DNA of 64,000 nt, taken from NCBI GenBank assembly GCA_029212615.1, contig JARGPJ010000004.1, positions 248,001 to 312,000 of the forward strand, read 5' to 3'. This document shows positions 1 to 64,000 of the stretch, piece by piece; the stretch's first letter is position 1; each line of letters starts with the position of its first letter. Under the pieces are notes generated by a model. That model had not been told where the DNA came from. It was given only the letters and a program-made list of their open reading frames with translations, and searched no databases. The position numbers and the translations under genes are program-made. This DNA is from Verrucomicrobiales bacterium (GTDB lineage: Bacteria; Verrucomicrobiota; Verrucomicrobiia; Verrucomicrobiales; DEV007).

Positions 1-1278
1 GCCGGGGCGCTTTTCCCCATTTTTGACAGCTTTGAGGACCGCGTTGCCCATGGTGGCCCCAGTGCGCCCGAACTTTATGCCGCTCTTCGTGAACGCGTCG
101 CGGGAGTTCAGGATGCATTTATCGTCGTCGTCGAGCCGCCGCCTGTTCGTGGGCTTGGAACCAGCGGCGGGTTTAAAATGTGGGTGCAGGATAAGAATGA
201 TGCGGGACTTGAAGCTCTCGGTCAGGCCACTCATGCCCTCGCCGCCGCCGCGAATGAAGAGCCGGGGTTTGCCCAGGTATACAGCCCGTTTGCTGCAGCG
301 ACCCCGCAGTACTTTGCCGAGGTGAATCGCGTCAAAGCGAAGATGCTCGACGTGCCGCTCGATAACGTATTCGATACCTTGCAGTACTATCTGGGTTCCG
401 TTTTTGTGAACGAGTTCAACCTTTTCGGACGGACCTACCGGGTCACGGCACAGGCAGATTCCTCTTTCCGGGATGACCCTACTGATGTCTCTCATTTGAA
501 AACCCGAAACCGTCAGGGCGGGATGGTTCCTCTTGGCTCTCTTATCGAGATGCAGGAAACCGTGGGGGCGGATCGTGTCACACGATACAACCTCTACCCC
601 GCGGCTGAACTGGTGGGTTCGACGCTTCCGGGATTGAGTTCGGGAGAGGCTCTAAATACGATGGAGCGGCTTGCTGCGGAGACGCTGCCGCCGGGTTTTG
701 ACTTCGAGTGGACCGACCTCGCCTATCAGCAGCGTGCTGCCGGCAACACTGCTGTCTATATCTTTCCCTTGTGTGTTTTGTTTGTCTTTCTCATGCTGGC
801 TGCTCAGTACGAGAGCTGGGGGCTTCCTCTGGCAGTGATTTTGATTGTGCCGATGTGTTTGCTCAGCGCTATTGTCGGGGTGTGGATTCGAGGCAGCGAT
901 AACAACATCCTGGTGCAGATTGGGTTCGTCGTTCTGGTTGGTCTTGCCTGCAAAAATGCGATTCTCATCGTTGAGTTTGCGAAGCAGCTTGAAGACGAAG
1001 GGCGCAGCCGGTTTGAGGCCGCTACCGAGGCTGCACGCCTGCGTTTGCGCCCCATCCTCATGACCAGTTTTGCGTTTATTCTCGGCGTGGTGCCCCTGAT
1101 GATTGCAAAAGGCGCCGGAGCGGAGATGAGGAACGCTCTCGGAACGGCTGTGTTTTCCGGGATGCTTGGGGTGACCTTTTTCGGGCTGCTTTTGACGCCG
1201 GTGTTCTACTCCGTGATTCGAAAGTTCGCCCGCGACAGGAAAACCGGGGAAGGCGTTGAAACGGTGAAGCCGAACTGA
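1..1278 (+). CDS. RND efflux permease, C-terminal part (5' end outside window)
   Basis: The frame is open from base 1 and gives about 425 residues, roughly the last 40% of an AcrB-like HAE1-family inner-membrane drug/proton antiporter. The porter-domain motif GLGTSGGFKM is followed by the docking-domain region and then the C-terminal membrane bundle, with the typical segments VLVGLACKNAILIVEFAKQL and LRPILMTSFAFILGVVPL. The protein ends in a short basic cytoplasmic tail and TGA. Such pumps work with a periplasmic adaptor and an outer-membrane channel, which would be encoded upstream and are not visible here. The substrate cannot be read from this part. The next gene is unrelated, so this is probably the end of its operon. 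Confidence 0.95.
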   Translation, partial: AGALFPIFDSFEDRVAHGGPSAPELYAALRERVAGVQDAFIVVVEPPPVRGLGTSGGFKMWVQDKNDAGLEALGQATHALAAAANEEPGFAQVYSPFAAATPQYFAEVNRVKAKMLDVPLDNVFDTLQYYLGSVFVNEFNLFGRTYRVTAQADSSFRDDPTDVSHLKTRNRQGGMVPLGSLIEMQETVGADRVTRYNLYPAAELVGSTLPGLSSGEALNTMERLAAETLPPGFDFEWTDLAYQQRAAGNTAVYIFPLCVLFVFLMLAAQYESWGLPLAVILIVPMCLLSAIVGVWIRGSDNNILVQIGFVVLVGLACKNAILIVEFAKQLEDEGRSRFEAATEAARLRLRPILMTSFAFILGVVPLMIAKGAGAEMRNALGTAVFSGMLGVTFFGLLLTPVFYSVIRKFARDRKTGEGVETVKPN

Positions 1279-1389
1279 GATGAACAGTTTTTGAAAAGGC
1301 GGGTGGAGAGGGCTCCTTGTTGATAAAGGAAAGTGCACTTGAGTGGTGGGGGATTCCCGCTTACATCAAATGAATTTCCTTTATTGATC

Positions 1390-2775
1390 ATGAGCTATTC
1401 CTCCTCAGACCCCGGTGCGCTTGAAAAATTCCTCGAGAAGGTGCTGGAGCAGCAGGAGGGAGGGGACCGTGAGTTGGATGCAGAATCCCTTCGCGCGCTC
1501 GCGGAAAGATACGGGCTGGATCAGGAGGCCTATGAAGAGCTCCTTCGCAAAGCTGAGGAACATCGCGCGCGGGGCCTGCTGTTTTTCGAACACGGAAACT
1601 GGGATGATGCCATTGTCGAGCTGGACCAGGCTTATGTGATTTTGCCTCATGATGCTGAGGTGAGTTTCGTTTTGGGGAAAGCGTATGCGCGCCAGTATCG
1701 GGAGAGGAAAGAGGATGAAGACCGGGCCCTTGCCGAGAAGTTTTTGCGGCAGTGTATCCGGAGGGATTCTTCGCATGTCGAGGCAGTGCGGGAACTCACC
1801 GAATTGGAGAAATTTGCGGAGGAACAGGCCGGAGCATCTGTCCGCCGGAAGTCCCTTTGGATCGGCGTGGCGGTATTGCTCCTTGCCGGGGGAGCCTGGT
1901 ACTTTTCCCCTTTAAATCAGAAGGCAGAGGATCCCCTCGTGGAGGAGGTAATTGATCCTGAGGAAAAGCCACCCCAAACCGATGTGCCTGTGGAAACAGG
2001 GCCGGTCGTTCTTCCCGTAGAGTTCGCGTTGGCGGAGATCAGTGATGAATTTTCCTTCGATGCCCGATCATCGGTGTTGACCCGCTACGATGGGAAATAC
2101 AGCTACGAGTTGCGGGCCGCGATTCTGGCTGGTCCGGTGACGATTCGTGAGATGAGGGCCAGGTTGGAGCTTCTCGGGGAGGATGGAAGGGTATTTGCAG
2201 AGCACGAATTCGATATTCTGGCCTCACATCGGTCCGCGTCGGTTGCGGGAGACAGCATTCCTTTTCGAGTCCTTATTTTTAAGGAGGAGGCGGCTCCGGA
2301 GATTGTCGAAGCGAGGATCACCCTGAAGCTGTTTGATCACCAGCCGTTTTCCGGTGAAGCGGAAGCGGGTAAGCTACTGGAATTGACGGGAGCGAGTTTG
2401 AATCTGCCGCCTGACTATGGATTCGCTCTGCGCGAGAGAAATGTCCTCAAGTCAAAAGGGAACCTGGGAGATGAGGGAATGGCATTGCTCAAACTGATCC
2501 TCACGCTTGAGAACACGGGGAAACGGCAAATCGAGATGTTGTACTTTCAGGCTTCGGTGACGGGAGGGGATGGTGAGATAATTCCGATAGGGTACAACAG
2601 CATTTCAAAGCATTTCAGCAAGTTGGTCAAACCGGGAGAGATCAGAGCGGTGAATAAAATTCAGCCTCCCCTGCTCCCGGGCGAACGTCGTGTCATTGAT
2701 GCGTCGATCTATATGCCTGATACGTCGCCGGAGGATGTTGTCGCTTATCAGCTTCGGTTGCTCGGGATAGAGTGA
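1390..2775 (+). CDS. TPR-like protein with one membrane segment
   Basis: This protein of about 461 residues has no firm family assignment. I prefer the ATG at 1390 over an in-frame GTG at 1333, because the intervening 19 residues look non-coding. Residues 1-150 are helical and acidic, with TPR-like pairs (LLFFEHGNWDDAIVELDQAY, then a second helix pair). One hydrophobic segment near residue 160 (LWIGVAVLLLAGGAWYF) anchors it. The remaining 270 residues are predicted extracytoplasmic beta-rich sequence, in which two stretches resemble each other in layout, each describing differences of an extended strand. The topology is N-terminus in, C-terminus out. The function is unknown; a cell-envelope scaffold or assembly role is a guess from the architecture. 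Confidence 0.8.
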   Translation: MSYSSSDPGALEKFLEKVLEQQEGGDRELDAESLRALAERYGLDQEAYEELLRKAEEHRARGLLFFEHGNWDDAIVELDQAYVILPHDAEVSFVLGKAYARQYRERKEDEDRALAEKFLRQCIRRDSSHVEAVRELTELEKFAEEQAGASVRRKSLWIGVAVLLLAGGAWYFSPLNQKAEDPLVEEVIDPEEKPPQTDVPVETGPVVLPVEFALAEISDEFSFDARSSVLTRYDGKYSYELRAAILAGPVTIREMRARLELLGEDGRVFAEHEFDILASHRSASVAGDSIPFRVLIFKEEAAPEIVEARITLKLFDHQPFSGEAEAGKLLELTGASLNLPPDYGFALRERNVLKSKGNLGDEGMALLKLILTLENTGKRQIEMLYFQASVTGGDGEIIPIGYNSISKHFSKLVKPGEIRAVNKIQPPLLPGERRVIDASIYMPDTSPEDVVAYQLRLLGIE

Positions 2776-3095
2776 GGTGCGATCCACTTCAGGGGGGCTA
2801 GTGTCGATGCGGAGGAGTTGGAGCGCCTCCTCGAGGCAACCGTGAAGGTTCACGTCGCCTTTTTGACGCCGTAATATCGTTCGGGGGAGTCGAGGCACGA
2901 AGGATTGATTTTGTCGCCTTTCTTTCCGCCGGGGCGTCTGATCTTAATAGAGAACAGTAATGGATCTGAGAGGCGAAGGCGCTCTACCGACAAAAAGTCG
3001 AAGAGATTGTGCGCTTCTTCATCTTCACGTCAGATTGGTGTGGGAGCCTGTGTGTATATCCAGGCCGGAAGGCGTGGGAATAAACGATTAGAACT
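2776..3095. other. 320-bp intergenic region
   Basis: No convincing coding sequence lies here. The first 90 bases hold a terminator-like hairpin (see separate entry). The remainder is moderately AT-rich toward the 3' end and presumably carries the promoter of the PepSY-like gene. I could not pick out a defined promoter or operator. Confidence 0.5.
2835..2864 (+). terminator. Probable rho-independent terminator
   Basis: CGTGAA pairs with TTCACG across a two-base loop, flanked by an outer GGC/GCC pair with an internal loop, and is followed directly by five T. It sits 60 bp after the stop of the TPR-like gene. The stem is imperfect, so confidence is moderate. Confidence 0.45.
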
Positions 3096-3578
3096 ATGAA
3101 AATAAATACACAACTTCGCCTTATGGGACTCTCCTCTTCTTTCAGCCTCCTGTTCACCAGTCTCACCTTTGGGGATGAGCTGGAGTTGACCTTGGAGCAG
3201 TGTCCTCCCGCCGTATCCAAAGCCATCACCGAAAACCTGAATGGAGCAAAGCTCGACGAAATTGAAAAAATCACGATCGGAGGGCGTTCCATTTACGTTG
3301 TGGAAGCTGATTTGAGGCAAGGTCGAGATCTTGAGTTTCATCTTGAAGCGTCAGGGAATCTCATCAAATGGAGTGCCGATACCCGGTTGAAGGACGTTCC
3401 CAAAGCCGTTCAGGACAAAATTACTCACTTTGGGGGTAAGCTCGATGACCTTGAAAGAGTTAAAGAAAAAGGCCGTGAAACTTTTCACGCCGAAATCAAA
3501 AAGGGGAATACCGAATATAAAATCGTATTAAACACGAAAGGAGAGGAGCTTTCACGGATCACTGAGCTGGATGACTGA
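3096..3578 (+). CDS. PepSY-like periplasmic protein
   Basis: A 160-residue secreted protein. The first ~25 residues form a signal peptide ending near LTFGDE. The mature part contains two copies of a PepSY-like fold: helix with PPAVSKAI, then strands IEKITIGGRSIYVVEADL, then a second helix with VPKAVQDKI and strands ending YKIVLNTKGEEL. Small PepSY-like proteins of this type are often found beside two-component systems. This one is 90 bp upstream of an OmpR/EnvZ-type pair on the same strand, which suggests a shared regulon or a sensory role. I see no catalytic residues. The spacing leaves room for a separate promoter for the regulator. Confidence 0.75.
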   Translation: MKINTQLRLMGLSSSFSLLFTSLTFGDELELTLEQCPPAVSKAITENLNGAKLDEIEKITIGGRSIYVVEADLRQGRDLEFHLEASGNLIKWSADTRLKDVPKAVQDKITHFGGKLDDLERVKEKGRETFHAEIKKGNTEYKIVLNTKGEELSRITELDD

Positions 3579-3668
3579 ATGTATTGGCAGGGTTAGTATT
3601 GCGGGGGGAGGGCAACCGTTTCGGGTGAACGGTGTTCCCTTCGCTCTGCAGCGGTTTGTTCGAAAGAC

Positions 3669-4364
3669 ATGAAGATACTATTGGTCGAAGATGCGCCGAG
3701 ATTGCGTGAGACTTTGCTTAGAGCGTTGGGGCGAATGGGGCATGCCGTAGACGTGGCGGAAACCATGCAGGAGGCGCGGGTGTTACTTTCTGAAAGTGTT
3801 GTTTCGGTAGAGTATGATGTGATTGTTCTTGATCGAATGTTACCGAATGGTGACGGGCTGGATCTAGTGAGGGAGTGGCGTGAGCAGGGGCTTGCGATTC
3901 CGGTCCTGATGCTGACTGCCTTGAACCAGGTCGATGAGAGGATAAAGGGGTTGAAGAGCGGCGCCGATGATTACCTGACCAAGCCATTCAATTTTGATGA
4001 GCTGGTAGCGAGGTTGGAAGCGCTTTCCCGCCGTAGTTCGACGATCGAAAGAACTCTTCAGGAGATTGGCCCCCTGCGTGTTTTTCACGAAGAGCGATAT
4101 GCGGAGTTAAACGGCGTCAGGGTGGAACTGACGGCACGGGAGTTCAGCCTTTTATCGATTTTGGCGAAGCATCCGGGACGGATATACAGCCGCCAGCAAC
4201 TTGAGGATCGGCTCTACGGGGCGGATCAAATGCCACAATCTAACACGATAGATGCAGCGGTATATACCCTGCGCAAGAAGTTGGGTGAATTCCTGGATGG
4301 AAGGATAATTCATACGCGACGCGGTCTCGGGTATGCGTTGGAGTGGGTTCCCGGGGCATCATAG
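3669..4364 (+). CDS. OmpR-family response regulator
   Basis: 231 residues. The receiver domain (1-118) has the acidic pocket E7/D8, the phospho-acceptor D55 (VIVLDRMLPNG), T83 and K105 (YLTKPF). The C-terminal winged-helix DNA-binding domain carries the usual LTAREFSLLSILAKHPG and the recognition-helix region NTIDAAVYTLRKKLG, and ends with HTRRGLGYAL. All phosphorelay residues are present, so it should be active. It lies 12 bp upstream of its histidine kinase. The target genes are unknown; the PepSY-like gene upstream and the cysteine-rich precursor cluster downstream are the nearest candidates. Confidence 0.95.
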   Translation: MKILLVEDAPRLRETLLRALGRMGHAVDVAETMQEARVLLSESVVSVEYDVIVLDRMLPNGDGLDLVREWREQGLAIPVLMLTALNQVDERIKGLKSGADDYLTKPFNFDELVARLEALSRRSSTIERTLQEIGPLRVFHEERYAELNGVRVELTAREFSLLSILAKHPGRIYSRQQLEDRLYGADQMPQSNTIDAAVYTLRKKLGEFLDGRIIHTRRGLGYALEWVPGAS

Positions 4365-4376
4365 AGACATGAGGCG

Positions 4377-5765
4377 ATGAAAACCAATTCGATCCGCAGA
4401 AGGTTGAGCCTCAGTCTCGCGATCAGTATATCTGTGCTGTGCTGTGTTTCCTTTGCGGGTAGTTATTTTTATATAAAGAAAACGCTTACCCGGCAGTTCG
4501 ACGCTACCCTGCGGGCGAAAGTGGAGGCATTGGTGACCGCGTCTGAGATTGATGAAGACGGGTTTGAAATTGATTTGGTCGTGCAGGACTTCGCGGGCTT
4601 TGGTTCCTACGGGGAAGATGTGTTCGTGATGTGGAACCCTTCGGGGCAACGGATTCAGGCTTCGCCATCACTGGACGATCGCATCCTGGCTAAACCTGAT
4701 GATGAAATGGTGGGGCATGCGGCCCGGGATGGCGTGATTGAACATCATGGGAAAGTGAGAATGCTGGCGGTCCGGTTCACCCCCAAGGATGATGAAAGAG
4801 GGGAATTCAGGGACTCCCTGCTTCTCGTGGCCAGTCCCAGTGGATCGTTCCTGCGGTCGTTACAAAGCATTCGTTTTGCCTATTTTGCGACGGCCGGTCT
4901 CTTGATCATTGCGATCGTTTTATTAATCCGGAGGGGATTGAGACGTGGTCTCGCTCCGTTGAATGAATTTAATCAACAGTTGGAGGGGCTTGAACCCGGA
5001 AAGAGTGATTTGTTGCTGGAGGAGAATCGCTTACCTGAAGAATTGCAGCCGATGCAGAGGGCTTTGCAGGGAAGCCTGTCCCGGCTTCTGGATTCCAGTG
5101 AGCGGGAACGGAGATTCAGTGCTCATGCCGCTCATGAATTGCGCACTCCGATTGCGGAGATTCACAGCATGGCGGAACTGGCGGCCCGCTGGGAGGCGGA
5201 AGCCACCTCTGAGAACGCGAAGCAGATTCTGAGCGTTGCCCGGTCGATGCAGCGGCTGGTGAATCAGTTGGCTCTCCTCGCTAAAATTGAGCATGAGGAT
5301 TCCGGGGGGGAGGCTTTCTCTCCGAGCCCGCTTGATTGGGGTAAGCTGGTGGATCAGGAGCTGGAGGCCTGGCTTGAAACGGCGAAGAGTCGGGGAATTC
5401 AACTTGCGATTGAAGTAGAATCAGAGCAGGCGCCCGTGATGAGTCAGCCGAAATTGTGGCAGATTATGTTGAGAAATTTGATGAGCAATGCGCTGGAGTA
5501 TGCTCCTGAGGATTCGACGATTCGGCTGCATGTGAACGGCTTATCACTCAGAGTGACCAATGCAGCCCCGTCATTGAGTTCCGATGATGCAGGGCAACTC
5601 TTTGAGCGCTTCTGGCGCGCCGCCGGCAGTGGGCATAGTGATGCTCACAGTGGCCTGGGGCTTTCCCTCGTGCAGTCGTGTGCAAAGGCTTTGGGGGGAG
5701 AGGCGATAGCGACGGTCGGTGCCGGCGAGCTCAGGGTTGAGGTGGATGCCGGGCCTGTCGCATAG
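4377..5765 (+). CDS. Membrane sensor histidine kinase
   Basis: 462 residues, two transmembrane segments (about 9-32 and 166-185) flanking a periplasmic sensor of about 130 residues with no recognised ligand-binding motif. A short HAMP-like linker is followed by the dimerisation/phospho-acceptor helix with AAHELRTPIAE (His253). The ATPase domain has an N box (NLMSNALEYAPED), an F-box-like FERFWRA and a G box (SGLGLSLVQS). The architecture is that of the EnvZ/QseC/CusS group. It is co-transcribed with the regulator just upstream; the ATG follows a GAGG ribosome site in the 12-bp gap. The signal is not predictable from sequence. Confidence 0.94.
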   Translation: MKTNSIRRRLSLSLAISISVLCCVSFAGSYFYIKKTLTRQFDATLRAKVEALVTASEIDEDGFEIDLVVQDFAGFGSYGEDVFVMWNPSGQRIQASPSLDDRILAKPDDEMVGHAARDGVIEHHGKVRMLAVRFTPKDDERGEFRDSLLLVASPSGSFLRSLQSIRFAYFATAGLLIIAIVLLIRRGLRRGLAPLNEFNQQLEGLEPGKSDLLLEENRLPEELQPMQRALQGSLSRLLDSSERERRFSAHAAHELRTPIAEIHSMAELAARWEAEATSENAKQILSVARSMQRLVNQLALLAKIEHEDSGGEAFSPSPLDWGKLVDQELEAWLETAKSRGIQLAIEVESEQAPVMSQPKLWQIMLRNLMSNALEYAPEDSTIRLHVNGLSLRVTNAAPSLSSDDAGQLFERFWRAAGSGHSDAHSGLGLSLVQSCAKALGGEAIATVGAGELRVEVDAGPVA

Positions 5766-5943
5766 CGGTGTTGAGCTTCGGCGGCTCACTCTACCGGGTG
5801 TCTTTTCGCCGGAGTCTCTGATCACTCCCCTTTTGGAAAAAAGAGCTGATTCAACGAAATCGTCATTTTCCGGGAATAAAGAGGCGGGCTGCGTTCTCTC
5901 AACTCTGGAGACGGAATTCCTCCCGTTTCTATTGAATACAAAA

Positions 5944-6384
5944 ATGACTCTAATGAACAATAATTCATCGCAAAACTCCAGTCGCCGGAAATTTCTCAAC
6001 AAACTCGCGGTCGGCTCTCTTGCCGGTCTTGCCGCCGGATCAGTGGCTCATGCCGCCGACGACAAGAAGAAAGATCTTCCTGTCATTCTTCAGGACCCGA
6101 ACGTTTGTGCGGGACTCAATACCTGCAAAGGTAAAGGAAAGGGAGAGCACGACTGTGCCGGTCAATCGCAGTGTGCTACTGCGGAAGCTCACGGTTGCGG
6201 TGGCGCGAACGCCTGTAAAGGTCAGGGTGGTTGCGGATCCAGTGCCGGGCAGAATGAGTGTAAAGGTCAGGGGGATTGTGCGGTTCCTTTGAAAGAAAAA
6301 GCCTGGAAAAATGCCCGCGCCGCTTTTGAGAAAGCGGCGAAAGAGCACGGGATTAAAGTAGGTCCCGCCCCGATGAAAGGCTGA
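5944..6384 (+). CDS. Tat-exported cysteine-rich RiPP precursor (bufferin-like)
   Basis: About 146 residues from the ATG at 5944 (a second in-frame ATG is at 5953). A twin-arginine signal (SSRRKFLNKLAVGSLAG) ends near AHA-AD, around residue 38. The mature part is Gly/Lys-rich with nine cysteines at 55, 61, 71, 77, 85, 91, 97, 106 and 112. Every one belongs to a C-x5-C pair or triplet, with the recurring core N-x-CKGQG-x-C. A helical C-terminus of about 30 residues has no cysteine. The next genes encode an MNIO (DUF692) enzyme and a DUF2063 protein, the modifying pair of bufferin/methanobactin-type pathways, so this is most likely their substrate. In studied systems, cysteines become thiooxazole/oxazolone-type groups that bind copper. 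The exact chemistry here is inference. Confidence 0.82.
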   Translation: MTLMNNNSSQNSSRRKFLNKLAVGSLAGLAAGSVAHAADDKKKDLPVILQDPNVCAGLNTCKGKGKGEHDCAGQSQCATAEAHGCGGANACKGQGGCGSSAGQNECKGQGDCAVPLKEKAWKNARAAFEKAAKEHGIKVGPAPMKG

Positions 6385-6395
6385 TCTTTCCTTGT

Positions 6396-6444
6396 CCGTT
6401 CCGAATCGTGCCCATGCGAAGTGACATGGTTCGGGGCGGTTTTT
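6396..6444 (+). terminator. Intercistronic terminator/attenuator between precursor and MNIO genes
   Basis: A 15-bp RNA stem (6396-6410 with 6425-6439, including four G-U pairs) with a 14-nt loop is followed by five T at 6440-6444. It begins 11 bp after the precursor stop and ends 30 bp before the MNIO start. This is the arrangement expected if most transcripts stop after the precursor and a minority read through into the enzyme genes. Confidence 0.75.
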
Positions 6445-6474
6445 CTGATTTTCACGGCGATTGATTCTACCTCT

Positions 6475-7422
6475 ATGACGACTCCCCGACTCGGTCACCC
6501 TGATCTTGGTTTCGGGTTAGGGCTCCGCACCGTTCATTTTGACTATATTCTGGAGAATGAACCCGCCGTGGACTGGTTCGAGATCATCTCCGAAAATTTC
6601 ATGGACTCCCGGGGGCGTCCCCGGCACATCCTTGACGAGATTGCGGCGAGGTATCCCGTGGTTATGCATGGTGTTTCCCTTTCGATAGGAAGCACGGATC
6701 CGCTTGATCGGGATTATCTGAGAAAACTAAAGAAATTGTCGTCCGCGATCGGAGCGCAGTGGGTTTCGGATCATCTTTGCTGGACGGGGGTGGCGAGCCT
6801 TAATTCTCATGACCTTTTGCCGATGCTTCTGACGGAACAGACTCTCCAGCATGTCGCGGAGCGGGTCGACGAGGTGCAGGGCGTGATGGAGAGGCCCTTT
6901 GTTTTCGAGAACCCCAGCACCTATGCCGGATTCACCGGCTCGACGATGAGTGAATGGGAGTTCCTCAACCGACTCACGGAGAAGACAGGTTGCGGTCTCT
7001 TGCTCGATGTGAACAACGTCTACGTATCGAGCGTCAACCATGACTACGAGCCGGAAGATTACCTGGACGAGATTGCGGGGGATCGAGTGGTGCAGATTCA
7101 TCTGGCGGGTCACACTGATTGCGAAACACATATTGTCGACACGCACGACAGACCGGTGATTGATCGTGTCTGGGAGTTGTATCGCCGGACGATTGAGCGG
7201 ATTGGACCGGTCTCGACGCTTCTGGAGTGGGATGCGGCAATCCCGCCTTTTCCTGAATTACATGCCGAAGTCCTCAAGGCAAAATCGATCCTCGCGCAGG
7301 ATGACGAGGCGGATGAGGCCCGTCGACAGTTGGTGGAAACAGCGTCGCCGACAAGTGGTGGGACTGCAGGTGAACCAGTGAACCCGCATCCTCTTCATCA
7401 TTCCGCTGCTCTGGTGGACTAG
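6475..7422 (+). CDS. MNIO (DUF692) multinuclear non-heme iron oxidative enzyme
   Basis: 315 residues from ATG 6475 (an in-frame GTG at 6421 lies inside the terminator hairpin and is disfavoured). It is a TIM-barrel protein of the DUF692/BufB-MbnB family. Candidate iron ligands can be seen in order: [48 protein letters not shown] and [10 protein letters not shown], giving the His/Glu/Asp/Asn set typical of the family. These enzymes use an iron cluster and O2 to modify cysteine in a peptide precursor, usually together with a partner protein. Here the precursor is just upstream and the partner is 29 bp downstream, so the three form a biosynthetic unit. The family call is secure. The product structure is not known. 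Confidence 0.92.
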
Positions 7423-7451
7423 GTTGCCGGTAGACCATCGAAATTCTTATC

Positions 7452-8390
7452 ATGAATCCCCCTCCTTCCTCTGAACGCAAAGGAATATCCGACCTTGAGC
7501 GGGTTCAACGCTGGATGCTTTCGGTCATCAGCCACCCGGATGGAATTGACGAGGGAGTAGAGGCGGGCGAGGCGCGGCGCTGGCTCGACGCAGGAGCGGG
7601 CAAGCTGGAGAGCGTCGTGACTCGTTCCCGGCAGCTTTCCGCCAGTGAGCGGCTAGCGGTGTATGGCAATGCCTACTATGCCCGGCTCCTGGACTGCCTG
7701 GGCGAGGTGTTTCCTGTGCTGCTTCGGACTCTGGGGGAGGAGACCTTTCAAGGGTTCGCTTTCAGTTTTCTTCAGAGTTATCCTTCCAGGTCGTATACGC
7801 TCAATGAGCTGGGCCGGCACTTTCCCGCTTTTTTGCGCGAAACCCGCCCGGAAGCCGGTGACGAAGAGGCGGGTAAGTGGGCGGAGTTTCCGATCGATCT
7901 GGCGGAACTGGAATGGGCTATCTATGAAGTGTTCGACGGGCCCGGACTGGAAGGGGTGGGGGCGACGGAGATGCCGGACTTTTCAGCGATCCCTCAGGAC
8001 GAATGGTTGTCCCTGCGTTTTCGTGTCGCCCCCTCGTTGCGTCTACTGAAATTTTCATGGCCGGTGAATGCTCACTACACGGCTGTTCGTGCCAGCAGCG
8101 AAGGGATCGACTTACCGTTTCCCGTGCAAAGCAGCTCATGGCTCGCCTTGTCGCGCCGGGATTTCATTGTGCGCCGCTATCCGCTCGACGAGGCTCAATA
8201 TGAGCTTCTCCAGCAGTTTTCTCTTGGAAGCTCATTGGGTGATGCCCTCGAGTTTCTTCTCGAGGGTGAATTGATTTCGCCCGAAACGCTTGAGCGCGAG
8301 TTGCCGCGCTGGTTTCACGAATGGGCTTCGGAGCGCTGTCTTTTTGAATCAATCGGATGGCCGGAGGAGATGGCCGCGAAAATTAATTGA
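7452..8390 (+). CDS. DUF2063 partner protein (BufC/HvfC-like)
   Basis: 312 residues. The N-terminal half matches the putative DNA-binding DUF2063 domain: SASERLAVYGNAYYARLLDCLGEV and then LGRHFPAFLRE. The C-terminal half (about 160-312) is the less conserved domain found in MbnC/BufC proteins, which recognise the precursor and complex with the MNIO enzyme. Despite its family name, direct DNA binding is not expected in this setting. The gene follows the MNIO gene by 29 bp on the same strand, consistent with co-translation and complex formation. No membrane segment is visible. Confidence 0.9.
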   Translation: MNPPPSSERKGISDLERVQRWMLSVISHPDGIDEGVEAGEARRWLDAGAGKLESVVTRSRQLSASERLAVYGNAYYARLLDCLGEVFPVLLRTLGEETFQGFAFSFLQSYPSRSYTLNELGRHFPAFLRETRPEAGDEEAGKWAEFPIDLAELEWAIYEVFDGPGLEGVGATEMPDFSAIPQDEWLSLRFRVAPSLRLLKFSWPVNAHYTAVRASSEGIDLPFPVQSSSWLALSRRDFIVRRYPLDEAQYELLQQFSLGSSLGDALEFLLEGELISPETLERELPRWFHEWASERCLFESIGWPEEMAAKIN

Positions 8391-8455
8391 ACAAAACGGA
8401 GAATAAAGACTCAGTTCAAGTTCTCATACTTTATAATTAGCCACTCATTTTACCT

Positions 8456-8920
8456 ATGAAAATTTCGAACCTGTTTCCGTTTCCTGAAGGCGCATGGCTC
8501 CTCGCTATCGCCTTGTTTCCTGCCTTCTCATCATTCGCGGCTGACTCCGGCCCTGAATTTCATCATGACTTTGCCGAGGCTGCTGAGGCCGCAAAAGTCG
8601 CGGGGAAACCACTCCTGGTGGTCTTTTCCGCCTCCTGGTGCCCGCCGTGTCAGCAGATGAAAAGCAAGGTCTATCCGAGTGGTCCGGTGCAGCCCTATCA
8701 CGATCAGTTTGTGTGGGCCTACCTCGATACAGATGAAGAGAAGAACCGGCCCCTTGCCTCTAAGTTCGGTGTGTCGGGGATTCCTCATATTGCCTTTCTC
8801 CGGCAGGACGCGACCATGATGGGTCATTTTACCGGTGCTATTTCCCCGGAGAAATTTACCGAAGTCCTCGATAAAGTCCTTGTCGACAGCCGGAAGCCGA
8901 AGAGTCCTGAGGGTGAGTAG
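8456..8920 (+). CDS. Secreted thioredoxin-fold protein
   Basis: 154 residues with a signal peptide (about 1-29, ending SFAAD) and one thioredoxin domain. The active site is SASWCPPC (Cys62 and Cys65), and the cis-proline loop is GVSGIPH. This is close to DsbD-gamma/thiol-disulfide interchange domains and should act in the periplasm. It is 65 bp downstream of the DUF2063 gene, and the preceding cluster exports a nine-cysteine peptide. A role in controlling that peptide's thiol state is therefore plausible, but this is inferred from context only. Confidence 0.85.
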   Translation: MKISNLFPFPEGAWLLAIALFPAFSSFAADSGPEFHHDFAEAAEAAKVAGKPLLVVFSASWCPPCQQMKSKVYPSGPVQPYHDQFVWAYLDTDEEKNRPLASKFGVSGIPHIAFLRQDATMMGHFTGAISPEKFTEVLDKVLVDSRKPKSPEGE

Positions 8921-8965
8921 GGAAGTCAGCCTCCTGAAGTTGAGATCAACGTCCACAACTGGGCG

Positions 8966-9589
8966 ATGATTTCTTCCGCTGGATCGAGCCTCATGAAGCG
9001 CCTGAAACCGTCCCTTCTCCAGCATCTTGTCGATGAGCACTATGCGAACCTTTACCGGTTCGCACTCAGTCTCGCGAGGAATGAGGCCGAGGCCGCCGAT
9101 TTGACCCAGCAAACGTATTTTCAGTTAGCGACTCGTGGAGGGCAGATCCGCGATTTGCGTAAAGCGAAGTCATGGCTCTACACGACCCTGCGCCGGGAGT
9201 TTCTGCGGCAGAGGCAAGTTTCGGGCCGGTTCCTTTCGATCGACAGTGACGAGACACCGGAGTGGGAGACTCACGAAGTGGCTGCAGACGACGCTTTGCG
9301 ATCGGCGGACGCTTCGGCGGTGATGGAAGCGCTGACCGCGGTGAGTGACGTGTTTCGTGAAACTCTGGTCCTTTTCTATCTCGACGATCTCAGTTACCGG
9401 GAGATCGCCGAAATCCTCGAAGTGCCGATCGGCACGGTGATGTCGCGACTTTCCCGGGGGAAGGCCGAGCTGCGCCATTGTCTCTCTGATGCCCTGAATA
9501 ACTGTCACTCCCCCGATAATGTGGTCCCGATGCCGGGTTCCACGAAAGCGGGGCAGGTAAACCCGGACCCCTGTCCTGCCAGGAAATAA
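8966..9589 (+). CDS. ECF RNA polymerase sigma factor
   Basis: 207 residues. Region 2 (HYANLYRFALSLARNEAEAADLTQQTY) and region 4 (FRETLVLFYLDDLSYREIAEILEVPIGTVMSRLSRGK, read in parts) are both intact. The extra ~30-residue tail is polar and probably disordered. An alternative ATG lies at 8993. The downstream membrane protein has the shape of a cognate anti-sigma factor and starts 25 bp later. ECF sigma factors commonly drive bufferin clusters in other bacteria, so it may control the precursor operon. No promoter matching that idea could be assigned by eye. Confidence 0.92.
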   Translation: MISSAGSSLMKRLKPSLLQHLVDEHYANLYRFALSLARNEAEAADLTQQTYFQLATRGGQIRDLRKAKSWLYTTLRREFLRQRQVSGRFLSIDSDETPEWETHEVAADDALRSADASAVMEALTAVSDVFRETLVLFYLDDLSYREIAEILEVPIGTVMSRLSRGKAELRHCLSDALNNCHSPDNVVPMPGSTKAGQVNPDPCPARK

Positions 9590-9614
9590 TGAACCTCTCG
9601 ACCCCCCCTCATCC

Positions 9615-10412
9615 ATGAACCGAGACAAAGCCCGATTCATTCTCTCCTCAGTCCGACAGGAACGGGTTGACCGGAATGATCCACAAGTTGAGGCGGCCAT
9701 GCAACTGCTGGCCGATGACCCGGAGTTGCAGGACTGGTTTGAGAAATCACAACAGTTTGACGAAGTCATTTCGGAACGGCTCGCAGAAGTGAGTCCTCCC
9801 CCCGGGTTGCGTGACTCCATTCTCACCGGGATGGAAGTGTCGCAATCCCCGCCCTGGGAACGTCGTGCTCTGGTCTCCCTGCTGCTCGCGGCCGTTCTGA
9901 CCCTTGGTGGTTTTGTGAGCTGGATGATTTCTTCAAAGAATCTCAATCCAACGGGAGAAAGGGTGGCTACTCTCGGGGAATTCGAACAGGCCATGGAGGA
10001 AACGATTTCGGAGTTGGAGGGGCTGGATGTCCTTTCCTCTGATCCTCTTGAATTACTGCAATGGCTGAGTGAGAAGTCCACCGGGACGGTGCCGCAATTA
10101 AGTGTCGCGGAAGAACTCTCAACGGATCGGTTTGTTGGATGCAAAGTGGTGAAGTGGCGGGGGCATGAGGTTTCTCTGATCTGCATGAGACAGGGAAAAG
10201 GGCGGGACGAAATGCCGGACCTGCATCTTTTTACGATTTCAGCCGATGCGATTGAGGGGCTCGTGAGCGATGAGCTCATTGCACGTTCGCCGGAGACCGA
10301 TGATTCGACGCGGAAATGGTCAACCGCCGCGTGGAGGTCGGGTGGGCGCGTTTATCTTATACTCGCTGCCGGAAAGCATGTTGAACCCCGGGAGTTGCTT
10401 CCCTTTGGATAG
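9615..10412 (+). CDS. Membrane protein, probable anti-sigma factor
   Basis: 265 residues. The N-terminal ~85 residues are soluble and helical (repeated acidic/Gln stretches around DDPELQDWFEKSQQFDEVI). A single membrane helix near 95-112 (VSLLLAAVLTLGGFVSWMI) is followed by a ~150-residue outer domain. The topology and the position 25 bp after an ECF sigma gene fit an anti-sigma factor. It lacks a visible zinc-type HxxxCxxC motif, so it would be a non-ZAS type. I do not recognise the outer domain. Confidence 0.65.
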   Translation: MNRDKARFILSSVRQERVDRNDPQVEAAMQLLADDPELQDWFEKSQQFDEVISERLAEVSPPPGLRDSILTGMEVSQSPPWERRALVSLLLAAVLTLGGFVSWMISSKNLNPTGERVATLGEFEQAMEETISELEGLDVLSSDPLELLQWLSEKSTGTVPQLSVAEELSTDRFVGCKVVKWRGHEVSLICMRQGKGRDEMPDLHLFTISADAIEGLVSDELIARSPETDDSTRKWSTAAWRSGGRVYLILAAGKHVEPRELLPFG

Positions 10413-10435
10413 CGGGAAACAGTTTCGGTAGACGA

Positions 10436-11458
10436 ATGACTGTCGCTCCCCGTGAATCCAGTGGTTCGCTCCCTGCCGTCACGGCAACGGCGCTTTCAGG
10501 TTTTCCGCGGCGCGTTGCGAATGGACTCACAGTGGGGTTTCTCGCCCTCATTGCGTTGGCATCGACTCTACCCGGAGCAGCTTTGCTCTTTTTTCCGGAA
10601 CTGGCGGCGCTGGCCTATGATGTTTTTATCAGGCCGCGGGGGACGTGGGCATCCGCGCCCGTTTTTCTCGCGTTAACGCCGGCGCTCACGGCGGTTATCG
10701 GGATTGCGATGACGCTATGGCTTCCTTTCAGCGTTCCTTCGATTTTGCTTGTCGTTGCCCTTTGTGTTCTCCTCGTCCAATGGCTTCGCTCACCGGTTGC
10801 GCCCGCGATTTCGGCGGGTGTGCTCCCGTTTATGACCGGTCTTGAAAGCTGGTGGTATCCCGCTGCGATTCTCATTGGAACCAGTGGACTCGCCCTTGTC
10901 GCTTCGTGTTGGAAGCGACTGGGGATCGCACAATTGCCGGAGGGCCCCCCCGGTGATCGTGAAAGAGTCGATGATCAGATGGAACGTGTGCCGCGAAGGA
11001 TGAACTGGATCCCTGCTTTGTTGCTCTTTGTGACGGGGGCGGCGGTGCTCGTGGTGATGACGGGGGAAAAGATGATTCTTTATCCACCTCTTGTCGTGAT
11101 CGCTTTCGAAATGTTTGCCCACCCGCACATCTGCCCCTGGGCCCGGCGGCCGATAAGGTTTCCGCTCGCGGCGGCATTGTCCGCTGCCGTTGGCGTCGCG
11201 GTGGTCCTCGGATTTGGATCCGGCGTTTTCGCAACTGTGATTGCTCTTCTCGCCGGGATCGCGATACTGAAGCTCTTTGATTTGCATATGCCTCCGGCTC
11301 TTGCTATCGGATTGATCCCCCAGATTCTTGAACAGCCCGGTTGGAGCTATCCCTTGAGCGTCCTCACCGGAAGCCTCATTTTAGCTGCCGCTTTCTTAAT
11401 CTATCGCTCGTTGCTGAGGCGCGACGGTCGGTCGGGACGTGTGAAACAACGTGTCTGA
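10436..11458 (+). CDS. HPP-like polytopic membrane protein
   Basis: 340 residues with about ten hydrophobic helices. Two halves (about 25-160 and 185-330) look alike: each has a segment ending in an aromatic/proline-rich loop (YDVFIRPRGTW; FEMFAHPHICPW) followed by a Gly/Ala-rich helix pair, then a segment with VLPFMTGLESWWYP or GLIPQILEQPGWSYP. This resembles the HPP family of small integral membrane proteins, here duplicated. The function is unknown. It starts 23 bp after the anti-sigma-like gene and is probably the last gene of that operon. Confidence 0.6.
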   Translation: MTVAPRESSGSLPAVTATALSGFPRRVANGLTVGFLALIALASTLPGAALLFFPELAALAYDVFIRPRGTWASAPVFLALTPALTAVIGIAMTLWLPFSVPSILLVVALCVLLVQWLRSPVAPAISAGVLPFMTGLESWWYPAAILIGTSGLALVASCWKRLGIAQLPEGPPGDRERVDDQMERVPRRMNWIPALLLFVTGAAVLVVMTGEKMILYPPLVVIAFEMFAHPHICPWARRPIRFPLAAALSAAVGVAVVLGFGSGVFATVIALLAGIAILKLFDLHMPPALAIGLIPQILEQPGWSYPLSVLTGSLILAAAFLIYRSLLRRDGRSGRVKQRV

Positions 11459-11671
11459 ACCTGAAGTAAGCACTGGGGGAAATGCCGTCACTGATATTCA
11501 TATAGCCTGGAAAGTAATCAGGAAGTGGCGGCGCCGCTACTCAACAGGTCCAAAGGCTTTGCAGCGCGCTGAAGAGGCGGAAGGGTATGGAAGATTTCAG
11601 GTACATCGTAAGCTTTTGTTGAGTCCGGCATCCAATGAGGTTCCCGAAGAGATACGAACCACTGGTCATTC

Positions 11672-12745
11672 ATGAAAAAGACGTCTGAGACGATTTCCTC
11701 TCTCCAGGCTCCTATGCAAATGGGTGCCTGGAGCCTTCCAAATCGAATCATCATGTCTCCACTGACTCGTTGCCGCTCAAGTGAAGGCCGCGTTCCCAAT
11801 GCGATGATGGCCGAATACTACGCTCAGCGGGCGACGGCCGGCCTCATCATTTCGGAGGCGACTTCGATTGATCCCATGGGCGTGGGGTATCCCAATACGC
11901 CGGGAATCTGGTCAAAGGAGCAAGTTGAGGGCTGGAAGCTGGTCACCGCTGCGGTTCATGAAAAAGGAGGGCGAATCGTTTTGCAGCTTTGGCATGTCGG
12001 CCGGATTTCAGATCCTGTCTATCTCGACGGGAAGGCACCGGTAGCCCCCAGTGCCGTGGCGGCCAACGGGCATGTCAGCCTGATTCGTCCCAAAAAGGCA
12101 TACGATGTCCCCGGGGCCCTTGGGCTCGATGAGATTCCGGCCATCATTGAAGCGTATCGCAAAGGTGCGGAGAACGCGAAGCTTGCCGGGTTTGACGGCG
12201 TTGAGATTCACGGGGCCAACGGCTACCTTCCGGATCAGTTTCTCCAGGATTCCACGAATAAGCGGACGGATGAGTATGGCGGTTCGATTGAAAATCGGGC
12301 GCGATTTATGATCGAGGCGGTCGACGCCGCTATTTCCGTGTGGGGAGCCGATCGGGTTGGTTTGCACATTGCCCCGAAGGGCGATGAGCACGACATGGCT
12401 GATTCAAATCCCGCGGCGACCTTCGGCTATCTTGCCAAGGAGATGGAGGCTAGAAAGATTGCTTTCATTTTCGCGAGGGAATCACAAGAGGCGCCCCGCC
12501 TTGTTCCGCAGTTGAAATCGATCTTCAAGGGGCCTTTTATCGCCAATCAGCGACTCGATAAGAAAACCGCAGAGGCGCTGATCGAGTCAGGAGAGGCGGA
12601 TGCCTGTTCCTGGGGACAGCAGTATATTGCGAATCCGGATCTGGTTCGGAGATTTGCCGGGAACCTCCCGCTAAATGAACCCGACGCGTCAACTTTTTAC
12701 GGAAGCGGGCCAGAGGGTTACGCGGATTACCCCTTTGTTGATTGA
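11672..12745 (+). CDS. Old Yellow Enzyme-family alkene reductase (NemA-like)
   Basis: 357 residues, the usual length for an FMN-dependent TIM-barrel ene-reductase that reduces activated C=C bonds with NAD(P)H. Visible signatures are MSPLTRCRS near the N-terminus (flavin site), LQLWHVGRI, the substrate-binding HGANGYLPDQF (His/Asn pair), the TDEYGGSIENRARF loop, and ADACSWGQQYIANPDLVRR at the phosphate end. It is cytosolic, with no signal peptide. The physiological substrate is not known; family members act on quinones, nitrate esters, maleimides and other electrophiles. A terminator hairpin follows 130 bp after the stop. Confidence 0.93.
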   Translation: MKKTSETISSLQAPMQMGAWSLPNRIIMSPLTRCRSSEGRVPNAMMAEYYAQRATAGLIISEATSIDPMGVGYPNTPGIWSKEQVEGWKLVTAAVHEKGGRIVLQLWHVGRISDPVYLDGKAPVAPSAVAANGHVSLIRPKKAYDVPGALGLDEIPAIIEAYRKGAENAKLAGFDGVEIHGANGYLPDQFLQDSTNKRTDEYGGSIENRARFMIEAVDAAISVWGADRVGLHIAPKGDEHDMADSNPAATFGYLAKEMEARKIAFIFARESQEAPRLVPQLKSIFKGPFIANQRLDKKTAEALIESGEADACSWGQQYIANPDLVRRFAGNLPLNEPDASTFYGSGPEGYADYPFVD

Positions 12746-12871
12746 GAGGTTTTGGGGAAAGAGGCGATGCGATAGGGTTCTCATTGCTCCATTTCAGTCA
12801 TCTTTTCGGTACCCGGGATCACTTATTCTTTTCGTAGAAGAATGTATGCAGGGTTCCCCGGAGAGGTACAC

Positions 12872-12901
12872 AAAAAACACCGGCGAGGGCCGGTGCTTTT
12901 T
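12872..12901. terminator. Bidirectional rho-independent terminator
   Basis: A perfect 7-bp stem (CACCGGC with GCCGGTG, 12878-12884 and 12889-12895) with loop GAGG. It is preceded by six A and followed by a run of T. It lies between the convergent OYE gene and the His-rich gene and can serve both. Confidence 0.85.
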
Positions 12902-12951
12902 GTTCGTTTGGCAGGAGTTCAATCTCACTGCGCCGTTTTGGCAGTCTTGAA

Positions 12952-13320
12952 TCAGTGACGATGTCCGCCGCCGTGCGAAGATCCGTGTCCGCCACCGTGT
13001 GAAGAACCGTGTCCGCCGCCGTGCGAAGAACCGTGTCCGCCACCGTGTGAAGAACCGTGTCCGCCACCGTGTGAGGAACCGTGTCCGCCGCCGTGTGAAG
13101 AACCGTGTCCGCCGCCGTGTGAAGAACCGTGTCCGCCGCCGTGCGAAGAACCGTGTCCGCCACCGTGTGAGGGGCCATGCTTGCCGGAGTGATGTGCTCC
13201 TGCGATGAGGTGGGCGATGGCACGGATGGTATTTCCTTTTTTGTTGCCGGCGATTGATGAAGTTGTGCTCATGCCTAACGCAATTGCCCCGATAACTGCT
13301 ACTTTGATTATTGTTTTCAT
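12952..13320 (-). CDS. Secreted His/Gly/Ser-rich repeat protein
   Basis: 122 residues from ATG 13320. A signal peptide (about 1-24, KVAVIGAIALGMSTTSSIAG) leads to a short linker (RAIAHLIAGAHHSGKHG) and then nine tandem octapeptides of consensus GSSHGGGH, ending HRH. The repeat is almost entirely Gly, His and Ser, so the mature protein should bind transition metals (Ni, Zn, Cu) strongly; this is inferred from composition. The copies are nearly identical at DNA level, which points to recent expansion or length variation between strains. I know no defined family for it. No clear ribosome site precedes the ATG; an in-frame TTG lies 21 bases upstream. Confidence 0.75.
   Translation of the reverse strand: MKTIIKVAVIGAIALGMSTTSSIAGNKKGNTIRAIAHLIAGAHHSGKHGPSHGGGHGSSHGGGHGSSHGGGHGSSHGGGHGSSHGGGHGSSHGGGHGSSHGGGHGSSHGGGHGSSHGGGHRH
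12960..13175. repeat. 24-bp coding minisatellite, about nine copies
   Basis: Consecutive 24-bp units differ only at a few silent positions (CCGCCG/CCACCG; GTGTGA/GTGCGA; GAA/GAG). The period is a multiple of three, so copy-number change keeps the frame of the His-rich protein. There are no spacers, so this is not a CRISPR array. Confidence 0.9.
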
Positions 13321-13521
13321 TTTTTTGGTTTTTAGGAGCAACTGGTTTAGTGGTGATTGTCTCCGGAAATGAGACGAGTGGTTTTCTTTATCTATTCATT
13401 TTTTTGCAATGCTCAGTCGAGAGGGCCCGGTAATTCCCGGGAAGTATTTTCGTGAATGGCCTGGTGAGTTTCCAACCGGGATTGCTTCCCCGGATGCAGG
13501 TGCGAATGACAGGACTAACGC

Positions 13522-13986
13522 TCACACAACCCCGGCCCAGACCAGCAATCTCTCTGCGGGTTGAAAGCCGGTTGTGCGGGCGGATTCTTTTCCCTCTTTG
13601 TAGAGAATGAATGCTGGAATCCCCTGGATGCGCTGTGTGTTTGAAATGCCGGGAAGTGTCTCTGTATTTACTTTTGCAAGAATGGCGCGACCGGCTGCTT
13701 TCGTGGCGGCTTTGGCAAATTCGGGGGCCATCATTTTACAGGGGCCGCACCAGCTTGCCCAGAAGTCGACGATCACAGGAAGGGCAGATCCGGCGATCAG
13801 TTTAGTGAAATTTTCTTCCGAGGTGATCGTCACGGGGAGTGCAGGGAGTGGCAATTCGGCTTTGCAAGTGCCGCAATGCCCGGTTTGACCGAGACGGTTG
13901 AAAGCAATGCGATTGGCAGAGTTGCAGGCGGGGCAAGGCAGGATGATTCCCCGGGAATCGGATGAGAGTGTCGTAGGCATCGGCAT
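13522..13986 (-). CDS. trxC: Thioredoxin 2 (zinc-ribbon thioredoxin)
   Basis: 154 residues from ATG 13986. The N-terminal zinc-binding extension has two CxxC pairs (C18/C21 and C38/C41) and is followed by a thioredoxin domain with the active site WASWCGPC (C80/C83) and the cis-proline loop QGIPAF. This two-part layout is characteristic of TrxC, a cytoplasmic disulfide reductase induced by oxidative stress in several bacteria. In-frame ATGs further upstream would add sequence with no matching structure. The gene stands alone between the His-rich gene and the divergently placed truD. Confidence 0.9.
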   Translation of the reverse strand: MPMPTTLSSDSRGIILPCPACNSANRIAFNRLGQTGHCGTCKAELPLPALPVTITSEENFTKLIAGSALPVIVDFWASWCGPCKMMAPEFAKAATKAAGRAILAKVNTETLPGISNTQRIQGIPAFILYKEGKESARTTGFQPAERLLVWAGVV

Positions 13987-14184
13987 CAAGATGCACTTCA
14001 TTGAGAATTTCGCGAGAGGCAGGTCTGGTTTCCGCTGCGCTCGGGGGAGGGGTTGGTTTAATCCGGAATTTTCCAACGTTGTTGCCGGTGCCGCTACAGG
14101 TTGACGGGGGGAATTTCTTAGGGACAGGTTAGTCGGCAGGTGCAGCGCTTCTCCTGAGGTTGTTGCCCCTCTCAGAAAATTCGT

Positions 14185-15228
14185 ATGAACCCTCTCGATC
14201 CTCCCCGGCTTTTTGGTGACTCTCCGGGGCGCGCTGTTTTTAAATCATGTCCCGGGGATTTTCAGGTTGAGGAGATTTTGGGCTTCGAGCCCTCCGGCGA
14301 GGGAGAGCATTGTTTTCTCTGGGTGGAGAAAACCGGACGCAACACCAACGATGTGGCGGGGCATTTCGCTGATCAACTGGGGATTCGGAAACGATTGATC
14401 TCTCACTGCGGGCTCAAAGATAAAGAGGCGGTGACGAGGCAGTGGTTTTCCCTTCACCTGCCCGGTCAGGAATCACCCCCTGCTGACCTTCTGGAAGCGG
14501 AGGGGCTTCGAGTTCTAAAGGTCAGTCGAAATCTGCGCAAATTACGCCGCGGCAGCCATGATGGAAATCGTTTCACGATTCGCCTGCGCGACTGTGAATG
14601 CTCCCGTCCGGAGGTGGAGAGGCGTTGGGAGAGAATGATCGCGGAGGGGCTCCCCAACTATTTCGGTCCGCAGAGATTCGGACGCGGTGGCAACAACGTC
14701 CGGCAGGGCCGCGAATTGTTGAACGGTCAAATCGAGGTGCGTGACCGGCTTATCCGGGGGCTCCTTCTCTCCGCGGTGCGCAGTTTTCTTTTTAACCTCG
14801 TTGTCGGCACCCGGGTTCAGGGGGGAACCTTCGCGACCCCGCTCGAGGGCGAGGTCTTTGGTTTTCCCGGTAACCGGAGTCTCGTGCTGCCTCACAATCT
14901 TCACGGCAATGAAGTCGCCCGGGTTGCCTCGGGGGCATTGGAACTGACGGCTCCCTTGTGGGGGGAGGGTGAATTGCAGAGTGTTAGCGAGGTGCGACAG
15001 TTGGAGCAGGAGATCGTTGCTCAAGAGGCGGATCTCGCTTTGGGTCTTGAGAGGCTGGGCCTGCGGCAGGAGCGCCGGGTGATTCGCCTGACTCCGCAGG
15101 AGGCAACGCTCACCTGGGAAAATGAAGCGGAGTTGTGTCTCCGGTTCGATCTGCCAAAAGGCACCTATGCGACCACGGTGCTTCGCGAGTTGATCGATTT
15201 CAATGCGAGCGGGTTCGATCCGACCTAG
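14185..15228 (+). CDS. truD: tRNA pseudouridine(13) synthase TruD
   Basis: 347 residues, the expected length. The N-terminal FQVEEILGFEPSGEGEH motif and the catalytic HCGLKDKEAVTRQW (Asp79) are intact, followed by the TruD insertion domain with NYFGPQRFGRGGNNV. The C-terminal LPKGTYATTVLRELI is the last conserved block. It converts U13 to pseudouridine in tRNA. It is the only gene of its strand here and converges with the membrane-protein gene, leaving a 24-bp gap. Confidence 0.97.
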   Translation: MNPLDPPRLFGDSPGRAVFKSCPGDFQVEEILGFEPSGEGEHCFLWVEKTGRNTNDVAGHFADQLGIRKRLISHCGLKDKEAVTRQWFSLHLPGQESPPADLLEAEGLRVLKVSRNLRKLRRGSHDGNRFTIRLRDCECSRPEVERRWERMIAEGLPNYFGPQRFGRGGNNVRQGRELLNGQIEVRDRLIRGLLLSAVRSFLFNLVVGTRVQGGTFATPLEGEVFGFPGNRSLVLPHNLHGNEVARVASGALELTAPLWGEGELQSVSEVRQLEQEIVAQEADLALGLERLGLRQERRVIRLTPQEATLTWENEAELCLRFDLPKGTYATTVLRELIDFNASGFDPT

Positions 15229-15252
15229 TTTTATCCGTTTGAGGAGAGTTGC

Positions 15253-16050
15253 TCAGCGGCTCATGACAAAGGCCAGCCCGATCAAGGCAGCGGTGAAGAC
15301 CAGTCCCAACAGGATGAAGGCGGCAAACAGGGCCCCTACCACCGCGCATCCTGCGAAAAACGGTCGCTTCAACGACCACACTTCCCAGCGGTTCAAAGAA
15401 ACTTCGACGGCAGGAGGTGAGGCTTCGGCAAAGGCGGCAAGTTCTATCAGGGATCCAACCCAGCGGGTCATCTTTTCAGCGTTGACTTGATTAATGTCAA
15501 TCCGCTGGGAATAGCTCAGAAAGCCCGGCCACCATTTGAGTCCGACATTGGGAGGCAACTCCGACTCCGGCAGGAGGGTGCAGAGACGATCGATCACATC
15601 GGGGCGTTTTAGAAAGGATTCCGCCCACCCCGGCTCCGTTGCCCAGATTGTCAGAAAATCACAGGCTTCGCCTTTTTCGAGGACTTCCGTGGCGCCGAAC
15701 CAACGGTTCGTCCGTGCCGCCCATCGCTCAAGGGCGTTAGCCGGGTGTGAGATGGCGCAGCGGGTCATCACCGGGGTGGCGACTTCGATGACGATGCGGT
15801 GTCCATGGTAGTTTCGATAGCGAATCTCGCCGGCATACCGGGTCCGGGATCGACGGGACGCGTGGATTTTGACGACATGTCCATCTACGGTGCCGCGCAG
15901 ATTGAGGCCTGCCATAGCGGGGAAGTCCGGGTTATCTTCGAGCCCCATTTCCTTTAAGGGGGCGATCCAGTCATTAGGATCTTCACCGGCTGCGGGGAGC
16001 GGTGGCGGTCCCGTCTTTCGCCGGCCCGGAAGTGGAGGTGGCTTTGCCAT
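15253..16050 (-). CDS. Hypothetical protein with C-terminal membrane helices
   Basis: 265 residues, family not recognised. A Pro-rich basic start (KPPPLPGRRKTGPPPLP) is followed by a soluble domain (about 30-210) with many strand-like stretches and paired Trp residues. A single hydrophobic region (about 220-262) can form two membrane helices, and the protein ends at the membrane face with MSR. The soluble domain would be cytosolic. It is not in an obvious operon, and the role is unknown. Confidence 0.75.
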   Translation of the reverse strand: MAKPPPLPGRRKTGPPPLPAAGEDPNDWIAPLKEMGLEDNPDFPAMAGLNLRGTVDGHVVKIHASRRSRTRYAGEIRYRNYHGHRIVIEVATPVMTRCAISHPANALERWAARTNRWFGATEVLEKGEACDFLTIWATEPGWAESFLKRPDVIDRLCTLLPESELPPNVGLKWWPGFLSYSQRIDINQVNAEKMTRWVGSLIELAAFAEASPPAVEVSLNRWEVWSLKRPFFAGCAVVGALFAAFILLGLVFTAALIGLAFVMSR

Positions 16051-16119
16051 GAGTTCGAAACTCTACAAATATTCCGCGAATTCTTCCAGAAAATAAGGAA
16101 AGGCGCGGGGTGCCAGCGG

Positions 16120-18702
16120 TCACTTTACTTCTTTTTGTCGATACAGAAACGCATCGGAAGTGAGGAGAGAGGCGATGAGGGCATTCATGCTGCCGCCGTT
16201 CTCTTTGTAAGCTTTGTAAGCCTCCTGAAGAACAGGCGCGTCGTTGAGGGTTTCATTGCGGCCCATCCAGAAGCGGAAAGCGTGACGGACGAAGACCTGT
16301 TCGACGCGTTCACTCTCGGCAAGGCGCTGGATCATCTCGATCGCGTCCTCGACGGGTCCATCCAATTCGGGGTCCCCGGAGTCGATAATGGCACCGGCGG
16401 TTTCCACGGGTTTATCAAGTTCCATGGTCCGGAAGAGTCCAGAGTGATTGTACATTTCAAAAGGCAGGCCGAGCGGGTCCATCTTTTCATGACAGGTCCA
16501 ACAGTATTCTTCGCGGGTCACCCGCATTCGTTCACGCAGGGTGTTTTCCGGCTCGTCGGGAAGTTGAGCGTCGACCGTGATCGGCACATCGGGAATGCCT
16601 CCGCCGAGGAGGCGTTCGCGGATCCAGATACCGCGGTGGATGGCATGATTGTCCATCGCATCAGATTGCGAGACGAGCCAGGAGGGGTGAGTCAATATAC
16701 CGAGCCGCTCGCCTTCGGGGACAGTCGTGAGGATTCGTTCCGGTTCCATGGAGCCGGCACCGAAGGAACGACGGCTGACGCGGGCGTAGATTCGTTTTCC
16801 TTTCAGGTCTGCCTGCGCCACGTAGACGTTATCACTGTCTCTTCGCTTTCTGACGGCGGCTTTGATTCTGTTCTTTGTCGTTTCCACGACTCGCTTTTGT
16901 CGAATCAGAGATTTCTGAAGTTTTTCACTTTCGGGATCGGCCTTTGCTTCCGCTTCGATTTCAGCAAGCGTTTCCTCTTCCTTTTTGAGTTGAGCCTGCT
17001 CCTTCAGGGAGGCTTCCTTATCCGCTTTCTTTTTCGCTTCGGTTGCTTTTTCGGTTTCTTCCCTGGTGTGCCGTCTCCCGAAGTAGATGTTGTCACCTTT
17101 GGTTGCCACGAGTTGCTGCGTGGTGAGCAGTTCTCTGAGAACATCTTTGTCTTTCTCGAGGATCAGCTCAATGAGGCGGTCGGTGCTCGCCACTGCGTCG
17201 AACATGGCAAAGTAGTGTCGGTTTCCCCGGTTGGAGACCCCTGTTTCAGCGAGTGCCTTGCTGTCCTTGCAGATGTAGCCGGCAAGGTCGTGATCAAAAT
17301 AGTCGCGGAAGAATCGAAGGATACGAGGTTTGCGAATGCTGTCGTCGTTGAGGAGGCGGGAAACTTCACGTTCGACATCCTCACGGGTTCTCATGCGTCC
17401 TTCGACGATTGCTTTCCGGAGCTCTTCGTCGGGTTGGATGTAGCATAGCGCGTGATTCACCGCTAAACCGAGTTCCCAGTCCTGAAGCATGACACGCCCG
17501 TGTTTGTCGGCTTTGCCGGATTCCACCAGCTCGGGACGAAAAAGGGCATCGCGGTCGAGAAAAATTGCCGAGAGTCCCATGAAGACTCCGTCTTCTTTCC
17601 CGACTTTTGCGATGGAGTCTTTACAGATCCGGAGGTAGTCAGCGGATTCCTCGGTTGAAGGAGGGCGGAAGGTGAGTGCTTTGAAAAGGTAATTCACGGC
17701 GGCAAGGAGTCGCTCATCGGAAACGCCGGGGTCTTTCATCAAGTCATAGACCGGGGTGATTGGTCTGACGACTTTCGTGTTGTAGACAATGGCCGTGGGG
17801 AGCCCCCTGAGATCGCCCGAAGGCATCACTTCGTCATAGGTGGCGGGGTCATCGGTGATTTGTTCGGGATTAGCGATGCTCAGCGGGCCGTAGGCCATGT
17901 AACGGAGAATGTCGGTAGCCATGGCGAGGATCTGGGTCGCTTCGGCGCTGTTGACGGTGTAAAAATCGGGATAGTTTTCTAGCCCGTGTGCCCGGGCTGA
18001 GGAGAGAACCACAGGCACACTCTTCACGGACGTGGCGTAGGCGACGGTTCCTCCCTGCCATCTGATGATTCGATCAGTGCCGAAGTAGAGTTTGCGTTCC
18101 CCACCGTGATTGGTGGGAACGACATCGCCGTGGGTGCGTAGGCCGGGTTTCTTCGGATCAAAAGCAGGTTCGGTGTTAATGAGCTCATTCAATCGTGTGA
18201 TGTGTTCCTGTGGCGTCAGCCGCCAAAGCCGTGCCGGCGAGGATGTCGGGACGAGTTGAATACCTTCGGGCAGGCTGCCGAAGAGGAGGTCATGATCGAT
18301 GAAGTTCGCCTTTTTGGGGTCGAGGTGGGCGTGAAAGCCGCCCTTGTCTTTCATGGTCCGCTGCAATTCGCTCACGATCCAATCGGAGAAGCGAAGCCTT
18401 TCGATCACTTCCGGCTGGTCTTTCTTTTTCGGGGGCATCTCCTGCAGGGCGACCTGCGCCCAGACTGATTTCCAGATCGCGGCGTTGGTCTCATCGACCG
18501 GGCCAAGATCGAGGAGGGAGAGATCGCCTTCAGCGGTGATGTCGTCGTGACATTCGAGGCAATGTTTGTCGATGAAGCCCAGGGCCAGGGTGTCGAAGTC
18601 CCCATGGACCGGCTCGCCGGGTGTGTAGGCTTTATTCTCAGCCCGGGTTGTCCCGAGCATCAAAGATGCCAGTAGCGCGACAGCTATGGTGTATTTGCTC
18701 AC
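16120..18702 (-). CDS. DUF1592/DUF1588-type cytochrome-like secreted protein
   Basis: 860 residues with a signal peptide (about 1-21). A heme-binding motif CLECH near residue 50 is followed by the DUF1587/1592/1595 blocks and, toward the C-terminus, DUF1588/DUF1585 with a second motif [17 protein letters not shown]. This is the large Planctomycetes/Verrucomicrobiota family of unknown function, thought to be a periplasmic redox protein. A Lys/Glu-rich coiled-coil insertion (about residues 545-625) interrupts the middle and is not usual for the family. Its start overlaps the stop of the DUF1552 gene by 4 bp (ATGA), so the two are translationally coupled, as elsewhere in this phylum. Confidence 0.93.
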
Positions 18703-20018
18703 GCGAGAAGTTCTTTAAGCGGTCCGCTTTCAGAGTCGTACTTGGCCGCCATCTGCTCACTCATATTAAAGCGATCGCACTCGACGCCGGAGGCGCGGAG
18801 GATGGTCGAGTAGAGAGCATTGATGGGGCGTTTGCCATCCAGTTGTGTGAATTGTCCGGTTTTGAATGCTCCGTCATAGTTGCCTAGAAGCACCACAGGC
18901 CAGTTTGCACCGGTGGTGTGCTGCCTGTCGGCATTGTTGCTGGTGTAGACGATCAGGGTGTTGTCCATCATCGTTCCACTGCCTTCGGGCACGCTCTCCA
19001 GTTCCTCCATGAGGCGCACCAGCATCCGACTGTTGTACTGACGAATTTTGATCCAGATGGGATTGTCGGGCTGCACCATGTGACCCAGATTGTGACCTTG
19101 TTCCTCGATGCCCAAACCTTTCCAGGCCCCGAAGATCTCGCCGCGACCGGAGCCAATCGTGAGTACGCTGGTAATGCCGGACTTGAGGGCAGAGATACCG
19201 AGGTCGAGAAGGGCATCGTGCCAGTCGGTTTCGAATTCAGGGCTGGCATAGCGACTGTCCACTTTCGGGGCAAAGTTTTTCAGATGTTCCGAAACGCCGG
19301 CGAGTCGTTCCCGCAATCCGTTGATGTCGTTGAATCCCTGGACGTATTGGTTGTAGCGTTGTTTCTCAGTGGCCGGGAGTGCTTCCCCCTTGGCTCCGGC
19401 GAGTTGTTCGATGCGTTCGAACATGCTTGAGCGGGCTTCGTGTTGATTGCGAATGTCACCCCGGGAAATGCCTCCGTAGAGCATCTCATAGAGGTGATTT
19501 GGATCGGAGTGCATGAAAATCGGCTGACCTGCACCGCTGGCCGAGAGGTTTGCGACGGTTGGTTTGGTCTTCATGTTCTCGATCGAGTCCATTCCGATGC
19601 AAAGATGGGGGAGAAGCGTTTCGGGAAGCACCTTACTCAGTTCGTAGTCAATCGTTGAGGCGCTGGGCGGAACCCCGTCGCTGCCACGGTAGCCGCCGAG
19701 AGCGCCGAAGAAGGCACTGTGGGACGGGCTCGTGTGCATGCCATGCAGTCCATTGATGATATGCATGCGTTCCCGGTATGGGTTCAAGGCCTCCATCGGC
19801 TCGGGTAATGTGACGCCGGCGAGTGACCTGCTGTTTTTCATTCCCGACGGAATGCAGGTCGCCGGATCGAACCCCTGGTTCTGCATAAAGAAGATGACGC
19901 GTTTCGGCGATCCTGCCGGTTTCGCTGCTCCCTGAGCGAAGTCAGGGAGAAAGGAGGAACCCATCGCCGCTCCGAGGCCGGCAGTCATTCCGTGTAGTAA
20001 GCTTCTGCGATCAATCAT
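18699..20018 (-). CDS. DUF1552 family Tat-exported protein
   Basis: 439 residues. The N-terminus [18 protein letters not shown] is a Tat-like signal, and the body matches DUF1552 ([78 protein letters not shown]). These proteins resemble alkaline-phosphatase/sulfatase-superfamily folds but lack a defined activity. They almost always travel with a DUF1592 protein, as here, where the two genes overlap by 4 bp. The pair is exported, and an electron-transfer or polymer-degradation role is a guess. It is preceded by the FecR-LamG gene about 100 bp upstream. Confidence 0.93.
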
Positions 20019-20116
20019 GATATCGGGGGATAGAGTTACCTGAGGTAAGTATGCACGAGTTGGGAGGGATTACCCACAGTGGTGCCGGACCTCTTCGCGC
20101 TATGCCGTCACGGCCC

Positions 20117-21679
20117 TTAAGGTTTACCCTTTTCTGAAATTTTACGCACTTCCTGCGCGCTGAGCGCGCGGCCCCACATCCCCAGCTCATCGATAGATCC
20201 ATTGAGGTTTCGAACCGCAAATTCGGCGTCTTTGCGGTAGCGCGGTTCACTCCAGTTTCCAATGGAGGCCGCACCGATGGTAACTTTTTCGGGATGCAGT
20301 TTCTCAGGGATCTGATCGATACTGACGGGATCTCCGTCCACGTAGTGGGTGATGGTGAACGCTTCGCTGTCGTAAACGGTGGCGAGGTGCATCCATTGTC
20401 CGCTTTGCGCAGGGGTCCAGATTGGAGGGGAATGAGCGATATGTTTGTCTTTTCCTTTTCCCGATCGGGTTGCCCGAACGGAGAAGAAAAGTCTCCCGTT
20501 GTTCAGGATCTGCCAGTGAGGTTCATGGAGTTCATGCCCGTCGGTGAGAAAGAGTGAATTGTAGAGGCGGTCGAGACTGTCGATTTTGACCCAACACATC
20601 AGGCTGAGGGATTGATGTTCGCCGGGAATATCAACCCGTACCCGGCTCCCCATGGGGCTGAAGTCGAGAGCTGATTGCGGATTATTCCAGCGTCCCGGTG
20701 TTTGGTTGGCAAGGACGACCGCTCCGACTGTGCCGTTTCCGGAGAGATCCTGCAGCGATTTGCCCCCGCTGTTTGTCGGCTCCATTGCGTAGTAGGCAAA
20801 GAGGGTGGGGTCTTGGAGTAATTTGTCGCGGTAACTTTTCCAGCGTGCGAGGCGGTTTGTTCGCTCGCGATGAAACTCCGCTTCGACATCAGCCATGGAA
20901 ATCGCATCAGTGGGAATCAGCTCAAAGGTGCCGTTGCCCTGCCATTGGAGAGTGTTGCCGGAGGGGACAATTTGTTTCTCCCCTGATCCCGGTGACCATT
21001 CGACGGTGCCATCGATGACATCTATCGCTGTTTGATTTGTCGAGGCTTCAACCGCGAACTCTGACCCGGGATGAATGACGTCCCCTTCAGGAATGGTGAG
21101 ACGAAAATCAATCGGCATGGATGGAAGCCGGACGTGCACAAAGCCGTCCTGCAGGGCAAATTCGGTTTCGCTCAGTAAGGTGAAAGTGGACTTCTCTTTG
21201 ACGACAAGAACGATGCCGTTGAAGAGTTCGATTCGAACCCTCCCCCTGAGGAGTTTGACGGCCCGGTTCGGGATGAGATCTCCCCGGGAAAGGTTGAGGC
21301 CGGTTTCCCATTCGGCTTCTGCAAGGTCTGCGATGACTCCGTATCCGGAGGCGACCGGTTCTTTCTTTGCGGCAGGGGGTTCCGCGATTGTCTTCCATCC
21401 GAGGATTCCAACGAGGAGAGTGAGGGCGCCGATGGCCGCGAGGAGAATCGGGTCGAGCTTGCGGTGGGGAGGGTTCGTCATGACTCCGCCGCTTGAGGTC
21501 GAATCATTGGACGAACGTGCCTCCTCTTGCAGACCGGTATGGAGTTTTAGACGTTCGTAATAAGCTTCACGTGCTTCCGGGCTGACGATGAGCTCTGCTT
21601 CGAGTTTGAGAAAATCTGACTCGGAGATGTTTTGCTCAAGGAGGTCGTCGATGAGACTGTCGTTTTCCTCTTTATTCAT
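20117..21679 (-). CDS. FecR domain protein with LamG/concanavalin-like C-terminus
   Basis: 520 residues from ATG 21679. An N-terminal cytosolic part (acidic, LIDDLLEQNISESDFL) resembles an anti-sigma region. One membrane helix (about 78-100, LLAAIGALTLLVGILGW) follows, then a FecR domain (LLRGRVRIELFNGIVLVVKEK) and a C-terminal LamG-type jelly roll (GSRVRVDIPGEHQSLSLMCWVKID ... SIDELGMWGRALSAQEV, read in parts). It overlaps the stop of the upstream ECF sigma gene by 4 bp (ATGA). The pair is therefore a sigma factor and a membrane-spanning partner that could sense a carbohydrate or polymer outside. This layout is common in Verrucomicrobiota and Planctomycetes. Confidence 0.88.
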   Translation of the reverse strand: MNKEENDSLIDDLLEQNISESDFLKLEAELIVSPEAREAYYERLKLHTGLQEEARSSNDSTSSGGVMTNPPHRKLDPILLAAIGALTLLVGILGWKTIAEPPAAKKEPVASGYGVIADLAEAEWETGLNLSRGDLIPNRAVKLLRGRVRIELFNGIVLVVKEKSTFTLLSETEFALQDGFVHVRLPSMPIDFRLTIPEGDVIHPGSEFAVEASTNQTAIDVIDGTVEWSPGSGEKQIVPSGNTLQWQGNGTFELIPTDAISMADVEAEFHRERTNRLARWKSYRDKLLQDPTLFAYYAMEPTNSGGKSLQDLSGNGTVGAVVLANQTPGRWNNPQSALDFSPMGSRVRVDIPGEHQSLSLMCWVKIDSLDRLYNSLFLTDGHELHEPHWQILNNGRLFFSVRATRSGKGKDKHIAHSPPIWTPAQSGQWMHLATVYDSEAFTITHYVDGDPVSIDQIPEKLHPEKVTIGAASIGNWSEPRYRKDAEFAVRNLNGSIDELGMWGRALSAQEVRKISEKGKP

Positions 21680-22212
21680 GAGGTCTTCCTTTCCATGGCG
21701 ATTTGCCCGCGGACACATTGAGCGAGTCCGGAGCGGAGCCGGTGCAGGGTCACCTTTAATCCGCCAACGCTTCGACCGACGTTGGCGGCATAGTCTTTGA
21801 GTGAGGTGTCTTCAAAGTAGCGATGCTGAATAAGGGCGCGATCGGAGGCTTTGAGTTTGCTGAGACAATGGCGCAGTGCGGCCTGCCTCGCGTCGAGGTC
21901 GCCGGTGTGGGAGACGATTTCATCGGCGATGATTTCCTCCAGTTCGTCGCTGAACTGGAGGCGGGCGTCACGCGCTTCCCTTTTTCGGAAATTGAGCACT
22001 TCGTAGCGGGCGATGCTGAATGCCCAGGCTTTGAAATTGGTACCGAGTTCGAAATCATCGCGTTTGTTCCAGATCGTGATATTCGCCTGCTGGGCGACGT
22101 CGGCGGCTCGTGCTTCTCCGGGGAGAAGCGAAGCAATATAGAAGCGAACCGCTGATTGATGGGAGGTCAACAGCGCAACGAATTCGGCTTCGGGGTCGTT
22201 GGGGTCTGGCAT
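21676..22212 (-). CDS. ECF sigma factor (Verrucomicrobium/Rhodopirellula-type)
   Basis: 178 residues. Region 2 (RFYIASLLPGEARAADVAQQANITIWNKRDDF) and region 4 (LKASDRALIQHRYFEDTSLKDYAANVGRSVGGLKVTLHRLR, read in parts) are complete. The spelling SVGGLKVTLHRLR in the recognition helix is typical of the planctomycete/verrucomicrobial ECF group. It is coupled to the FecR-LamG gene by a 4-bp overlap and heads a likely four-gene operon. It starts 156 bp downstream of the giant NRPS-PKS gene on the same strand; I see no evidence that it regulates that gene. Confidence 0.93.
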   Translation of the reverse strand: MPDPNDPEAEFVALLTSHQSAVRFYIASLLPGEARAADVAQQANITIWNKRDDFELGTNFKAWAFSIARYEVLNFRKREARDARLQFSDELEEIIADEIVSHTGDLDARQAALRHCLSKLKASDRALIQHRYFEDTSLKDYAANVGRSVGGLKVTLHRLRSGLAQCVRGQIAMERKTS

Positions 22213-22368
22213 TGGCTAAAGCAAATGTCGGGAAAGGGCGACAGGTTAGCGTAAAAGCCGGTCATTTTAAAAGGGGTTTCGGAACGTTGCCGCCGCGAGC
22301 CGTCTCGGTGAGAGGGCAAGAGAATGATATTGCGAGGGACGATTCGGCTGAGGAATTGGCCCTCCCCG

Positions 22369-25300
22369 TTAGCTGAGGAGTGCGGTAGTGTTCACCTCTT
22401 CGAAAATAGCGGAACAGGCGGCGCTCAGTTCATCGACATGAGGTTCGTTGAAAATGACCTCGTGGTTTCCTGTGACGGGGAGTGCGGTGAGGTCGTTGAT
22501 GAGTGTCTCCCAGCCCATGGTTTCACTGAATGAATAGCTGCCGTTCCTTTCAGTGGCGTGGAAGAGGTAAGTGGTGCCGTGGTAGGGTGCTGGCTCATAG
22601 TTGTCAATGAGCCGACGATGGGATTCCTGAATCTTGAGGATCCGGAGGTGTTCGGGAAGTTCGAGGACTTCTCCGTGTTCTTTTTTGAGTTCCCGAACAT
22701 GCCCGAGATATTCGAGTTTGCTGCCAATTCCCTTGATGAGATGAGTGCTGAACCGTCTTGCCTGGCGAAGGAGGCGGGTATCGTCGCCGGAGCGCCAATC
22801 ATTGACGAGGCGGCCGCTGAGGCTGTTTTTGAACTCCTGTTCCCGGGCCGGGTTGGGGGTGTCGAAAAGAAGAAGTGTTTCCACAGGAGTGGCGGATGCC
22901 TGCAGTTGAACCGCCATTTCGTAGGCGACGGCTCCCCCGAATGAATAGCCACCGAGGTGGAAAGCCTGATCCGGAAAGCGGTCCTTAATCTGATCCAGAT
23001 AGAGGCTTGCCGTTTCCACCATACTTGTTTCGCAGGGAACGAAATCGGGATCGATAAGAATGGGCGCTTCAATCGTGAAGATGTCACCGCTGAACTCAAG
23101 GCGATCGGCAAAGGCTTTGTAGAAAAGAGTTCCCCCGTCACCGCCATGGACCAGAAAGAGTGGCGGTTCTTCGGGATCTCCCGATTGAATGAGGGTGAGA
23201 AGCCGGGTCTCTTTCTTCGCTCTTGCACGGTCGCCTCGACATTGATCAATGCGGACGCTGAGCGCGGCGACAGTGTTCGATTGAAAGAGTGTTGCGAGGG
23301 GGAGGTCGATATCAAATCGATCCTGAAGGCGGGTGAAGAGCCGGAGTCCGGCGAGGGAGTGGCCGCCGAGGTCGAAAAAGTTATCGGTGCGATTGACGGA
23401 CGGAAGGTGAAGGATTTCGCACCAAAGGTCGCCTACCAGCTTTTCGGTTTCGGTTCGGGGTGGTTCGATGGCCGGTTCGGCTGACTCAGACGGAAGAAGT
23501 GACGGATCGGCCGCTTTATTGGTGAGGGTACGATAGTCGATCTTCCCATTTGCTGTCAGAGGGAAGGAGGTGAGCGGGATAATCCTGTTTGGGATCATGT
23601 AGGCGGGAAGGCGCTCTTTGGCATGCCGCATCACTGAGCCGGCGTCGAGCGATTCCGGCTGATCGGTGAGAAGAAAGGCAGCGAGTTGTTTTTCTTCAGC
23701 GCTTTCCCCGGTGACGACGATCGCAGCATCATTTACTCCCGGATGGGAGCCGAGCACCATTTCGATTTCGCCGGTTTCAATACGAAAGCCCCGTATCTTT
23801 ATCTGATCATCGGCTCGTCCGAGAAATTCGATGCACCCGTCAGCGAGCCATCTTCCGTGGTCTCCACTGTCGTAGAGGCGGGAGCCTGGATCGAATGGAT
23901 TGGGGACGAAGGTTTCGTTAGTGAGGTCACTTTGATTCAGATAGCCCCGGGCGAGTCCGGTGCCTCCGAGAAAGAGCCGGCCCTTCACTCCCTGTGGAAC
24001 CGGATTCATGTGACAGTCGAGCAGGTAGACGGTGGTTCCCTTGATAGGTTTCCCGATCGGCAGTGAGGTCCTCTTGGTGTCTTCCAGGGCGATGGGGTGA
24101 ACTGTTGAAAAGGTCGTGTTCTCAGTTGGTCCGTAGCCGTTGAAGAGTTGGCCGTCGGGAGCAAGCAAGTCGATGGCGATCCGGGCGTGCGTTTTCGAAA
24201 CGATATCTCCCCCCACGAGGAGCTGTTTCAGCGAACGCAGGTCCCCGGGTCTTTCGTCGACCATGAGTTGAAAGAGGCCTGCAGTGAGCCAGAGCGTCGT
24301 GATCTCGAACTGCCTGATGGCACTGCCTAATTCCAGAAGGCTCGGCGTGCCGGGCGGGAGGAGGGCAAGGCGGCCGCCGTTGAGAAGCGATCCCCATAGT
24401 TCCAGGGTTGAAGCATCGAAGGTTACGGGGGATGAGAGGAGGAAACTCTCATCCGGGCCGAAGTGAATATAGTTGGTGTCTTTCACCAATCGAACGACAC
24501 CACGATGTGGGATGAGGGTGCCTTTGGGGCGGCCGGTGGACCCCGAGGTGAAAATGATATAGGCGAGACTTTCCCCGGTGAGATCGACAGGGCGGAAGGT
24601 TTCGGGATCGGCGTCTGAAAATTCCCCGGTGAGGATGACAGGGCAGTTCGGTTCATTGGTCCTGTGATCTGAAATGACGAGATTTGCTTCACTGTCTTCC
24701 AGCATCATGGCGATGCGGGGCGTTGGATAGGCAGGATCGATCGGGACGTAGGCAGCCCCGGCTTTGAGGACACCGAGGAGTGAGATCACGAGATCCATGG
24801 AGCGCTCCATCATGATACCGACGCGGTCCCCCTTTTGAAGGCCGTGGAATTGGAGAAGGGCGGCAGCCCGGTCGGAAGCAATATCCAGTTCTTTGTAGGT
24901 GATCGCAGATTCGCTGTCCTCAATGGCGATGCGTTGAGGATGGTTCCTTACCATTTCGGCGAAAATGGCAGGAATGGAGGAAAGATCATCGGATACTTGA
25001 GCTGCTCCACTCCAGCTTTCGAGGATGAGCTTTTTGTCCGCTGTATTCAGGAGTGAGCGCTGCGAAGTCGGTGTTTCGTGGTGTGTTGCCCCGCCGATCG
25101 TTTTAACCAGTTGTTCAAAATCAGCTGCCCAGCGTTTTACGGTTGAGCGGTCGAGAACGTCCCCGTTGTAGTCGATGTCGAGGCGAAGGCCTTGATCTGA
25201 TTCGACGATGTTCATGAAGAGGGTGTAGTGGACCTTCGCTTTCGGATTTGGTTCGAAGCGGACCTTCAAATCTGTCCACTCGCCGAAGTAGTCCATTCGT

Positions 25301-28300
25301 TCGAGGTTGAAGGCGACTTCGCTGAGGGGCATGCGACGCGGGTCGCGGGCGATTTTGAGATCGCTGATGAGCTCACCGTAGGTGTAGGAGCGATGGTCTG
25401 TTGCCGCGAGAAAGGTGTCTCGATTTCGTTGCAGGAAAGCGGAGAATCCTTCTTCTTTTTCCATGCGGCTGCGAAGAGGAAGAAAGTTCACGCAGTGACC
25501 GATGAGGTTTCCGGTGTTTTCTCCATCGTTCTGCCCGGCTGCGGGAATGCAGTAGACCAGTTCATCCTGTCCACTGAGTCGGTGCAGGAGGAGGGCGAAA
25601 ACGGCAGACAGTGTTCCATAGAGGGTCGCACCCTGTTTAGCGCCGGCGGATTTGATAGCGCGGTAACTTGCTTCGTCGATGAGGTGTTCGACCGTTCCCC
25701 CCTTGAAAGTACGGTCGGCCGGGTAGGGTCGGTCGAGCGGAAGATCGATTGCCGGAGGGAGGGTCTTGTATTGTTCGAGCCAGAATTTCTGCTGGTTCTT
25801 CCAGGTGCCTGATTGGGCAAAACGGGTCTGTTCCCGCGAGTGCTCGGCGTACTGTTTGGGTTCCGCGAAGCGAATCGTATCCTTGCTGTCGGCGACTGCT
25901 TCGTTGTAAAGAGCGGAGAGTTCCTCTGCGATGACGTTGTAGGACCAGCCGTCAACGACGGCGTGGTGAGCCGTCATCACGAGGGTGTTTTTATCGCGGT
26001 CATGGATCAGGCGCATCCGCATGAGAGGGCCCTTTTGAAGATCGAAACTCGTTGATGCTTCTTCGTGGAGAGTCTTTTCGAGATCGGTGGCGTTCGAGAA
26101 GTCGACTTTCATCCCGCGATGAATGCGCATCTCTGTGCCATCTTCTGAAAAAGTGGAGCGGAGGGCATCATGGCGTTCGGTGAGGCGCTCAATCGAAGAA
26201 AGGAGGGCGGCCTCGTTCAGAACTCCTTCGAAGATGAGGGAGGCTGATTCGTTGAAGGCACAAGAAGCTTCGGCACTAAGGGCGGAGGCGACGACGATTT
26301 CCTGCTGTGGCCGGGTCGTCGAAACCTGAAAGGTATCAAGCAACGGAGCGGTCGGAGGTTCTTCCCCGATTGAGAGAAACGGGGTTGGAGATGCTGTCGG
26401 GGAGATGCTGCCGGTGATGGGTTCACTTTCGGGAAAGAAGCCCGCTTCCTGCATTTCCGCGGCAGATTCGCGAAAGGCACTGATGACATGATCGAGATCT
26501 TCGTCCGAATGTGATGCCGTGAGGTAGGAGGGAAAACCTTCTAGGAGAAAGACGCCGCGTTGCCGGAGATGGTAAAAGAGGAGATTGCCATACGGCTGGT
26601 TCTCTCCGACGCGGGCATACATGAGCGAACCCCGATTCGGGAGTTCGTAGGGAAGATGGTGATCTTTGAAGAATTGATCGACGGATCCGGCGAGGCGGTC
26701 TCCCTTCGCGTTGAGTGCCTGCCAGAAGTGCAGCGGTTGCTCTTTAAAGAAGGTGAGCATTGCCTTCAGGCTGGCCATCGCGAGGGGGTGACGAACAAAG
26801 GTTCCGGCAAAGAAGGTGACCGGCTTTTCGGGGAAGGAGTCATCACCATAGCTCCAGTCTCCTCCGTCGAAGGTATCCATGTACTCCGCTTTTCCGGAGA
26901 CGACTCCGACCGGCATGCCGCCGCCGACCACTTTTCCGTAGGTCGCGAGGTCTGCGTCGACGCCGTAGTAGTCCTGTGCCCCGCCCGGTCCAAAACGGAA
27001 GCCGGTGACGACTTCATCGAAAACGAAAAGGGTGCCCGATTGGCGGGTGATTTCCCTGACTTCACGAACGAAGTCACGGGGACGAAATTCGGGACGACGG
27101 CTCTGGACAGGTTCAATGATGACAGCAGCGAGTTCTCCCGCCATTCGGCGAATGATGCTGAGTGACTCCTCCGTCCCGTAGGGCAGGACAATCATGTCTC
27201 CGGCGGCCCGCTTCGGTATTCCCGGAGCAACCGGAAGGGACTTGAATCCGTTCTTTCCATTGACCCCGCGTACCAGGACCTCGTCAAAGTTCCCGTGATA
27301 GTCACGGGCAAAGATGACCACCTTGTCCCGGCCGGTAACGGTTCGAGCGAGGCGCATGGATGCCTGGACGGCTTCTGATCCTGTGCAGACGAAGCTGGTT
27401 CGTTCGTTCCCCGTGACTTCGCAGAAGAGTTCCGCGGCTTCCATGGCGACCCGCTGGTTGGGGCCGACTTCCATGCCGTGGTGGAGTTGTTCTTCGATCG
27501 CTTTGGTGAGGAAGTCGGGTGAATGGCCGAGGAGTCCGGGGCCGAATCCATTGAGGATATCGATGTATTCATTCCCGTCGACGTCGAGAAGGCGCGAGCC
27601 CTTCGATTTTTCTGTCACGATCTGGTAGACCATTTCCTTCCACTCACGGTTGAAGCCCGAAGCGGTGCGTGGATCGGCGTGTGCTTTGCGGTGTTTCTCC
27701 GTGAGGGACTTCGAAGTGGCGGTGCGTTCGGTATAGCGGGCAATGAGATCGTCGAGGTGGCGCCGCTGCTTCGGAGTGAGTTTTGACTGGCGCTTTGTGT
27801 CCAGTTTGAGGGCAGGGGCCGGGATGGGTTCTGCTTTCGGGGTGGCGGCTTCGAGAGGCTGAACCGGTGCGATATTTTCTTTCGGGCGGTGACCGTTTTC
27901 CCGGAGGTGCCCGGCGAGAGCGTCGATCGTTGCGTAAGTGTCGATCAGTTCGCGAAGGGTGATTTTGACCCCGAAGTTTTCCTGCAGCTCACGACCTGCC
28001 TGCGTGAGGAGGAGTGAGTCGAGCCCCAGTTCGAGAAAGGTCGCCCCGGTGGCGATGTCGTTGATTTCAAGACCGGAGAGTTCGCTGAAAATTTCAACGA
28101 GTTCGGTTTTTTCATCGCGCTGAATCGGGGCTGATTCCTGTTCGGAGGATTCAGCGGCACTGGCTTTCTCCGGTGCTGCTTCAATCAGGTCTTCAGGAGG
28201 TTCGACCCAGAAACGTTTCCGTTGAAAGGGATAAGTGGGAAGTGGAATGCGGCGCCGGGGAGCGTCACCGCGTCCTTCGAGGGTTCTCCAGTCGGTCTTC

Positions 28301-31300
28301 CATCCGTGACTCCAGAGATTGGCTGCGGTCGAGAGCAGATGCTGGTGTGAGGAGCTTGTTTTGGCGGGATGGGGTAATGAGGAAAGAGATGGCGCCGCGT
28401 CCTTTCGATCCGGGTTTTGCCCGGCAAGGGTCGCAAGGGTGTTTCCGGGGCCGACTTCAAGAAAGCCAATGGAGGGGTCTTTCCACAGCGTTGCTATCGT
28501 GTCGTAAAACCGGACCGGCTCCCTGAGGTGTGCTGCCCAGTAGTGAGGGTCGGTTGCCTCTCCGTCGGAAAGGGGCGAGCCTGTCACCGTCGAAATGATA
28601 TCCCGCCGGGGTGGACTGAGTTCGATAGAGCGAACCGCCTTCTCGAAATCTTCGACGATGGGATCCATGAGGCGGGAGTGAAACGCATGCGAAGTGTGGA
28701 GCCGCCTGGTCACGAGGCCGGCCTGATCAAGAGCTGCTTCCAGTTCTTCCGAGCCTGCATGCGGCCCGGAAAGGACGAGCGATTTTGCTCCGTTGATCGC
28801 GGCGAGATCGAATGCGCCGCCGAGAAAGGGCTGGATCTCTCCTTCGCTGGCACGGACTGAGACCATGACTCCTCCGGGGAGATCGCTCATGAGGCGACCG
28901 CGTTTTGCAATGAGAAGAAGGGCGTCCCGCAGTTCGAAAACTCCCGCAAAGGTGGCTGCTGCGAACTCACCGATGCTGTGACCGATGAGCTTGTCGGGTT
29001 CGATTCCCCAGTGTTGCCATTGTTTCGCAAGTGCGTAGCTGACCGAAAAGATTGCCGGTTGAGCGAGGCTCGTGTCGCGCAGCGTGGTGGCCATCTCTTC
29101 GATCCGGGTAGCCGGGGGCACAATGAGATCGATGAGATTCACATCAGTTTCCGGCTCGAGAATGGCGGCGCATTCGTTGAGGACCCGGCGAAAGACGGGT
29201 TCATTTTCGTAGAGATCACGCGCCATGCCGGGGTGTTGTGCGCCCTGGCCGGGAAAGAGAAAGGTCAGTTTACGGAAGTGCGGGGAAGATGCGATGGCGT
29301 TGCCGGAGTATTCTGCGCACTTTCTCGAAAGTTCTTCCCGTGAGCTGGCGGAGAGAGCGGTGCGGTAGTTATACTGGCGCCTTCCTTCCTGTAAGGTAAA
29401 GGAGATATCGCTCAGTTCCTGTGAGCTTGTGCCGGCGAAATTCCCGAGTCGGGTGACCGCGGCGGATAGTGCCTCCGGTGTTGTCGCCGAGAGTGGGAAG
29501 AACGTGTTCGCCGGAGATGTCGCGTTGGTCGGCTTCCGATGCGGTGCTTCTTCGAGAATGACGTGAACATTCGTTCCCCCGACGCCGAGGGCACTGACGC
29601 CGGCACGGCGTGGTTTCTCTGAAGATGGCCATTCCGTCTTCTCCTGAACCGGGAATAGGGCGGAGTGGTGGAAGTCGATGTTTGGATTAGGCTTCTCAAA
29701 ATGAACAAGCGGAGGGATCACTCCATGTTTCAATGTCAGGGCTGTTTTGATCAAGCCGGTGACTCCGGCGGCGATATCGAGATGGCCGACATTGGTTTTT
29801 GCGGTTCCGAGGCCGCAGAATCCGGTGTCATGGGTGGAGCGGGAGAACGCTTCGGTAAGGGCTGCGACTTCGATGGGGTCGCCTAAGGGGGTGCCGGTTC
29901 CGTGGGCTTCGATGTATCCAATACTGCGGGCGTCCACCTTTGCGTTGCGGTGTGCTTCGAGGATCATGTCCACCTGACCTCGTACGCTCGGGGCGGCATA
30001 GCCGGCTTTGTCCGCCCCATCGTTGTTCTGGGCGTAGCCCTTGATCACCGCAATGATTTCGTCACCATCAGCAAGCGCGTCGTCGAGTCGGCGGAGCGCG
30101 ACGAGACCAACTCCTTCCCCGAAGACGGTGCCGCTGGCTTCGGCATCGAAGCTTCGACAATGCCCGTCGGCGGAAGCCATGCCTTCGGGGGTGTAGAGGT
30201 AATCTCGTTTTTGCGGGAAAGTGAGGGAAACCCCGCCGGCGAGTGCCATGTCGGAAATGCCGGAGCGCAGGCTCTCACAGGCCTGAGTGATGGCGATGAG
30301 AGAAGTCGAGCAGGCGCATTGGACTGCCATGGCAGGCCCTCTCAGGTTGAGCTTGTAGGCGATGCGGGTCGGGAGAAAATCTTTATCGTTTCCAAAGAGA
30401 ATGCCGAAATCATTGACCGGGTAGCCGGCAGCGAGTTTGCGCGCGAACTCGCGATCGGCACAAAGGTTATTCAGTAGATAGGAGTTCTGACTCGAACCGG
30501 AGAAGAATCCGATTTTCCCGGGAAATCGATCCGGATCATGTCCCGCATTTTCCAGTGTCTCCTGCGCACATTCGAGAAGAAGTCGATGTTGAGGATCGAG
30601 AACTTCGGCGTCGCGTGGTGGAATGCCGAAATGTTTTGCATCAAAGAGGTCCGATCCTTCGACGATGCCGCGGGCTCTTACGTAAGAGTCGTTTCCTGAT
30701 TTTGGTTCGTTGGAGTATTCCAGTTCCTCTTTCGTGAAGTGGGAGATGGTTTCGCGTCCCGCAATAAGGTTTTCCCAGAAGGCATCGACGTTGGCTGCGC
30801 CGGGAAAGCGTCCGGCCATGCCAATGATGGCGATATCGTCTGACCTGATCTCAGGGATTTGCTCTTCCATTACCGTGAGTGGTTTATCCACCGGTTCGAG
30901 GTAGTCGGACAATTTTTGAATTGTGGTATGTTGAAAGAAGGCAGTGATGGGAAACTCGTGCCCGAGCGATTTCACGAGACGCTCATGAACCCGTGCGATC
31001 TGGAGGGAGCTCATTCCGAGATCAAAGAAGTTGGCATCGAGGGGAGGATGAGGAAGCTCGAGGACCCTGGAGATGACCGACTCGACGAGTCCTTTGCCGC
31101 CGGCTGTTTCGAGTGCAGGAGGTGGGGTGGTTGGTGGGACGAGAGCGGTGCGATCTGTTTTCCCGTTGGGAGTCAGAGGGATCTCGTCGAGGGCATGGTA
31201 GGCGCAGGGGATCGCATAGTCGGGGAGACGAGCTTCGAGAAATTTAATGAGGATCTCGCGATCCGGTAGCTTCTTTGAAACGAGGAAAGCGGAGAGGGCC

Positions 31301-32622
31301 TTGTCCGTTTCATCGTTCGTTCCGTTTGCAACGACCACGGCTTGTTGAATCGCTTCGTGTTCTTCCAGGGCCGCTTCGATTTCAGAAAGCTCGAGACGGA
31401 ACCCGCGGATTTTTACCTGTTGGTCCTGACGTCCCTGAAAGTGAAGGATGCCATTACTGTCTTCGACGGCTTTGTCTCCGGTGCGGTAGAGTAGCAGGTT
31501 TTCATCCCACGGTGCTTTGATGAATTTTTGTGAGGTGAAGTCCGGCTGTTTCCAGTATTTCAAGGCCAGTCCATTGCCGCTAGTGTAGAGTTCGCCGCTG
31601 GCTCCTTGAGGGACAGGCTTTTTATTCTCGTCGAGAATGTAGACGGCTGTGCCCCTGATGGGAGTTCCGATGGGGATCGGCTGGCGGTCGCGGAGGTCTT
31701 CCTGAGTCACGCGGTGACAGCAGGTGAAAGTCGTGTTTTCGGTCGGTCCGTATCCGTTGATGAGCGCGATCGAGGGGTAGCGGGCGAGGAGCTTTTTTGC
31801 CCGGGTTGGTGAGAGGACGTCGCCTCCGGCTAGAAGTTGTTCGAGTCCTTTGAGGTCTTCGATCCGTTCATCGACCATTGCATGAAAGAGGCCTGCCGTG
31901 AGCCAGAGGGTGTTGATGCCCTGTGTTTGAACAGCGCGACCGAGGGAGCGCAGGGTAAGTCTTTCTTCAGGAAAAAGAATGACTTCACCGCCATTGAGCA
32001 GAGGCCCCCATATTTCAAAGGTGGAGGCGTCAAAGGCGACCGGCGAATGCTGGAGCATTCTGGTTTCGGGTCCGAGTGTCGCAAAGTGGTTGTCGATGAC
32101 GAGGCGGAGGATGCCCCGGTGCGGAACAAGCACTCCTTTCGGCTGGCCGGTTGATCCTGAGGTGTAGAGAAGGTAGGCAGGTGCTTCGGGTTCCAAGGCG
32201 GGAAGGTCAGCGGTATCGGTCCCTTCCGGGAAGCTCTCGAAAGAAATCGTGGTGATGTTCCCGGAGAGGGTTTCGTTTTCACCGATGAGAAAGCGGATGC
32301 CGGCATCTTTGGCGACAAGCTTGAGCCTTTTCTCCGGATAGGCAGGGTCGAGAGGAAGGTAGGCGCCACCCGCTTTGAGAATTGCAAGAAGTGCGATGAT
32401 CAGTTCGCTGCGCCGTTCACCGCTCACGCCGATCGGTTCGCCGGGGGAGATCCCGAGTTCGATAAGGTGCCGGGCGAGCGCATTTGAACGACGGCGAAGT
32501 TCGCGATAAGTCAGTTCAATGGTTCCGTCGCGTACGGCGATGGATGCACCATAGAGGTTTGCTGAAGCGTCGAAAGCCTGAGCAACAGAAGCAGGGTTGG
32601 AAAGAAGCGGGTCGATAGCTCT
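22369..32622 (-). CDS. Hybrid NRPS-PKS with internal aminotransferase and thioesterase
   Basis: About 3,417 sense codons. Domains, with approximate bases: A1 32620-31130 (TSGSTGQPKG, NGYGPTENTT), PCP1 31110-30900 (FFDLGMSSLQ), KS 30835-29545 (QCACSTS, Cys at 30310-30312; EAHGTGT; NVGH), malonyl-type AT 29270-28390 (GHSIGEF, HAFH), ACP 28110-27900 (LGLDSLLL), PLP aminotransferase 27790-26440 (Lys at 26932-26934), C 26320-25080 (HHAVVDG), A2 24990-23520, PCP3 23450-23280 (LGGHSL), TE 23190-22380 (GGYSFGG). All core catalytic motifs are intact, and no KR, DH or ER is present. Predicted logic: load an amino acid, extend by malonyl-CoA, transaminate the beta-ketone, condense with a second amino acid, release. 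The MycA/McyE layout is the nearest known analogue. The start is unresolved: the frame is open to 32622, where a TAG interrupts it; the first standard start is GTG 32427, which would remove the A1 N-terminus. Confidence 0.9.
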   Translation of the reverse strand, partial: RAIDPLLSNPASVAQAFDASANLYGASIAVRDGTIELTYRELRRRSNALARHLIELGISPGEPIGVSGERRSELIIALLAILKAGGAYLPLDPAYPEKRLKLVAKDAGIRFLIGENETLSGNITTISFESFPEGTDTADLPALEPEAPAYLLYTSGSTGQPKGVLVPHRGILRLVIDNHFATLGPETRMLQHSPVAFDASTFEIWGPLLNGGEVILFPEERLTLRSLGRAVQTQGINTLWLTAGLFHAMVDERIEDLKGLEQLLAGGDVLSPTRAKKLLARYPSIALINGYGPTENTTFTCCHRVTQEDLRDRQPIPIGTPIRGTAVYILDENKKPVPQGASGELYTSGNGLALKYWKQPDFTSQKFIKAPWDENLLLYRTGDKAVEDSNGILHFQGRQDQQVKIRGFRLELSEIEAALEEHEAIQQAVVVANGTNDETDKALSAFLVSKKLPDREILIKFLEARLPDYAIPCAYHALDEIPLTPNGKTDRTALVPPTTPPPALETAGGKGLVESVISRVLELPHPPLDANFFDLGMSSLQIARVHERLVKSLGHEFPITAFFQHTTIQKLSDYLEPVDKPLTVMEEQIPEIRSDDIAIIGMAGRFPGAANVDAFWENLIAGRETISHFTKEELEYSNEPKSGNDSYVRARGIVEGSDLFDAKHFGIPPRDAEVLDPQHRLLLECAQETLENAGHDPDRFPGKIGFFSGSSQNSYLLNNLCADREFARKLAAGYPVNDFGILFGNDKDFLPTRIAYKLNLRGPAMAVQCACSTSLIAITQACESLRSGISDMALAGGVSLTFPQKRDYLYTPEGMASADGHCRSFDAEASGTVFGEGVGLVALRRLDDALADGDEIIAVIKGYAQNNDGADKAGYAAPSVRGQVDMILEAHRNAKVDARSIGYIEAHGTGTPLGDPIEVAALTEAFSRSTHDTGFCGLGTAKTNVGHLDIAAGVTGLIKTALTLKHGVIPPLVHFEKPNPNIDFHHSALFPVQEKTEWPSSEKPRRAGVSALGVGGTNVHVILEEAPHRKPTNATSPANTFFPLSATTPEALSAAVTRLGNFAGTSSQELSDISFTLQEGRRQYNYRTALSASSREELSRKCAEYSGNAIASSPHFRKLTFLFPGQGAQHPGMARDLYENEPVFRRVLNECAAILEPETDVNLIDLIVPPATRIEEMATTLRDTSLAQPAIFSVSYALAKQWQHWGIEPDKLIGHSIGEFAAATFAGVFELRDALLLIAKRGRLMSDLPGGVMVSVRASEGEIQPFLGGAFDLAAINGAKSLVLSGPHAGSEELEAALDQAGLVTRRLHTSHAFHSRLMDPIVEDFEKAVRSIELSPPRRDIISTVTGSPLSDGEATDPHYWAAHLREPVRFYDTIATLWKDPSIGFLEVGPGNTLATLAGQNPDRKDAAPSLSSLPHPAKTSSSHQHLLSTAANLWSHGWKTDWRTLEGRGDAPRRRIPLPTYPFQRKRFWVEPPEDLIEAAPEKASAAESSEQESAPIQRDEKTELVEIFSELSGLEINDIATGATFLELGLDSLLLTQAGRELQENFGVKITLRELIDTYATIDALAGHLRENGHRPKENIAPVQPLEAATPKAEPIPAPALKLDTKRQSKLTPKQRRHLDDLIARYTERTATSKSLTEKHRKAHADPRTASGFNREWKEMVYQIVTEKSKGSRLLDVDGNEYIDILNGFGPGLLGHSPDFLTKAIEEQLHHGMEVGPNQRVAMEAAELFCEVTGNERTSFVCTGSEAVQASMRLARTVTGRDKVVIFARDYHGNFDEVLVRGVNGKNGFKSLPVAPGIPKRAAGDMIVLPYGTEESLSIIRRMAGELAAVIIEPVQSRRPEFRPRDFVREVREITRQSGTLFVFDEVVTGFRFGPGGAQDYYGVDADLATYGKVVGGGMPVGVVSGKAEYMDTFDGGDWSYGDDSFPEKPVTFFAGTFVRHPLAMASLKAMLTFFKEQPLHFWQALNAKGDRLAGSVDQFFKDHHLPYELPNRGSLMYARVGENQPYGNLLFYHLRQRGVFLLEGFPSYLTASHSDEDLDHVISAFRESAAEMQEAGFFPESEPITGSISPTASPTPFLSIGEEPPTAPLLDTFQVSTTRPQQEIVVASALSAEASCAFNESASLIFEGVLNEAALLSSIERLTERHDALRSTFSEDGTEMRIHRGMKVDFSNATDLEKTLHEEASTSFDLQKGPLMRMRLIHDRDKNTLVMTAHHAVVDGWSYNVIAEELSALYNEAVADSKDTIRFAEPKQYAEHSREQTRFAQSGTWKNQQKFWLEQYKTLPPAIDLPLDRPYPADRTFKGGTVEHLIDEASYRAIKSAGAKQGATLYGTLSAVFALLLHRLSGQDELVYCIPAAGQNDGENTGNLIGHCVNFLPLRSRMEKEEGFSAFLQRNRDTFLAATDHRSYTYGELISDLKIARDPRRMPLSEVAFNLERMDYFGEWTDLKVRFEPNPKAKVHYTLFMNIVESDQGLRLDIDYNGDVLDRSTVKRWAADFEQLVKTIGGATHHETPTSQRSLLNTADKKLILESWSGAAQVSDDLSSIPAIFAEMVRNHPQRIAIEDSESAITYKELDIASDRAAALLQFHGLQKGDRVGIMMERSMDLVISLLGVLKAGAAYVPIDPAYPTPRIAMMLEDSEANLVISDHRTNEPNCPVILTGEFSDADPETFRPVDLTGESLAYIIFTSGSTGRPKGTLIPHRGVVRLVKDTNYIHFGPDESFLLSSPVTFDASTLELWGSLLNGGRLALLPPGTPSLLELGSAIRQFEITTLWLTAGLFQLMVDERPGDLRSLKQLLVGGDIVSKTHARIAIDLLAPDGQLFNGYGPTENTTFSTVHPIALEDTKRTSLPIGKPIKGTTVYLLDCHMNPVPQGVKGRLFLGGTGLARGYLNQSDLTNETFVPNPFDPGSRLYDSGDHGRWLADGCIEFLGRADDQIKIRGFRIETGEIEMVLGSHPGVNDAAIVVTGESAEEKQLAAFLLTDQPESLDAGSVMRHAKERLPAYMIPNRIIPLTSFPLTANGKIDYRTLTNKAADPSLLPSESAEPAIEPPRTETEKLVGDLWCEILHLPSVNRTDNFFDLGGHSLAGLRLFTRLQDRFDIDLPLATLFQSNTVAALSVRIDQCRGDRARAKKETRLLTLIQSGDPEEPPLFLVHGGDGGTLFYKAFADRLEFSGDIFTIEAPILIDPDFVPCETSMVETASLYLDQIKDRFPDQAFHLGGYSFGGAVAYEMAVQLQASATPVETLLLFDTPNPAREQEFKNSLSGRLVNDWRSGDDTRLLRQARRFSTHLIKGIGSKLEYLGHVRELKKEHGEVLELPEHLRILKIQESHRRLIDNYEPAPYHGTTYLFHATERNGSYSFSETMGWETLINDLTALPVTGNHEVIFNEPHVDELSAACSAIFEEVNTTALLS

Positions 32623-32634
32623 CTAATGAACCAT
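32614..32634 (-). other. Interrupted translation start of the NRPS-PKS gene
   Basis: Read on the minus strand, the bases are ATG GTT CAT TAG AGA GCT ATC: a candidate start, two sense codons, an in-frame amber stop (32625-32623), then the reading frame of adenylation domain A1. There is no ATG, GTG or TTG in frame between the TAG and GTG 32427. The residues coded between (RAIDPLLSNPASVAQAF and on to LTYRELRRRSNALARHL) match a normal adenylation-domain N-terminus. The stretch is coding-like, and either the TAG is a mutation or error, or initiation uses a non-standard codon such as ATC at 32616. Confidence 0.75.
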
Positions 32635-32692
32635 CGGAGAAGCTTCAGTTCAATCTAATAATTATGGAAAATATAATATTAAGGAAGCTCAA

Positions 32693-33853
32693 TCAGTCTC
32701 GCGCAGGTATTTTCAGAATCGCACGGCATTTATCCTGAAGAGCGAGGGCTTCGTCGACGTTTTCAGCAGTGAGATTGAGATGGCCCATTTTTCGACCTCT
32801 GCGTGCTTCTGCTTTTCCGTAAAGGTGGAGTGCAGTGCCCGGCAGAGCGAGAATAGAGGCCCAGTCCGGCTTTCCGTCAGCATCAACCCAGACGTCGCCG
32901 AGAAGATTCAGCATCACGACAGCCCGGGTGAGCGTTGGCGCTCCCGGGGGAAGGCCGCAGATCGTGCGGAGTTGTTGCTCAAACTGTGAGGTGACGCAGG
33001 CGTCGAGAGTGTGATGTCCGGAATTGTGAGGGCGGGGGGCCATCTCATTCACGAGGAGTCTTCCGTCGCCTGAGACAAAGAATTCGACTGCAAGAATCCC
33101 GACGTAGTTCAGCGCGTCGGCGACGCGAAGAGCGATGGCTTCGGCCTCGTCGAGGATAGCCTTATCAAGGCGGGCGGGAAGGATGGAGAGGTCGAGGATA
33201 TGATCCCGGTGAATATTCTCAGCCGGGTCATAGGTGATTGTCTTCCCGTTGGTGCCGCGGGCGACGAGAACAGATAGTTCGGCGGCGAGGTCTATTTTCT
33301 CCTCAAGGACCGCACGGGGTGCTTCGAAATCTGCCCAGATTAGGGAGGCGTCGTCATTAGCCGTGACGGGGAGTTGCCCTTTTCCGTCGTAGCCGAATTC
33401 GGCTGTTTTGAGGATACCTCCATTGTCCGGCAGATGCTGCAGAGCGAGGGCGAGGCTTTCTGAGGAGTCGACTACGGCGTAGTTGGCGCAGGGGATTCCG
33501 TTTTCAGAAAGGAAGTTTTTTTCGCGTTCACGGTGCTGACCGATGGTGATGGCCTCTGCGCCCGGGTGCAGAGGGAGCTGAGCGGTGATCGTTTCAAGAA
33601 GCGCTTTGGGAATATTTTCGAATTCGACGGTAGCGACGTCGGCTTCGGCGAGAAATTGAGAGAGGCCTGCGGCGCTGTCGAAGGATTCTTCGATGACGAC
33701 GTCAGCAAGACCGGCCGGACCGGTGTCCGGTGCGCCAACCCAGCTGACAACACGGTAACCCATGCGTTTTGCAACGATCGTGAGCATGCGCCCGAGCTGG
33801 CCGCCACCGAGGATGCCAATGGTTGAGCCGGGAAGAAAGACCGGGGAGCTCAT
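32693..33853 (-). CDS. purK: N5-carboxyaminoimidazole ribonucleotide synthase
   Basis: 386 residues, an ATP-grasp enzyme of purine synthesis that uses ATP and bicarbonate to make N5-CAIR from AIR. The N-terminal [21 protein letters not shown], the [12 protein letters not shown] loop, and the metal/ATP region [27 protein letters not shown] are intact. It overlaps purE by 4 bp (ATGA), which makes this a PurE/PurK two-enzyme bacterial pathway. Its stop is only about 59 bp upstream of the NRPS-PKS start region, and that gap is very AT-rich and probably holds the promoter of the giant gene. Confidence 0.97.
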
Positions 33854-34371
33854 GCCGTGGGATCGGATGGAGGAAGCTCGGAGGCTTCAATTTTGGCACG
33901 AAGCGATTCGCGGTAGTCGATCAGCTTCCGGCTGATTGCTTCGTCTTCATTCGCAAGAAGAGAGACGGCGAAGAGACCGGCATTGCTTGCTCCGGCTTCG
34001 CCGATCGCAAAGGTCGCCGTGGGAATGCCGGCGGGCATCTGGACGATGGAAAGGAGGGAGTCGACGCCGTTGAGGACTCTCGATTTGACCGGAACAGCGA
34101 GGACCGGCACTGTGGTAAGTGCGGAAGCCATACCAGGTAGGTGAGCTGCTCCCCCCGCTCCGGCAATGATGCATTTGAGTCCGCGATCTTTCGCTGATTT
34201 TGAATAATCGAAGAGCAGTTCCGGCGTGCGGTGAGCGCTCACCACTTTAGACTCGAAGGGAATGCCGAAATCGCGAAGAACGTCGGCTGCTTTGGACATT
34301 GTCGGCCAGTCCGAGGTGCTCCCCATGATGATTCCGACGAGCGGTGAGGGGGATTGACTATCGTCAGTCAT
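33850..34371 (-). CDS. purE: N5-carboxyaminoimidazole ribonucleotide mutase
   Basis: 173 residues from ATG 34371; an earlier in-frame ATG at 34449 would add 26 non-family residues. Class I PurE signatures are complete: [36 protein letters not shown] and the [15 protein letters not shown] tail. It moves the carboxylate of N5-CAIR to C4, giving CAIR, and acts after PurK. The stop overlaps the purK start by 4 bp. Upstream (34372-34616) there is room for the operon promoter, divergent to the small glycine-zipper gene. Confidence 0.97.
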
Positions 34372-34625
34372 AAGAGTGGAAAATAAGAGGTTCAATGGAG
34401 GCGGAGCGCCCTGAAGACTCTTTATCAGCTGGATCGAGCAACGGGGCAAGGATTATTCCAGAGGCGCGAATGCACAGGAATTGAAACTCTTTTTGTCTCG
34501 CTTCTGCTTGCTCTTAATGGTGAACTGTTTTTGTTTGAATAGCGAATTCCTGTCATTCGTCCAACGAGGATCGGCAATTCAACTTCAACTGTAACCAAGT
34601 CGATATACTAACCACAATGTTTCAT

Positions 34626-34856
34626 ATGAATAAGTTCGGAAAAGCAACTCTCATGGGCGCTTGCGCTCTCCTTGGCCTCGGTGCCGTATCCTGTACTCCC
34701 GGTGAGCGCGGGGCAGTCGTTGGCGGTGCCATTGGCGCTGGAACAGGAGCGCTTATCGGTGACGGAACCGGAGCTCTCGTTGGCGGCGCTGTTGGAGCAG
34801 TTGCCGGTTCTGCGATCTCCAAGAATAAGGCCCGTAAAAACTATTACTACCGTTAG
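34626..34856 (+). CDS. Small glycine-zipper lipoprotein
   Basis: 76 residues from ATG 34626 (another ATG at 34617). The N-terminal lipobox LGAVSC predicts lipid attachment. After it comes a Gly/Ala repeat (GERGAVVGGAIGAGTGALIGDG, GALVGGAVGAVAGSAIS, read in parts) of glycine-zipper type, then a basic, Tyr-rich tail (KNKARKNYYYR). Such peptides sit in the outer membrane or periplasm and help membrane integrity. A strong terminator follows 48 bp after the stop. The gene is monocistronic and divergent from purE. Confidence 0.85.
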   Translation: MNKFGKATLMGACALLGLGAVSCTPGERGAVVGGAIGAGTGALIGDGTGALVGGAVGAVAGSAISKNKARKNYYYR

Positions 34857-34903
34857 TCGGTTAGGCTCAATGAAGGCGCTATTCGTGGCGTCTGAATTTT
34901 CGG

Positions 34904-34931
34904 AAACGGAGGGCTTTGGCCCTCCGTTTTT
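34904..34931. terminator. Rho-independent terminator
   Basis: A perfect 9-bp stem (ACGGAGGGC with GCCCTCCGT, 34906-34914 and 34919-34927) with loop TTTG and five T. It ends 7 bp before the glgB stop, so it terminates the glycine-zipper gene and possibly glgB from the other side. Confidence 0.88.
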
Positions 34932-34937
34932 CGTGGG

Positions 34938-37145
34938 TCAAACGGCCCGCTTTTTGAAAATGACGGTGCCGAGTGGCGGGATGTTGACCTGGATCGATTG
35001 CTGTCGGCCGTGCGCTTCGTGGTCTTGAGTGGGGATGCCACCGCCGGAACCGACATTCGCTCCCCCGTAAAGTTCAGAGTCGGAATTTAGAATCTCCTCG
35101 TAGTAACCACCCTCAGGCACTCCGAGGTGGTAACCTTCTCGGGGAACGGGTGTGGCATTAGCCGCAACAATGATGGTGTCTCCACTCCGGCTTCTTCGAA
35201 TGAAAGTAAAAAGGCTGTGCTTCGCATCACCGTGATCGATCCATTCAAAGCCGCCCGGTTCGTGGTCGAGTTCATGCAGGGCGGGTTCGGCCACGTAGAG
35301 ATGGTTTAGATCTTTCACGATCCGCTGAATGCCGAGGTGTTCAGGGTAGTCGAGGAGATGCCAGGGCAGGCTCTGGTTGTGATTCCATTCTTCCGATTGA
35401 CCCATGTCGATGCCTTGGAAGAGCAGCTTTTTGCCCGGGTGGGCAAACATCCAGGCGAGAAACATGCGGACATTGGCCATCTGCTGCCAGCGATCGCCCG
35501 GCATTTTCTGAACGAGAGAGCCCTTGCCGTGGACGACTTCATCGTGGCTGAGGACAAGGACGTAATTCTCGTGGTAGGCGTAGATCATCGAGAAAGTCGC
35601 CATCCCATGGTGATACTTCCGGTGGACCGGCTCGTGGCTCATGTAAGTGAGCGAGTCATTCATCCACCCCATGTTCCATTTGAAGCCAAAGCCTAGACCA
35701 CCTGTATCGACCGGGCGCGAGACGCCGGGGAAAGCGGTCGATTCCTCTGCGATCGTCATGATCCCCGGATTTTCTTCGTAGCAGACCTGATTGAGTTGTT
35801 TCAAAAATTCGATCGCTTCGATATTCTCGCGACCTCCATACTGGTTCGGAATCCACTGACCGTCTTCGCGTGAATAGTCGAGATAGAGAAGAGAAGCGAC
35901 GGCATCGACGCGGAGCCCGTCGATGTGGAACTCTTTGAGCCAGAACATCGCGTTGCTGATGAGGAAATTGCGGACCTCATTGCGACCGAAGTTGAAAATC
36001 AGCGTGCCCCAGTCGGCGTGTTCACCCTGACGGGGATCGGCATGCTCATAGAGAGCGGTGCCATCGAACCTGGCGAGCCCGTGAGCATCTTTAGGAAAGT
36101 GAGCGGGGACCCAGTCGACAATGACTCCGATGCCGCGTTGGTGGCAGCGATCGACAAAGGTGCGAAATTCGTCGGGAGATCCGAATCGACTTGTTGGCGC
36201 AAAATAGCCACAGACCTGATAGCCCCAGGACCCATCGAACGGAAACTCGGCCACCGGCATCAGTTCAATGTGGGTGTATCCCATGTGTTCGACGTAGTCG
36301 ACAAGTTCGTCGGCGAGCTCAAGGTAGCTGAGGAATCGATTTTCCTCCTCAAAACGACGCTTCCAGGAACCGAGGTGAACCTCATAGATCGACATGGGGC
36401 CATGGTAGGGATCCGACTCGGCCCGTTTTTGCATCCACTCTTCGTCTTTCCAGAGGTAGTTATTGAGGTCGTAGGTGATGCTGGCTGTCTGCTCACTGTG
36501 CTGACCGTAGAAGGCAAAGGGGTCACTTTTGACGAAGAGCCCTCCCTCGGCCCCGACGATTTCGAACTTGTAGTGTTCACCCGTTGAGATGCCCGGGATG
36601 AAAATTTCCCAGACCCCGTTGTGGTTGCGCATCGGGTGAACCCGTCCGTCCCACACATTAAAGTCACCGACCACGCTGACGCGATGGGCATTGGGGGCCC
36701 AGACCGCGAAGGACACGCCGGAAGTGCCGCCAAGCTCAGTGGGGTGAGCCCCCATGCAATCATAGAGGTGACGATGACTTCCTTCGCCGAAGAAATGGAG
36801 GTCCTGTTCGCCGAGAATAGGGCCAAAGGAATAAGTGTCGGCGATAGTGAGTTCTGTTCCGCTCTTAAATTGATAGTTTAGTTTGTATCCGAAGGCTTCC
36901 GTTTTCGTTGGGAAGAGCGCTTCGTAGAAGCCTGCCGGGTCGAGGCTTGTCATCTCGAGAGATGTCCCGTCGTCAACGAGGACAGTCACCGTCGAGGTTT
37001 CCGGACGAAAAACCCTGATCACCATTCCTTCACCTCCGGGATTTGGATGAAGCCCCAGAAACCCGAAAGGATCAGCGTGTGTTGCGCCTAATATCTGAGA
37101 AACTTCGATTTGGTCGGTGGTGTAAGTGGTTCTTTCTGATGGCAT
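34938..37145 (-). CDS. glgB: 1,4-alpha-glucan branching enzyme
   Basis: 735 residues from ATG 37145, the usual GlgB length. An N-terminal CBM48-like domain (to about 220, with [21 protein letters not shown]) precedes a GH13 barrel. The catalytic set is present: the [12 protein letters not shown] aspartate, the IAEESTAFP glutamate and the [13 protein letters not shown] aspartate. It forms alpha-1,6 branches in glycogen. No other glycogen gene lies nearby. Divergent from the RlmD gene, with an 81-bp shared region. Confidence 0.97.
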
Positions 37146-37226
37146 CACGAATTAGTGTATACGGAAAACAAAATTTCTAAAGCAGTCAGGAGAAGATTGC
37201 GTAGTTTGCCTAGCATCTTCAATGCC

Positions 37227-38450
37227 ATGTCAAGAAAGCCAAAAAAATTCAACCCTGATCCATTTGATTATCATGAGGAAATCGTGCTCAAGATCGATTC
37301 CCTGACAAACCTAGGAAAAGGGGTCGGAAGAATCAATGATTGGGTCGTATTTGTTTCACACGCCCTGCCCGACGAAACTGTGAAGGCGAGGGTTTTCCGG
37401 AACAGCGCTAATTTTTCAGAAGCCGATTTGATCGAAGTGATCAAGCCTTCACCGAATCGTGTGGAGCCGGTTTGTGAGCTCTTCGGTGAGTGTGGCGGTT
37501 GCCAATATCAGAACCTTAGCTATGAAGCACAGCTTGATTGGAAGCAGGGTCAGGTTTCAGAACTGCTTCGACGCATGGCAGGTATTGAGTTTCCCGTTTC
37601 GGCGGTGCATCCTTCCCCGGTTACCTATGGGTATCGGTCCAAGATCACCCCTCATTTCCAACGGCCTAAGGACGGCAGGATGGGCCCGGTGGGGTTTTTG
37701 CTGAGGGATCGGAGGCAGCAGGTTCTCGATGTGAAAACCTGTCCGATCGCATCCCAGACGATCAATGAAAAGCTTCCTGAAGTCCGGGCGAAAGTGACCG
37801 CGAATGCGAAGAGTTATAAGAAAGGAGCGACGCTGCTTCTTCGGGATTCAATTGATGGCTATGTCTGCACCGACCCCACGGAAATGTGTGAGGAGATGGT
37901 CGGTGATCTGCGTTTTTCTTTTCATGCCGGCGAGTTCTTTCAGAACAATCCCCACATTCTCCCTGCCTTTGCTGATCATGTGAAATCGGAAGCACTGGGA
38001 GAAGGGGGGGTGGAGTATCTGGTCGATGCCTACTGCGGGTCCGGACTTTTCTGCCTCAGCGCGGCGGGAGATTTTAAAGAAGCGATTGGGATTGAGATCA
38101 GTGAATCGTCGATTGACTGGGCGAAACGCAATGCGGATCAGAACGGGATTGGGAACTGCACGTTCATTCAGGGGGATGCGACGAATATTTTTGCCGAAGT
38201 GAATTACCCCGCCGGCAAGACAGCAGTCGTCATTGACCCTCCCCGAAAAGGAAGCAGTCCTGAGTTTCTTAATCAATTGATTGAGTTCGGTCCGAAGCGT
38301 GTTGTCTATGTGAGCTGCAATCCGGCGACTCAGATTCGTGATCTCGAGCAGATGAAGGATCATTACGAGATCACGAAGATACAGCCTTTCGATCTGTTTC
38401 CGCAGACGAGGCATCTCGAGTGCGTCGTGACGCTGGAGCGGAAGGGGTGA
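37227..38450 (+). CDS. rlmD: 23S rRNA (uracil-5-)-methyltransferase RlmD/RumA-like
   Basis: 407 residues from ATG 37227 (an earlier in-frame ATG at 37155 looks non-coding). It has a TRAM-like N-terminal domain, then an iron-sulfur motif with three Cys (CELFGECGGC) and a fourth in VKTCPIA, as in RlmD. The SAM-binding Rossmann domain carries VDAYCGSGLFCLSAA, the catalytic DPPRKG and VYVSCNPAT. It methylates C5 of a uridine in rRNA or tRNA. Presence of the 4Fe-4S cysteines favours RlmD over TrmA. A long terminator hairpin follows. Confidence 0.88.
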   Translation: MSRKPKKFNPDPFDYHEEIVLKIDSLTNLGKGVGRINDWVVFVSHALPDETVKARVFRNSANFSEADLIEVIKPSPNRVEPVCELFGECGGCQYQNLSYEAQLDWKQGQVSELLRRMAGIEFPVSAVHPSPVTYGYRSKITPHFQRPKDGRMGPVGFLLRDRRQQVLDVKTCPIASQTINEKLPEVRAKVTANAKSYKKGATLLLRDSIDGYVCTDPTEMCEEMVGDLRFSFHAGEFFQNNPHILPAFADHVKSEALGEGGVEYLVDAYCGSGLFCLSAAGDFKEAIGIEISESSIDWAKRNADQNGIGNCTFIQGDATNIFAEVNYPAGKTAVVIDPPRKGSSPEFLNQLIEFGPKRVVYVSCNPATQIRDLEQMKDHYEITKIQPFDLFPQTRHLECVVTLERKG

Positions 38451-38554
38451 CTTTAGCGGGACGGGGCGGCGGAGGTATCCACTGAAATGGCTTCAGTGTT
38501 GATGGATTTGCCCTGAGAAATGCCTCAGCACTCCGACTCTTGAGCGATGCCCGG

Positions 38555-38605
38555 CGCCGGTTTTCCACAGTGGTAGTCCGCCACCGTGGAGCTCCGGCGA
38601 TTTTT
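38555..38605 (+). terminator. Long terminator hairpin downstream of rlmD
   Basis: An outer CGCCGG/CCGGCG stem encloses a 4-nt internal loop and a 9-bp CCACAGTGG/CCACCGTGG stem with one mismatch and a 7-nt loop. Five T follow at 38601-38605. The T-run overlaps the stop codon of the convergent ispG gene (38604-38606). Confidence 0.65.
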
Positions 38606-40397
38606 AATCCGCTATCTCCACGACTTCAAGCGGGGCATCGATCCAGCGATCGTGTTCTTTAATGAGGTCGATGAGACGATCGACAGCTTCCTCTTCCGGG
38701 ATATTGAACTTCACCGCTTCTTTACCGACGTAGAGATTGATCTTGCCCGGTGCGCCGCCGACATAGCCAAAGTCGGCGTCGGCCATTTCGCCGGGGCCAT
38801 TGACGATACATCCCATCACCGCGATGCGGACCCCTTTGAGGTGCCCCGTCGCTTCCCGAATTTTCTGAGTCGTCGTCTGAAGGTTGAAGAGGGTGCGACC
38901 GCAACTCGGGCAGGCGACGTAGTCGGTCTTGAAGATGCGGGCGCCACTCGCCTGAAGAATATTGTAGGAGAGGCGGAGAGACTGCCCCGGTGCTTCTTCG
39001 CCTTGAACAAGAATGGCGTCTCCAATGCCGTCGCAAATAAGAGAGCCGAGGTTCATGCTCGCGGTGAGCATGGTCTTAAGGAAATCGGTTTCCGGATCGG
39101 TCGATGGATTCAAGGTGTCCTTGAGGAGGACGGGGTGCCTCGCATCCAGTTTCGAGGCGAGAAGCCGGAAGGCGGGGATCACTGCGACATCGAGACCGTT
39201 CGCCACGGTGACCAGCTTCGGATCGGGCAGTGCATTCAGTTCGGCAATGGCAGCTTCGTCACGAGGATCAATTTCGTGGATGCCGGAATCTTCGACGACG
39301 ATTTCCGGCTGGAAGTCGCCCATTTTAGCGAGCTTGTGAGCGACGGCATTCCACTTTTCCCGGCTCGTGAAGACGCGGATCGTTTCATCGCCTCCCAGTT
39401 CGATGCCCATGACTTCGATTTTAGAGGAGGCACGGCGCTCATACTCGAATGGGTTCCAGGGCACTTCTTGCCAGCTCAGTTCGCTTTCGATGGGTCCGTG
39501 GGAGCGGATCTCTTCGATCGTATCGACGAGTGCTTTTGCGACCGGGATTTCGTAGATGGCATCTTCGGTGAGACTGACTCGAATCGTGTCGCCGATGCCG
39601 TCGGCGAGGAGTGATCCGATCCCGATGGCGCTTTTGATTCGTCCGTCCTCCCCGTCGCCCGCTTCGGTGACGCCGAGGTGAATCGGGTAATTCCAGTCGG
39701 CCCCTTCGCTCGCGAGCCTGGCCACGAGGAGGCGGTAGGCCTCAATCATGACTTTGGGATTACTTGCCTTCATCGAAAAGACAAAGTTGTGGTAGTCGTG
39801 GCTTCTCGCGATGTTCGCAAATTCCAGGGCGCTTTCGACCATGCCGAGCGGCGTGTCCCCGAAGCGATTCATGATGCGGTCACTGAGAGAACCGTGGTTC
39901 GTGCCGATGCGCATGGCGACGCCGCGCTTTTTGGCTTCGAGAACAAGCGGGGTGAAGGCTTCGTCGATGCGGGCGAGCTCTTCGGCATATTCCTCATCGG
40001 TATATTCGAGGACGGCGAATTTCTTTTTGTCTGCGTAGTTGCCGGGATTGACGCGGACTTTTTCGACCCATTTGACCGCTTCCATCGCCGCATCGGGCTT
40101 GAAATGAATGTCAGCGACTACGGGAACGTCCGAACCCTTTCGGCGGATACCTGAAAGAATGTGCTCAAGGTTCTCCGCTATTTTTCGTGTCTGTGCGGTA
40201 ACGCGGACGATCTCGCATCCGGCCTCGACGAGCCCCATCGCTTCCTCAATACAGGCTTCCGCGTCACGCGTGTCACTCGTGAGCATGGACTGGACGCGGA
40301 TGGGGTTTTCACCACCGATCCCAACGGGTCCCACGCCGACTGTGCGAGTGGGACGTCGTGTCAGATTGAGGGGGGAGGGGGAATAGGGGCGGCTCAT
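38604..40397 (-). CDS. ispG: 4-hydroxy-3-methylbut-2-enyl-diphosphate synthase, long form
   Basis: 597 residues, the long IspG type found in Verrucomicrobiota, Chlamydiae and plants. A TIM barrel at the N-terminus (NPIRVQSMLTSDTRD, VVADIHFKPD, KVRVNPGNYAD) carries a ~190-residue insertion. The C-terminal reductase-like domain has the iron-sulfur ligands CPSCGR and MGCIVNGPGEMADADFGYVGG. It makes HMBPP in the MEP isoprenoid pathway. The start overlaps the stop of rseP by 4 bp (ATGA), so the two form an operon. Confidence 0.97.
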   Translation of the reverse strand: MSRPYSPSPLNLTRRPTRTVGVGPVGIGGENPIRVQSMLTSDTRDAEACIEEAMGLVEAGCEIVRVTAQTRKIAENLEHILSGIRRKGSDVPVVADIHFKPDAAMEAVKWVEKVRVNPGNYADKKKFAVLEYTDEEYAEELARIDEAFTPLVLEAKKRGVAMRIGTNHGSLSDRIMNRFGDTPLGMVESALEFANIARSHDYHNFVFSMKASNPKVMIEAYRLLVARLASEGADWNYPIHLGVTEAGDGEDGRIKSAIGIGSLLADGIGDTIRVSLTEDAIYEIPVAKALVDTIEEIRSHGPIESELSWQEVPWNPFEYERRASSKIEVMGIELGGDETIRVFTSREKWNAVAHKLAKMGDFQPEIVVEDSGIHEIDPRDEAAIAELNALPDPKLVTVANGLDVAVIPAFRLLASKLDARHPVLLKDTLNPSTDPETDFLKTMLTASMNLGSLICDGIGDAILVQGEEAPGQSLRLSYNILQASGARIFKTDYVACPSCGRTLFNLQTTTQKIREATGHLKGVRIAVMGCIVNGPGEMADADFGYVGGAPGKINLYVGKEAVKFNIPEEEAVDRLIDLIKEHDRWIDAPLEVVEIAD

Positions 40398-41875
40398 GCC
40401 GAATCTTTATCGAGGGGGAGAAATCGAGTTTCTTTGGGTAGTTCACCGCCGCCGTTTCCTTCAGGAACCCGGTCTCCGACATCCTTCAAGGTGACGAAGG
40501 CCATGAATCCCAGCAGGAAGAGGACGAATGCAGTCTGTACGACCTCGAGGACTTTGAAAGGAATGGGGCGCTTTCTGACCCATTCGACACTCGCCATGAC
40601 AATGTGACCACCGTCGAGCACCGGAAAAGGCAGCATGTTAAGGATCGCGAGGTTCACATTGAGAAGGACGCTGAACCAGAGGGCGAGTCGCCAGCCCTCT
40701 TCATGCTGAAAGAGGTCGTAATAGAGCCCCATGATTCCCACCGGTCCACTGAGGTGGCCCGCGCTGACGTCAGACCGTGGAGAGAAGACTGCCCCGAGGG
40801 TTTTCACGATAGAGTTGAAGCTGTTTGCGACCTGGGTGAGTGGATTCTCACGAACAAGGGTGCGAACTCCTTCGGCGTCCCAAACGACTCCGAGCATTGG
40901 CTTTTCACCGCCGACTTCGGGGATGCGGGGGGTGATCTTCGTTTTAATCTCTTCGTTGTTGCGGAGAACGGTGAGAGTGACTGTTTCGCCTGCTTTCCAG
41001 TGGTGCCTGCCTACTTCAATGGGGGTTAAGACAGCGGTGTCATCGATTGCTTTGATGATGTCTGCGGCTTCCAGTCCGGCTGCTTCAGCGGGGCTGTTTT
41101 CGAGGACGCGGCCGACAACAGGCGAGACCTGAGGGTAGACACCAATAGTGCGCAGGGGGGGACGTTTGCTGACGTAGGCCCAGGTTTTTTTGAGCCAGTC
41201 GCCTTCGACTTCAGCCACCTCGGCGGCGGCGGGCCGTTTTACGGTGACGGTCATCTCGCCGACGCCGGGGCGGACGAGGTCGACTTCGATATTATCGTTT
41301 TCGCTCGAAATGATGGTCCACATGATCGAGCTGTCCATGCCCTGAAAACGTTCTACCTGCTTGCCATCAACAAAGGTGATCTTATCGCCGGGTTTGATGC
41401 CGGCTGTTTCTGCAGGGGAGTTCTCAACGACGCCGCCGATGGTGGTCGTCCCGACAGATTCGGAAACCGGCTTTTTCACGGCCCAGACGACCACGGCGAA
41501 AACGAGTGCGAGGAGAAAGCTGAAAACAGGGCCTGCGACAGCCACGATGATCTTGTCGAGCGGAGTGATCGGAGGCAGATCTTTCTTTGGTTCGTCGCTT
41601 TCGTCAACCTTGCCCTCGATGCTTTCCATCGGGGCCATTTGAGGCAGCGAAACGAATCCTCCTGCAGGGATCGAGCCGAGGCCGTACTGAACGCCGTTGT
41701 AGGTCTTTTTCCAGAGAGGCTTGCCGAACCAGATCTGAAACCGGTCGATGTAGAGCCCGCGCCAGCGTCCGGCGAGGAAGTGTCCCCATTCGTGGACGAT
41801 GATCATGAGATTGAACACCATGAGGACAAGAAAGATGATGCCGATGAAACGGAGAATTGAGAGGAGAAGTTCCAT
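40394..41875 (-). CDS. rseP: Site-2 zinc metalloprotease RseP
   Basis: 493 residues. The first membrane helix carries IIVHEWGHFLAGR (zinc ligands H28 and H32, catalytic E29). Two PDZ domains follow in tandem (each with SPAETAGIKPGDKI or SPAEAAGLEAADII), and the third zinc ligand lies in FPVLDGGHIVM near the C-terminus. The family does regulated intramembrane proteolysis of anti-sigma factors and clears signal-peptide remnants. Several ECF/anti-sigma pairs lie in this window, but nothing links them directly. Operon with ispG. Confidence 0.96.
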   Translation of the reverse strand: MELLLSILRFIGIIFLVLMVFNLMIIVHEWGHFLAGRWRGLYIDRFQIWFGKPLWKKTYNGVQYGLGSIPAGGFVSLPQMAPMESIEGKVDESDEPKKDLPPITPLDKIIVAVAGPVFSFLLALVFAVVVWAVKKPVSESVGTTTIGGVVENSPAETAGIKPGDKITFVDGKQVERFQGMDSSIMWTIISSENDNIEVDLVRPGVGEMTVTVKRPAAAEVAEVEGDWLKKTWAYVSKRPPLRTIGVYPQVSPVVGRVLENSPAEAAGLEAADIIKAIDDTAVLTPIEVGRHHWKAGETVTLTVLRNNEEIKTKITPRIPEVGGEKPMLGVVWDAEGVRTLVRENPLTQVANSFNSIVKTLGAVFSPRSDVSAGHLSGPVGIMGLYYDLFQHEEGWRLALWFSVLLNVNLAILNMLPFPVLDGGHIVMASVEWVRKRPIPFKVLEVVQTAFVLFLLGFMAFVTLKDVGDRVPEGNGGGELPKETRFLPLDKDSA

Positions 41876-42048
41876 GAAGGGTTTAGAGAAAGAAAGATTC
41901 CAGTCGTTTGAAAATCACGTTAAAGAATGATTACGATGATGGAAGGGCGCGAATATAACACCACCCCTGAAAGAGGCAAAGTCTAGTAATTACGAAATTT
42001 ACACAAAGCTGTCGTGATCTATTTACAAAGAGTCGAAGGTAGGACGGG

Positions 42049-42501
42049 ATGAGAGTGCTGCTGCAACGAGTGAGTGACGCTTCCGTGACGATTGGGGGAA
42101 TGGAGAAGAGCCGGATTGGTGCCGGGATGCTTTTGCTTCTCGGGATCGAGCAGGAGGACAGCGTTGAGGATATCGAGTGGCTTGTTCGCAAATTGGTCAC
42201 CCTGAGGATTTTCGAAGATGAAGAGGGGAAGATGAATCGATCGATCATCGATATAGGTGGAGAAGCGCTCCTAGTGAGCCAGTTCACCTTGCATGCGCGG
42301 GTGAAGAAAGGGACGCGCCCCAGCTTTGAGCGCGCCGCGCGTCCTGAGGTGGCGGTCCCGTTGTATGAGCAGTTTATTTCAGCTCTGGAGAAGGGGCTCG
42401 GGAAGCCGGTTCCAACTGGTGAGTTCGGTGCGATGATGGATGTTTCCCTGACTAATGATGGTCCCGTCACGATCTGGATTGATTCGCGAAATCGTGAGTA
42501 G
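42049..42501 (+). CDS. dtd: D-aminoacyl-tRNA deacylase
   Basis: 150 residues, full family length. The Dtd signatures are visible: MRVLLQRVSDASVTI at the start, LLVSQFTLHARVKKGTRPSF in the middle, and SLTNDGPVTIWIDS at the C-terminus (the cross-subunit Gly-Pro-containing motif region). It hydrolyses D-amino acids from tRNA. It is a single gene, divergent from rseP by 173 bp. Its last 35 bases overlap the end of the convergent rhombosortase gene. Confidence 0.97.
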   Translation: MRVLLQRVSDASVTIGGMEKSRIGAGMLLLLGIEQEDSVEDIEWLVRKLVTLRIFEDEEGKMNRSIIDIGGEALLVSQFTLHARVKKGTRPSFERAARPEVAVPLYEQFISALEKGLGKPVPTGEFGAMMDVSLTNDGPVTIWIDSRNRE

Positions 42502-43090
42502 AAGCCCTGGTCAGTACTCCCGGTATCGTCACTCCTGCAAGGATCCCGCCGATGAGCCCACTGAGGTGAGCTGAACTGACGGGGATGAAATCGCCCGTTG
42601 CCCGGTCGACAAAGAGGGTGTCACCCGTTGAAAACTCGAAGAGAGATTTTCCGAAGAATCCGATCATTCCCGCGCTGGCAAGAAGCTTCCCTTGTTTTCC
42701 CTGCTTCCAGAGCCCGGCGGTGAGAAGCCCGAAGAGGGCTGAATCAATTCCGGAGAGACCGCGATAGGTTTCGAACGCCGGTTGGAAGAGGGCGATTTCC
42801 AACGGGATGATGATGGCCGAGACCAAAAGGCAGGCCGTGAGTCGGCCCGGGATGACCCGGATGGAGGCAAGGCCGAGTCCGACGAAGGCGGCAAGATCCC
42901 ACATGAGGTGATCCCACGACCAATGGGTGAGGTGCCCGGTTAGTGCAGAGATCAGTGAGGCTGGAAGCTTTGCGGAGCGCTGCCACTGAAGTGCCTCCCC
43001 AACTGCGGGGAGGCACTGAATGACGATCGCGACGAGGGCGATGCTCCCCAGAAGGATGGATTCTGCGCGGGAGGAATGCTGCTCTTTCAT
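42467..43090 (-). CDS. rrtA: Rhombosortase (rhomboid-family protease for GlyGly-CTERM proteins)
   Basis: 207 residues from ATG 43090; an in-frame TTG at 43114 overlaps the upstream stop as TTGA and is a possible coupled start. Six membrane helices are visible. The catalytic serine lies in YRGLSGIDSALFG and the histidine in SSAHLSGLIGGILAG, the rhombosortase pattern. Its family removes the C-terminal anchor of proteins with a Gly-Gly membrane-helix basic tail. The immediately upstream gene encodes exactly such a protein, so this is a dedicated pair. Three-prime overlap with dtd on the opposite strand. Confidence 0.88.
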   Translation of the reverse strand: MKEQHSSRAESILLGSIALVAIVIQCLPAVGEALQWQRSAKLPASLISALTGHLTHWSWDHLMWDLAAFVGLGLASIRVIPGRLTACLLVSAIIIPLEIALFQPAFETYRGLSGIDSALFGLLTAGLWKQGKQGKLLASAGMIGFFGKSLFEFSTGDTLFVDRATGDFIPVSSAHLSGLIGGILAGVTIPGVLTRASTHDFANQSRS

Positions 43091-43110
43091 CTCGATGCGA
43101 TGTTCGTGGT

Positions 43111-45138
43111 TCAAGCCTTGCGTCGAATCCCGAGCCTGGTGGCAAGTCCTGAGAAAAGGAGCATGAGAAGCACCGCAAATGGCGGTAGGGCGCCACCACC
43201 GCCTCCTCCCCCTCCTTTGAAAATACGGGGAGCATTGCCGGGAGTGAAGGGCTTCGTTTTGTCGACCCGATAGTTGGTTGGGGCCGGGGATGAGTTCCGG
43301 GCGGATTGAGCGGCAAGTTCGCGGGCGGCACGCTCACGATTGTTCCGGCCGATACCGTGTTTTTCGAATCCGGCATCATCGAGGACGAGCATCGAGGTTT
43401 CATCTGTGACGAGTTGGTAGTGCAGACCGAGATCGCGGATCGCCTCTTCGGATTCCCCGGTGGGCATCTCCCCACGGTTGGCACGGAGTTTGATCTGTTC
43501 AATTTGGTCCAACGCCCAGAGGCGTTCGATTTCAGGGTTGTCAGTGTCGATCGCAGGGAAGTCGAAGGCAGTGCGATACGTTTTATCTTCGCCGGTAAGG
43601 CGCGCTTTTAGCGTGAGTTCTGCCCGGCCTCCTTTTTCATATTGTCCAAAGAGGATAAGCTGTTCGCCGCGATAGATTTTCCTCGGCATTTCGCCGCTGA
43701 CGTTGAAGGTTTTCACTCCTTTGATGGTGAACTCAGCATCGTGCAGCGACTCATGAAGAATTTTACTCTTCGCCTGGAGGATTTGTCCCATGATGTCGTC
43801 GGCATTGGAAACACCGGCATAGAAGCCTCCGCTCCCGTCACAGATCGTGCGCATGAGGGGCCAGTTCGCGCTGTTCCCGAGGAGAAATCCGAAGATCCGG
43901 ATGTCATGTTGTTTGGTAAGCTCGTGAAATTTCACGGGATCGACGATTCCCTTGTTCGTGACACCGTCGGTGACAAGGACAACGCTGGTGGCGCGATCAT
44001 CGTCCAGTTCTTCCATCGCCATGCTGAGCCCTTCGTATACATTGGTTCCGCCGTTCGTCCTCAGTTTCTGAATTTGCTGGATTGTGTCTTCCACGTTCTC
44101 CGGTGTCGCCGTGATCCATCCCCGGGTGAGATCTGTTGCATGGTTTGAGAAAGTGATGACGCGGTAGCGATCTTTGGGCGACATCTTTCCGATGACGCGG
44201 GCGACTCCGTCGGTGAGAGTGTGGATTTTCGACGACATGCTGCCAGAAGTATCAAGCACGTAGACGTAGTCAGCTCCTCCCGTGATTGGTTGTAAATCTA
44301 TCCCCGGAGTGACAACCATCATGAAGGTGCCGTTTCCGGTTTCGTCGTCGCGGAAGGGGATCATTTCGACACGACCGGGGAGATCTTGAGCAAGACGGTA
44401 GTAGACAACGAGGTCACGATTCAGCGCCTGTCCCGGCTTTTCGAGGAGTAGGCGGTAGTGGCCGTTGTTGAGTTTGTCCGTGGTTGTCTCATTCTCGAAT
44501 CCGGGAAGGCGAACCTGTTCGATCGGCACGGCAGATTTCAGAATTACTTCGGCGGAGAAGTTTCTTTCGACGACGTCGTTGACGGGGTTCCAGAAACTGG
44601 CTGCGGCGACATCATCAGTTCCGCCTTCTTCAAGAGGGTAGAGGTAGCGACCGATTCCCGTGTCGATCTTAATCGGCTGATAGTAGACGATGCGTATTCT
44701 TGTTTCGTCGTTTGCTTTGACCGGATGAACTTTGAATTCGAATGCCTGGATCCCTTCTTTCGTGGCGAGCCCGGTATCATTGCCGGCCTGCTTTTCACTT
44801 TCGTAGATGGTTTCCGCTTTCTCCTTTTCGACAACTTCGCCGTGGATGTCGCGTTCTCCCATAGTCAGCGTGACTTCGGAGAGGCTTGCGCTTTTAGGGA
44901 GAGGAAAACGGTAGACGGCTTCGAGATCGACGGTGTTGGGATTGAAAAAGGTTTGGGTGACCTCTGTCTGCGCAAAGCCATTGTTGATCGTGACCTTGAC
45001 GTGATGATCGCGAATCGCGATCGGGGCGTTTGTTGAGCCTTTCGGTGTCAACGTGCCCGCTGAGTAGCCGGTTGCGGTCGCTAAGGCGATCGCAAGAGCA
45101 GCCGTGGTTTTTGTGATGAAGCAAGATAGAGTTTTCAT
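43111..45138 (-). CDS. VIT/vWA surface protein with GlyGly-CTERM tail
   Basis: 675 residues from ATG 45138. Signal peptide (about 1-27), VIT (inter-alpha-trypsin inhibitor-like) domain at about 30-160 (KVTINNGFAQTEVTQTFFNP), vWA domain at about 270-450 with an intact MIDAS (VLDTSGSMSS) and a following TNGGTN and VTDGVTN, then a helical C-terminal region. The last 40 residues form a classic sorting tail: eight glycines, one membrane helix (LPPFAVLLMLLFSGLATRLG) and a basic end (IRRKA). The rhombosortase gene follows directly. Marine proteobacterial sortase-target proteins share this domain order, but use LPXTG. It probably acts on the surface in adhesion or polymer binding. Confidence 0.9.
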   Translation of the reverse strand: MKTLSCFITKTTAALAIALATATGYSAGTLTPKGSTNAPIAIRDHHVKVTINNGFAQTEVTQTFFNPNTVDLEAVYRFPLPKSASLSEVTLTMGERDIHGEVVEKEKAETIYESEKQAGNDTGLATKEGIQAFEFKVHPVKANDETRIRIVYYQPIKIDTGIGRYLYPLEEGGTDDVAAASFWNPVNDVVERNFSAEVILKSAVPIEQVRLPGFENETTTDKLNNGHYRLLLEKPGQALNRDLVVYYRLAQDLPGRVEMIPFRDDETGNGTFMMVVTPGIDLQPITGGADYVYVLDTSGSMSSKIHTLTDGVARVIGKMSPKDRYRVITFSNHATDLTRGWITATPENVEDTIQQIQKLRTNGGTNVYEGLSMAMEELDDDRATSVVLVTDGVTNKGIVDPVKFHELTKQHDIRIFGFLLGNSANWPLMRTICDGSGGFYAGVSNADDIMGQILQAKSKILHESLHDAEFTIKGVKTFNVSGEMPRKIYRGEQLILFGQYEKGGRAELTLKARLTGEDKTYRTAFDFPAIDTDNPEIERLWALDQIEQIKLRANRGEMPTGESEEAIRDLGLHYQLVTDETSMLVLDDAGFEKHGIGRNNRERAARELAAQSARNSSPAPTNYRVDKTKPFTPGNAPRIFKGGGGGGGGALPPFAVLLMLLFSGLATRLGIRRKA

Positions 45139-45304
45139 AACAATGAAAAGCTGCGACTCGCTTGAGTATTGATCCAATCGAAATTAATTAATGAATCATC
45201 GATACAGTCGATGGTGGATTCGGTTAGGAACAGATGATTTCGCCAGCGGGGAAGTTACGTGTTTCTTTTCTGTTCCTTCGATTCGTTTCCGCTAAAGTTT
45301 ACTC

Positions 45305-46231
45305 ATGGAAAAATCCTCGCCTTTCTCCCGTCGTTCCTTCGTATCCGGTTCTGCGGCCACTGTGGCTGCGGTCGCGGCTTCGATGAATCATCGTTTTGCT
45401 CTTGCTGAAGAGGCTGCCGAAAAGGCCGGCGTCGGGGGAAAGATCAAGCATTCCGCCTGTAAGTGGTGCTACAAAAAGATCTCGCTCGATGATCTTTGTA
45501 CAGCGGGGAAAGAATTCGGGCTGGAGTCGGTCGAGCTACTCATGCCGGAAGATTTCGAGACACTGAAAAAGCATGACATGCATTGTGCGATGGTCAGCTT
45601 TCCCTCTGCAGAGTACACGATTGGAGGGGAAAAGAAGAAGATCGGAATTATCCCGAATGCGTTCAACCGGATTGAGCATCACGATGCCCTCGTCGAGCTG
45701 TATGAGCCGCACATCAAGGCGAGTGCTGAGGCGGGTTTCAATCAGGTGATCTGTTTTTCAGGTAACCGGAACGGAATGGATGACGAAGAAGGTCTCAAAA
45801 ACTGTGCAACAGGGTTGAAGCGTCTCATGCCACTTTGCGAAAAGCTCGGGGTGACGCTGTCGATGGAGCTGCTGAATTCGAAGGTGAACCACGCCGATTA
45901 CATGTGCGACTTGTCGAGCTGGGGCGCTGCACTTTGTGAGGAGATCGGGTCGGAGCATTTCAAGTTGCTCTACGATATCTATCACATGCAGATCATGGAG
46001 GGTGATATCATCGCAACGATCAAAGACCGTCATCAGTACTTCAGCCATTATCACACCGGCGGCGTTCCCGGACGGGCGGAAATCGACGAAACGCAGGAGC
46101 TTTATTACCCGGCGATCATGAAGGCGATTGTTGAGACCGGCTATAAAGGCTACGTCGCTCAGGAATTCATTCCCAAGCGCGAGGATAAAATCGCTTCGCT
46201 TAAGCAGGCGGTTGGGATTTGCTCCGTTTGA
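45305..46231 (+). CDS. Tat-exported hydroxypyruvate isomerase-like TIM-barrel protein
   Basis: 308 residues. The N-terminus has a Tat signal (SRRSFVSGSAATVAAVAAS, cleaved near residue 35), followed by a sugar phosphate isomerase/epimerase-type TIM barrel. Metal-ligand candidates are in MELLNSK, LLYDIYHMQIMEGD, SHYHTGGVPGR and VAQEFIPK, as in hydroxypyruvate isomerase (Hyi). Export of a Hyi-like enzyme is typical of Planctomycetes/Verrucomicrobiota and points to periplasmic sugar metabolism rather than glyoxylate metabolism. It lies in a divergent arrangement with the VIT/vWA gene. Hairpin downstream (separate entry). Confidence 0.88.
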   Translation: MEKSSPFSRRSFVSGSAATVAAVAASMNHRFALAEEAAEKAGVGGKIKHSACKWCYKKISLDDLCTAGKEFGLESVELLMPEDFETLKKHDMHCAMVSFPSAEYTIGGEKKKIGIIPNAFNRIEHHDALVELYEPHIKASAEAGFNQVICFSGNRNGMDDEEGLKNCATGLKRLMPLCEKLGVTLSMELLNSKVNHADYMCDLSSWGAALCEEIGSEHFKLLYDIYHMQIMEGDIIATIKDRHQYFSHYHTGGVPGRAEIDETQELYYPAIMKAIVETGYKGYVAQEFIPKREDKIASLKQAVGICSV

Positions 46232-46252
46232 GAGCGTGGAGCGCCATCGGCA

Positions 46253-46296
46253 GGGAAGGGGGTTGACGCCATCTTTTTGATGGCGGTCCGCTTCCC
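46253..46296. terminator. Hairpin between convergent genes
   Basis: GCCATC/GATGGC forms a 6-bp stem with a five-T loop, inside an outer GGGAAG/CTTCCC stem separated by an internal loop. There is no T-run after it, so this may be a weak bidirectional terminator or simply structure. Confidence 0.4.
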
Positions 46297-46337
46297 GATA
46301 AAGAACTGATCTTAGCGATAGCGATAGCGATCCGGCT

Positions 46338-47069
46338 TTACGGCAGCTTCCAGGCGGCTTTATATTGTTGGTACTCTGCCTGGGGGAGGAGCACATAAAC
46401 CGGGCGCTTCTTCGGTTCGACCGAGGAGACGAGGCGTTTGAGATTTTGCTCTGACATGGTTGTGCAACCGAAGGTTGCCGAGCCTCCTCCATTTCTCCAA
46501 ATGTGAAAGAAGATCGAGGAACCGTCTCCGGGGGTGATATTCGGGTAGGCGTTGTGCGCAATGAAAAGCTTGAGCGAATGAGCGTAGTCGCCCTGCTTCA
46601 TCTGCGCTTTCTTTTCCGCGGTGGTTTGTGGCGCATGATCAATTTGTCTGAACATGTTGTAGTGCGGGGAGGAAGGATCTTCATACCAGAGGCATCGATC
46701 GGTGACCTGAACGTAGCTGAGGTTTGGCGACTTTTTGATGGAAGGGGCATATCCCCAGGCACCACCCAGGTCAAAAACGCCGGCCGGGGCACGTCGATCC
46801 CCCTCTTTTTTTGTTTTCACCCCTGCCGGGACCGGGTGGAGGCCTTTTCCCCAGACGAGACCATTCTGACCGAGCCGTCCTTTCCAGGAAGGTCCGGTCG
46901 CTTTCCAGCCGCTCATACCGCGTTCATAAAGAGTGAGGGTGACGTAGGAAGAGTCCCAGCCGGAGGCAACTCCAACGAGGCATTGTTTCGAGTTGGATGG
47001 AATCTCAAAGCCGGAAACGTGAGTGAGGAGGCCGAGGGCAGTAAGAAGGAAGAAGGCGAGGTGCTTCAT
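46338..47069 (-). CDS. YkuD-type murein L,D-transpeptidase family protein
   Basis: 243 residues with a signal peptide (about 1-20). The catalytic block is complete: FFHIWRNGGGSATFGCTTM, with His, Gly and the nucleophilic Cys in the HxnGCT spacing of the murein L,D-transpeptidase catalytic domain. The preceding region (APAGVFDLGGAWGY) is the usual substrate-groove segment. These periplasmic enzymes cross-link peptidoglycan or attach proteins to it. It is not linked to neighbours; the gap to the next gene is 51 bp on the same strand, so co-transcription is possible. Confidence 0.85.
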   Translation of the reverse strand: MKHLAFFLLTALGLLTHVSGFEIPSNSKQCLVGVASGWDSSYVTLTLYERGMSGWKATGPSWKGRLGQNGLVWGKGLHPVPAGVKTKKEGDRRAPAGVFDLGGAWGYAPSIKKSPNLSYVQVTDRCLWYEDPSSPHYNMFRQIDHAPQTTAEKKAQMKQGDYAHSLKLFIAHNAYPNITPGDGSSIFFHIWRNGGGSATFGCTTMSEQNLKRLVSSVEPKKRPVYVLLPQAEYQQYKAAWKLP

Positions 47070-47120
47070 GTAGAGAAGATAGCTTTAGATTGCCGGAATA
47101 TCCAGAGGAGGGATGCTCTA

Positions 47121-48104
47121 TCATCGACGCCCGGCAGCTTCACATCGGGTTTTGATCACATCAAGGATGGAGCCCTGAACCTGCCGCATGACCCACTCGC
47201 TCCACCAACCGGCATAGGAGTTGAACGGGGTGGAAAGGCGGTGGGTACTGGTGAGGTGGAGGCGGCATCCGCCTTCATGAAGGGGGTCGATTTCGTATCG
47301 ACCGTCGAGGACATCGTAAAAACGCCCACCGACGATGATGTGCTGGTCGAAGGCGGTGTGGGGGATGAATTCCGGGTCGGCCTCGATCGTAAAGGCGAGA
47401 GCTTTTCCCTCGTTCCATTCGGTGACAACTTCGAAGAAGGTGACCTCGCGTTCGAAAACGGCGAGACGGCGTCCGCCGACTTCTTCGCGATCAATCTCGG
47501 CAGAGACCGGTTTTGGGAAGTCGAGAAGGTAGATCCATTGAAAAGGGAGTTCTTCCGTGGAGATCCGCGGGACACTCGCGATTTGTGACCAGACGGTATC
47601 GGCGGAAGCATCAATATCGATGGTGTCGATGACGGTAAGTTGCTCGTGAGGTTTCTCCCATTTTGATTCGAGCGGGGCAATCGCGAGCGGAAGGAGGGCG
47701 AGAAAAGAAACCTGGAGGCGTCCGTCTCTTTTTTTCAGAATCAAGGAGATGATCCATCCACCGAGAATCGAAAGCGGAGCCATCACGGGTAGAGCGACGA
47801 CGATGCAGAGAACGGCTTCGACTTTAAAGAGAGCCATGAGGAGAACTCCTCCAAGTATGGTGAGAGCCGGGGCGGCGTAAATCCAGAATGCGTTCTTTTC
47901 GACGATGCGATATCCAAGAAAAGTGACTAAGGCGCCGAGGCCAATGGGGAGAAAAATGAGAAAAGCGAGAGAGACAATGGGGAGGACATCGGCAAGTCTG
48001 TCGAGCCCGAAAAGCACCCGCATGAGGAGGGCATAGATCCCCGATCCTGCAAAAACGATCAGTGATGAAGTGAGACGCCGTCGGCTGGAGGTGAGCTTTG
48101 CCAT
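47121..48104 (-). CDS. Membrane protein with SRPBCC-type domain
   Basis: 327 residues. The N-terminal third has about four membrane helices (LIVFAGSGIYALLMRVLFGL, IVSLAFLIFLPIGLGALVTF, WIYAAPALTILGGVLLMALF, IVVALPVMAPLSILGGWII). The soluble C-terminal part (about 150-327) looks like a START/SRPBCC fold: IDTIDIDASADTVWSQIASV, then strands and the long terminal helix SEWVMRQVQGSILDVIKTR. SRPBCC domains bind hydrophobic ligands. Function unknown. It may be co-transcribed with the L,D-transpeptidase gene downstream. Confidence 0.78.
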   Translation of the reverse strand: MAKLTSSRRRLTSSLIVFAGSGIYALLMRVLFGLDRLADVLPIVSLAFLIFLPIGLGALVTFLGYRIVEKNAFWIYAAPALTILGGVLLMALFKVEAVLCIVVALPVMAPLSILGGWIISLILKKRDGRLQVSFLALLPLAIAPLESKWEKPHEQLTVIDTIDIDASADTVWSQIASVPRISTEELPFQWIYLLDFPKPVSAEIDREEVGGRRLAVFEREVTFFEVVTEWNEGKALAFTIEADPEFIPHTAFDQHIIVGGRFYDVLDGRYEIDPLHEGGCRLHLTSTHRLSTPFNSYAGWWSEWVMRQVQGSILDVIKTRCEAAGRR

Positions 48105-48230
48105 GTCGGTGTAAGTCTATCACTGAATTTTAAATTTTAGTGATGAAATCGTGGTTTGGATGATTTGATGCTCCCTCTTAAAGTGCTGATTTCAAAGATC
48201 GCAATAGGTTAGGGGGTGGGAACGGATGCA

Positions 48231-48262
48231 CAAAAAAAGCGGAGCCTCGCGGCCCCGCTTTT
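48231..48262 (-). terminator. Terminator of the transketolase gene
   Basis: A 10-bp stem with one mismatch (48237-48246 with 48251-48260) and a TCGC loop. Read on the minus strand it is followed by a run of seven T, 30 bp after the tkt stop. Confidence 0.85.
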
Positions 48263-48292
48263 CGAAAGATTACTGAGCTGGATTGCTGAAGA

Positions 48293-50284
48293 TCAGCCGA
48301 GGCTCTTCACGACCTCGACAAGATTTTCAGGAGTCATTCCGAGCTCACTCATGACGGTATCGCCGGGAGCACTGATGCCGAAGCGGTCGATGCCGACGAC
48401 AGCGCCTTCACTTCCGACATACTTATACCAGAGGCCGCTGACTCCGGCTTCAATGGCGACACGTCTGGTGCACGCTTTCGGCAGGACGGATTCTTTGTAG
48501 TCGTCAGACTGGCGGTCAAAGCGTTCCATGCAGGGCATGGAAACGACGCGGACGCCTTCGCCCAGTGTTTCTGCAGCGTTCATGGCGTGCTGAAGTTCGG
48601 AACCGGTCGCGATGAGGATGGTGGTGAGAGCTCCACTTTCCTGTTTGGCGACGTAGGCACCGTGAAAAACACCTTCACGACGAGTCTTCACCGGGATGCT
48701 GCTTTGGTTGGCGATGTTTTGACGCGTAAGGAAGAGGGCGGTAGGTCCGTCCTTGCGCTCGACCATGGCGGCAAATGCGCCGGCTGTTTCCTCAGGATCA
48801 CCGGGGCGGATCACGTCGAGATTTGGAATGACACGAAGGCCGCTCACGGTTTCAACGGGCTGGTGGGTCGGTCCGTCTTCACCGACACCGACTGAGTCGT
48901 GAGTGAGGATGTAACCAACCGGGAGGTGGGCGAGTCCTGCGATCCGGATGGAAGGGCGGAGGTAGTCCGCGAAAACGGCGAAGGTTGCGCCGGTAGTGAT
49001 AAACAATCCGTCGTAGGCGATGCCGTTGCAGATCGCACCCATGGCGTGTTCGCGAATGCCATACCAGATGTTCTTCTGGTTGTAGTCGGCTTTGCTGACG
49101 TCACCGCTGGATTTGATGTAGTTCTTCGTGGAGCCGAAAAGGTCGGCACTGCCGGTGATCAGGTTCGGTACGGCTTCGGCAACTGCCTGAATGATGTCCC
49201 CGCCGGAGGCGCGGGTTGCTCCTTTGTAATCTGCGGCGAACTCAGGGATGAGGTCGAGGAGGTTGTCAGGAGTGGTTCCGCTGACCGCATCTTCAAGTTG
49301 TTGGGCAAGCTGTGGATTCGCTGTTTTCCAGGCGGCGAAGGTTTCCTCCCACTTGGTGTATTCAGCTTTGAGGGCTGCCTGGTGTTCGGCAAAGTAGGAT
49401 TTTGTCCCTTCGGAGACGAAGAAGGTTTCCGCAGGAAGGCCGAGACCGGCACGAGCGGCTTCAGCGAATTTGGCGCCACCTTCACCATGTCCGGCAGCCG
49501 TTCCGGCAACTTCCGGGATGCCTTTTCCGATCACGGTTTTGGCTTCAATAAGGGTTGGCTTGCCGTTCTTATTGTTCTTCGCGTTTTCGATCGCAGTGAG
49601 AACGGCGTTCATGTCATGGCCATCGACCTGGACAGCGTCCCATCCGAAGGACTCGAAACGTGCGCAGGCGTCGTAGCTTTGCGTGACGTCAGCCATCGCG
49701 TCGAGTGTGACGTCATTTGAATCATAAATCAGGACAAGATTGTCGAGTCCGTTGTGGCCGGCGAAAGCGATTGCTTCTGAGGCGACGCCTTCCTGAAGAC
49801 AGCCGTCACCAGCGAGACAGAAAATTGTCTGATCGAAGAGGGTATGCTCAGGCGTGTTGTATTTGGCGGCTGCCATTTTTCCGGAGAGTGCGTAACCGAC
49901 GGCATTACCGACACCCTGGCCGAGGGGGCCGGTTGTTGCTTCGACCCCGTCCGTCTCACCGAACTCGGGGTGACCCGGGGTGATGCTGTGGAGTTGGCGG
50001 AAGTTTTTGACTTCGTCGATGGGGAGATTGTAGCCGGAGAGGTGGAGCCAACCGTAAAGGAACATGGAACCATGACCTGCAGAGAGGATGAAGCGGTCGC
50101 GGTTAAGCCACTTGGGTGCTGCCGGGTTGTAGGTCATCGCGTGGCCGTAGAGGACAGCTCCGATATCCGCAGCGCCGAGGGGCAATCCGAGGTGTCCGGA
50201 GCTGCAAGCGTGGACAGCGTCGATAGCGATACCGCGGGCCTCATTGGCGGCAGTTGAGAGGGCGTCAAGGTTCAGTTCACTCAT
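48293..50284 (-). CDS. tkt: Transketolase
   Basis: 663 residues from ATG 50284 (an earlier in-frame ATG adds 18 residues without family match). Thiamine diphosphate signatures: [17 protein letters not shown] near the start, [12 protein letters not shown], the [15 protein letters not shown] motif and the PYR-domain [16 protein letters not shown]. Residues for ThDP and the phosphate groups are complete. It moves two-carbon ketol units in the pentose phosphate/Calvin pathways. Monocistronic, divergent from hisG by 165 bp. Confidence 0.98.
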
Positions 50285-50449
50285 AAATCTGTTTCGGTTC
50301 CTATTTGGATATAGAATTTGCGGCAACGTTTGGCTCATTTAATTAGCTTCGCAAGCGTCTTATAGGGTCAGCTTCTTTGAATTCGATGATTGGATATGAT
50401 GAAAAAGGCGCATGACAGCACCTGAATTTTCGGGCATGTAGCGGGCAAC

Positions 50450-51337
50450 ATGGCAGAAGACACCAACCAGATTCTAAAAATCGGATTACCGAAAGGAAGT
50501 CTCTTTGAGCCCACTTTGGATCTCTTTGAGAAGGCCGGCTACAATATCACGGGCGCTGCCCGCTCTTATCGTCCATCGATTGATGACCCTGAAATCCAGG
50601 TCCGTATCATCCGGGCGCAGGAGATCGGACGCTACACTGACCACGGGTTTCTCGATTGCGGAATCACGGGGATGGACTGGATTGCTGAGAACGGCGCGGA
50701 TGTTCATGTGGTGTGTGATCTTCCCTACAGCCGGGCAACTTCGAATCCGACTCGTTGGGTGCTCGTGGTGCCGAACGATTCTCCGATCCAGTCAGTGAAA
50801 GACCTTGAGGGCAAGAGGATCGCAGCAGAAGCGATCGGGATTGTCGAAAAGTACCTCGAAAAGAACGGCGTTAACGCTGAGGTCGAATTCAGCTGGGGTG
50901 CGACTGAGGTGAAGGTCCCTGAACTGGTGGATGCGATTGTCGACATCACTGAGACAGGGTCATCCCTCCGCGCGAATAATCTCCGGATTGTCGATGAATT
51001 GATGCAGAGCTATCCGCAATTTGTCGCGAAGAAAGAGTCCTGGGAGGACCCCTGGAAGCGCGCTAAGATTGAGCGTATGGCTGTGCTCCTGCAGGGAGCA
51101 TTGACGGCGCGCGACATGGTCGGACTGAAGATGAATCTTCCCGAAGGGTCGCGTGAAGAAATTCTTGGATTACTTCCTTCAATGCGGAAACCTACCGTGT
51201 CCCGCCTCACGCAGGATGGCTGGGTTGCACTCGAAGTTGTCCTCACTGAGCTTCAGGCACGGGAATTGATTCCTCAGCTTAAAGAGCTCGGTGCTGAAGG
51301 AATCATCGAATACCCCTTGAATAAAGTGATTGGTTGA
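50450..51337 (+). CDS. hisG: ATP phosphoribosyltransferase, long form
   Basis: 295 residues, the HisGL form with its own C-terminal regulatory domain (about 215-295, ending [10 protein letters not shown]), so no HisZ is needed. Motifs are [23 protein letters not shown] at the N-terminus in parts, [10 protein letters not shown] and the PRPP loop [16 protein letters not shown] in parts. It catalyses the first step of histidine synthesis and should be feedback-inhibited by histidine. No other his gene is in the window. Confidence 0.97.
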
Positions 51338-51350
51338 CCGATAGTCGCAG

Positions 51351-51381
51351 CCCGCGTGATTTCGGAGAACTCCGACGCGGG
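51351..51381 (+). promoter_or_regulatory. Hairpin between hisG and the small ribosomal protein gene
   Basis: CCCGCGT (51351-51357) pairs perfectly with ACGCGGG (51375-51381), enclosing a nested CGGAG/CTCCG stem. It begins 14 bp after the hisG stop and ends 24 bp before the next ATG. There is no T-run, so it is either a weak terminator or a leader structure of the small gene. Confidence 0.45.
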
Positions 51382-51404
51382 AAAACTTAACTGAATTTCT
51401 GATT

Positions 51405-51509
51405 ATGGGATCCCTCAAAAAGAAGCGGAAAACCAAAATCAACAATCACAAGCGACGTAAGCGCATGAAGGCTAACCGCCATAAGAAGCGTTTGCGTTAC
51501 AAGAGCTGA
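51405..51509 (+). CDS. 34-residue mS38/AURKAIP1/COX24-like ribosomal protein
   Basis: A very short ORF coding for MGSLKKKRKTKINNHKRRKR, then MKANRHKKRLRYKS. It is about half Lys/Arg and matches the AURKAIP1/COX24 (mS38, bS22-type) family, which bind 16S rRNA of the small ribosomal subunit. Composition, length and the central RRKRMKANRHKK block make the call good in spite of the size. It lies 67 bp after hisG and is preceded by a stable hairpin; 47 bp separate its stop from the next gene. Confidence 0.88.
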   Translation: MGSLKKKRKTKINNHKRRKRMKANRHKKRLRYKS

Positions 51510-51556
51510 TCGTTGATCTTGGTCGCATGAATACAATGCAGCGAGGTGGCCTTTTT

Positions 51557-53368
51557 ATGAGCGCACGCCGCTGCATTGTTGCGTACGGGGTTCTCCTTTT
51601 CGGGTTTTCTCCTTTTTCCCGGGTGAAAGCGGAGATCGGCGATGATCTTCATGATTTCGCTGAGATTTATATTGATCAGTATTTTGAGCCGGAAGAGGAA
51701 TTGATTCTTTCAGACTTCGGAAAGAAGAAGAGTCAGGCGCTTGCTCATTATTCCCTCGGGCGGAGCTTTGAGGCGCGGGGCCAGTTGGGGCAGGCGATCG
51801 AATCATACAAAAGGGTTCTTAGAAACCAGCCCGATCAGCATTTTCTCGCCCGGAAAACGGCTTATCTGCTCGCCCGGAACGGTAGTAATGATGAAGCGCT
51901 GAAGCTGCTCGAAGAAAATCTGGAGAAGAATCCCGACGAGCCATACTCGCACATTGCGTTGTCCGAGTATCTGGTTACTTATCAGTCGAACGAGCAAAGC
52001 GGCCGTGACCGCGCCTTCTCGGTGATCGAGGACGCGGTTTCTCAGTTTCCTGATGAACCGGCCGTTTATGAGCACCTCGTGAAGCTCTATCTGATGAATA
52101 ATCAGCGGGACGAGGCTCGCCGGTTAATCGCGGCGGCGGCGGCCCGGGAGAATTCTGATCCGACATTCTGGCTTCGCATGGGGGCGATAGCGGTGCGTGC
52201 GTGGCCGAGCCTTGATGGCGGGGGAGCGAGTCAACAAATGGCGCTCGTGAATCAGATCTACGGCAAGGCGCTCAATGCAGCGAAGGGTGATTCCAAGGTA
52301 GTCGAAACGGTGGGCGACTATTATCATGCGACACGTCAGCTTGATCCGGCGATCAGCGCCTACGTCAAGGTCATCCAAAAGGAGCCGGATCTCTTATCAG
52401 TTCGTGAGAAGATTGCTCATGTTTACGGAGCAAAGGGGGATGAGGAGAAAGTCATTTCCACCCTCCTCGAAATTCTCGAAATTGATCCGGAGAGCGCCCG
52501 AACGCACAAGCAGCTGGCTCAAATATTCATGCGGAATCAGGACTATCCCAGCGCGATTCCCCATCTTCGGAAATCTCTTTCGATCACGAAGGGAAGCGCC
52601 CAGGAGTATGGCGCTCTCGGGCGCATGATGATTGAAGCGGATGAACACGAAGCTGCGGTCGAGTTCCTTGAGGATGCGGCCTACCTTTTTCCGGACAGCC
52701 CCGACTTTCCTTTCCTTCTGACGTTTTCGCTAAGCAGCCTGGAACGCTGGGAAGAGTCGATCAAGCAGTTCGAAACAACCGCGAAGTTGGCTGAGGATGA
52801 TCAGCTTCAGATGCTGAATGAATCGTTCTACTTTCGATATGCCGCAGCCCATGAACGTTTTGGAAACATTAAGGAGGCAGAAGGGCTCTTTCAGAAAACA
52901 ATTGAGCTCCTTTCGGAAAAGGATATCGATGAACAGAATCAGCAGTTTGCGGCGACGGTTTATAACTATCTGGGCTACATGTGGTTGGAGAATGACATGA
53001 ATCTCGATGAAGCGGGGGAGCTGATTAAGACGGCGGTGGATCTTGATCCTGAGAGCGGAGCGATCGCGGACAGTCTCGGTTGGTACTACTTTAAGAGGGA
53101 ACGTTTTGAAGAGGCAAAAGCCGAGTTGTTGCGGGCAGAGCAATTGTTCGCGGAGCCCGATCCCGTTATTTTCGATCATATTGCGCGGGCTTTTTACATG
53201 CTTGGAGAGCGTGAGGAGGCAATTGACTACATGAAGAAGGCAGTTGAGATGGATCCGGAGAATGCCGAGTTCGTGGATCGCCTCAAATCTTACGAGTCAA
53301 ACACGGTGGAAATTTCCGAGCCCGCTTCAAAAGAGGAGCCTCCCGCTGCGTTGGAACCTGCAGCCTGA
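51557..53368 (+). CDS. Secreted TPR protein
   Basis: 603 residues from ATG 51557, which has a GAGGTGG ribosome site about 10 bp before it; the in-frame ATG at 51527 is disfavoured. A signal peptide of about 24 residues (ending VKAEIG) precedes at least ten TPR repeats, for example YSLGRSFEARGQLGQAIESYK, ARTHKQLAQIFMRNQDYPSA and SLGWYYFKRERFEEAKAELL, read in parts. The last 25 residues are Glu/Pro-rich. It is a periplasmic or outer-membrane scaffold of unknown partner. Only 7 bp separate its stop from the DUF1853 gene. Confidence 0.92.
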   Translation: MSARRCIVAYGVLLFGFSPFSRVKAEIGDDLHDFAEIYIDQYFEPEEELILSDFGKKKSQALAHYSLGRSFEARGQLGQAIESYKRVLRNQPDQHFLARKTAYLLARNGSNDEALKLLEENLEKNPDEPYSHIALSEYLVTYQSNEQSGRDRAFSVIEDAVSQFPDEPAVYEHLVKLYLMNNQRDEARRLIAAAAARENSDPTFWLRMGAIAVRAWPSLDGGGASQQMALVNQIYGKALNAAKGDSKVVETVGDYYHATRQLDPAISAYVKVIQKEPDLLSVREKIAHVYGAKGDEEKVISTLLEILEIDPESARTHKQLAQIFMRNQDYPSAIPHLRKSLSITKGSAQEYGALGRMMIEADEHEAAVEFLEDAAYLFPDSPDFPFLLTFSLSSLERWEESIKQFETTAKLAEDDQLQMLNESFYFRYAAAHERFGNIKEAEGLFQKTIELLSEKDIDEQNQQFAATVYNYLGYMWLENDMNLDEAGELIKTAVDLDPESGAIADSLGWYYFKRERFEEAKAELLRAEQLFAEPDPVIFDHIARAFYMLGEREEAIDYMKKAVEMDPENAEFVDRLKSYESNTVEISEPASKEEPPAALEPAA

Positions 53369-53375
53369 TTCGGGG

Positions 53376-54194
53376 ATGGCTTTTGCGGAAACTCAAGCGG
53401 CGGAGGATCTTCGTTGGCTTCTCGATTGTTCCTCCTTGATTCAGTCTGAGCTGACGTTCGAGTTTGAGAGTTCTCCGCTGAATGCCATAGATTGGGAACC
53501 GGTTCGTCGATTTCATGAGACGAAAGCAGCTCACCGCGTTGGCTATTATGTTGAGTCATTGATCCAAAGCTGGCTGGAATCACAGGAGTCGGTGTCGGAT
53601 TTACGCCACGGGATTCAGATCCGGCGCGAGAAGGAAACGCTGGGTGAACTGGATTTTTTATTTCGGCAGGAGGGCGTCCTTCATCATCTTGAAGTCGCAC
53701 TGAAGCTGTACCTTTGTTTCCCGGAAGGGGCTGAGAACGGAAGCTGCTTCGTGGGGCCGAATGCGACGGACAGTTTCGAGCGAAAGAGGGATCGCCTCAT
53801 CGATAAGCAACTTCCTTTCGGGAAGGAACATTTCCCGGAGATTGAACGGAGTTTCCATGCGGTGAAAGGGATGATTTTTTATCATGCGAAGGGAGGCCGA
53901 TCCGTGGAGCTTCCGACCCTGCTCAACCACGGACATGCCCGGGGGGCGTGGATTCGGGAGAGCGAACTGGAAGCGTTCCTCGAGAGAATGCCACCTTTGC
54001 GGAAAGGAAGGATTCTAAAAAAGCCTTTTTGGCTCGCGGCGACAGGAGCGGACCTGAACACTGACGAAATTCTGACAGCGGCGTCGGCACATTTCGAGAA
54101 GTGGGATGGCCCTGTCTATCTTGCTGTCTTTGAAGGGAATGAGGAAATCGATCGCCTCTTCATTATGCCGGAGTGTTGGCCGGAGAAGAGATAA
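53376..54194 (+). CDS. DUF1853 family protein
   Basis: 272 residues from ATG 53376. The N-terminal half matches DUF1853 (LRWLLDCSSLIQSELTF, HRVGYYVESLIQSWLES). The line GELDFLFRQEGVLHHLEVALK resembles the core of PD-(D/E)xK nucleases: acidic residue, about 12 residues, then Glu-x-Ala-x-Lys. That suggests a nuclease-like fold, though the family has no proven activity. It starts 7 bp after the TPR gene, so co-translation is likely. No export signal. Confidence 0.8.
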   Translation: MAFAETQAAEDLRWLLDCSSLIQSELTFEFESSPLNAIDWEPVRRFHETKAAHRVGYYVESLIQSWLESQESVSDLRHGIQIRREKETLGELDFLFRQEGVLHHLEVALKLYLCFPEGAENGSCFVGPNATDSFERKRDRLIDKQLPFGKEHFPEIERSFHAVKGMIFYHAKGGRSVELPTLLNHGHARGAWIRESELEAFLERMPPLRKGRILKKPFWLAATGADLNTDEILTAASAHFEKWDGPVYLAVFEGNEEIDRLFIMPECWPEKR

Positions 54195-54266
54195 TGCTGA
54201 TTCAACCCTGTCAGTTGGCTGACCTAACCCTGTTGACCTCAGTGTTCCTCCGTTCCATCTTTCTAT

Positions 54267-55403
54267 ATGCCATTGGTTCGCTGTTTCGTTGCTCTTTTTG
54301 TGATGTCGTTTTCCACCATTATGGTTCGTGCGCAGTTGTCTTCGGCGTCGATCGCCAGGGCGCAGCAGTATTCCGAAGCGCACAATGGCCGCGCCATGGT
54401 GGTGCAGGAAGGCGGCAAGCTGCGTTTTGAAAAGTACTACAGTGGCTACTCCAAGGGTGAGCCTCTGCATATATACTCCGGGACAAAATCATTCTTCGGT
54501 GTCCTTGCTGTGATCGCACAGGAGGATGGTCTGCTTTCGCTGGACGAACGGGTCGCGGAGACAGTGGCGGAGTGGCGGGAGGACCCCCGAAAAAGTCAGA
54601 TCACGATCCGGGAGACCTTGAATTTTACGTCTGGTCTTGAAACGGGGTTTGAGGAAATTTATGGACGTTCTTCAGAAGACAAGATAGCACGCGCGGTGTC
54701 TTTGGAGGCGAAGCGTGAGCGGGGGCAGAGTTTCATCTATGGCCCGGGAAACATGAATATTTTCTGCGAAGTACTGCGTCGGAAGTTGAAGTCGAAGGGG
54801 CTCAGTTACGAAGATTACCTCACGAAGAAGTTAATCCGTCCGCTCGGGATACAGATTTCCCGTTGGAGGGAAGATGCTCAGGGAAATGTGGTTCCGTCGG
54901 CAGGGATGTACATGAACGCACAGGAATGGATCAAGTTCGGTGAAATGATTAATGCGGGCGGTCGAGTGGGGATGAAGCAGATTGTGGGAACGGAGAGCTT
55001 GCGTGAATGCTTCCGCGGAACTGAGATCAACCCGGCTTTCGGCTTATGTTTCTGGGTAAACGGAAATGCGGGCCAGCCCGGCGCCCGTGAAGTCGATGTT
55101 GAGGAGGAGTTGGAGATTGATCCGCTTCCGGAAGACTGGCGGGGGGGCGTGATCTGTAATCAAGCTCCGCGTGACCTCATCGTTTCACTTGGTTCGACGT
55201 TTCAGCGTCTTTATGTGGTTCCTTCGATGGATCTGATTGTGGTTCATCACGGGAAACCGGGTCACGAATTTCGTGATTACGATTTTCTTGAGATCCTGTT
55301 TGCGGGCGCGAACAGGACGGAGGCTGCTGCTCAGGTGAAAGAGAAGCGTCAAACAAAGCCGATTTTCAAGAAACTGTTCAGGCCTCCGGGTCAGGATCAG
55401 TAG
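54267..55403 (+). CDS. Beta-lactamase-class-C-like serine hydrolase
   Basis: 378 residues with a signal peptide (about 1-22). The catalytic Ser-x-x-Lys is in YSGTKSFFG (Ser71, Lys74), with a likely YGPGN motif as the second element near residue 160. The family includes class C beta-lactamases, D-aminopeptidases and esterases; nothing here shows antibiotic hydrolysis, so only 'serine hydrolase' is safe. The C-terminus is basic and rich in Lys/Gln. Its last 26 bases overlap the end of the convergent gene. Confidence 0.87.
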   Translation: MPLVRCFVALFVMSFSTIMVRAQLSSASIARAQQYSEAHNGRAMVVQEGGKLRFEKYYSGYSKGEPLHIYSGTKSFFGVLAVIAQEDGLLSLDERVAETVAEWREDPRKSQITIRETLNFTSGLETGFEEIYGRSSEDKIARAVSLEAKRERGQSFIYGPGNMNIFCEVLRRKLKSKGLSYEDYLTKKLIRPLGIQISRWREDAQGNVVPSAGMYMNAQEWIKFGEMINAGGRVGMKQIVGTESLRECFRGTEINPAFGLCFWVNGNAGQPGAREVDVEEELEIDPLPEDWRGGVICNQAPRDLIVSLGSTFQRLYVVPSMDLIVVHHGKPGHEFRDYDFLEILFAGANRTEAAAQVKEKRQTKPIFKKLFRPPGQDQ

Positions 55404-56553
55404 TCGCGCTTTGCGGTTCTTCCGCAGTGGTGGCCTCGGAGGTTTCCTCAGGGAGTGCATCCTGGCGCAGGAATCGCATCAGGTTTGATTCACCTTTTCG
55501 CCATTTGTAACCGGTGCCGAAATCGAGGGGGTTCCGGCGTGTCTGATAGGCGGAGCGCATGTCGCGCTGATAATATTCTGCAAAGAGGTCGATGGGGCCG
55601 GTGTAGACGCCGTAGAGATCTGCATACCACTCGTCGGCTTTGAAATACTTGAAGGGAATGCCGGAGTCGTCCTGAACGACTTGATCACTGTAATCGAGGA
55701 GGTGAGTTCGAACTTTCGTAAACCAACTTTGGTGCATGAGGAATGAAGCAGCTTTGAGGTAGGCGTTGCCTCTGGGCAGGGTTTTGAGCCAGGTTTCAAA
55801 ACCGGAGGAATCGAAGCCGCTGTCGGAAAGGTCGGAGGAGAAGTAGTAAACGGATTTGGTTTGCTGGAGTCGCTGGGGCCCGAAATCAATTTTGACGCCG
55901 TCTGCTCCTTTGGAATCCATCCCCTTCGAAGTGAGCGTTCCATCTGTGTTCAGTTCGAGGAACTCGACTCCTTTGATGTATTGGCCTGATCGAGCGAGAA
56001 AAATCATGATGATTGGAGTCGTTCCGCGGAATGTTGCGAACTGCAGGTCATCTTTCATGTCTTTGGTACGGAAGAAACTCAGGTTGATGATTTCTCCCAA
56101 CGCGTTTCTTACTTCTCCGAGGGCTTTGGACGCGTTTCCTGTATTCAGTTCTCCGAGATCAGGGATTTCCCCGACCGGTTCGAGGCCGCACATCACAAAT
56201 TGTCCGGCGGTAGGGAACATGTGGAAGGCATGCAGGATATCGGGGCCGCTGAAGAGATAGCGAACCGTTGATCCGGTGACGAGGCTCGATGTCAGGCTGG
56301 CATTCGACCAGGCGGACATGGGGAAGAGAACCCGTTCCTGGTGACTTTTGAAATCCTTGTCCAGTTGCGCGACATGATTGGTCCAGGAGGAGGAACCAGT
56401 GAGAGGATGGTCCGCCTGATGGGGAAATTCCATCCCCGCGAGAAAGGCGATGGCGTCGTTGAGCTCACCCGGTGAAAACGTCTCTTCCTGACTTCGCAGG
56501 TTGGTGGATAGAAGAACGGCAGCCAGTAGTGTAATAGTGAGGCGGATGGTCAT
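55378..56553 (-). CDS. Secreted hypothetical protein
   Basis: 391 residues from ATG 56553, which is followed by a signal peptide (TIRLTITLLAAVLLSTNLRSQ). I do not recognise the family. The body contains many short strands, one tract GEIINLSFFRTKDMKDDLQF and a pattern FPTAGQFVMCGLEPVG; the C-terminus is acidic and Thr/Pro-rich. It looks like a periplasmic protein of unknown function. It is tail-to-tail with the serine hydrolase and overlaps it by 26 bp. Divergent from the SPFH gene, with a 218-bp shared upstream region. Confidence 0.75.
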   Translation of the reverse strand: MTIRLTITLLAAVLLSTNLRSQEETFSPGELNDAIAFLAGMEFPHQADHPLTGSSSWTNHVAQLDKDFKSHQERVLFPMSAWSNASLTSSLVTGSTVRYLFSGPDILHAFHMFPTAGQFVMCGLEPVGEIPDLGELNTGNASKALGEVRNALGEIINLSFFRTKDMKDDLQFATFRGTTPIIMIFLARSGQYIKGVEFLELNTDGTLTSKGMDSKGADGVKIDFGPQRLQQTKSVYYFSSDLSDSGFDSSGFETWLKTLPRGNAYLKAASFLMHQSWFTKVRTHLLDYSDQVVQDDSGIPFKYFKADEWYADLYGVYTGPIDLFAEYYQRDMRSAYQTRRNPLDFGTGYKWRKGESNLMRFLRQDALPEETSEATTAEEPQSATTDPDPEA

Positions 56554-56771
56554 GGTGAGGCGATTCCAGTAGCTGGTAGTATAGGATGATTGAGTAAGCA
56601 TCTTTCGTTCCTGACACGTTGAAGGCCGAACGAGGAAGGGCTGACGCATTTTGACGAGTGAGATTGAAAATTAGGCGTGAATTTTTCGGATTTGTTTGCT
56701 CATCCGTTTTAACTCGTTGTTCGACTTTTGGGGTGCTTGCGTGGTCCCGATTTCGAGTCCACCGTTTCAGC

Positions 56772-57737
56772 ATGCTTGGATTCCGCTATATAAAATTCGA
56801 CCCCAGTCAGCATGTCATGGTTTATCAGAAAGGGCAGGTTAGACATGAAGGCCCGGGACTTGCGTTTTGGTATTTTGCTCCTTCAACATCTTTAATCGCA
56901 GTGCCACTTGGAAGCACGGAATCTCATTTTATATTTGAGGAAACGACTAGCGATTTCCAGGAAGTCACGATTCAGGGACAAGTGACGTATCGTATTTCCA
57001 ATCCGGCGCAGGCATCGCAATTTTTGAATTACACCCTTGATAGTAAAGGTGAGCGATACGTGACAAATGATCCTGAGAAGCTTCCTCAACGTGTCACAAA
57101 TGCAATCAATGTCCTGGTCCGGTCACGCGTGCAGCAGTTGAGCTTGCGGGAGGCGATGGCAAGCGGGGACTCATTCGTTGCCGAGATCACACCCGAGCTC
57201 TCAGAGCGGCAGGATATTAAATCTCTCGGGCTTGAGATTCTGGGGCTTTCGATACTCGCGATCAAGCCGACTCCGGATACGGCGAGAGCGCTGGAGGCGG
57301 AAACGCGGGAACAATTAATGAAGGAGGCAGACGATGCTGTGTATGCCCGGCGAAATGCATCGGTGGAGCACGAGCGCTCCATTAAGGAGAATGAGTTAAT
57401 GACCGAGAAGGCGATCCAGGAAAAGCGCCATGATTTGGAATCGGCAGATACCCGGCATAGCATTGGGTTGGAGGAGCAGCGGAATGCTCTGGTGACTCAG
57501 AAAGTAGAGAATGCGAGATTGGAGGCAGACTCGAGAGCTTACGCGCTTGAGGCGGTCGTGAAAGCGCTTTCAGGAAGTGACCCGAAGGTGGTGCAGGCGC
57601 TTGCGTCCACCGGTATGCAGCCGGAAGCCCTCATCGCAGCGGCGATGAATGAGCTCGCGGGTAATGCCGAGAAGATTGGAGAACTTAATATTTCGCCTGA
57701 TTTGCTTCGTGAACTTTTGAAATCCGGCAACGCATAG
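56772..57737 (+). CDS. SPFH/band-7 domain protein
   Basis: 321 residues from ATG 56772 (in-frame ATG at 56658 is disfavoured). The SPFH domain runs from about 15 to 190, with FEETTSDFQEVTIQGQVTYRI as core. It is followed by a coiled-coil-forming Glu/Arg/Ala-rich stretch (about 195-270, with VEHERSIKENELMTEKAIQE). There is no N-terminal membrane helix, which is unusual for stomatin-type proteins and fits a soluble or peripheral SPFH subgroup. The NAD-kinase-like gene starts 1 bp after its stop, so they are tightly coupled. Confidence 0.85.
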   Translation: MLGFRYIKFDPSQHVMVYQKGQVRHEGPGLAFWYFAPSTSLIAVPLGSTESHFIFEETTSDFQEVTIQGQVTYRISNPAQASQFLNYTLDSKGERYVTNDPEKLPQRVTNAINVLVRSRVQQLSLREAMASGDSFVAEITPELSERQDIKSLGLEILGLSILAIKPTPDTARALEAETREQLMKEADDAVYARRNASVEHERSIKENELMTEKAIQEKRHDLESADTRHSIGLEEQRNALVTQKVENARLEADSRAYALEAVVKALSGSDPKVVQALASTGMQPEALIAAAMNELAGNAEKIGELNISPDLLRELLKSGNA

Positions 57738-57738
57738 G

Positions 57739-58680
57739 GTGAAAAAGCGAACCGAGAGGAAGATTGTCATCGTGACGCGGGAGACGCGGATCGATGGATT
57801 AAAGAAACGGTTCACCTCTGTGGATCAGCTTTCATTTTATGTGGAAAGCCGGGGCGGACGGATTGAGGATTATCTTGAAGAGGATCTCAATTATCGAACG
57901 TCTCTCGAGCGGCTGAAAGCAGATCTCTCCTCATGGGGAACTTTACAGTTTGTGGATCGGGCTTTTCTTCCGAATTATGTGTTCGGACCTGAGGACACGG
58001 TTGTGGCGATCGGTCAGGACGGCCTCGTGGCCAATACTTTAAAGTATCTTCGTGAAGGGCAGCCGCTGGTCGGAGTGAATCCGGACCCGGATCGATGGGA
58101 TGGTGTTCTCCTTCCGTTTCACGTCGATGATCTGGATGAAGTGCTTCCGGAAGTGCTGGGGGGAACCTACCGATCGGAGAATGTTTCGATGGCGGAGGCC
58201 CGTTTGAATGATGGGCAGAGTATGTTTGCGGTGAATGACATTTTTATTGGTCAGAGAACTCACGCTTCGGCGCGGTATGTCATTGAGGTAGGGGAACGGA
58301 AAGAGCGCCATTCTTCGAGCGGGGTAATCGTTTCCACCGGTTTGGGCTCGACCGGGTGGTTGAAGAGTATCATTCATGGCGCTTCATCGATCGTGACGGA
58401 TTCCGGTGGCGGAGAGGTTCCTCCTCGCGATTTGGTTCTCCCCTGGGACACCCGCGAATTCTATTTTTCGGTTCGCGAGCCGTTTCCGAGTCGTCATACG
58501 CAGTGTGAACTCGTGTTTGGTTCGATCACCCCGGGCAAGCCCTTGCGTATTCGTTCGCTCATGGCCGAGAACGGAGTGCTTTTTAGTGATGGAGTAGAAT
58601 CTGATTTTTTGGAGTTCAACTCCGGTTCGGAAGCTGAGATCACGATCTCGAAGATTAAGGGCAACGTGGTCGTCCGGTGA
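57739..58680 (+). CDS. NAD-kinase-like protein
   Basis: 313 residues, GTG start right after the SPFH stop. It has the layout of the ATP-NAD kinase superfamily, with the blocks AIGQDGLVANTLKYL (canonical GGDGT), GVNPDPDRWDGVLLPF, AVNDIFIGQRTHASARYVI (canonical NE), and VSTGLGSTGWLKSI (canonical TPTGSTAY). The catalytic Asp is kept, but the glycine-rich loops are altered, so substrate or activity may differ from NAD to NADP phosphorylation. The SPFH neighbour suggests a membrane-linked function. Its 3' end overlaps ribD on the other strand by 26 bp. Confidence 0.8.
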   Translation: MKKRTERKIVIVTRETRIDGLKKRFTSVDQLSFYVESRGGRIEDYLEEDLNYRTSLERLKADLSSWGTLQFVDRAFLPNYVFGPEDTVVAIGQDGLVANTLKYLREGQPLVGVNPDPDRWDGVLLPFHVDDLDEVLPEVLGGTYRSENVSMAEARLNDGQSMFAVNDIFIGQRTHASARYVIEVGERKERHSSSGVIVSTGLGSTGWLKSIIHGASSIVTDSGGGEVPPRDLVLPWDTREFYFSVREPFPSRHTQCELVFGSITPGKPLRIRSLMAENGVLFSDGVESDFLEFNSGSEAEITISKIKGNVVVR

Positions 58681-59680
58681 CTCTCAAGTCGCTTCCGATT
58701 TGCTTCACGGCGATGTTTTCGAGTTCGGAGGTGATTCCGTCGACCGGGAGAAGGCGTGTGTGGCCCCCACCGAGACGAGGGGCGAGGTAGAGAATGAGTT
58801 CGTCGACGAGACCGAGATGGAGCGCATGGGCAAGAAGTCGCCCGCCGGATTCGAGCATCACCGCATTGGCACCCTCATCGACGAGGGATCGCAGGGATTC
58901 CTCCAGTGGTTGCGACCAGTGAACCCGGGTCCTCTCCCTGTGTTCGTCAGAGAAAAGGTGATGGGTTTGGGGCAGCAGATCATCTGAGGTAAAGATGACT
59001 CGAAGGGGTTGCTCGCGTCCCTCAGCATATGGCCCCCGAAGGGTGAGGGAGGGGTTGTCGATCCGAAAGGTTTCCCCGCCGATGACGATGGCATCGCATT
59101 GGCGGCGCCACTTCTGAACATCCTCTCGTGAAGCTTCACACGAAATCCATTGGCCCTCTTCGGGTCCGAGGGTGGTTCGCCCATCGAGGGTGGCTGCCGT
59201 TTTAGCAATGACCCAGGGGAGTCCGCTCGTGATGCGTTTTGCGAAGAAACGTATCAGTTCGTCTCCCTCATTTTCCAATATTCCTGTAGTAACTTCGACC
59301 CCTTTGGAACGAAGCGTCTCAAATCCGGCGCCGACATGGTCAGGGTTCGGATCCGTTGAGGAGATGACGACACGGCTGAATCCAGCCTCAAGGATTGCGT
59401 TAACGCATGGTGGTGTCCTGCCGTGGGTCGAGCAGGGCTCGAGGGTCACGTAAATCGTGGCGCCTAAGCAGGCATCTTCACCGTGTTGCTCCTTTGCCTG
59501 TGCGATGGCATTGACTTCTGCATGAGCTTCTCCGGCCTTCCGGTGCCACCCGCGGGCGATAAGCGTGCCGTCACGGACAATGACGGCTCCGACCGGCGGG
59601 TTCGGGCTGGTCAGGCCGAGACCTTTGGCTCCTTCGTGTAGAGCTTCCTGCATCCAGCGTTCATCTTCGGTATGGGGCAT
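58655..59680 (-). CDS. ribD: Bifunctional riboflavin biosynthesis deaminase/reductase
   Basis: 341 residues from ATG 59680; the frame is open farther upstream but without family match. The N-terminal deaminase domain has the zinc motif HAEVNAIAQA and TLEPCSTHGRTPPC; the C-terminal reductase domain follows from about residue 145 (WVIAKTAATLDGRTTL, IVIGGETFRIDNPSLTLR). It performs the deamination and reduction steps from the GTP-derived pyrimidine to ribitylamino-uracil. No other rib gene is near. Divergent from the sulfatase gene. Confidence 0.97.
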   Translation of the reverse strand: MPHTEDERWMQEALHEGAKGLGLTSPNPPVGAVIVRDGTLIARGWHRKAGEAHAEVNAIAQAKEQHGEDACLGATIYVTLEPCSTHGRTPPCVNAILEAGFSRVVISSTDPNPDHVGAGFETLRSKGVEVTTGILENEGDELIRFFAKRITSGLPWVIAKTAATLDGRTTLGPEEGQWISCEASREDVQKWRRQCDAIVIGGETFRIDNPSLTLRGPYAEGREQPLRVIFTSDDLLPQTHHLFSDEHRERTRVHWSQPLEESLRSLVDEGANAVMLESGGRLLAHALHLGLVDELILYLAPRLGGGHTRLLPVDGITSELENIAVKQIGSDLRVTGRPRCP

Positions 59681-59792
59681 GGCTGGAAGGTATCCTTCCT
59701 CTCTCCTCTTGGCGAGTGCCTCTTGATTCGAATTCCCGTCATCCCGTTTTCTTAGCGATTGCAGGGGAATGGATTGCGCCGCTTCTTCTCGA

Positions 59793-61151
59793 ATGAAGCA
59801 GTTATTTCTTTTCCTTGCCGTTTCGTTTTCGATAACGGGTTCGCTGTTCGCGAAACCGAATGTCATTATTGTCTATACCGATGATCAAGGTTCCGTTGAT
59901 GCGAATTGCTATGGAGCAACTGATCTTGAGACACCGAATATCGATCGCCTTGCGGCATCGGGGGTCCGTTTCACACGGATGCTGGCTCCTTCCGCGATCT
60001 GTTCGTCCTCGCGTGCCGGACTGTTGACCGGACAATTTCCTGCGCGTGCCGGCGTGCCGTCGAATGTGTCTTCAGAGAGAGGGAATGAAGGGATGCCGGC
60101 CGCTAAGTTTATTCTTCCTGAACTTTTCAAAGCTAACGGCTACGCGACCGGGCATATCGGTAAATGGCACCTGGGCTATACGCCGGAAACGATGCCGAAT
60201 TCCCAGGGGTTCGATTATTCATATGGTCACATGGGAGGATGCATCGACAACTACTCTCATTTCTTTTACTGGAACGGGCCGAATCGTCATGACTTGTGGC
60301 GGAACAATGTCGAGATCTGGGAGGACGGGGCATTCTTCGGCGACCGGATGGTGGAGGAGCTGAAGGGGTTTATTGAGAACCATCAGGAGGACCCATTTTT
60401 CGTCTACTGGGCGATAAACTGGCCACACTACCCGCTTCAAGGGAGCTCGAAATGGCGTGAGAAGTATGCGGACCTGGCTCACCCGAGGGATAAATATGCC
60501 GCCTTTGTTTCATCGACGGATGAATTGCTGGGTGAACTTCTCGATCACCTGGTGAGTCTCGATCTCCGCGAGGATACGATCGTTATTTTTCAATCCGATC
60601 ACGGGCATTCGGTCGAAGAGCGGACGTTTGGAGGAGGCGGCTCAGCGGGTCCCTATCGGGGGCATAAGAGTAACCTCTTCGAGGGGGGGCTCAGGGTTCC
60701 TGCCGTGGTTAGTTGGCCGGGCGGGGGCATTCCGCAGGGCGAGGTTCGTGAACAGTTTGTGACAGGATTGGATTGGTACCCGACCCTCGCTGAATGGACC
60801 GGGGCAACTGTGCCGGAAGAACACGTCATGGACGGTAAATCAATTTCCAGGGTGGTTCGTTTCGATGACGGGAGTCCGCACGAGGACTTCTACTGGCGTT
60901 TAGGTGCAAACCCTGAAAAAGCAAAATGGGCGGTGTCGAAGGGAGACTGGAAGCTTCTCGGAAATGCGATTGAGATGGTGGTTGCGGAAGGTCGTGAGCC
61001 GCTGTCGAAATCAGATAGGGAATTGTTTCTGGTGAACCTCAAGGAGGATGTGGGGGAAGCGCGGAACTTGAGGGAAGCGCACCCGGAGATGGTGAAGGAG
61101 CTTTTACAACTTCGGGAGCGGTTTGAGGAAAGTATGACAAGCGAACCCTGA
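59793..61151 (+). CDS. Secreted sulfatase (arylsulfatase family)
   Basis: 452 residues from ATG 59793, with a signal peptide (about 1-20). The N-terminal metal site is VYTDDQGS (D30, D31); the activation motif is SAICSSSRAGLLTGQ, in which Cys70 would become formylglycine. The third position of the C-x-P/A-x-R motif is Ser instead of Pro or Ala. Further metal and substrate motifs are GHIGKWHLGY and VIFQSDHGHSVEE. It hydrolyses sulfate esters outside the cytoplasm, probably on polysaccharides, as in many marine Verrucomicrobiota. The formylglycine-generating enzyme is not in the window. Confidence 0.93.
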   Translation: MKQLFLFLAVSFSITGSLFAKPNVIIVYTDDQGSVDANCYGATDLETPNIDRLAASGVRFTRMLAPSAICSSSRAGLLTGQFPARAGVPSNVSSERGNEGMPAAKFILPELFKANGYATGHIGKWHLGYTPETMPNSQGFDYSYGHMGGCIDNYSHFFYWNGPNRHDLWRNNVEIWEDGAFFGDRMVEELKGFIENHQEDPFFVYWAINWPHYPLQGSSKWREKYADLAHPRDKYAAFVSSTDELLGELLDHLVSLDLREDTIVIFQSDHGHSVEERTFGGGGSAGPYRGHKSNLFEGGLRVPAVVSWPGGGIPQGEVREQFVTGLDWYPTLAEWTGATVPEEHVMDGKSISRVVRFDDGSPHEDFYWRLGANPEKAKWAVSKGDWKLLGNAIEMVVAEGREPLSKSDRELFLVNLKEDVGEARNLREAHPEMVKELLQLRERFEESMTSEP

Positions 61152-61298
61152 TCCAGGGGCGGGGTGCGGGGGGACCGTTGAGGGACCCTGCATAGTTATC
61201 GAAAATGAGGGGCGCTGGAGGTTCTTCGTTGTTGCCCTGTGCCCGGAGATTCGATTTTTTTCTGAACGTTTTCCTGAGTTGATTCGTCTAAGGTCTTA

Positions 61299-61811
61299 AT
61301 GCAGGAATTATCTGATCAGTGGAAGAGTTGGCTGGATGAGAATAGCGGGCGCTTGATGCTGTTCGCGAGACAACAGACTCGTTCCGAGGCGGATGCCGAG
61401 GACGTGCTTCAGCTGGCCCTCGTGAAGACCTGGAAAACCCATCAGGGCGCGCCTGACGCGCGGGTCGTGAGTCTCGCCTACACAAATATCAGACGCTGCG
61501 CGATTGATCTGGCGCGGAGTATTGACCGACGGCGCCGCCGTGAGAATCAGGCGACTTTGGATCAAGGGGAGATGGTTTCCTGGTTTCAACTCCCGGAGGA
61601 CGATACGGCGAGAGCTCTTCAGGTCGCGATGTCCAAAATACCCGAGAAGTTTCGAGAGGTCATCACCTTGAAAATTTGGGGCGATCAGACGTTCGATGGA
61701 ATCGGCGAAACCCTGGGGATTTCCGCCAATACCGCGGCCTCCCGTTATCGCTATGGAATGGAAGCCCTTCGCCGATGCCTCACGAAAGAAAAGTTGGAGA
61801 TTGGCAGTTGA
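61299..61811 (+). CDS. ECF sigma factor without adjacent anti-sigma gene
   Basis: 170 residues. Region 2 (NSGRLMLFARQQTRSEADAEDVLQLALVKTW in parts) and region 4 (IPEKFREVITLKIWGDQTFDGIGETLGISANTAASRYRYGMEALRR in parts) are complete. The spelling ANTAASRYRYGMEALR is a common verrucomicrobial variant. The next gene is on the opposite strand and encodes a phospholipase-D-like protein, so no anti-sigma factor is visible, and regulation is unknown. The sulfatase upstream could be a target; there is no direct evidence. Confidence 0.92.
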   Translation: MQELSDQWKSWLDENSGRLMLFARQQTRSEADAEDVLQLALVKTWKTHQGAPDARVVSLAYTNIRRCAIDLARSIDRRRRRENQATLDQGEMVSWFQLPEDDTARALQVAMSKIPEKFREVITLKIWGDQTFDGIGETLGISANTAASRYRYGMEALRRCLTKEKLEIGS

Positions 61812-61831
61812 TGCCGGTTCGATAAGCCCGG

Positions 61832-62353
61832 CTAGACAATCGGGTCCGGGCAGAGGTCCCGGCGATCACACTTCGTGCAGTGTTCGCCCATGAAGAGATT
61901 GTCGAAAAGCTCCATGAGGGGGGCGACGTGATCTTTCTCATCGATCACCATCCCGCATTCAAAGTTTCGGCGCGTCGTCGATTTAGCGCCCATGCCTGCG
62001 CCGGTGAGATTCGCGGAGCCGAGGAAAGCGGTCTTGCCGTCGATGATGACGCACTTCATGTGATTGCGGGGGCAGAGGACTCGCTCAAATCGATCTGAGT
62101 GAATCAGATTTGGAAACCGATCAAAGTCTTTGCGGAAGCGAGGGCCGGGCTCCTTCGCATGAATGAGCCGGATTTCGACCCCGTCGGTAACGAGGTCATC
62201 GAACATCGCGAGGAAGGTATCAAATTTCTTCGCGGTTCGGTGGTAGTGAAGGTCCTTGATGTCCGCCGTTGCGATCCAGACGAATCGTTTTGCTGACGGA
62301 ATCAGTTCTTTGAAGATGGCGTCGTGGATTTCCTCGTTAAGGACGACGCGCAT
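61832..62353 (-). CDS. Single-HKD phospholipase D-like protein
   Basis: 173 residues with one HKD motif: NHMKCVIIDGKTAFLGSANLTG, read in parts. Such short proteins usually dimerise to form the active site and include nucleases (Nuc, BfiI-like) and lipases. The C-terminus has a tight cysteine group (CTKCDRRDLC) that could bind zinc. No signal peptide, so it is probably cytosolic. It stands between the ECF sigma gene and lpdA; it shares the strand of lpdA at a 56-bp gap. Confidence 0.85.
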   Translation of the reverse strand: MRVVLNEEIHDAIFKELIPSAKRFVWIATADIKDLHYHRTAKKFDTFLAMFDDLVTDGVEIRLIHAKEPGPRFRKDFDRFPNLIHSDRFERVLCPRNHMKCVIIDGKTAFLGSANLTGAGMGAKSTTRRNFECGMVIDEKDHVAPLMELFDNLFMGEHCTKCDRRDLCPDPIV

Positions 62354-62409
62354 CTTAAAGAATGTTCACCTTCGAGCGCTCAAGGTTGAACGTTCGAGCC
62401 GCAAGGCGA

Positions 62410-63801
62410 CTAGATGTGGATCGCGTGACCGAAGGCCTCACCGGTGGCTTCGTGAATCGCTTCAGCCAGGGTCGGGTGAGCATGGATGGTGGCTTCGATT
62501 TCCTCGTTGGTTGCTTCGAGGTTCATCGCCAGTCCAACTTCGGCGATGAGTTCGGTGGCTCCGCCGCCGATCATGTGCGCTCCAAGAATCTCTCCATGCT
62601 TTTTGTCGAAGATCATTTTTACGAAGCCTTCAGAGTCTGCGACTGCGAGGGCACGCCCACTGGCGGCGAAGGGAAATTTTCCGACGCGGTAGTCCAGACC
62701 CTGTTCCTTGCATTTCTCTTCGGTGAGACCGATGGAAGCGACCTCGGGGTGGCAGTAGGTGCACGCGGGGAAGAGTCCGACTTTTTTCGGCTTGTGTCCT
62801 TCGACAAAGATTCCCTCAACGGCCTGAACCGCTTCGAAGCTGCCAACGTGAGCGAGCCATGGAGGGCCGGTAATGTCTCCGGCCGCATAGACGTTCGGAA
62901 CACTGGTCTGATAGCGATCATCTGTGTCGATGTAGCCACGCTCCAGTTTCAGTTGTTCGGCATTGTTAGGAAGGACGGGCGCTATGCCGATCGCCACCAG
63001 TACAATTTCAGATTCGATGACTTCGCTGTCACCGCCTTCGGCAGGTTCGACGGTCAGTTTGACGCCTTTACCGGAGGTGTCCGCAGAAATGGTCTTAGTC
63101 GATGTCTTGACCTTAATTCCCTGGCTGGTGAGAGATTTTTCGAGAGTCTTGCTGACTTCGTTGTCTTCGATTGGAAGGACAGAATCCAGCATTTCAACGA
63201 CGGTAACTTCAGTTCCGTAAGCGTTAAAGAAGTAGGCAAACTCGATTCCAATGGCCCCGGCTCCGATGATCGTGATCGATTTCGGTTGTTTGGGGAGGTT
63301 CATGGCTTCCCGGGATCCGATCACCTTTTTCCCGTCGAAGGGAAGGAAGGGGAGTTCGCGTGAAACACAGCCGGTGGCGACAAGAACGTTTTCGGTCTGA
63401 TGGATTTCAGTGTTTCCATCGGCGTCGATGACTTCGACTTTGCCGTTGGCCGCGAGTCCTCCTGTACCGCGGATATAGTCGATCTTGTTCTTCTTGAAGA
63501 GGAACTCGATTCCGCCGGCAAGCTTGTCGGAAACGTTGCGTGAGCGTTTGATGACCTTGTCCCAGTCATAGCTCAAATCAGAAAATGAGAGTCCGAAGTC
63601 GTCAGCATGGTGCGTCAGAGTATGGTAGAGCTCGGCGTTCTTGAGGAGCGCTTTTGTCGGGATGCAGCCCCAGTTGAGGCAGGTGCCCCCGGCGCGTTCT
63701 TTTTCGACGCAGGCTACTTTTTTTCCGAGTTGTGCTGCCCGGATTGCGCCGACGTAGCCCGCAGGGCCACCGCCGATTACGATGAGGTCATAGGATGCCA
63801 T
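62410..63801 (-). CDS. lpdA: Dihydrolipoamide dehydrogenase
   Basis: 463 residues, full length. FAD site IVIGGGPAGYVGAIRAAQLG, redox pair GGTCLNWGCIPTK (Cys41, Cys46), NAD site ITIIGAGAIGIEFAYFF, and the C-terminal catalytic His-Glu (IHAHPTLAEAIHEA). It reoxidises the lipoyl group of 2-oxoacid dehydrogenase complexes. A dihydrolipoamide acyltransferase gene ends 90 bp upstream on the same strand, so this is the E3 of a local complex operon (pyruvate or another 2-oxoacid). Confidence 0.98.
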   Translation of the reverse strand: MASYDLIVIGGGPAGYVGAIRAAQLGKKVACVEKERAGGTCLNWGCIPTKALLKNAELYHTLTHHADDFGLSFSDLSYDWDKVIKRSRNVSDKLAGGIEFLFKKNKIDYIRGTGGLAANGKVEVIDADGNTEIHQTENVLVATGCVSRELPFLPFDGKKVIGSREAMNLPKQPKSITIIGAGAIGIEFAYFFNAYGTEVTVVEMLDSVLPIEDNEVSKTLEKSLTSQGIKVKTSTKTISADTSGKGVKLTVEPAEGGDSEVIESEIVLVAIGIAPVLPNNAEQLKLERGYIDTDDRYQTSVPNVYAAGDITGPPWLAHVGSFEAVQAVEGIFVEGHKPKKVGLFPACTYCHPEVASIGLTEEKCKEQGLDYRVGKFPFAASGRALAVADSEGFVKMIFDKKHGEILGAHMIGGGATELIAEVGLAMNLEATNEEIEATIHAHPTLAEAIHEATGEAFGHAIHI

Positions 63802-63890
63802 GATGGAAGAATTGAGGGGTAAAAGTTATGTTTAAAAGAGTTGTTCTACGCGGTCCCGGAAAGGCACAGGTAAAAGTTTATGGTGCTTTG

Positions 63891-64000
63891 TTAGGATACA
63901 AGAAGGACCGGCGTTTCGAGGAAGCGTTTGAGGTGGGAGAGGTAGGTCGCGCCGACCGCTCCATCGATGACGCGGTGATCGCAGCTCATTCCGATCCACA
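63891..64000 (-). CDS. Dihydrolipoamide acyltransferase (E2), C-terminal end
   Basis: Only the last 36 codons are inside the window, ending in TAA at 63893-63891. The sequence CDHRVIDGAVGATYLSHL contains the DHRxxDG catalytic motif of E2 acyltransferases, followed by the typical short end LKRFLETPVLLVS. It continues beyond base 64000. It precedes lpdA by 90 bp, as in pyruvate dehydrogenase-type operons; which 2-oxoacid it serves cannot be told from this part. Confidence 0.93.
   Translation of the reverse strand, partial: WIGMSCDHRVIDGAVGATYLSHLKRFLETPVLLVS

Follow-up and report, generated by a model that had tools for sequence, protein, structure and literature searches.

A nine-cysteine precursor peptide with a Tat-type signal, an MNIO enzyme and a DUF2063 partner, encoded in that order, represent a subclass of bufferin-like systems that is real, coherent and undescribed in the literature searched. 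The window, a 64,000-nucleotide stretch of the genome of a Verrucomicrobiales bacterium (part of contig C3; 4.5 Mb in 21 contigs), contains one such set of genes (Table 1), and gene order, homology, an invariant twin arginine, the cysteine pattern and a set of linked precursor and enzyme traits tie it to its relatives. Sequence comparison makes it probable that this is a three-gene RiPP operon of the bufferin or captophorin kind, in which cysteines would be oxidized in the cytoplasm and the peptide would be exported by Tat to buffer copper in the periplasm.

Table 1. Features of the operon and its downstream neighbors in the window
Feature	Position	Strand	Remarks
Precursor peptide gene (bufA-like)	5953..6384	+	143 aa, nine Cys
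Tat-type signal peptide	5953..6054	+	SRRKFLNKL...SVAHA; cleavage after AHA placed by eye
Nine-Cys core	6106..6279	+	gaps 5,9,5,7,5,5,8,5
C-terminal "follower" with predicted helix	6283..6381	+	VPLxxxxWxxARxxFE...GPAP
MNIO enzyme (bufB-like, PF05114)	6475..7422	+	profile matches
Proposed catalytic Asp253, then Ala254	7231..7236	+	by analogy with FonB Asp249 (main text of PMC13097082)
C-terminal MNIO extension	7324..7419	+	longer C-terminus, rare elsewhere
Partner (bufC-like, PME type 1)	7452..8390	+	DUF2063 domain and RRE-like domain, about residues 190-301
Exported thioredoxin-like protein	8456..8920	+	neighbor; close relatives in L020, L021
ECF sigma factor	8966-9589	+	same order in L020
Putative anti-sigma protein	9615-10412	+	same order in L020

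The precursor gene probably begins at the Met codon at 5953, the fourth residue of the frame given in the preliminary description, whose start at 5944 adds three residues; the later start is preferred because the match to the closest relative begins at this residue, where the relative likewise has an ATG. The open reading frames, strand and coordinates first reported for the nine-cysteine peptide with its twin-arginine signal, the MNIO and the DUF2063 partner were all correct, as were the cysteine positions (55, 61, 71, 77, 85, 91, 97, 106 and 112, numbered from the Met at 5944), each of which has a partner at exactly plus or minus six residues. When the 58-residue core was shuffled 200,000 times, pairing of all nine cysteines at +6 arose 14 times and at least five such pairs 166 times; with any spacing from 2 to 12 allowed, at least five pairs were found in 370 of 50,000 core shuffles. 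More telling than these counts is conservation, all nine cysteines being kept in five homologues from the same genus and family. The follower is marked by P112, W118 and R122, which are invariant across 56 rows (55 loci and the window), and its predicted helix (115-131) is the best part of a poor, low-confidence model of the precursor (mean pLDDT 51) in which the core is predicted to be disordered (block pLDDT 41-48). A PDB sequence search with the precursor profile gave no match at the limits used.

How widespread is this form? The precursor is matched in 13 of 141 related genomes, six of which, the window's included, encode nine-cysteine forms with the twin arginine, and the other seven (eight loci) six-cysteine forms without it. 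When genome contigs were scanned with A1, an alignment of six rows, 65 loci emerged from 134 candidate stretches, and 55 of these (L020-L074) were assigned by eye to the window type, five being the homologues already found among the 141 genomes. According to record titles, 40 are from Planctomycetota, 11 from Verrucomicrobiota and one from Acidobacteriota, with three titled only "bacterium". Profile A1 matches 60 of 392 genomes of the phylum of G503, which like G504 is a known carrier; the record title of L071 gives this phylum as Planctomycetota. Exactly nine cysteines are present in 52 of the 55; L043 has eleven, L059 is missing one of the nine and L061 has one extra.

The preliminary description had made its reading depend on homologues of the precursor being found beside MNIO genes, and this is where most of them lie: an MNIO is encoded in 47 of the 55 loci, in 44 of them at most 1 kb downstream in the same orientation and in L043 with no gap, and DUF2063 in 45. 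The eight loci without an MNIO, of which L041 and L067 are cut off by the end of the contig, would fit a different idea, namely an unmodified exported cysteine protein, metallothionein-like or disulfide-bonded, beside an MNIO that acts on something else, as would the thioredoxin-like gene that has close relatives near the L020 and L021 precursors. We regard this as highly improbable, since MNIOs accompany 47 of the 55 precursors, the other eight genomes encode an MNIO elsewhere (nine of nine when the genome of the 12-Cys locus L076 is added), and traits of precursor and enzyme go together. Two further arrangements were seen: at L032:5705-7675 the MNIO and DUF2063 partner are encoded in one 657-residue frame, and at L076 the precursor has 14 cysteines, two more than its 12-Cys array, in a record titled as a Klebsiella pneumoniae MAG, a title that seems doubtful for this family.

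The C-x5-C spacing was initially thought unusual, and its candidacy as a new motif was rejected: it is the Buf2 (BufA2) repeat, found here in 6-, 12- and 18-Cys forms. The BufA2-BufB2-BufC2 system (NF050166, NF050167), as set out in the main text of Antoine et al. 2025 (PMC12452194), shares with the window C-x5-C repeats of the CKGxNxCKGxG kind, a BufB-class MNIO, a DUF2063-RRE partner, the gene order ABC and an exported precursor. Unlike the Buf2 precursors described there, with 6 or 12 cysteines and a Sec signal, the window's has nine conserved cysteines and a signal that reads as Tat-type, and the system further differs in the follower, the longer MNIO C-terminus and the residue next to the catalytic Asp, which is Ala/Ser where Buf2 has Asp. 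The precursor matches BufA2 NF050166 at 29.5-29.7 bits (three stretches), below the cut-off of 60, so that the match to a known bufferin family that was to be sought exists, although under the threshold. All 56 precursors of the subclass match this profile at E <= 0.05 (best 7.5e-13), no match exceeds its cut-off in 387 genomes of the phylum, and other Buf2-like forms scanned from these phyla (one 6-Cys, one 11-Cys and two 12-Cys) are likewise below it. Because of the cysteine number, the profile score and the Tat-like signal, the subclass is not counted as Buf2, but it very probably works like one. The proposal of a separate bufferin subclass is supported; its odd features are the nine cysteines, the Tat-type signal, the C-terminal helix and the matching MNIO traits, and C-x5-C does not distinguish it.

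The nine cysteines can be aligned with longer arrays. The 20 stretches retrieved for weaker matches across those 392 genomes comprise sixteen 12-Cys, one 18-Cys (L164), two 10-Cys (L151, L165) and one 11-Cys (L148) peptides, and most of the 12-Cys peptides have gaps of 5,5,6,5,5,7,5,5,6,5,5, the pattern of two consecutive 6-Cys Buf2 units. The nine-Cys peptides keep cysteines 1, 2, 5-9, 11 and 12 of this form and are without 3, 4 and 10. Only cysteine 10 is missing from L043 and L128, which have eleven cysteines, the twin arginine and a follower, and apparently also from L148, which has eleven cysteines and the twin arginine without a follower; cysteine loss may have run from 12 to 11 to 9. 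The 18-Cys bufferin L164 is without the twin arginine and consists of three 6-Cys units in tandem, with MNIO and DUF2063. Another type of repeat occurs in L101, L103 and L112, from class-mates of the window's genome, where precursors without the twin arginine have runs of CKGKDG-like hexapeptides with a cysteine every six residues, each locus with an MNIO and a DUF2063 match.

The peptide of the Planctomycetes and Verrucomicrobia seems to leave the cell through Tat instead of the usual Sec. The twin arginine is invariant in all 56 precursors, followed two places on by Phe in 52 of the 55 loci (RRxF) and Leu in three (RRxL), in signals that otherwise vary and that, by sequence, end in a signal peptidase site or a lipobox (20 of 55 have a lipobox-like site under a permissive pattern), features that characterize Tat substrates. 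This invariance was not selected by the search patterns, as these covered two cysteine motifs and not the signal, although the seed alignment consisted entirely of twin-arginine forms and the start-codon script looked for the pair. The genome of the window encodes tatC. Tat export, as originally claimed for the window's peptide, is favored by the fit of SRRKFL to the Tat motif; the score against the Tat signal profile TIGR01409 (15.9, cut-off 16.7) falls just short. At E <= 0.05, TIGR01409 matches 7 of the 56 precursors and TIGR02811, another Tat-target model, 16.

That marginal score would also suit an ordinary Sec bufferin in which the arginine pair is inconsequential, Sec or both routes are used and the peptide works as any Buf2. 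Homologous 6-, 10-, 12- and 18-Cys Buf2 peptides of the same phyla have signals without the RRxF motif (eleven of the sixteen 12-Cys peptides, for example, where the automatic flag on L147 was false by eye and L153 and L162, with RR but without the rest of the motif, were not counted as Tat), and the pseudomonadotal row L081 has SRRGF where its sisters L082 and L083 have SRTGF. However, an inconsequential pair is hard to reconcile with 56 of 56 precursors keeping it in otherwise variable signals, with Phe (52) or Leu (3) two residues later in the 55 loci, or with the recurrence of RRxF in 12-Cys forms that have no follower (by eye in five of the sixteen, L146, L149, L154, L159 and L161, and in L077). 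We consider Sec export of this kind unlikely.

The MNIO, whose start is best placed at 6475 rather than at the GTG at 6421 that opens the longest frame, scores 361 bits against Pfam PF05114 (cut-off 25) and 359.7 against NCBIfam BufB NF050167 (cut-off 310). A BufB-class MNIO adjoins the precursor, the partner exceeds the DUF2063 cut-off (70.8 bits, cut-off 27.2), and a bufferin-type MNIO system, as first suspected, is supported. The partner, 3' of the MNIO, is of PME type 1 (DUF2063 and RRE) as in Buf2; a PDB sequence search with it gave no match at the limits used. The genome encodes a second, more distant MNIO (L002, contig C18, 402 aa) that lies under the HvfB and BufB cut-offs.

The follower, a longer MNIO C-terminus and an Ala or Ser after the catalytic Asp go together. 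The catalytic Asp was placed through a match of ERDF/EWDA to 3BWW and is thus putative; the residue after it is Ala or Ser in 69 of 70 Tat nine-Cys MNIO rows (near-copies included; the 70th is truncated), versus Asp in 20 of 21 Sec 6-Cys MNIOs of Verrucomicrobia and in four of five from Pseudomonadota. The 12-Cys-like systems are mixed at this position, with 5 Ala, 3 Asp, 3 Glu, 2 Gln and two rows without the motif among 15 Sec forms, and 3 Ala, 2 Asp and 1 Glu among six Tat forms. At least 45 residues follow the catalytic Asp in 65 of 66 follower-type MNIOs (trivially so in the fusion L032) versus 3 of 47 others; in L144, the exception among the 66, the motif had been located at the protein's extreme end. 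An end of the P[HQ]P or VxVE-like type is found in 56 of 66 versus none of 47.

Could these changes signify another chemistry? In the main text of PMC13097082, an AlphaFold model has the Asp beside the catalytic Asp contacting the substrate Lys that follows Cys in BufA2, and it is this Asp that Ala or Ser replaces here. Among the 52 rows with exactly nine cysteines, Lys nearly always follows only cysteines 2, 6 and 8 (52, 46 and 50 rows), Ala following cysteines 3 (51) and 4 (48) and Gly cysteine 7 (48). The mean Cys-Lys fraction is 0.70 with an acidic residue beside the catalytic Asp and 0.40 without (108 pairs; the comparison, by Mann-Whitney test, ignores kinship and is descriptive only). 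A bufferin-like pathway of other specificity, acting in Cys-Ala, Cys-Gly and Cys-Arg contexts, forming a different heterocycle or modifying some cysteines only, and perhaps serving a metal other than copper, would account for this. Such a departure is quite improbable: the enzyme exceeds the BufB cut-off and is far under those of MbnB (47.2, cut-off 325), ChrH and ApyH; the main text of PMC13097082 gives 5-thiooxazole for the three products examined and also for the FonB F250D variant; and the 12-Cys systems are mixed at the residue in question.

Trees of the MNIOs make it possible that those of the subclass are one clade, the outcome depending on the rows used. With two long-branched rows dropped, the 35 follower-type MNIOs of a chosen set are one side of a branch with support 89 (not starred); with these rows kept, L147 (12-Cys, Sec) is among them and the base is unresolved. 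In an earlier 98-row tree, the Tat nine-Cys set encloses both the Sec 6-Cys MNIOs of Verrucomicrobia, which sit on a long branch, and those of the 12-Cys pair L077/L078 (96* and 91). A single clade of all Tat rows is neither shown nor rejected (p-AU 0.069) and one of all Verrucomicrobiota rows is not rejected (p-AU 0.47), so neither horizontal transfer nor any count of Tat gains is asserted here.

Sequence, synteny and models most likely point to the following pathway, in which we infer the thiooxazole chemistry, the use of Tat, the metal, copper binding and the role. The RRE of the partner (BufC) would bind the precursor, and, still in the cytoplasm, the MNIO (BufB) with its DUF2063-RRE partner would oxidize several of the nine cysteines, with 5-thiooxazoles as the most likely product. 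Once modified, the peptide would exit by Tat by virtue of its SRRxF signal, and its periplasmic role would be to buffer excess copper, perhaps also other soft metals; some planctomycete relatives may retain it in anchored form, as a Tat lipoprotein. Tat is the route for folded proteins and Sec for unfolded ones. The predicted disorder of the core argues against Tat export before modification, or else modification, metal or a bound partner would make the peptide fit for Tat. Tat chaperones bind the Tat signals of cofactor enzymes, and in a comparable way the MNIO-partner complex might hold the Tat signal during cysteine modification and release only modified, perhaps metal-loaded, peptide, with the follower helix and the MNIO C-terminal tail as a docking pair. 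We put forward this coupling to Tat proofreading only tentatively, as a speculative possibility.

Among related systems, captophorins (fontiphorin, oxazolin, gonophorin and bufferins), as presented in the main text of PMC13097082, likewise combine an MNIO, PME1 and a cysteine-rich precursor, but the window's peptide is without the EGKCG repeat and only three of its nine cysteines are nearly always followed by Lys. Methanobactin MbnABC also has an enzyme of the MNIO superfamily and a likely metal-binding peptide; according to the main text of PMC12452194, however, it uses another partner protein and a precursor without signal peptide. In their Discussion, Antoine et al. (PMC12452194) state that Sec-dependent bufferin precursors must somehow be prevented from leaving the cytoplasm until they have been modified, and that the sequence recognized apparently includes the signal peptide. 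If our reading is true, the Tat subclass bears on how a precursor is kept inside until its modification is finished: a sister subclass has seemingly moved to the folded-protein exporter with a few matching differences in precursor and enzyme, which renders the export question testable, and bufferin-like systems are placed in Planctomycetes and Verrucomicrobia. A search of the open literature found no paper on a Tat bufferin among the matches listed; the main text of PMC12452194 contains neither "Tat signal" nor "Verrucomicrob", and that of PMC13097082 no word beginning "Tat".

Beyond the operon, the families obtained by clustering neighbors across the loci were, with precursor, MNIO and DUF2063 set aside, all small or mixed (F2 being one of the mixed ones), and among 14 neighboring proteins scanned in the window none exceeded the cut-off of a copper-specific family and none was a DoxX. 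The thioredoxin, ECF sigma and anti-sigma order recurs in L020, the locus of the window's nearest relative; a close relative of the thioredoxin-like protein is encoded near L021 on the other strand, and relatives of the sigma and anti-sigma proteins near L060. The thioredoxin-like protein is perhaps an accessory. Two candidates for a metal-related context were rejected: an upstream RND pump is of multidrug type, and a two-component pair falls under the heavy-metal cut-offs (168.7 versus 279.2 and 161.7 versus 292.6) and is without a match in L020. Further downstream, on the reverse strand (12952-13341), a protein that looks exported carries a long His-Gly repeat (HGSSHGGG) and possibly binds metal.
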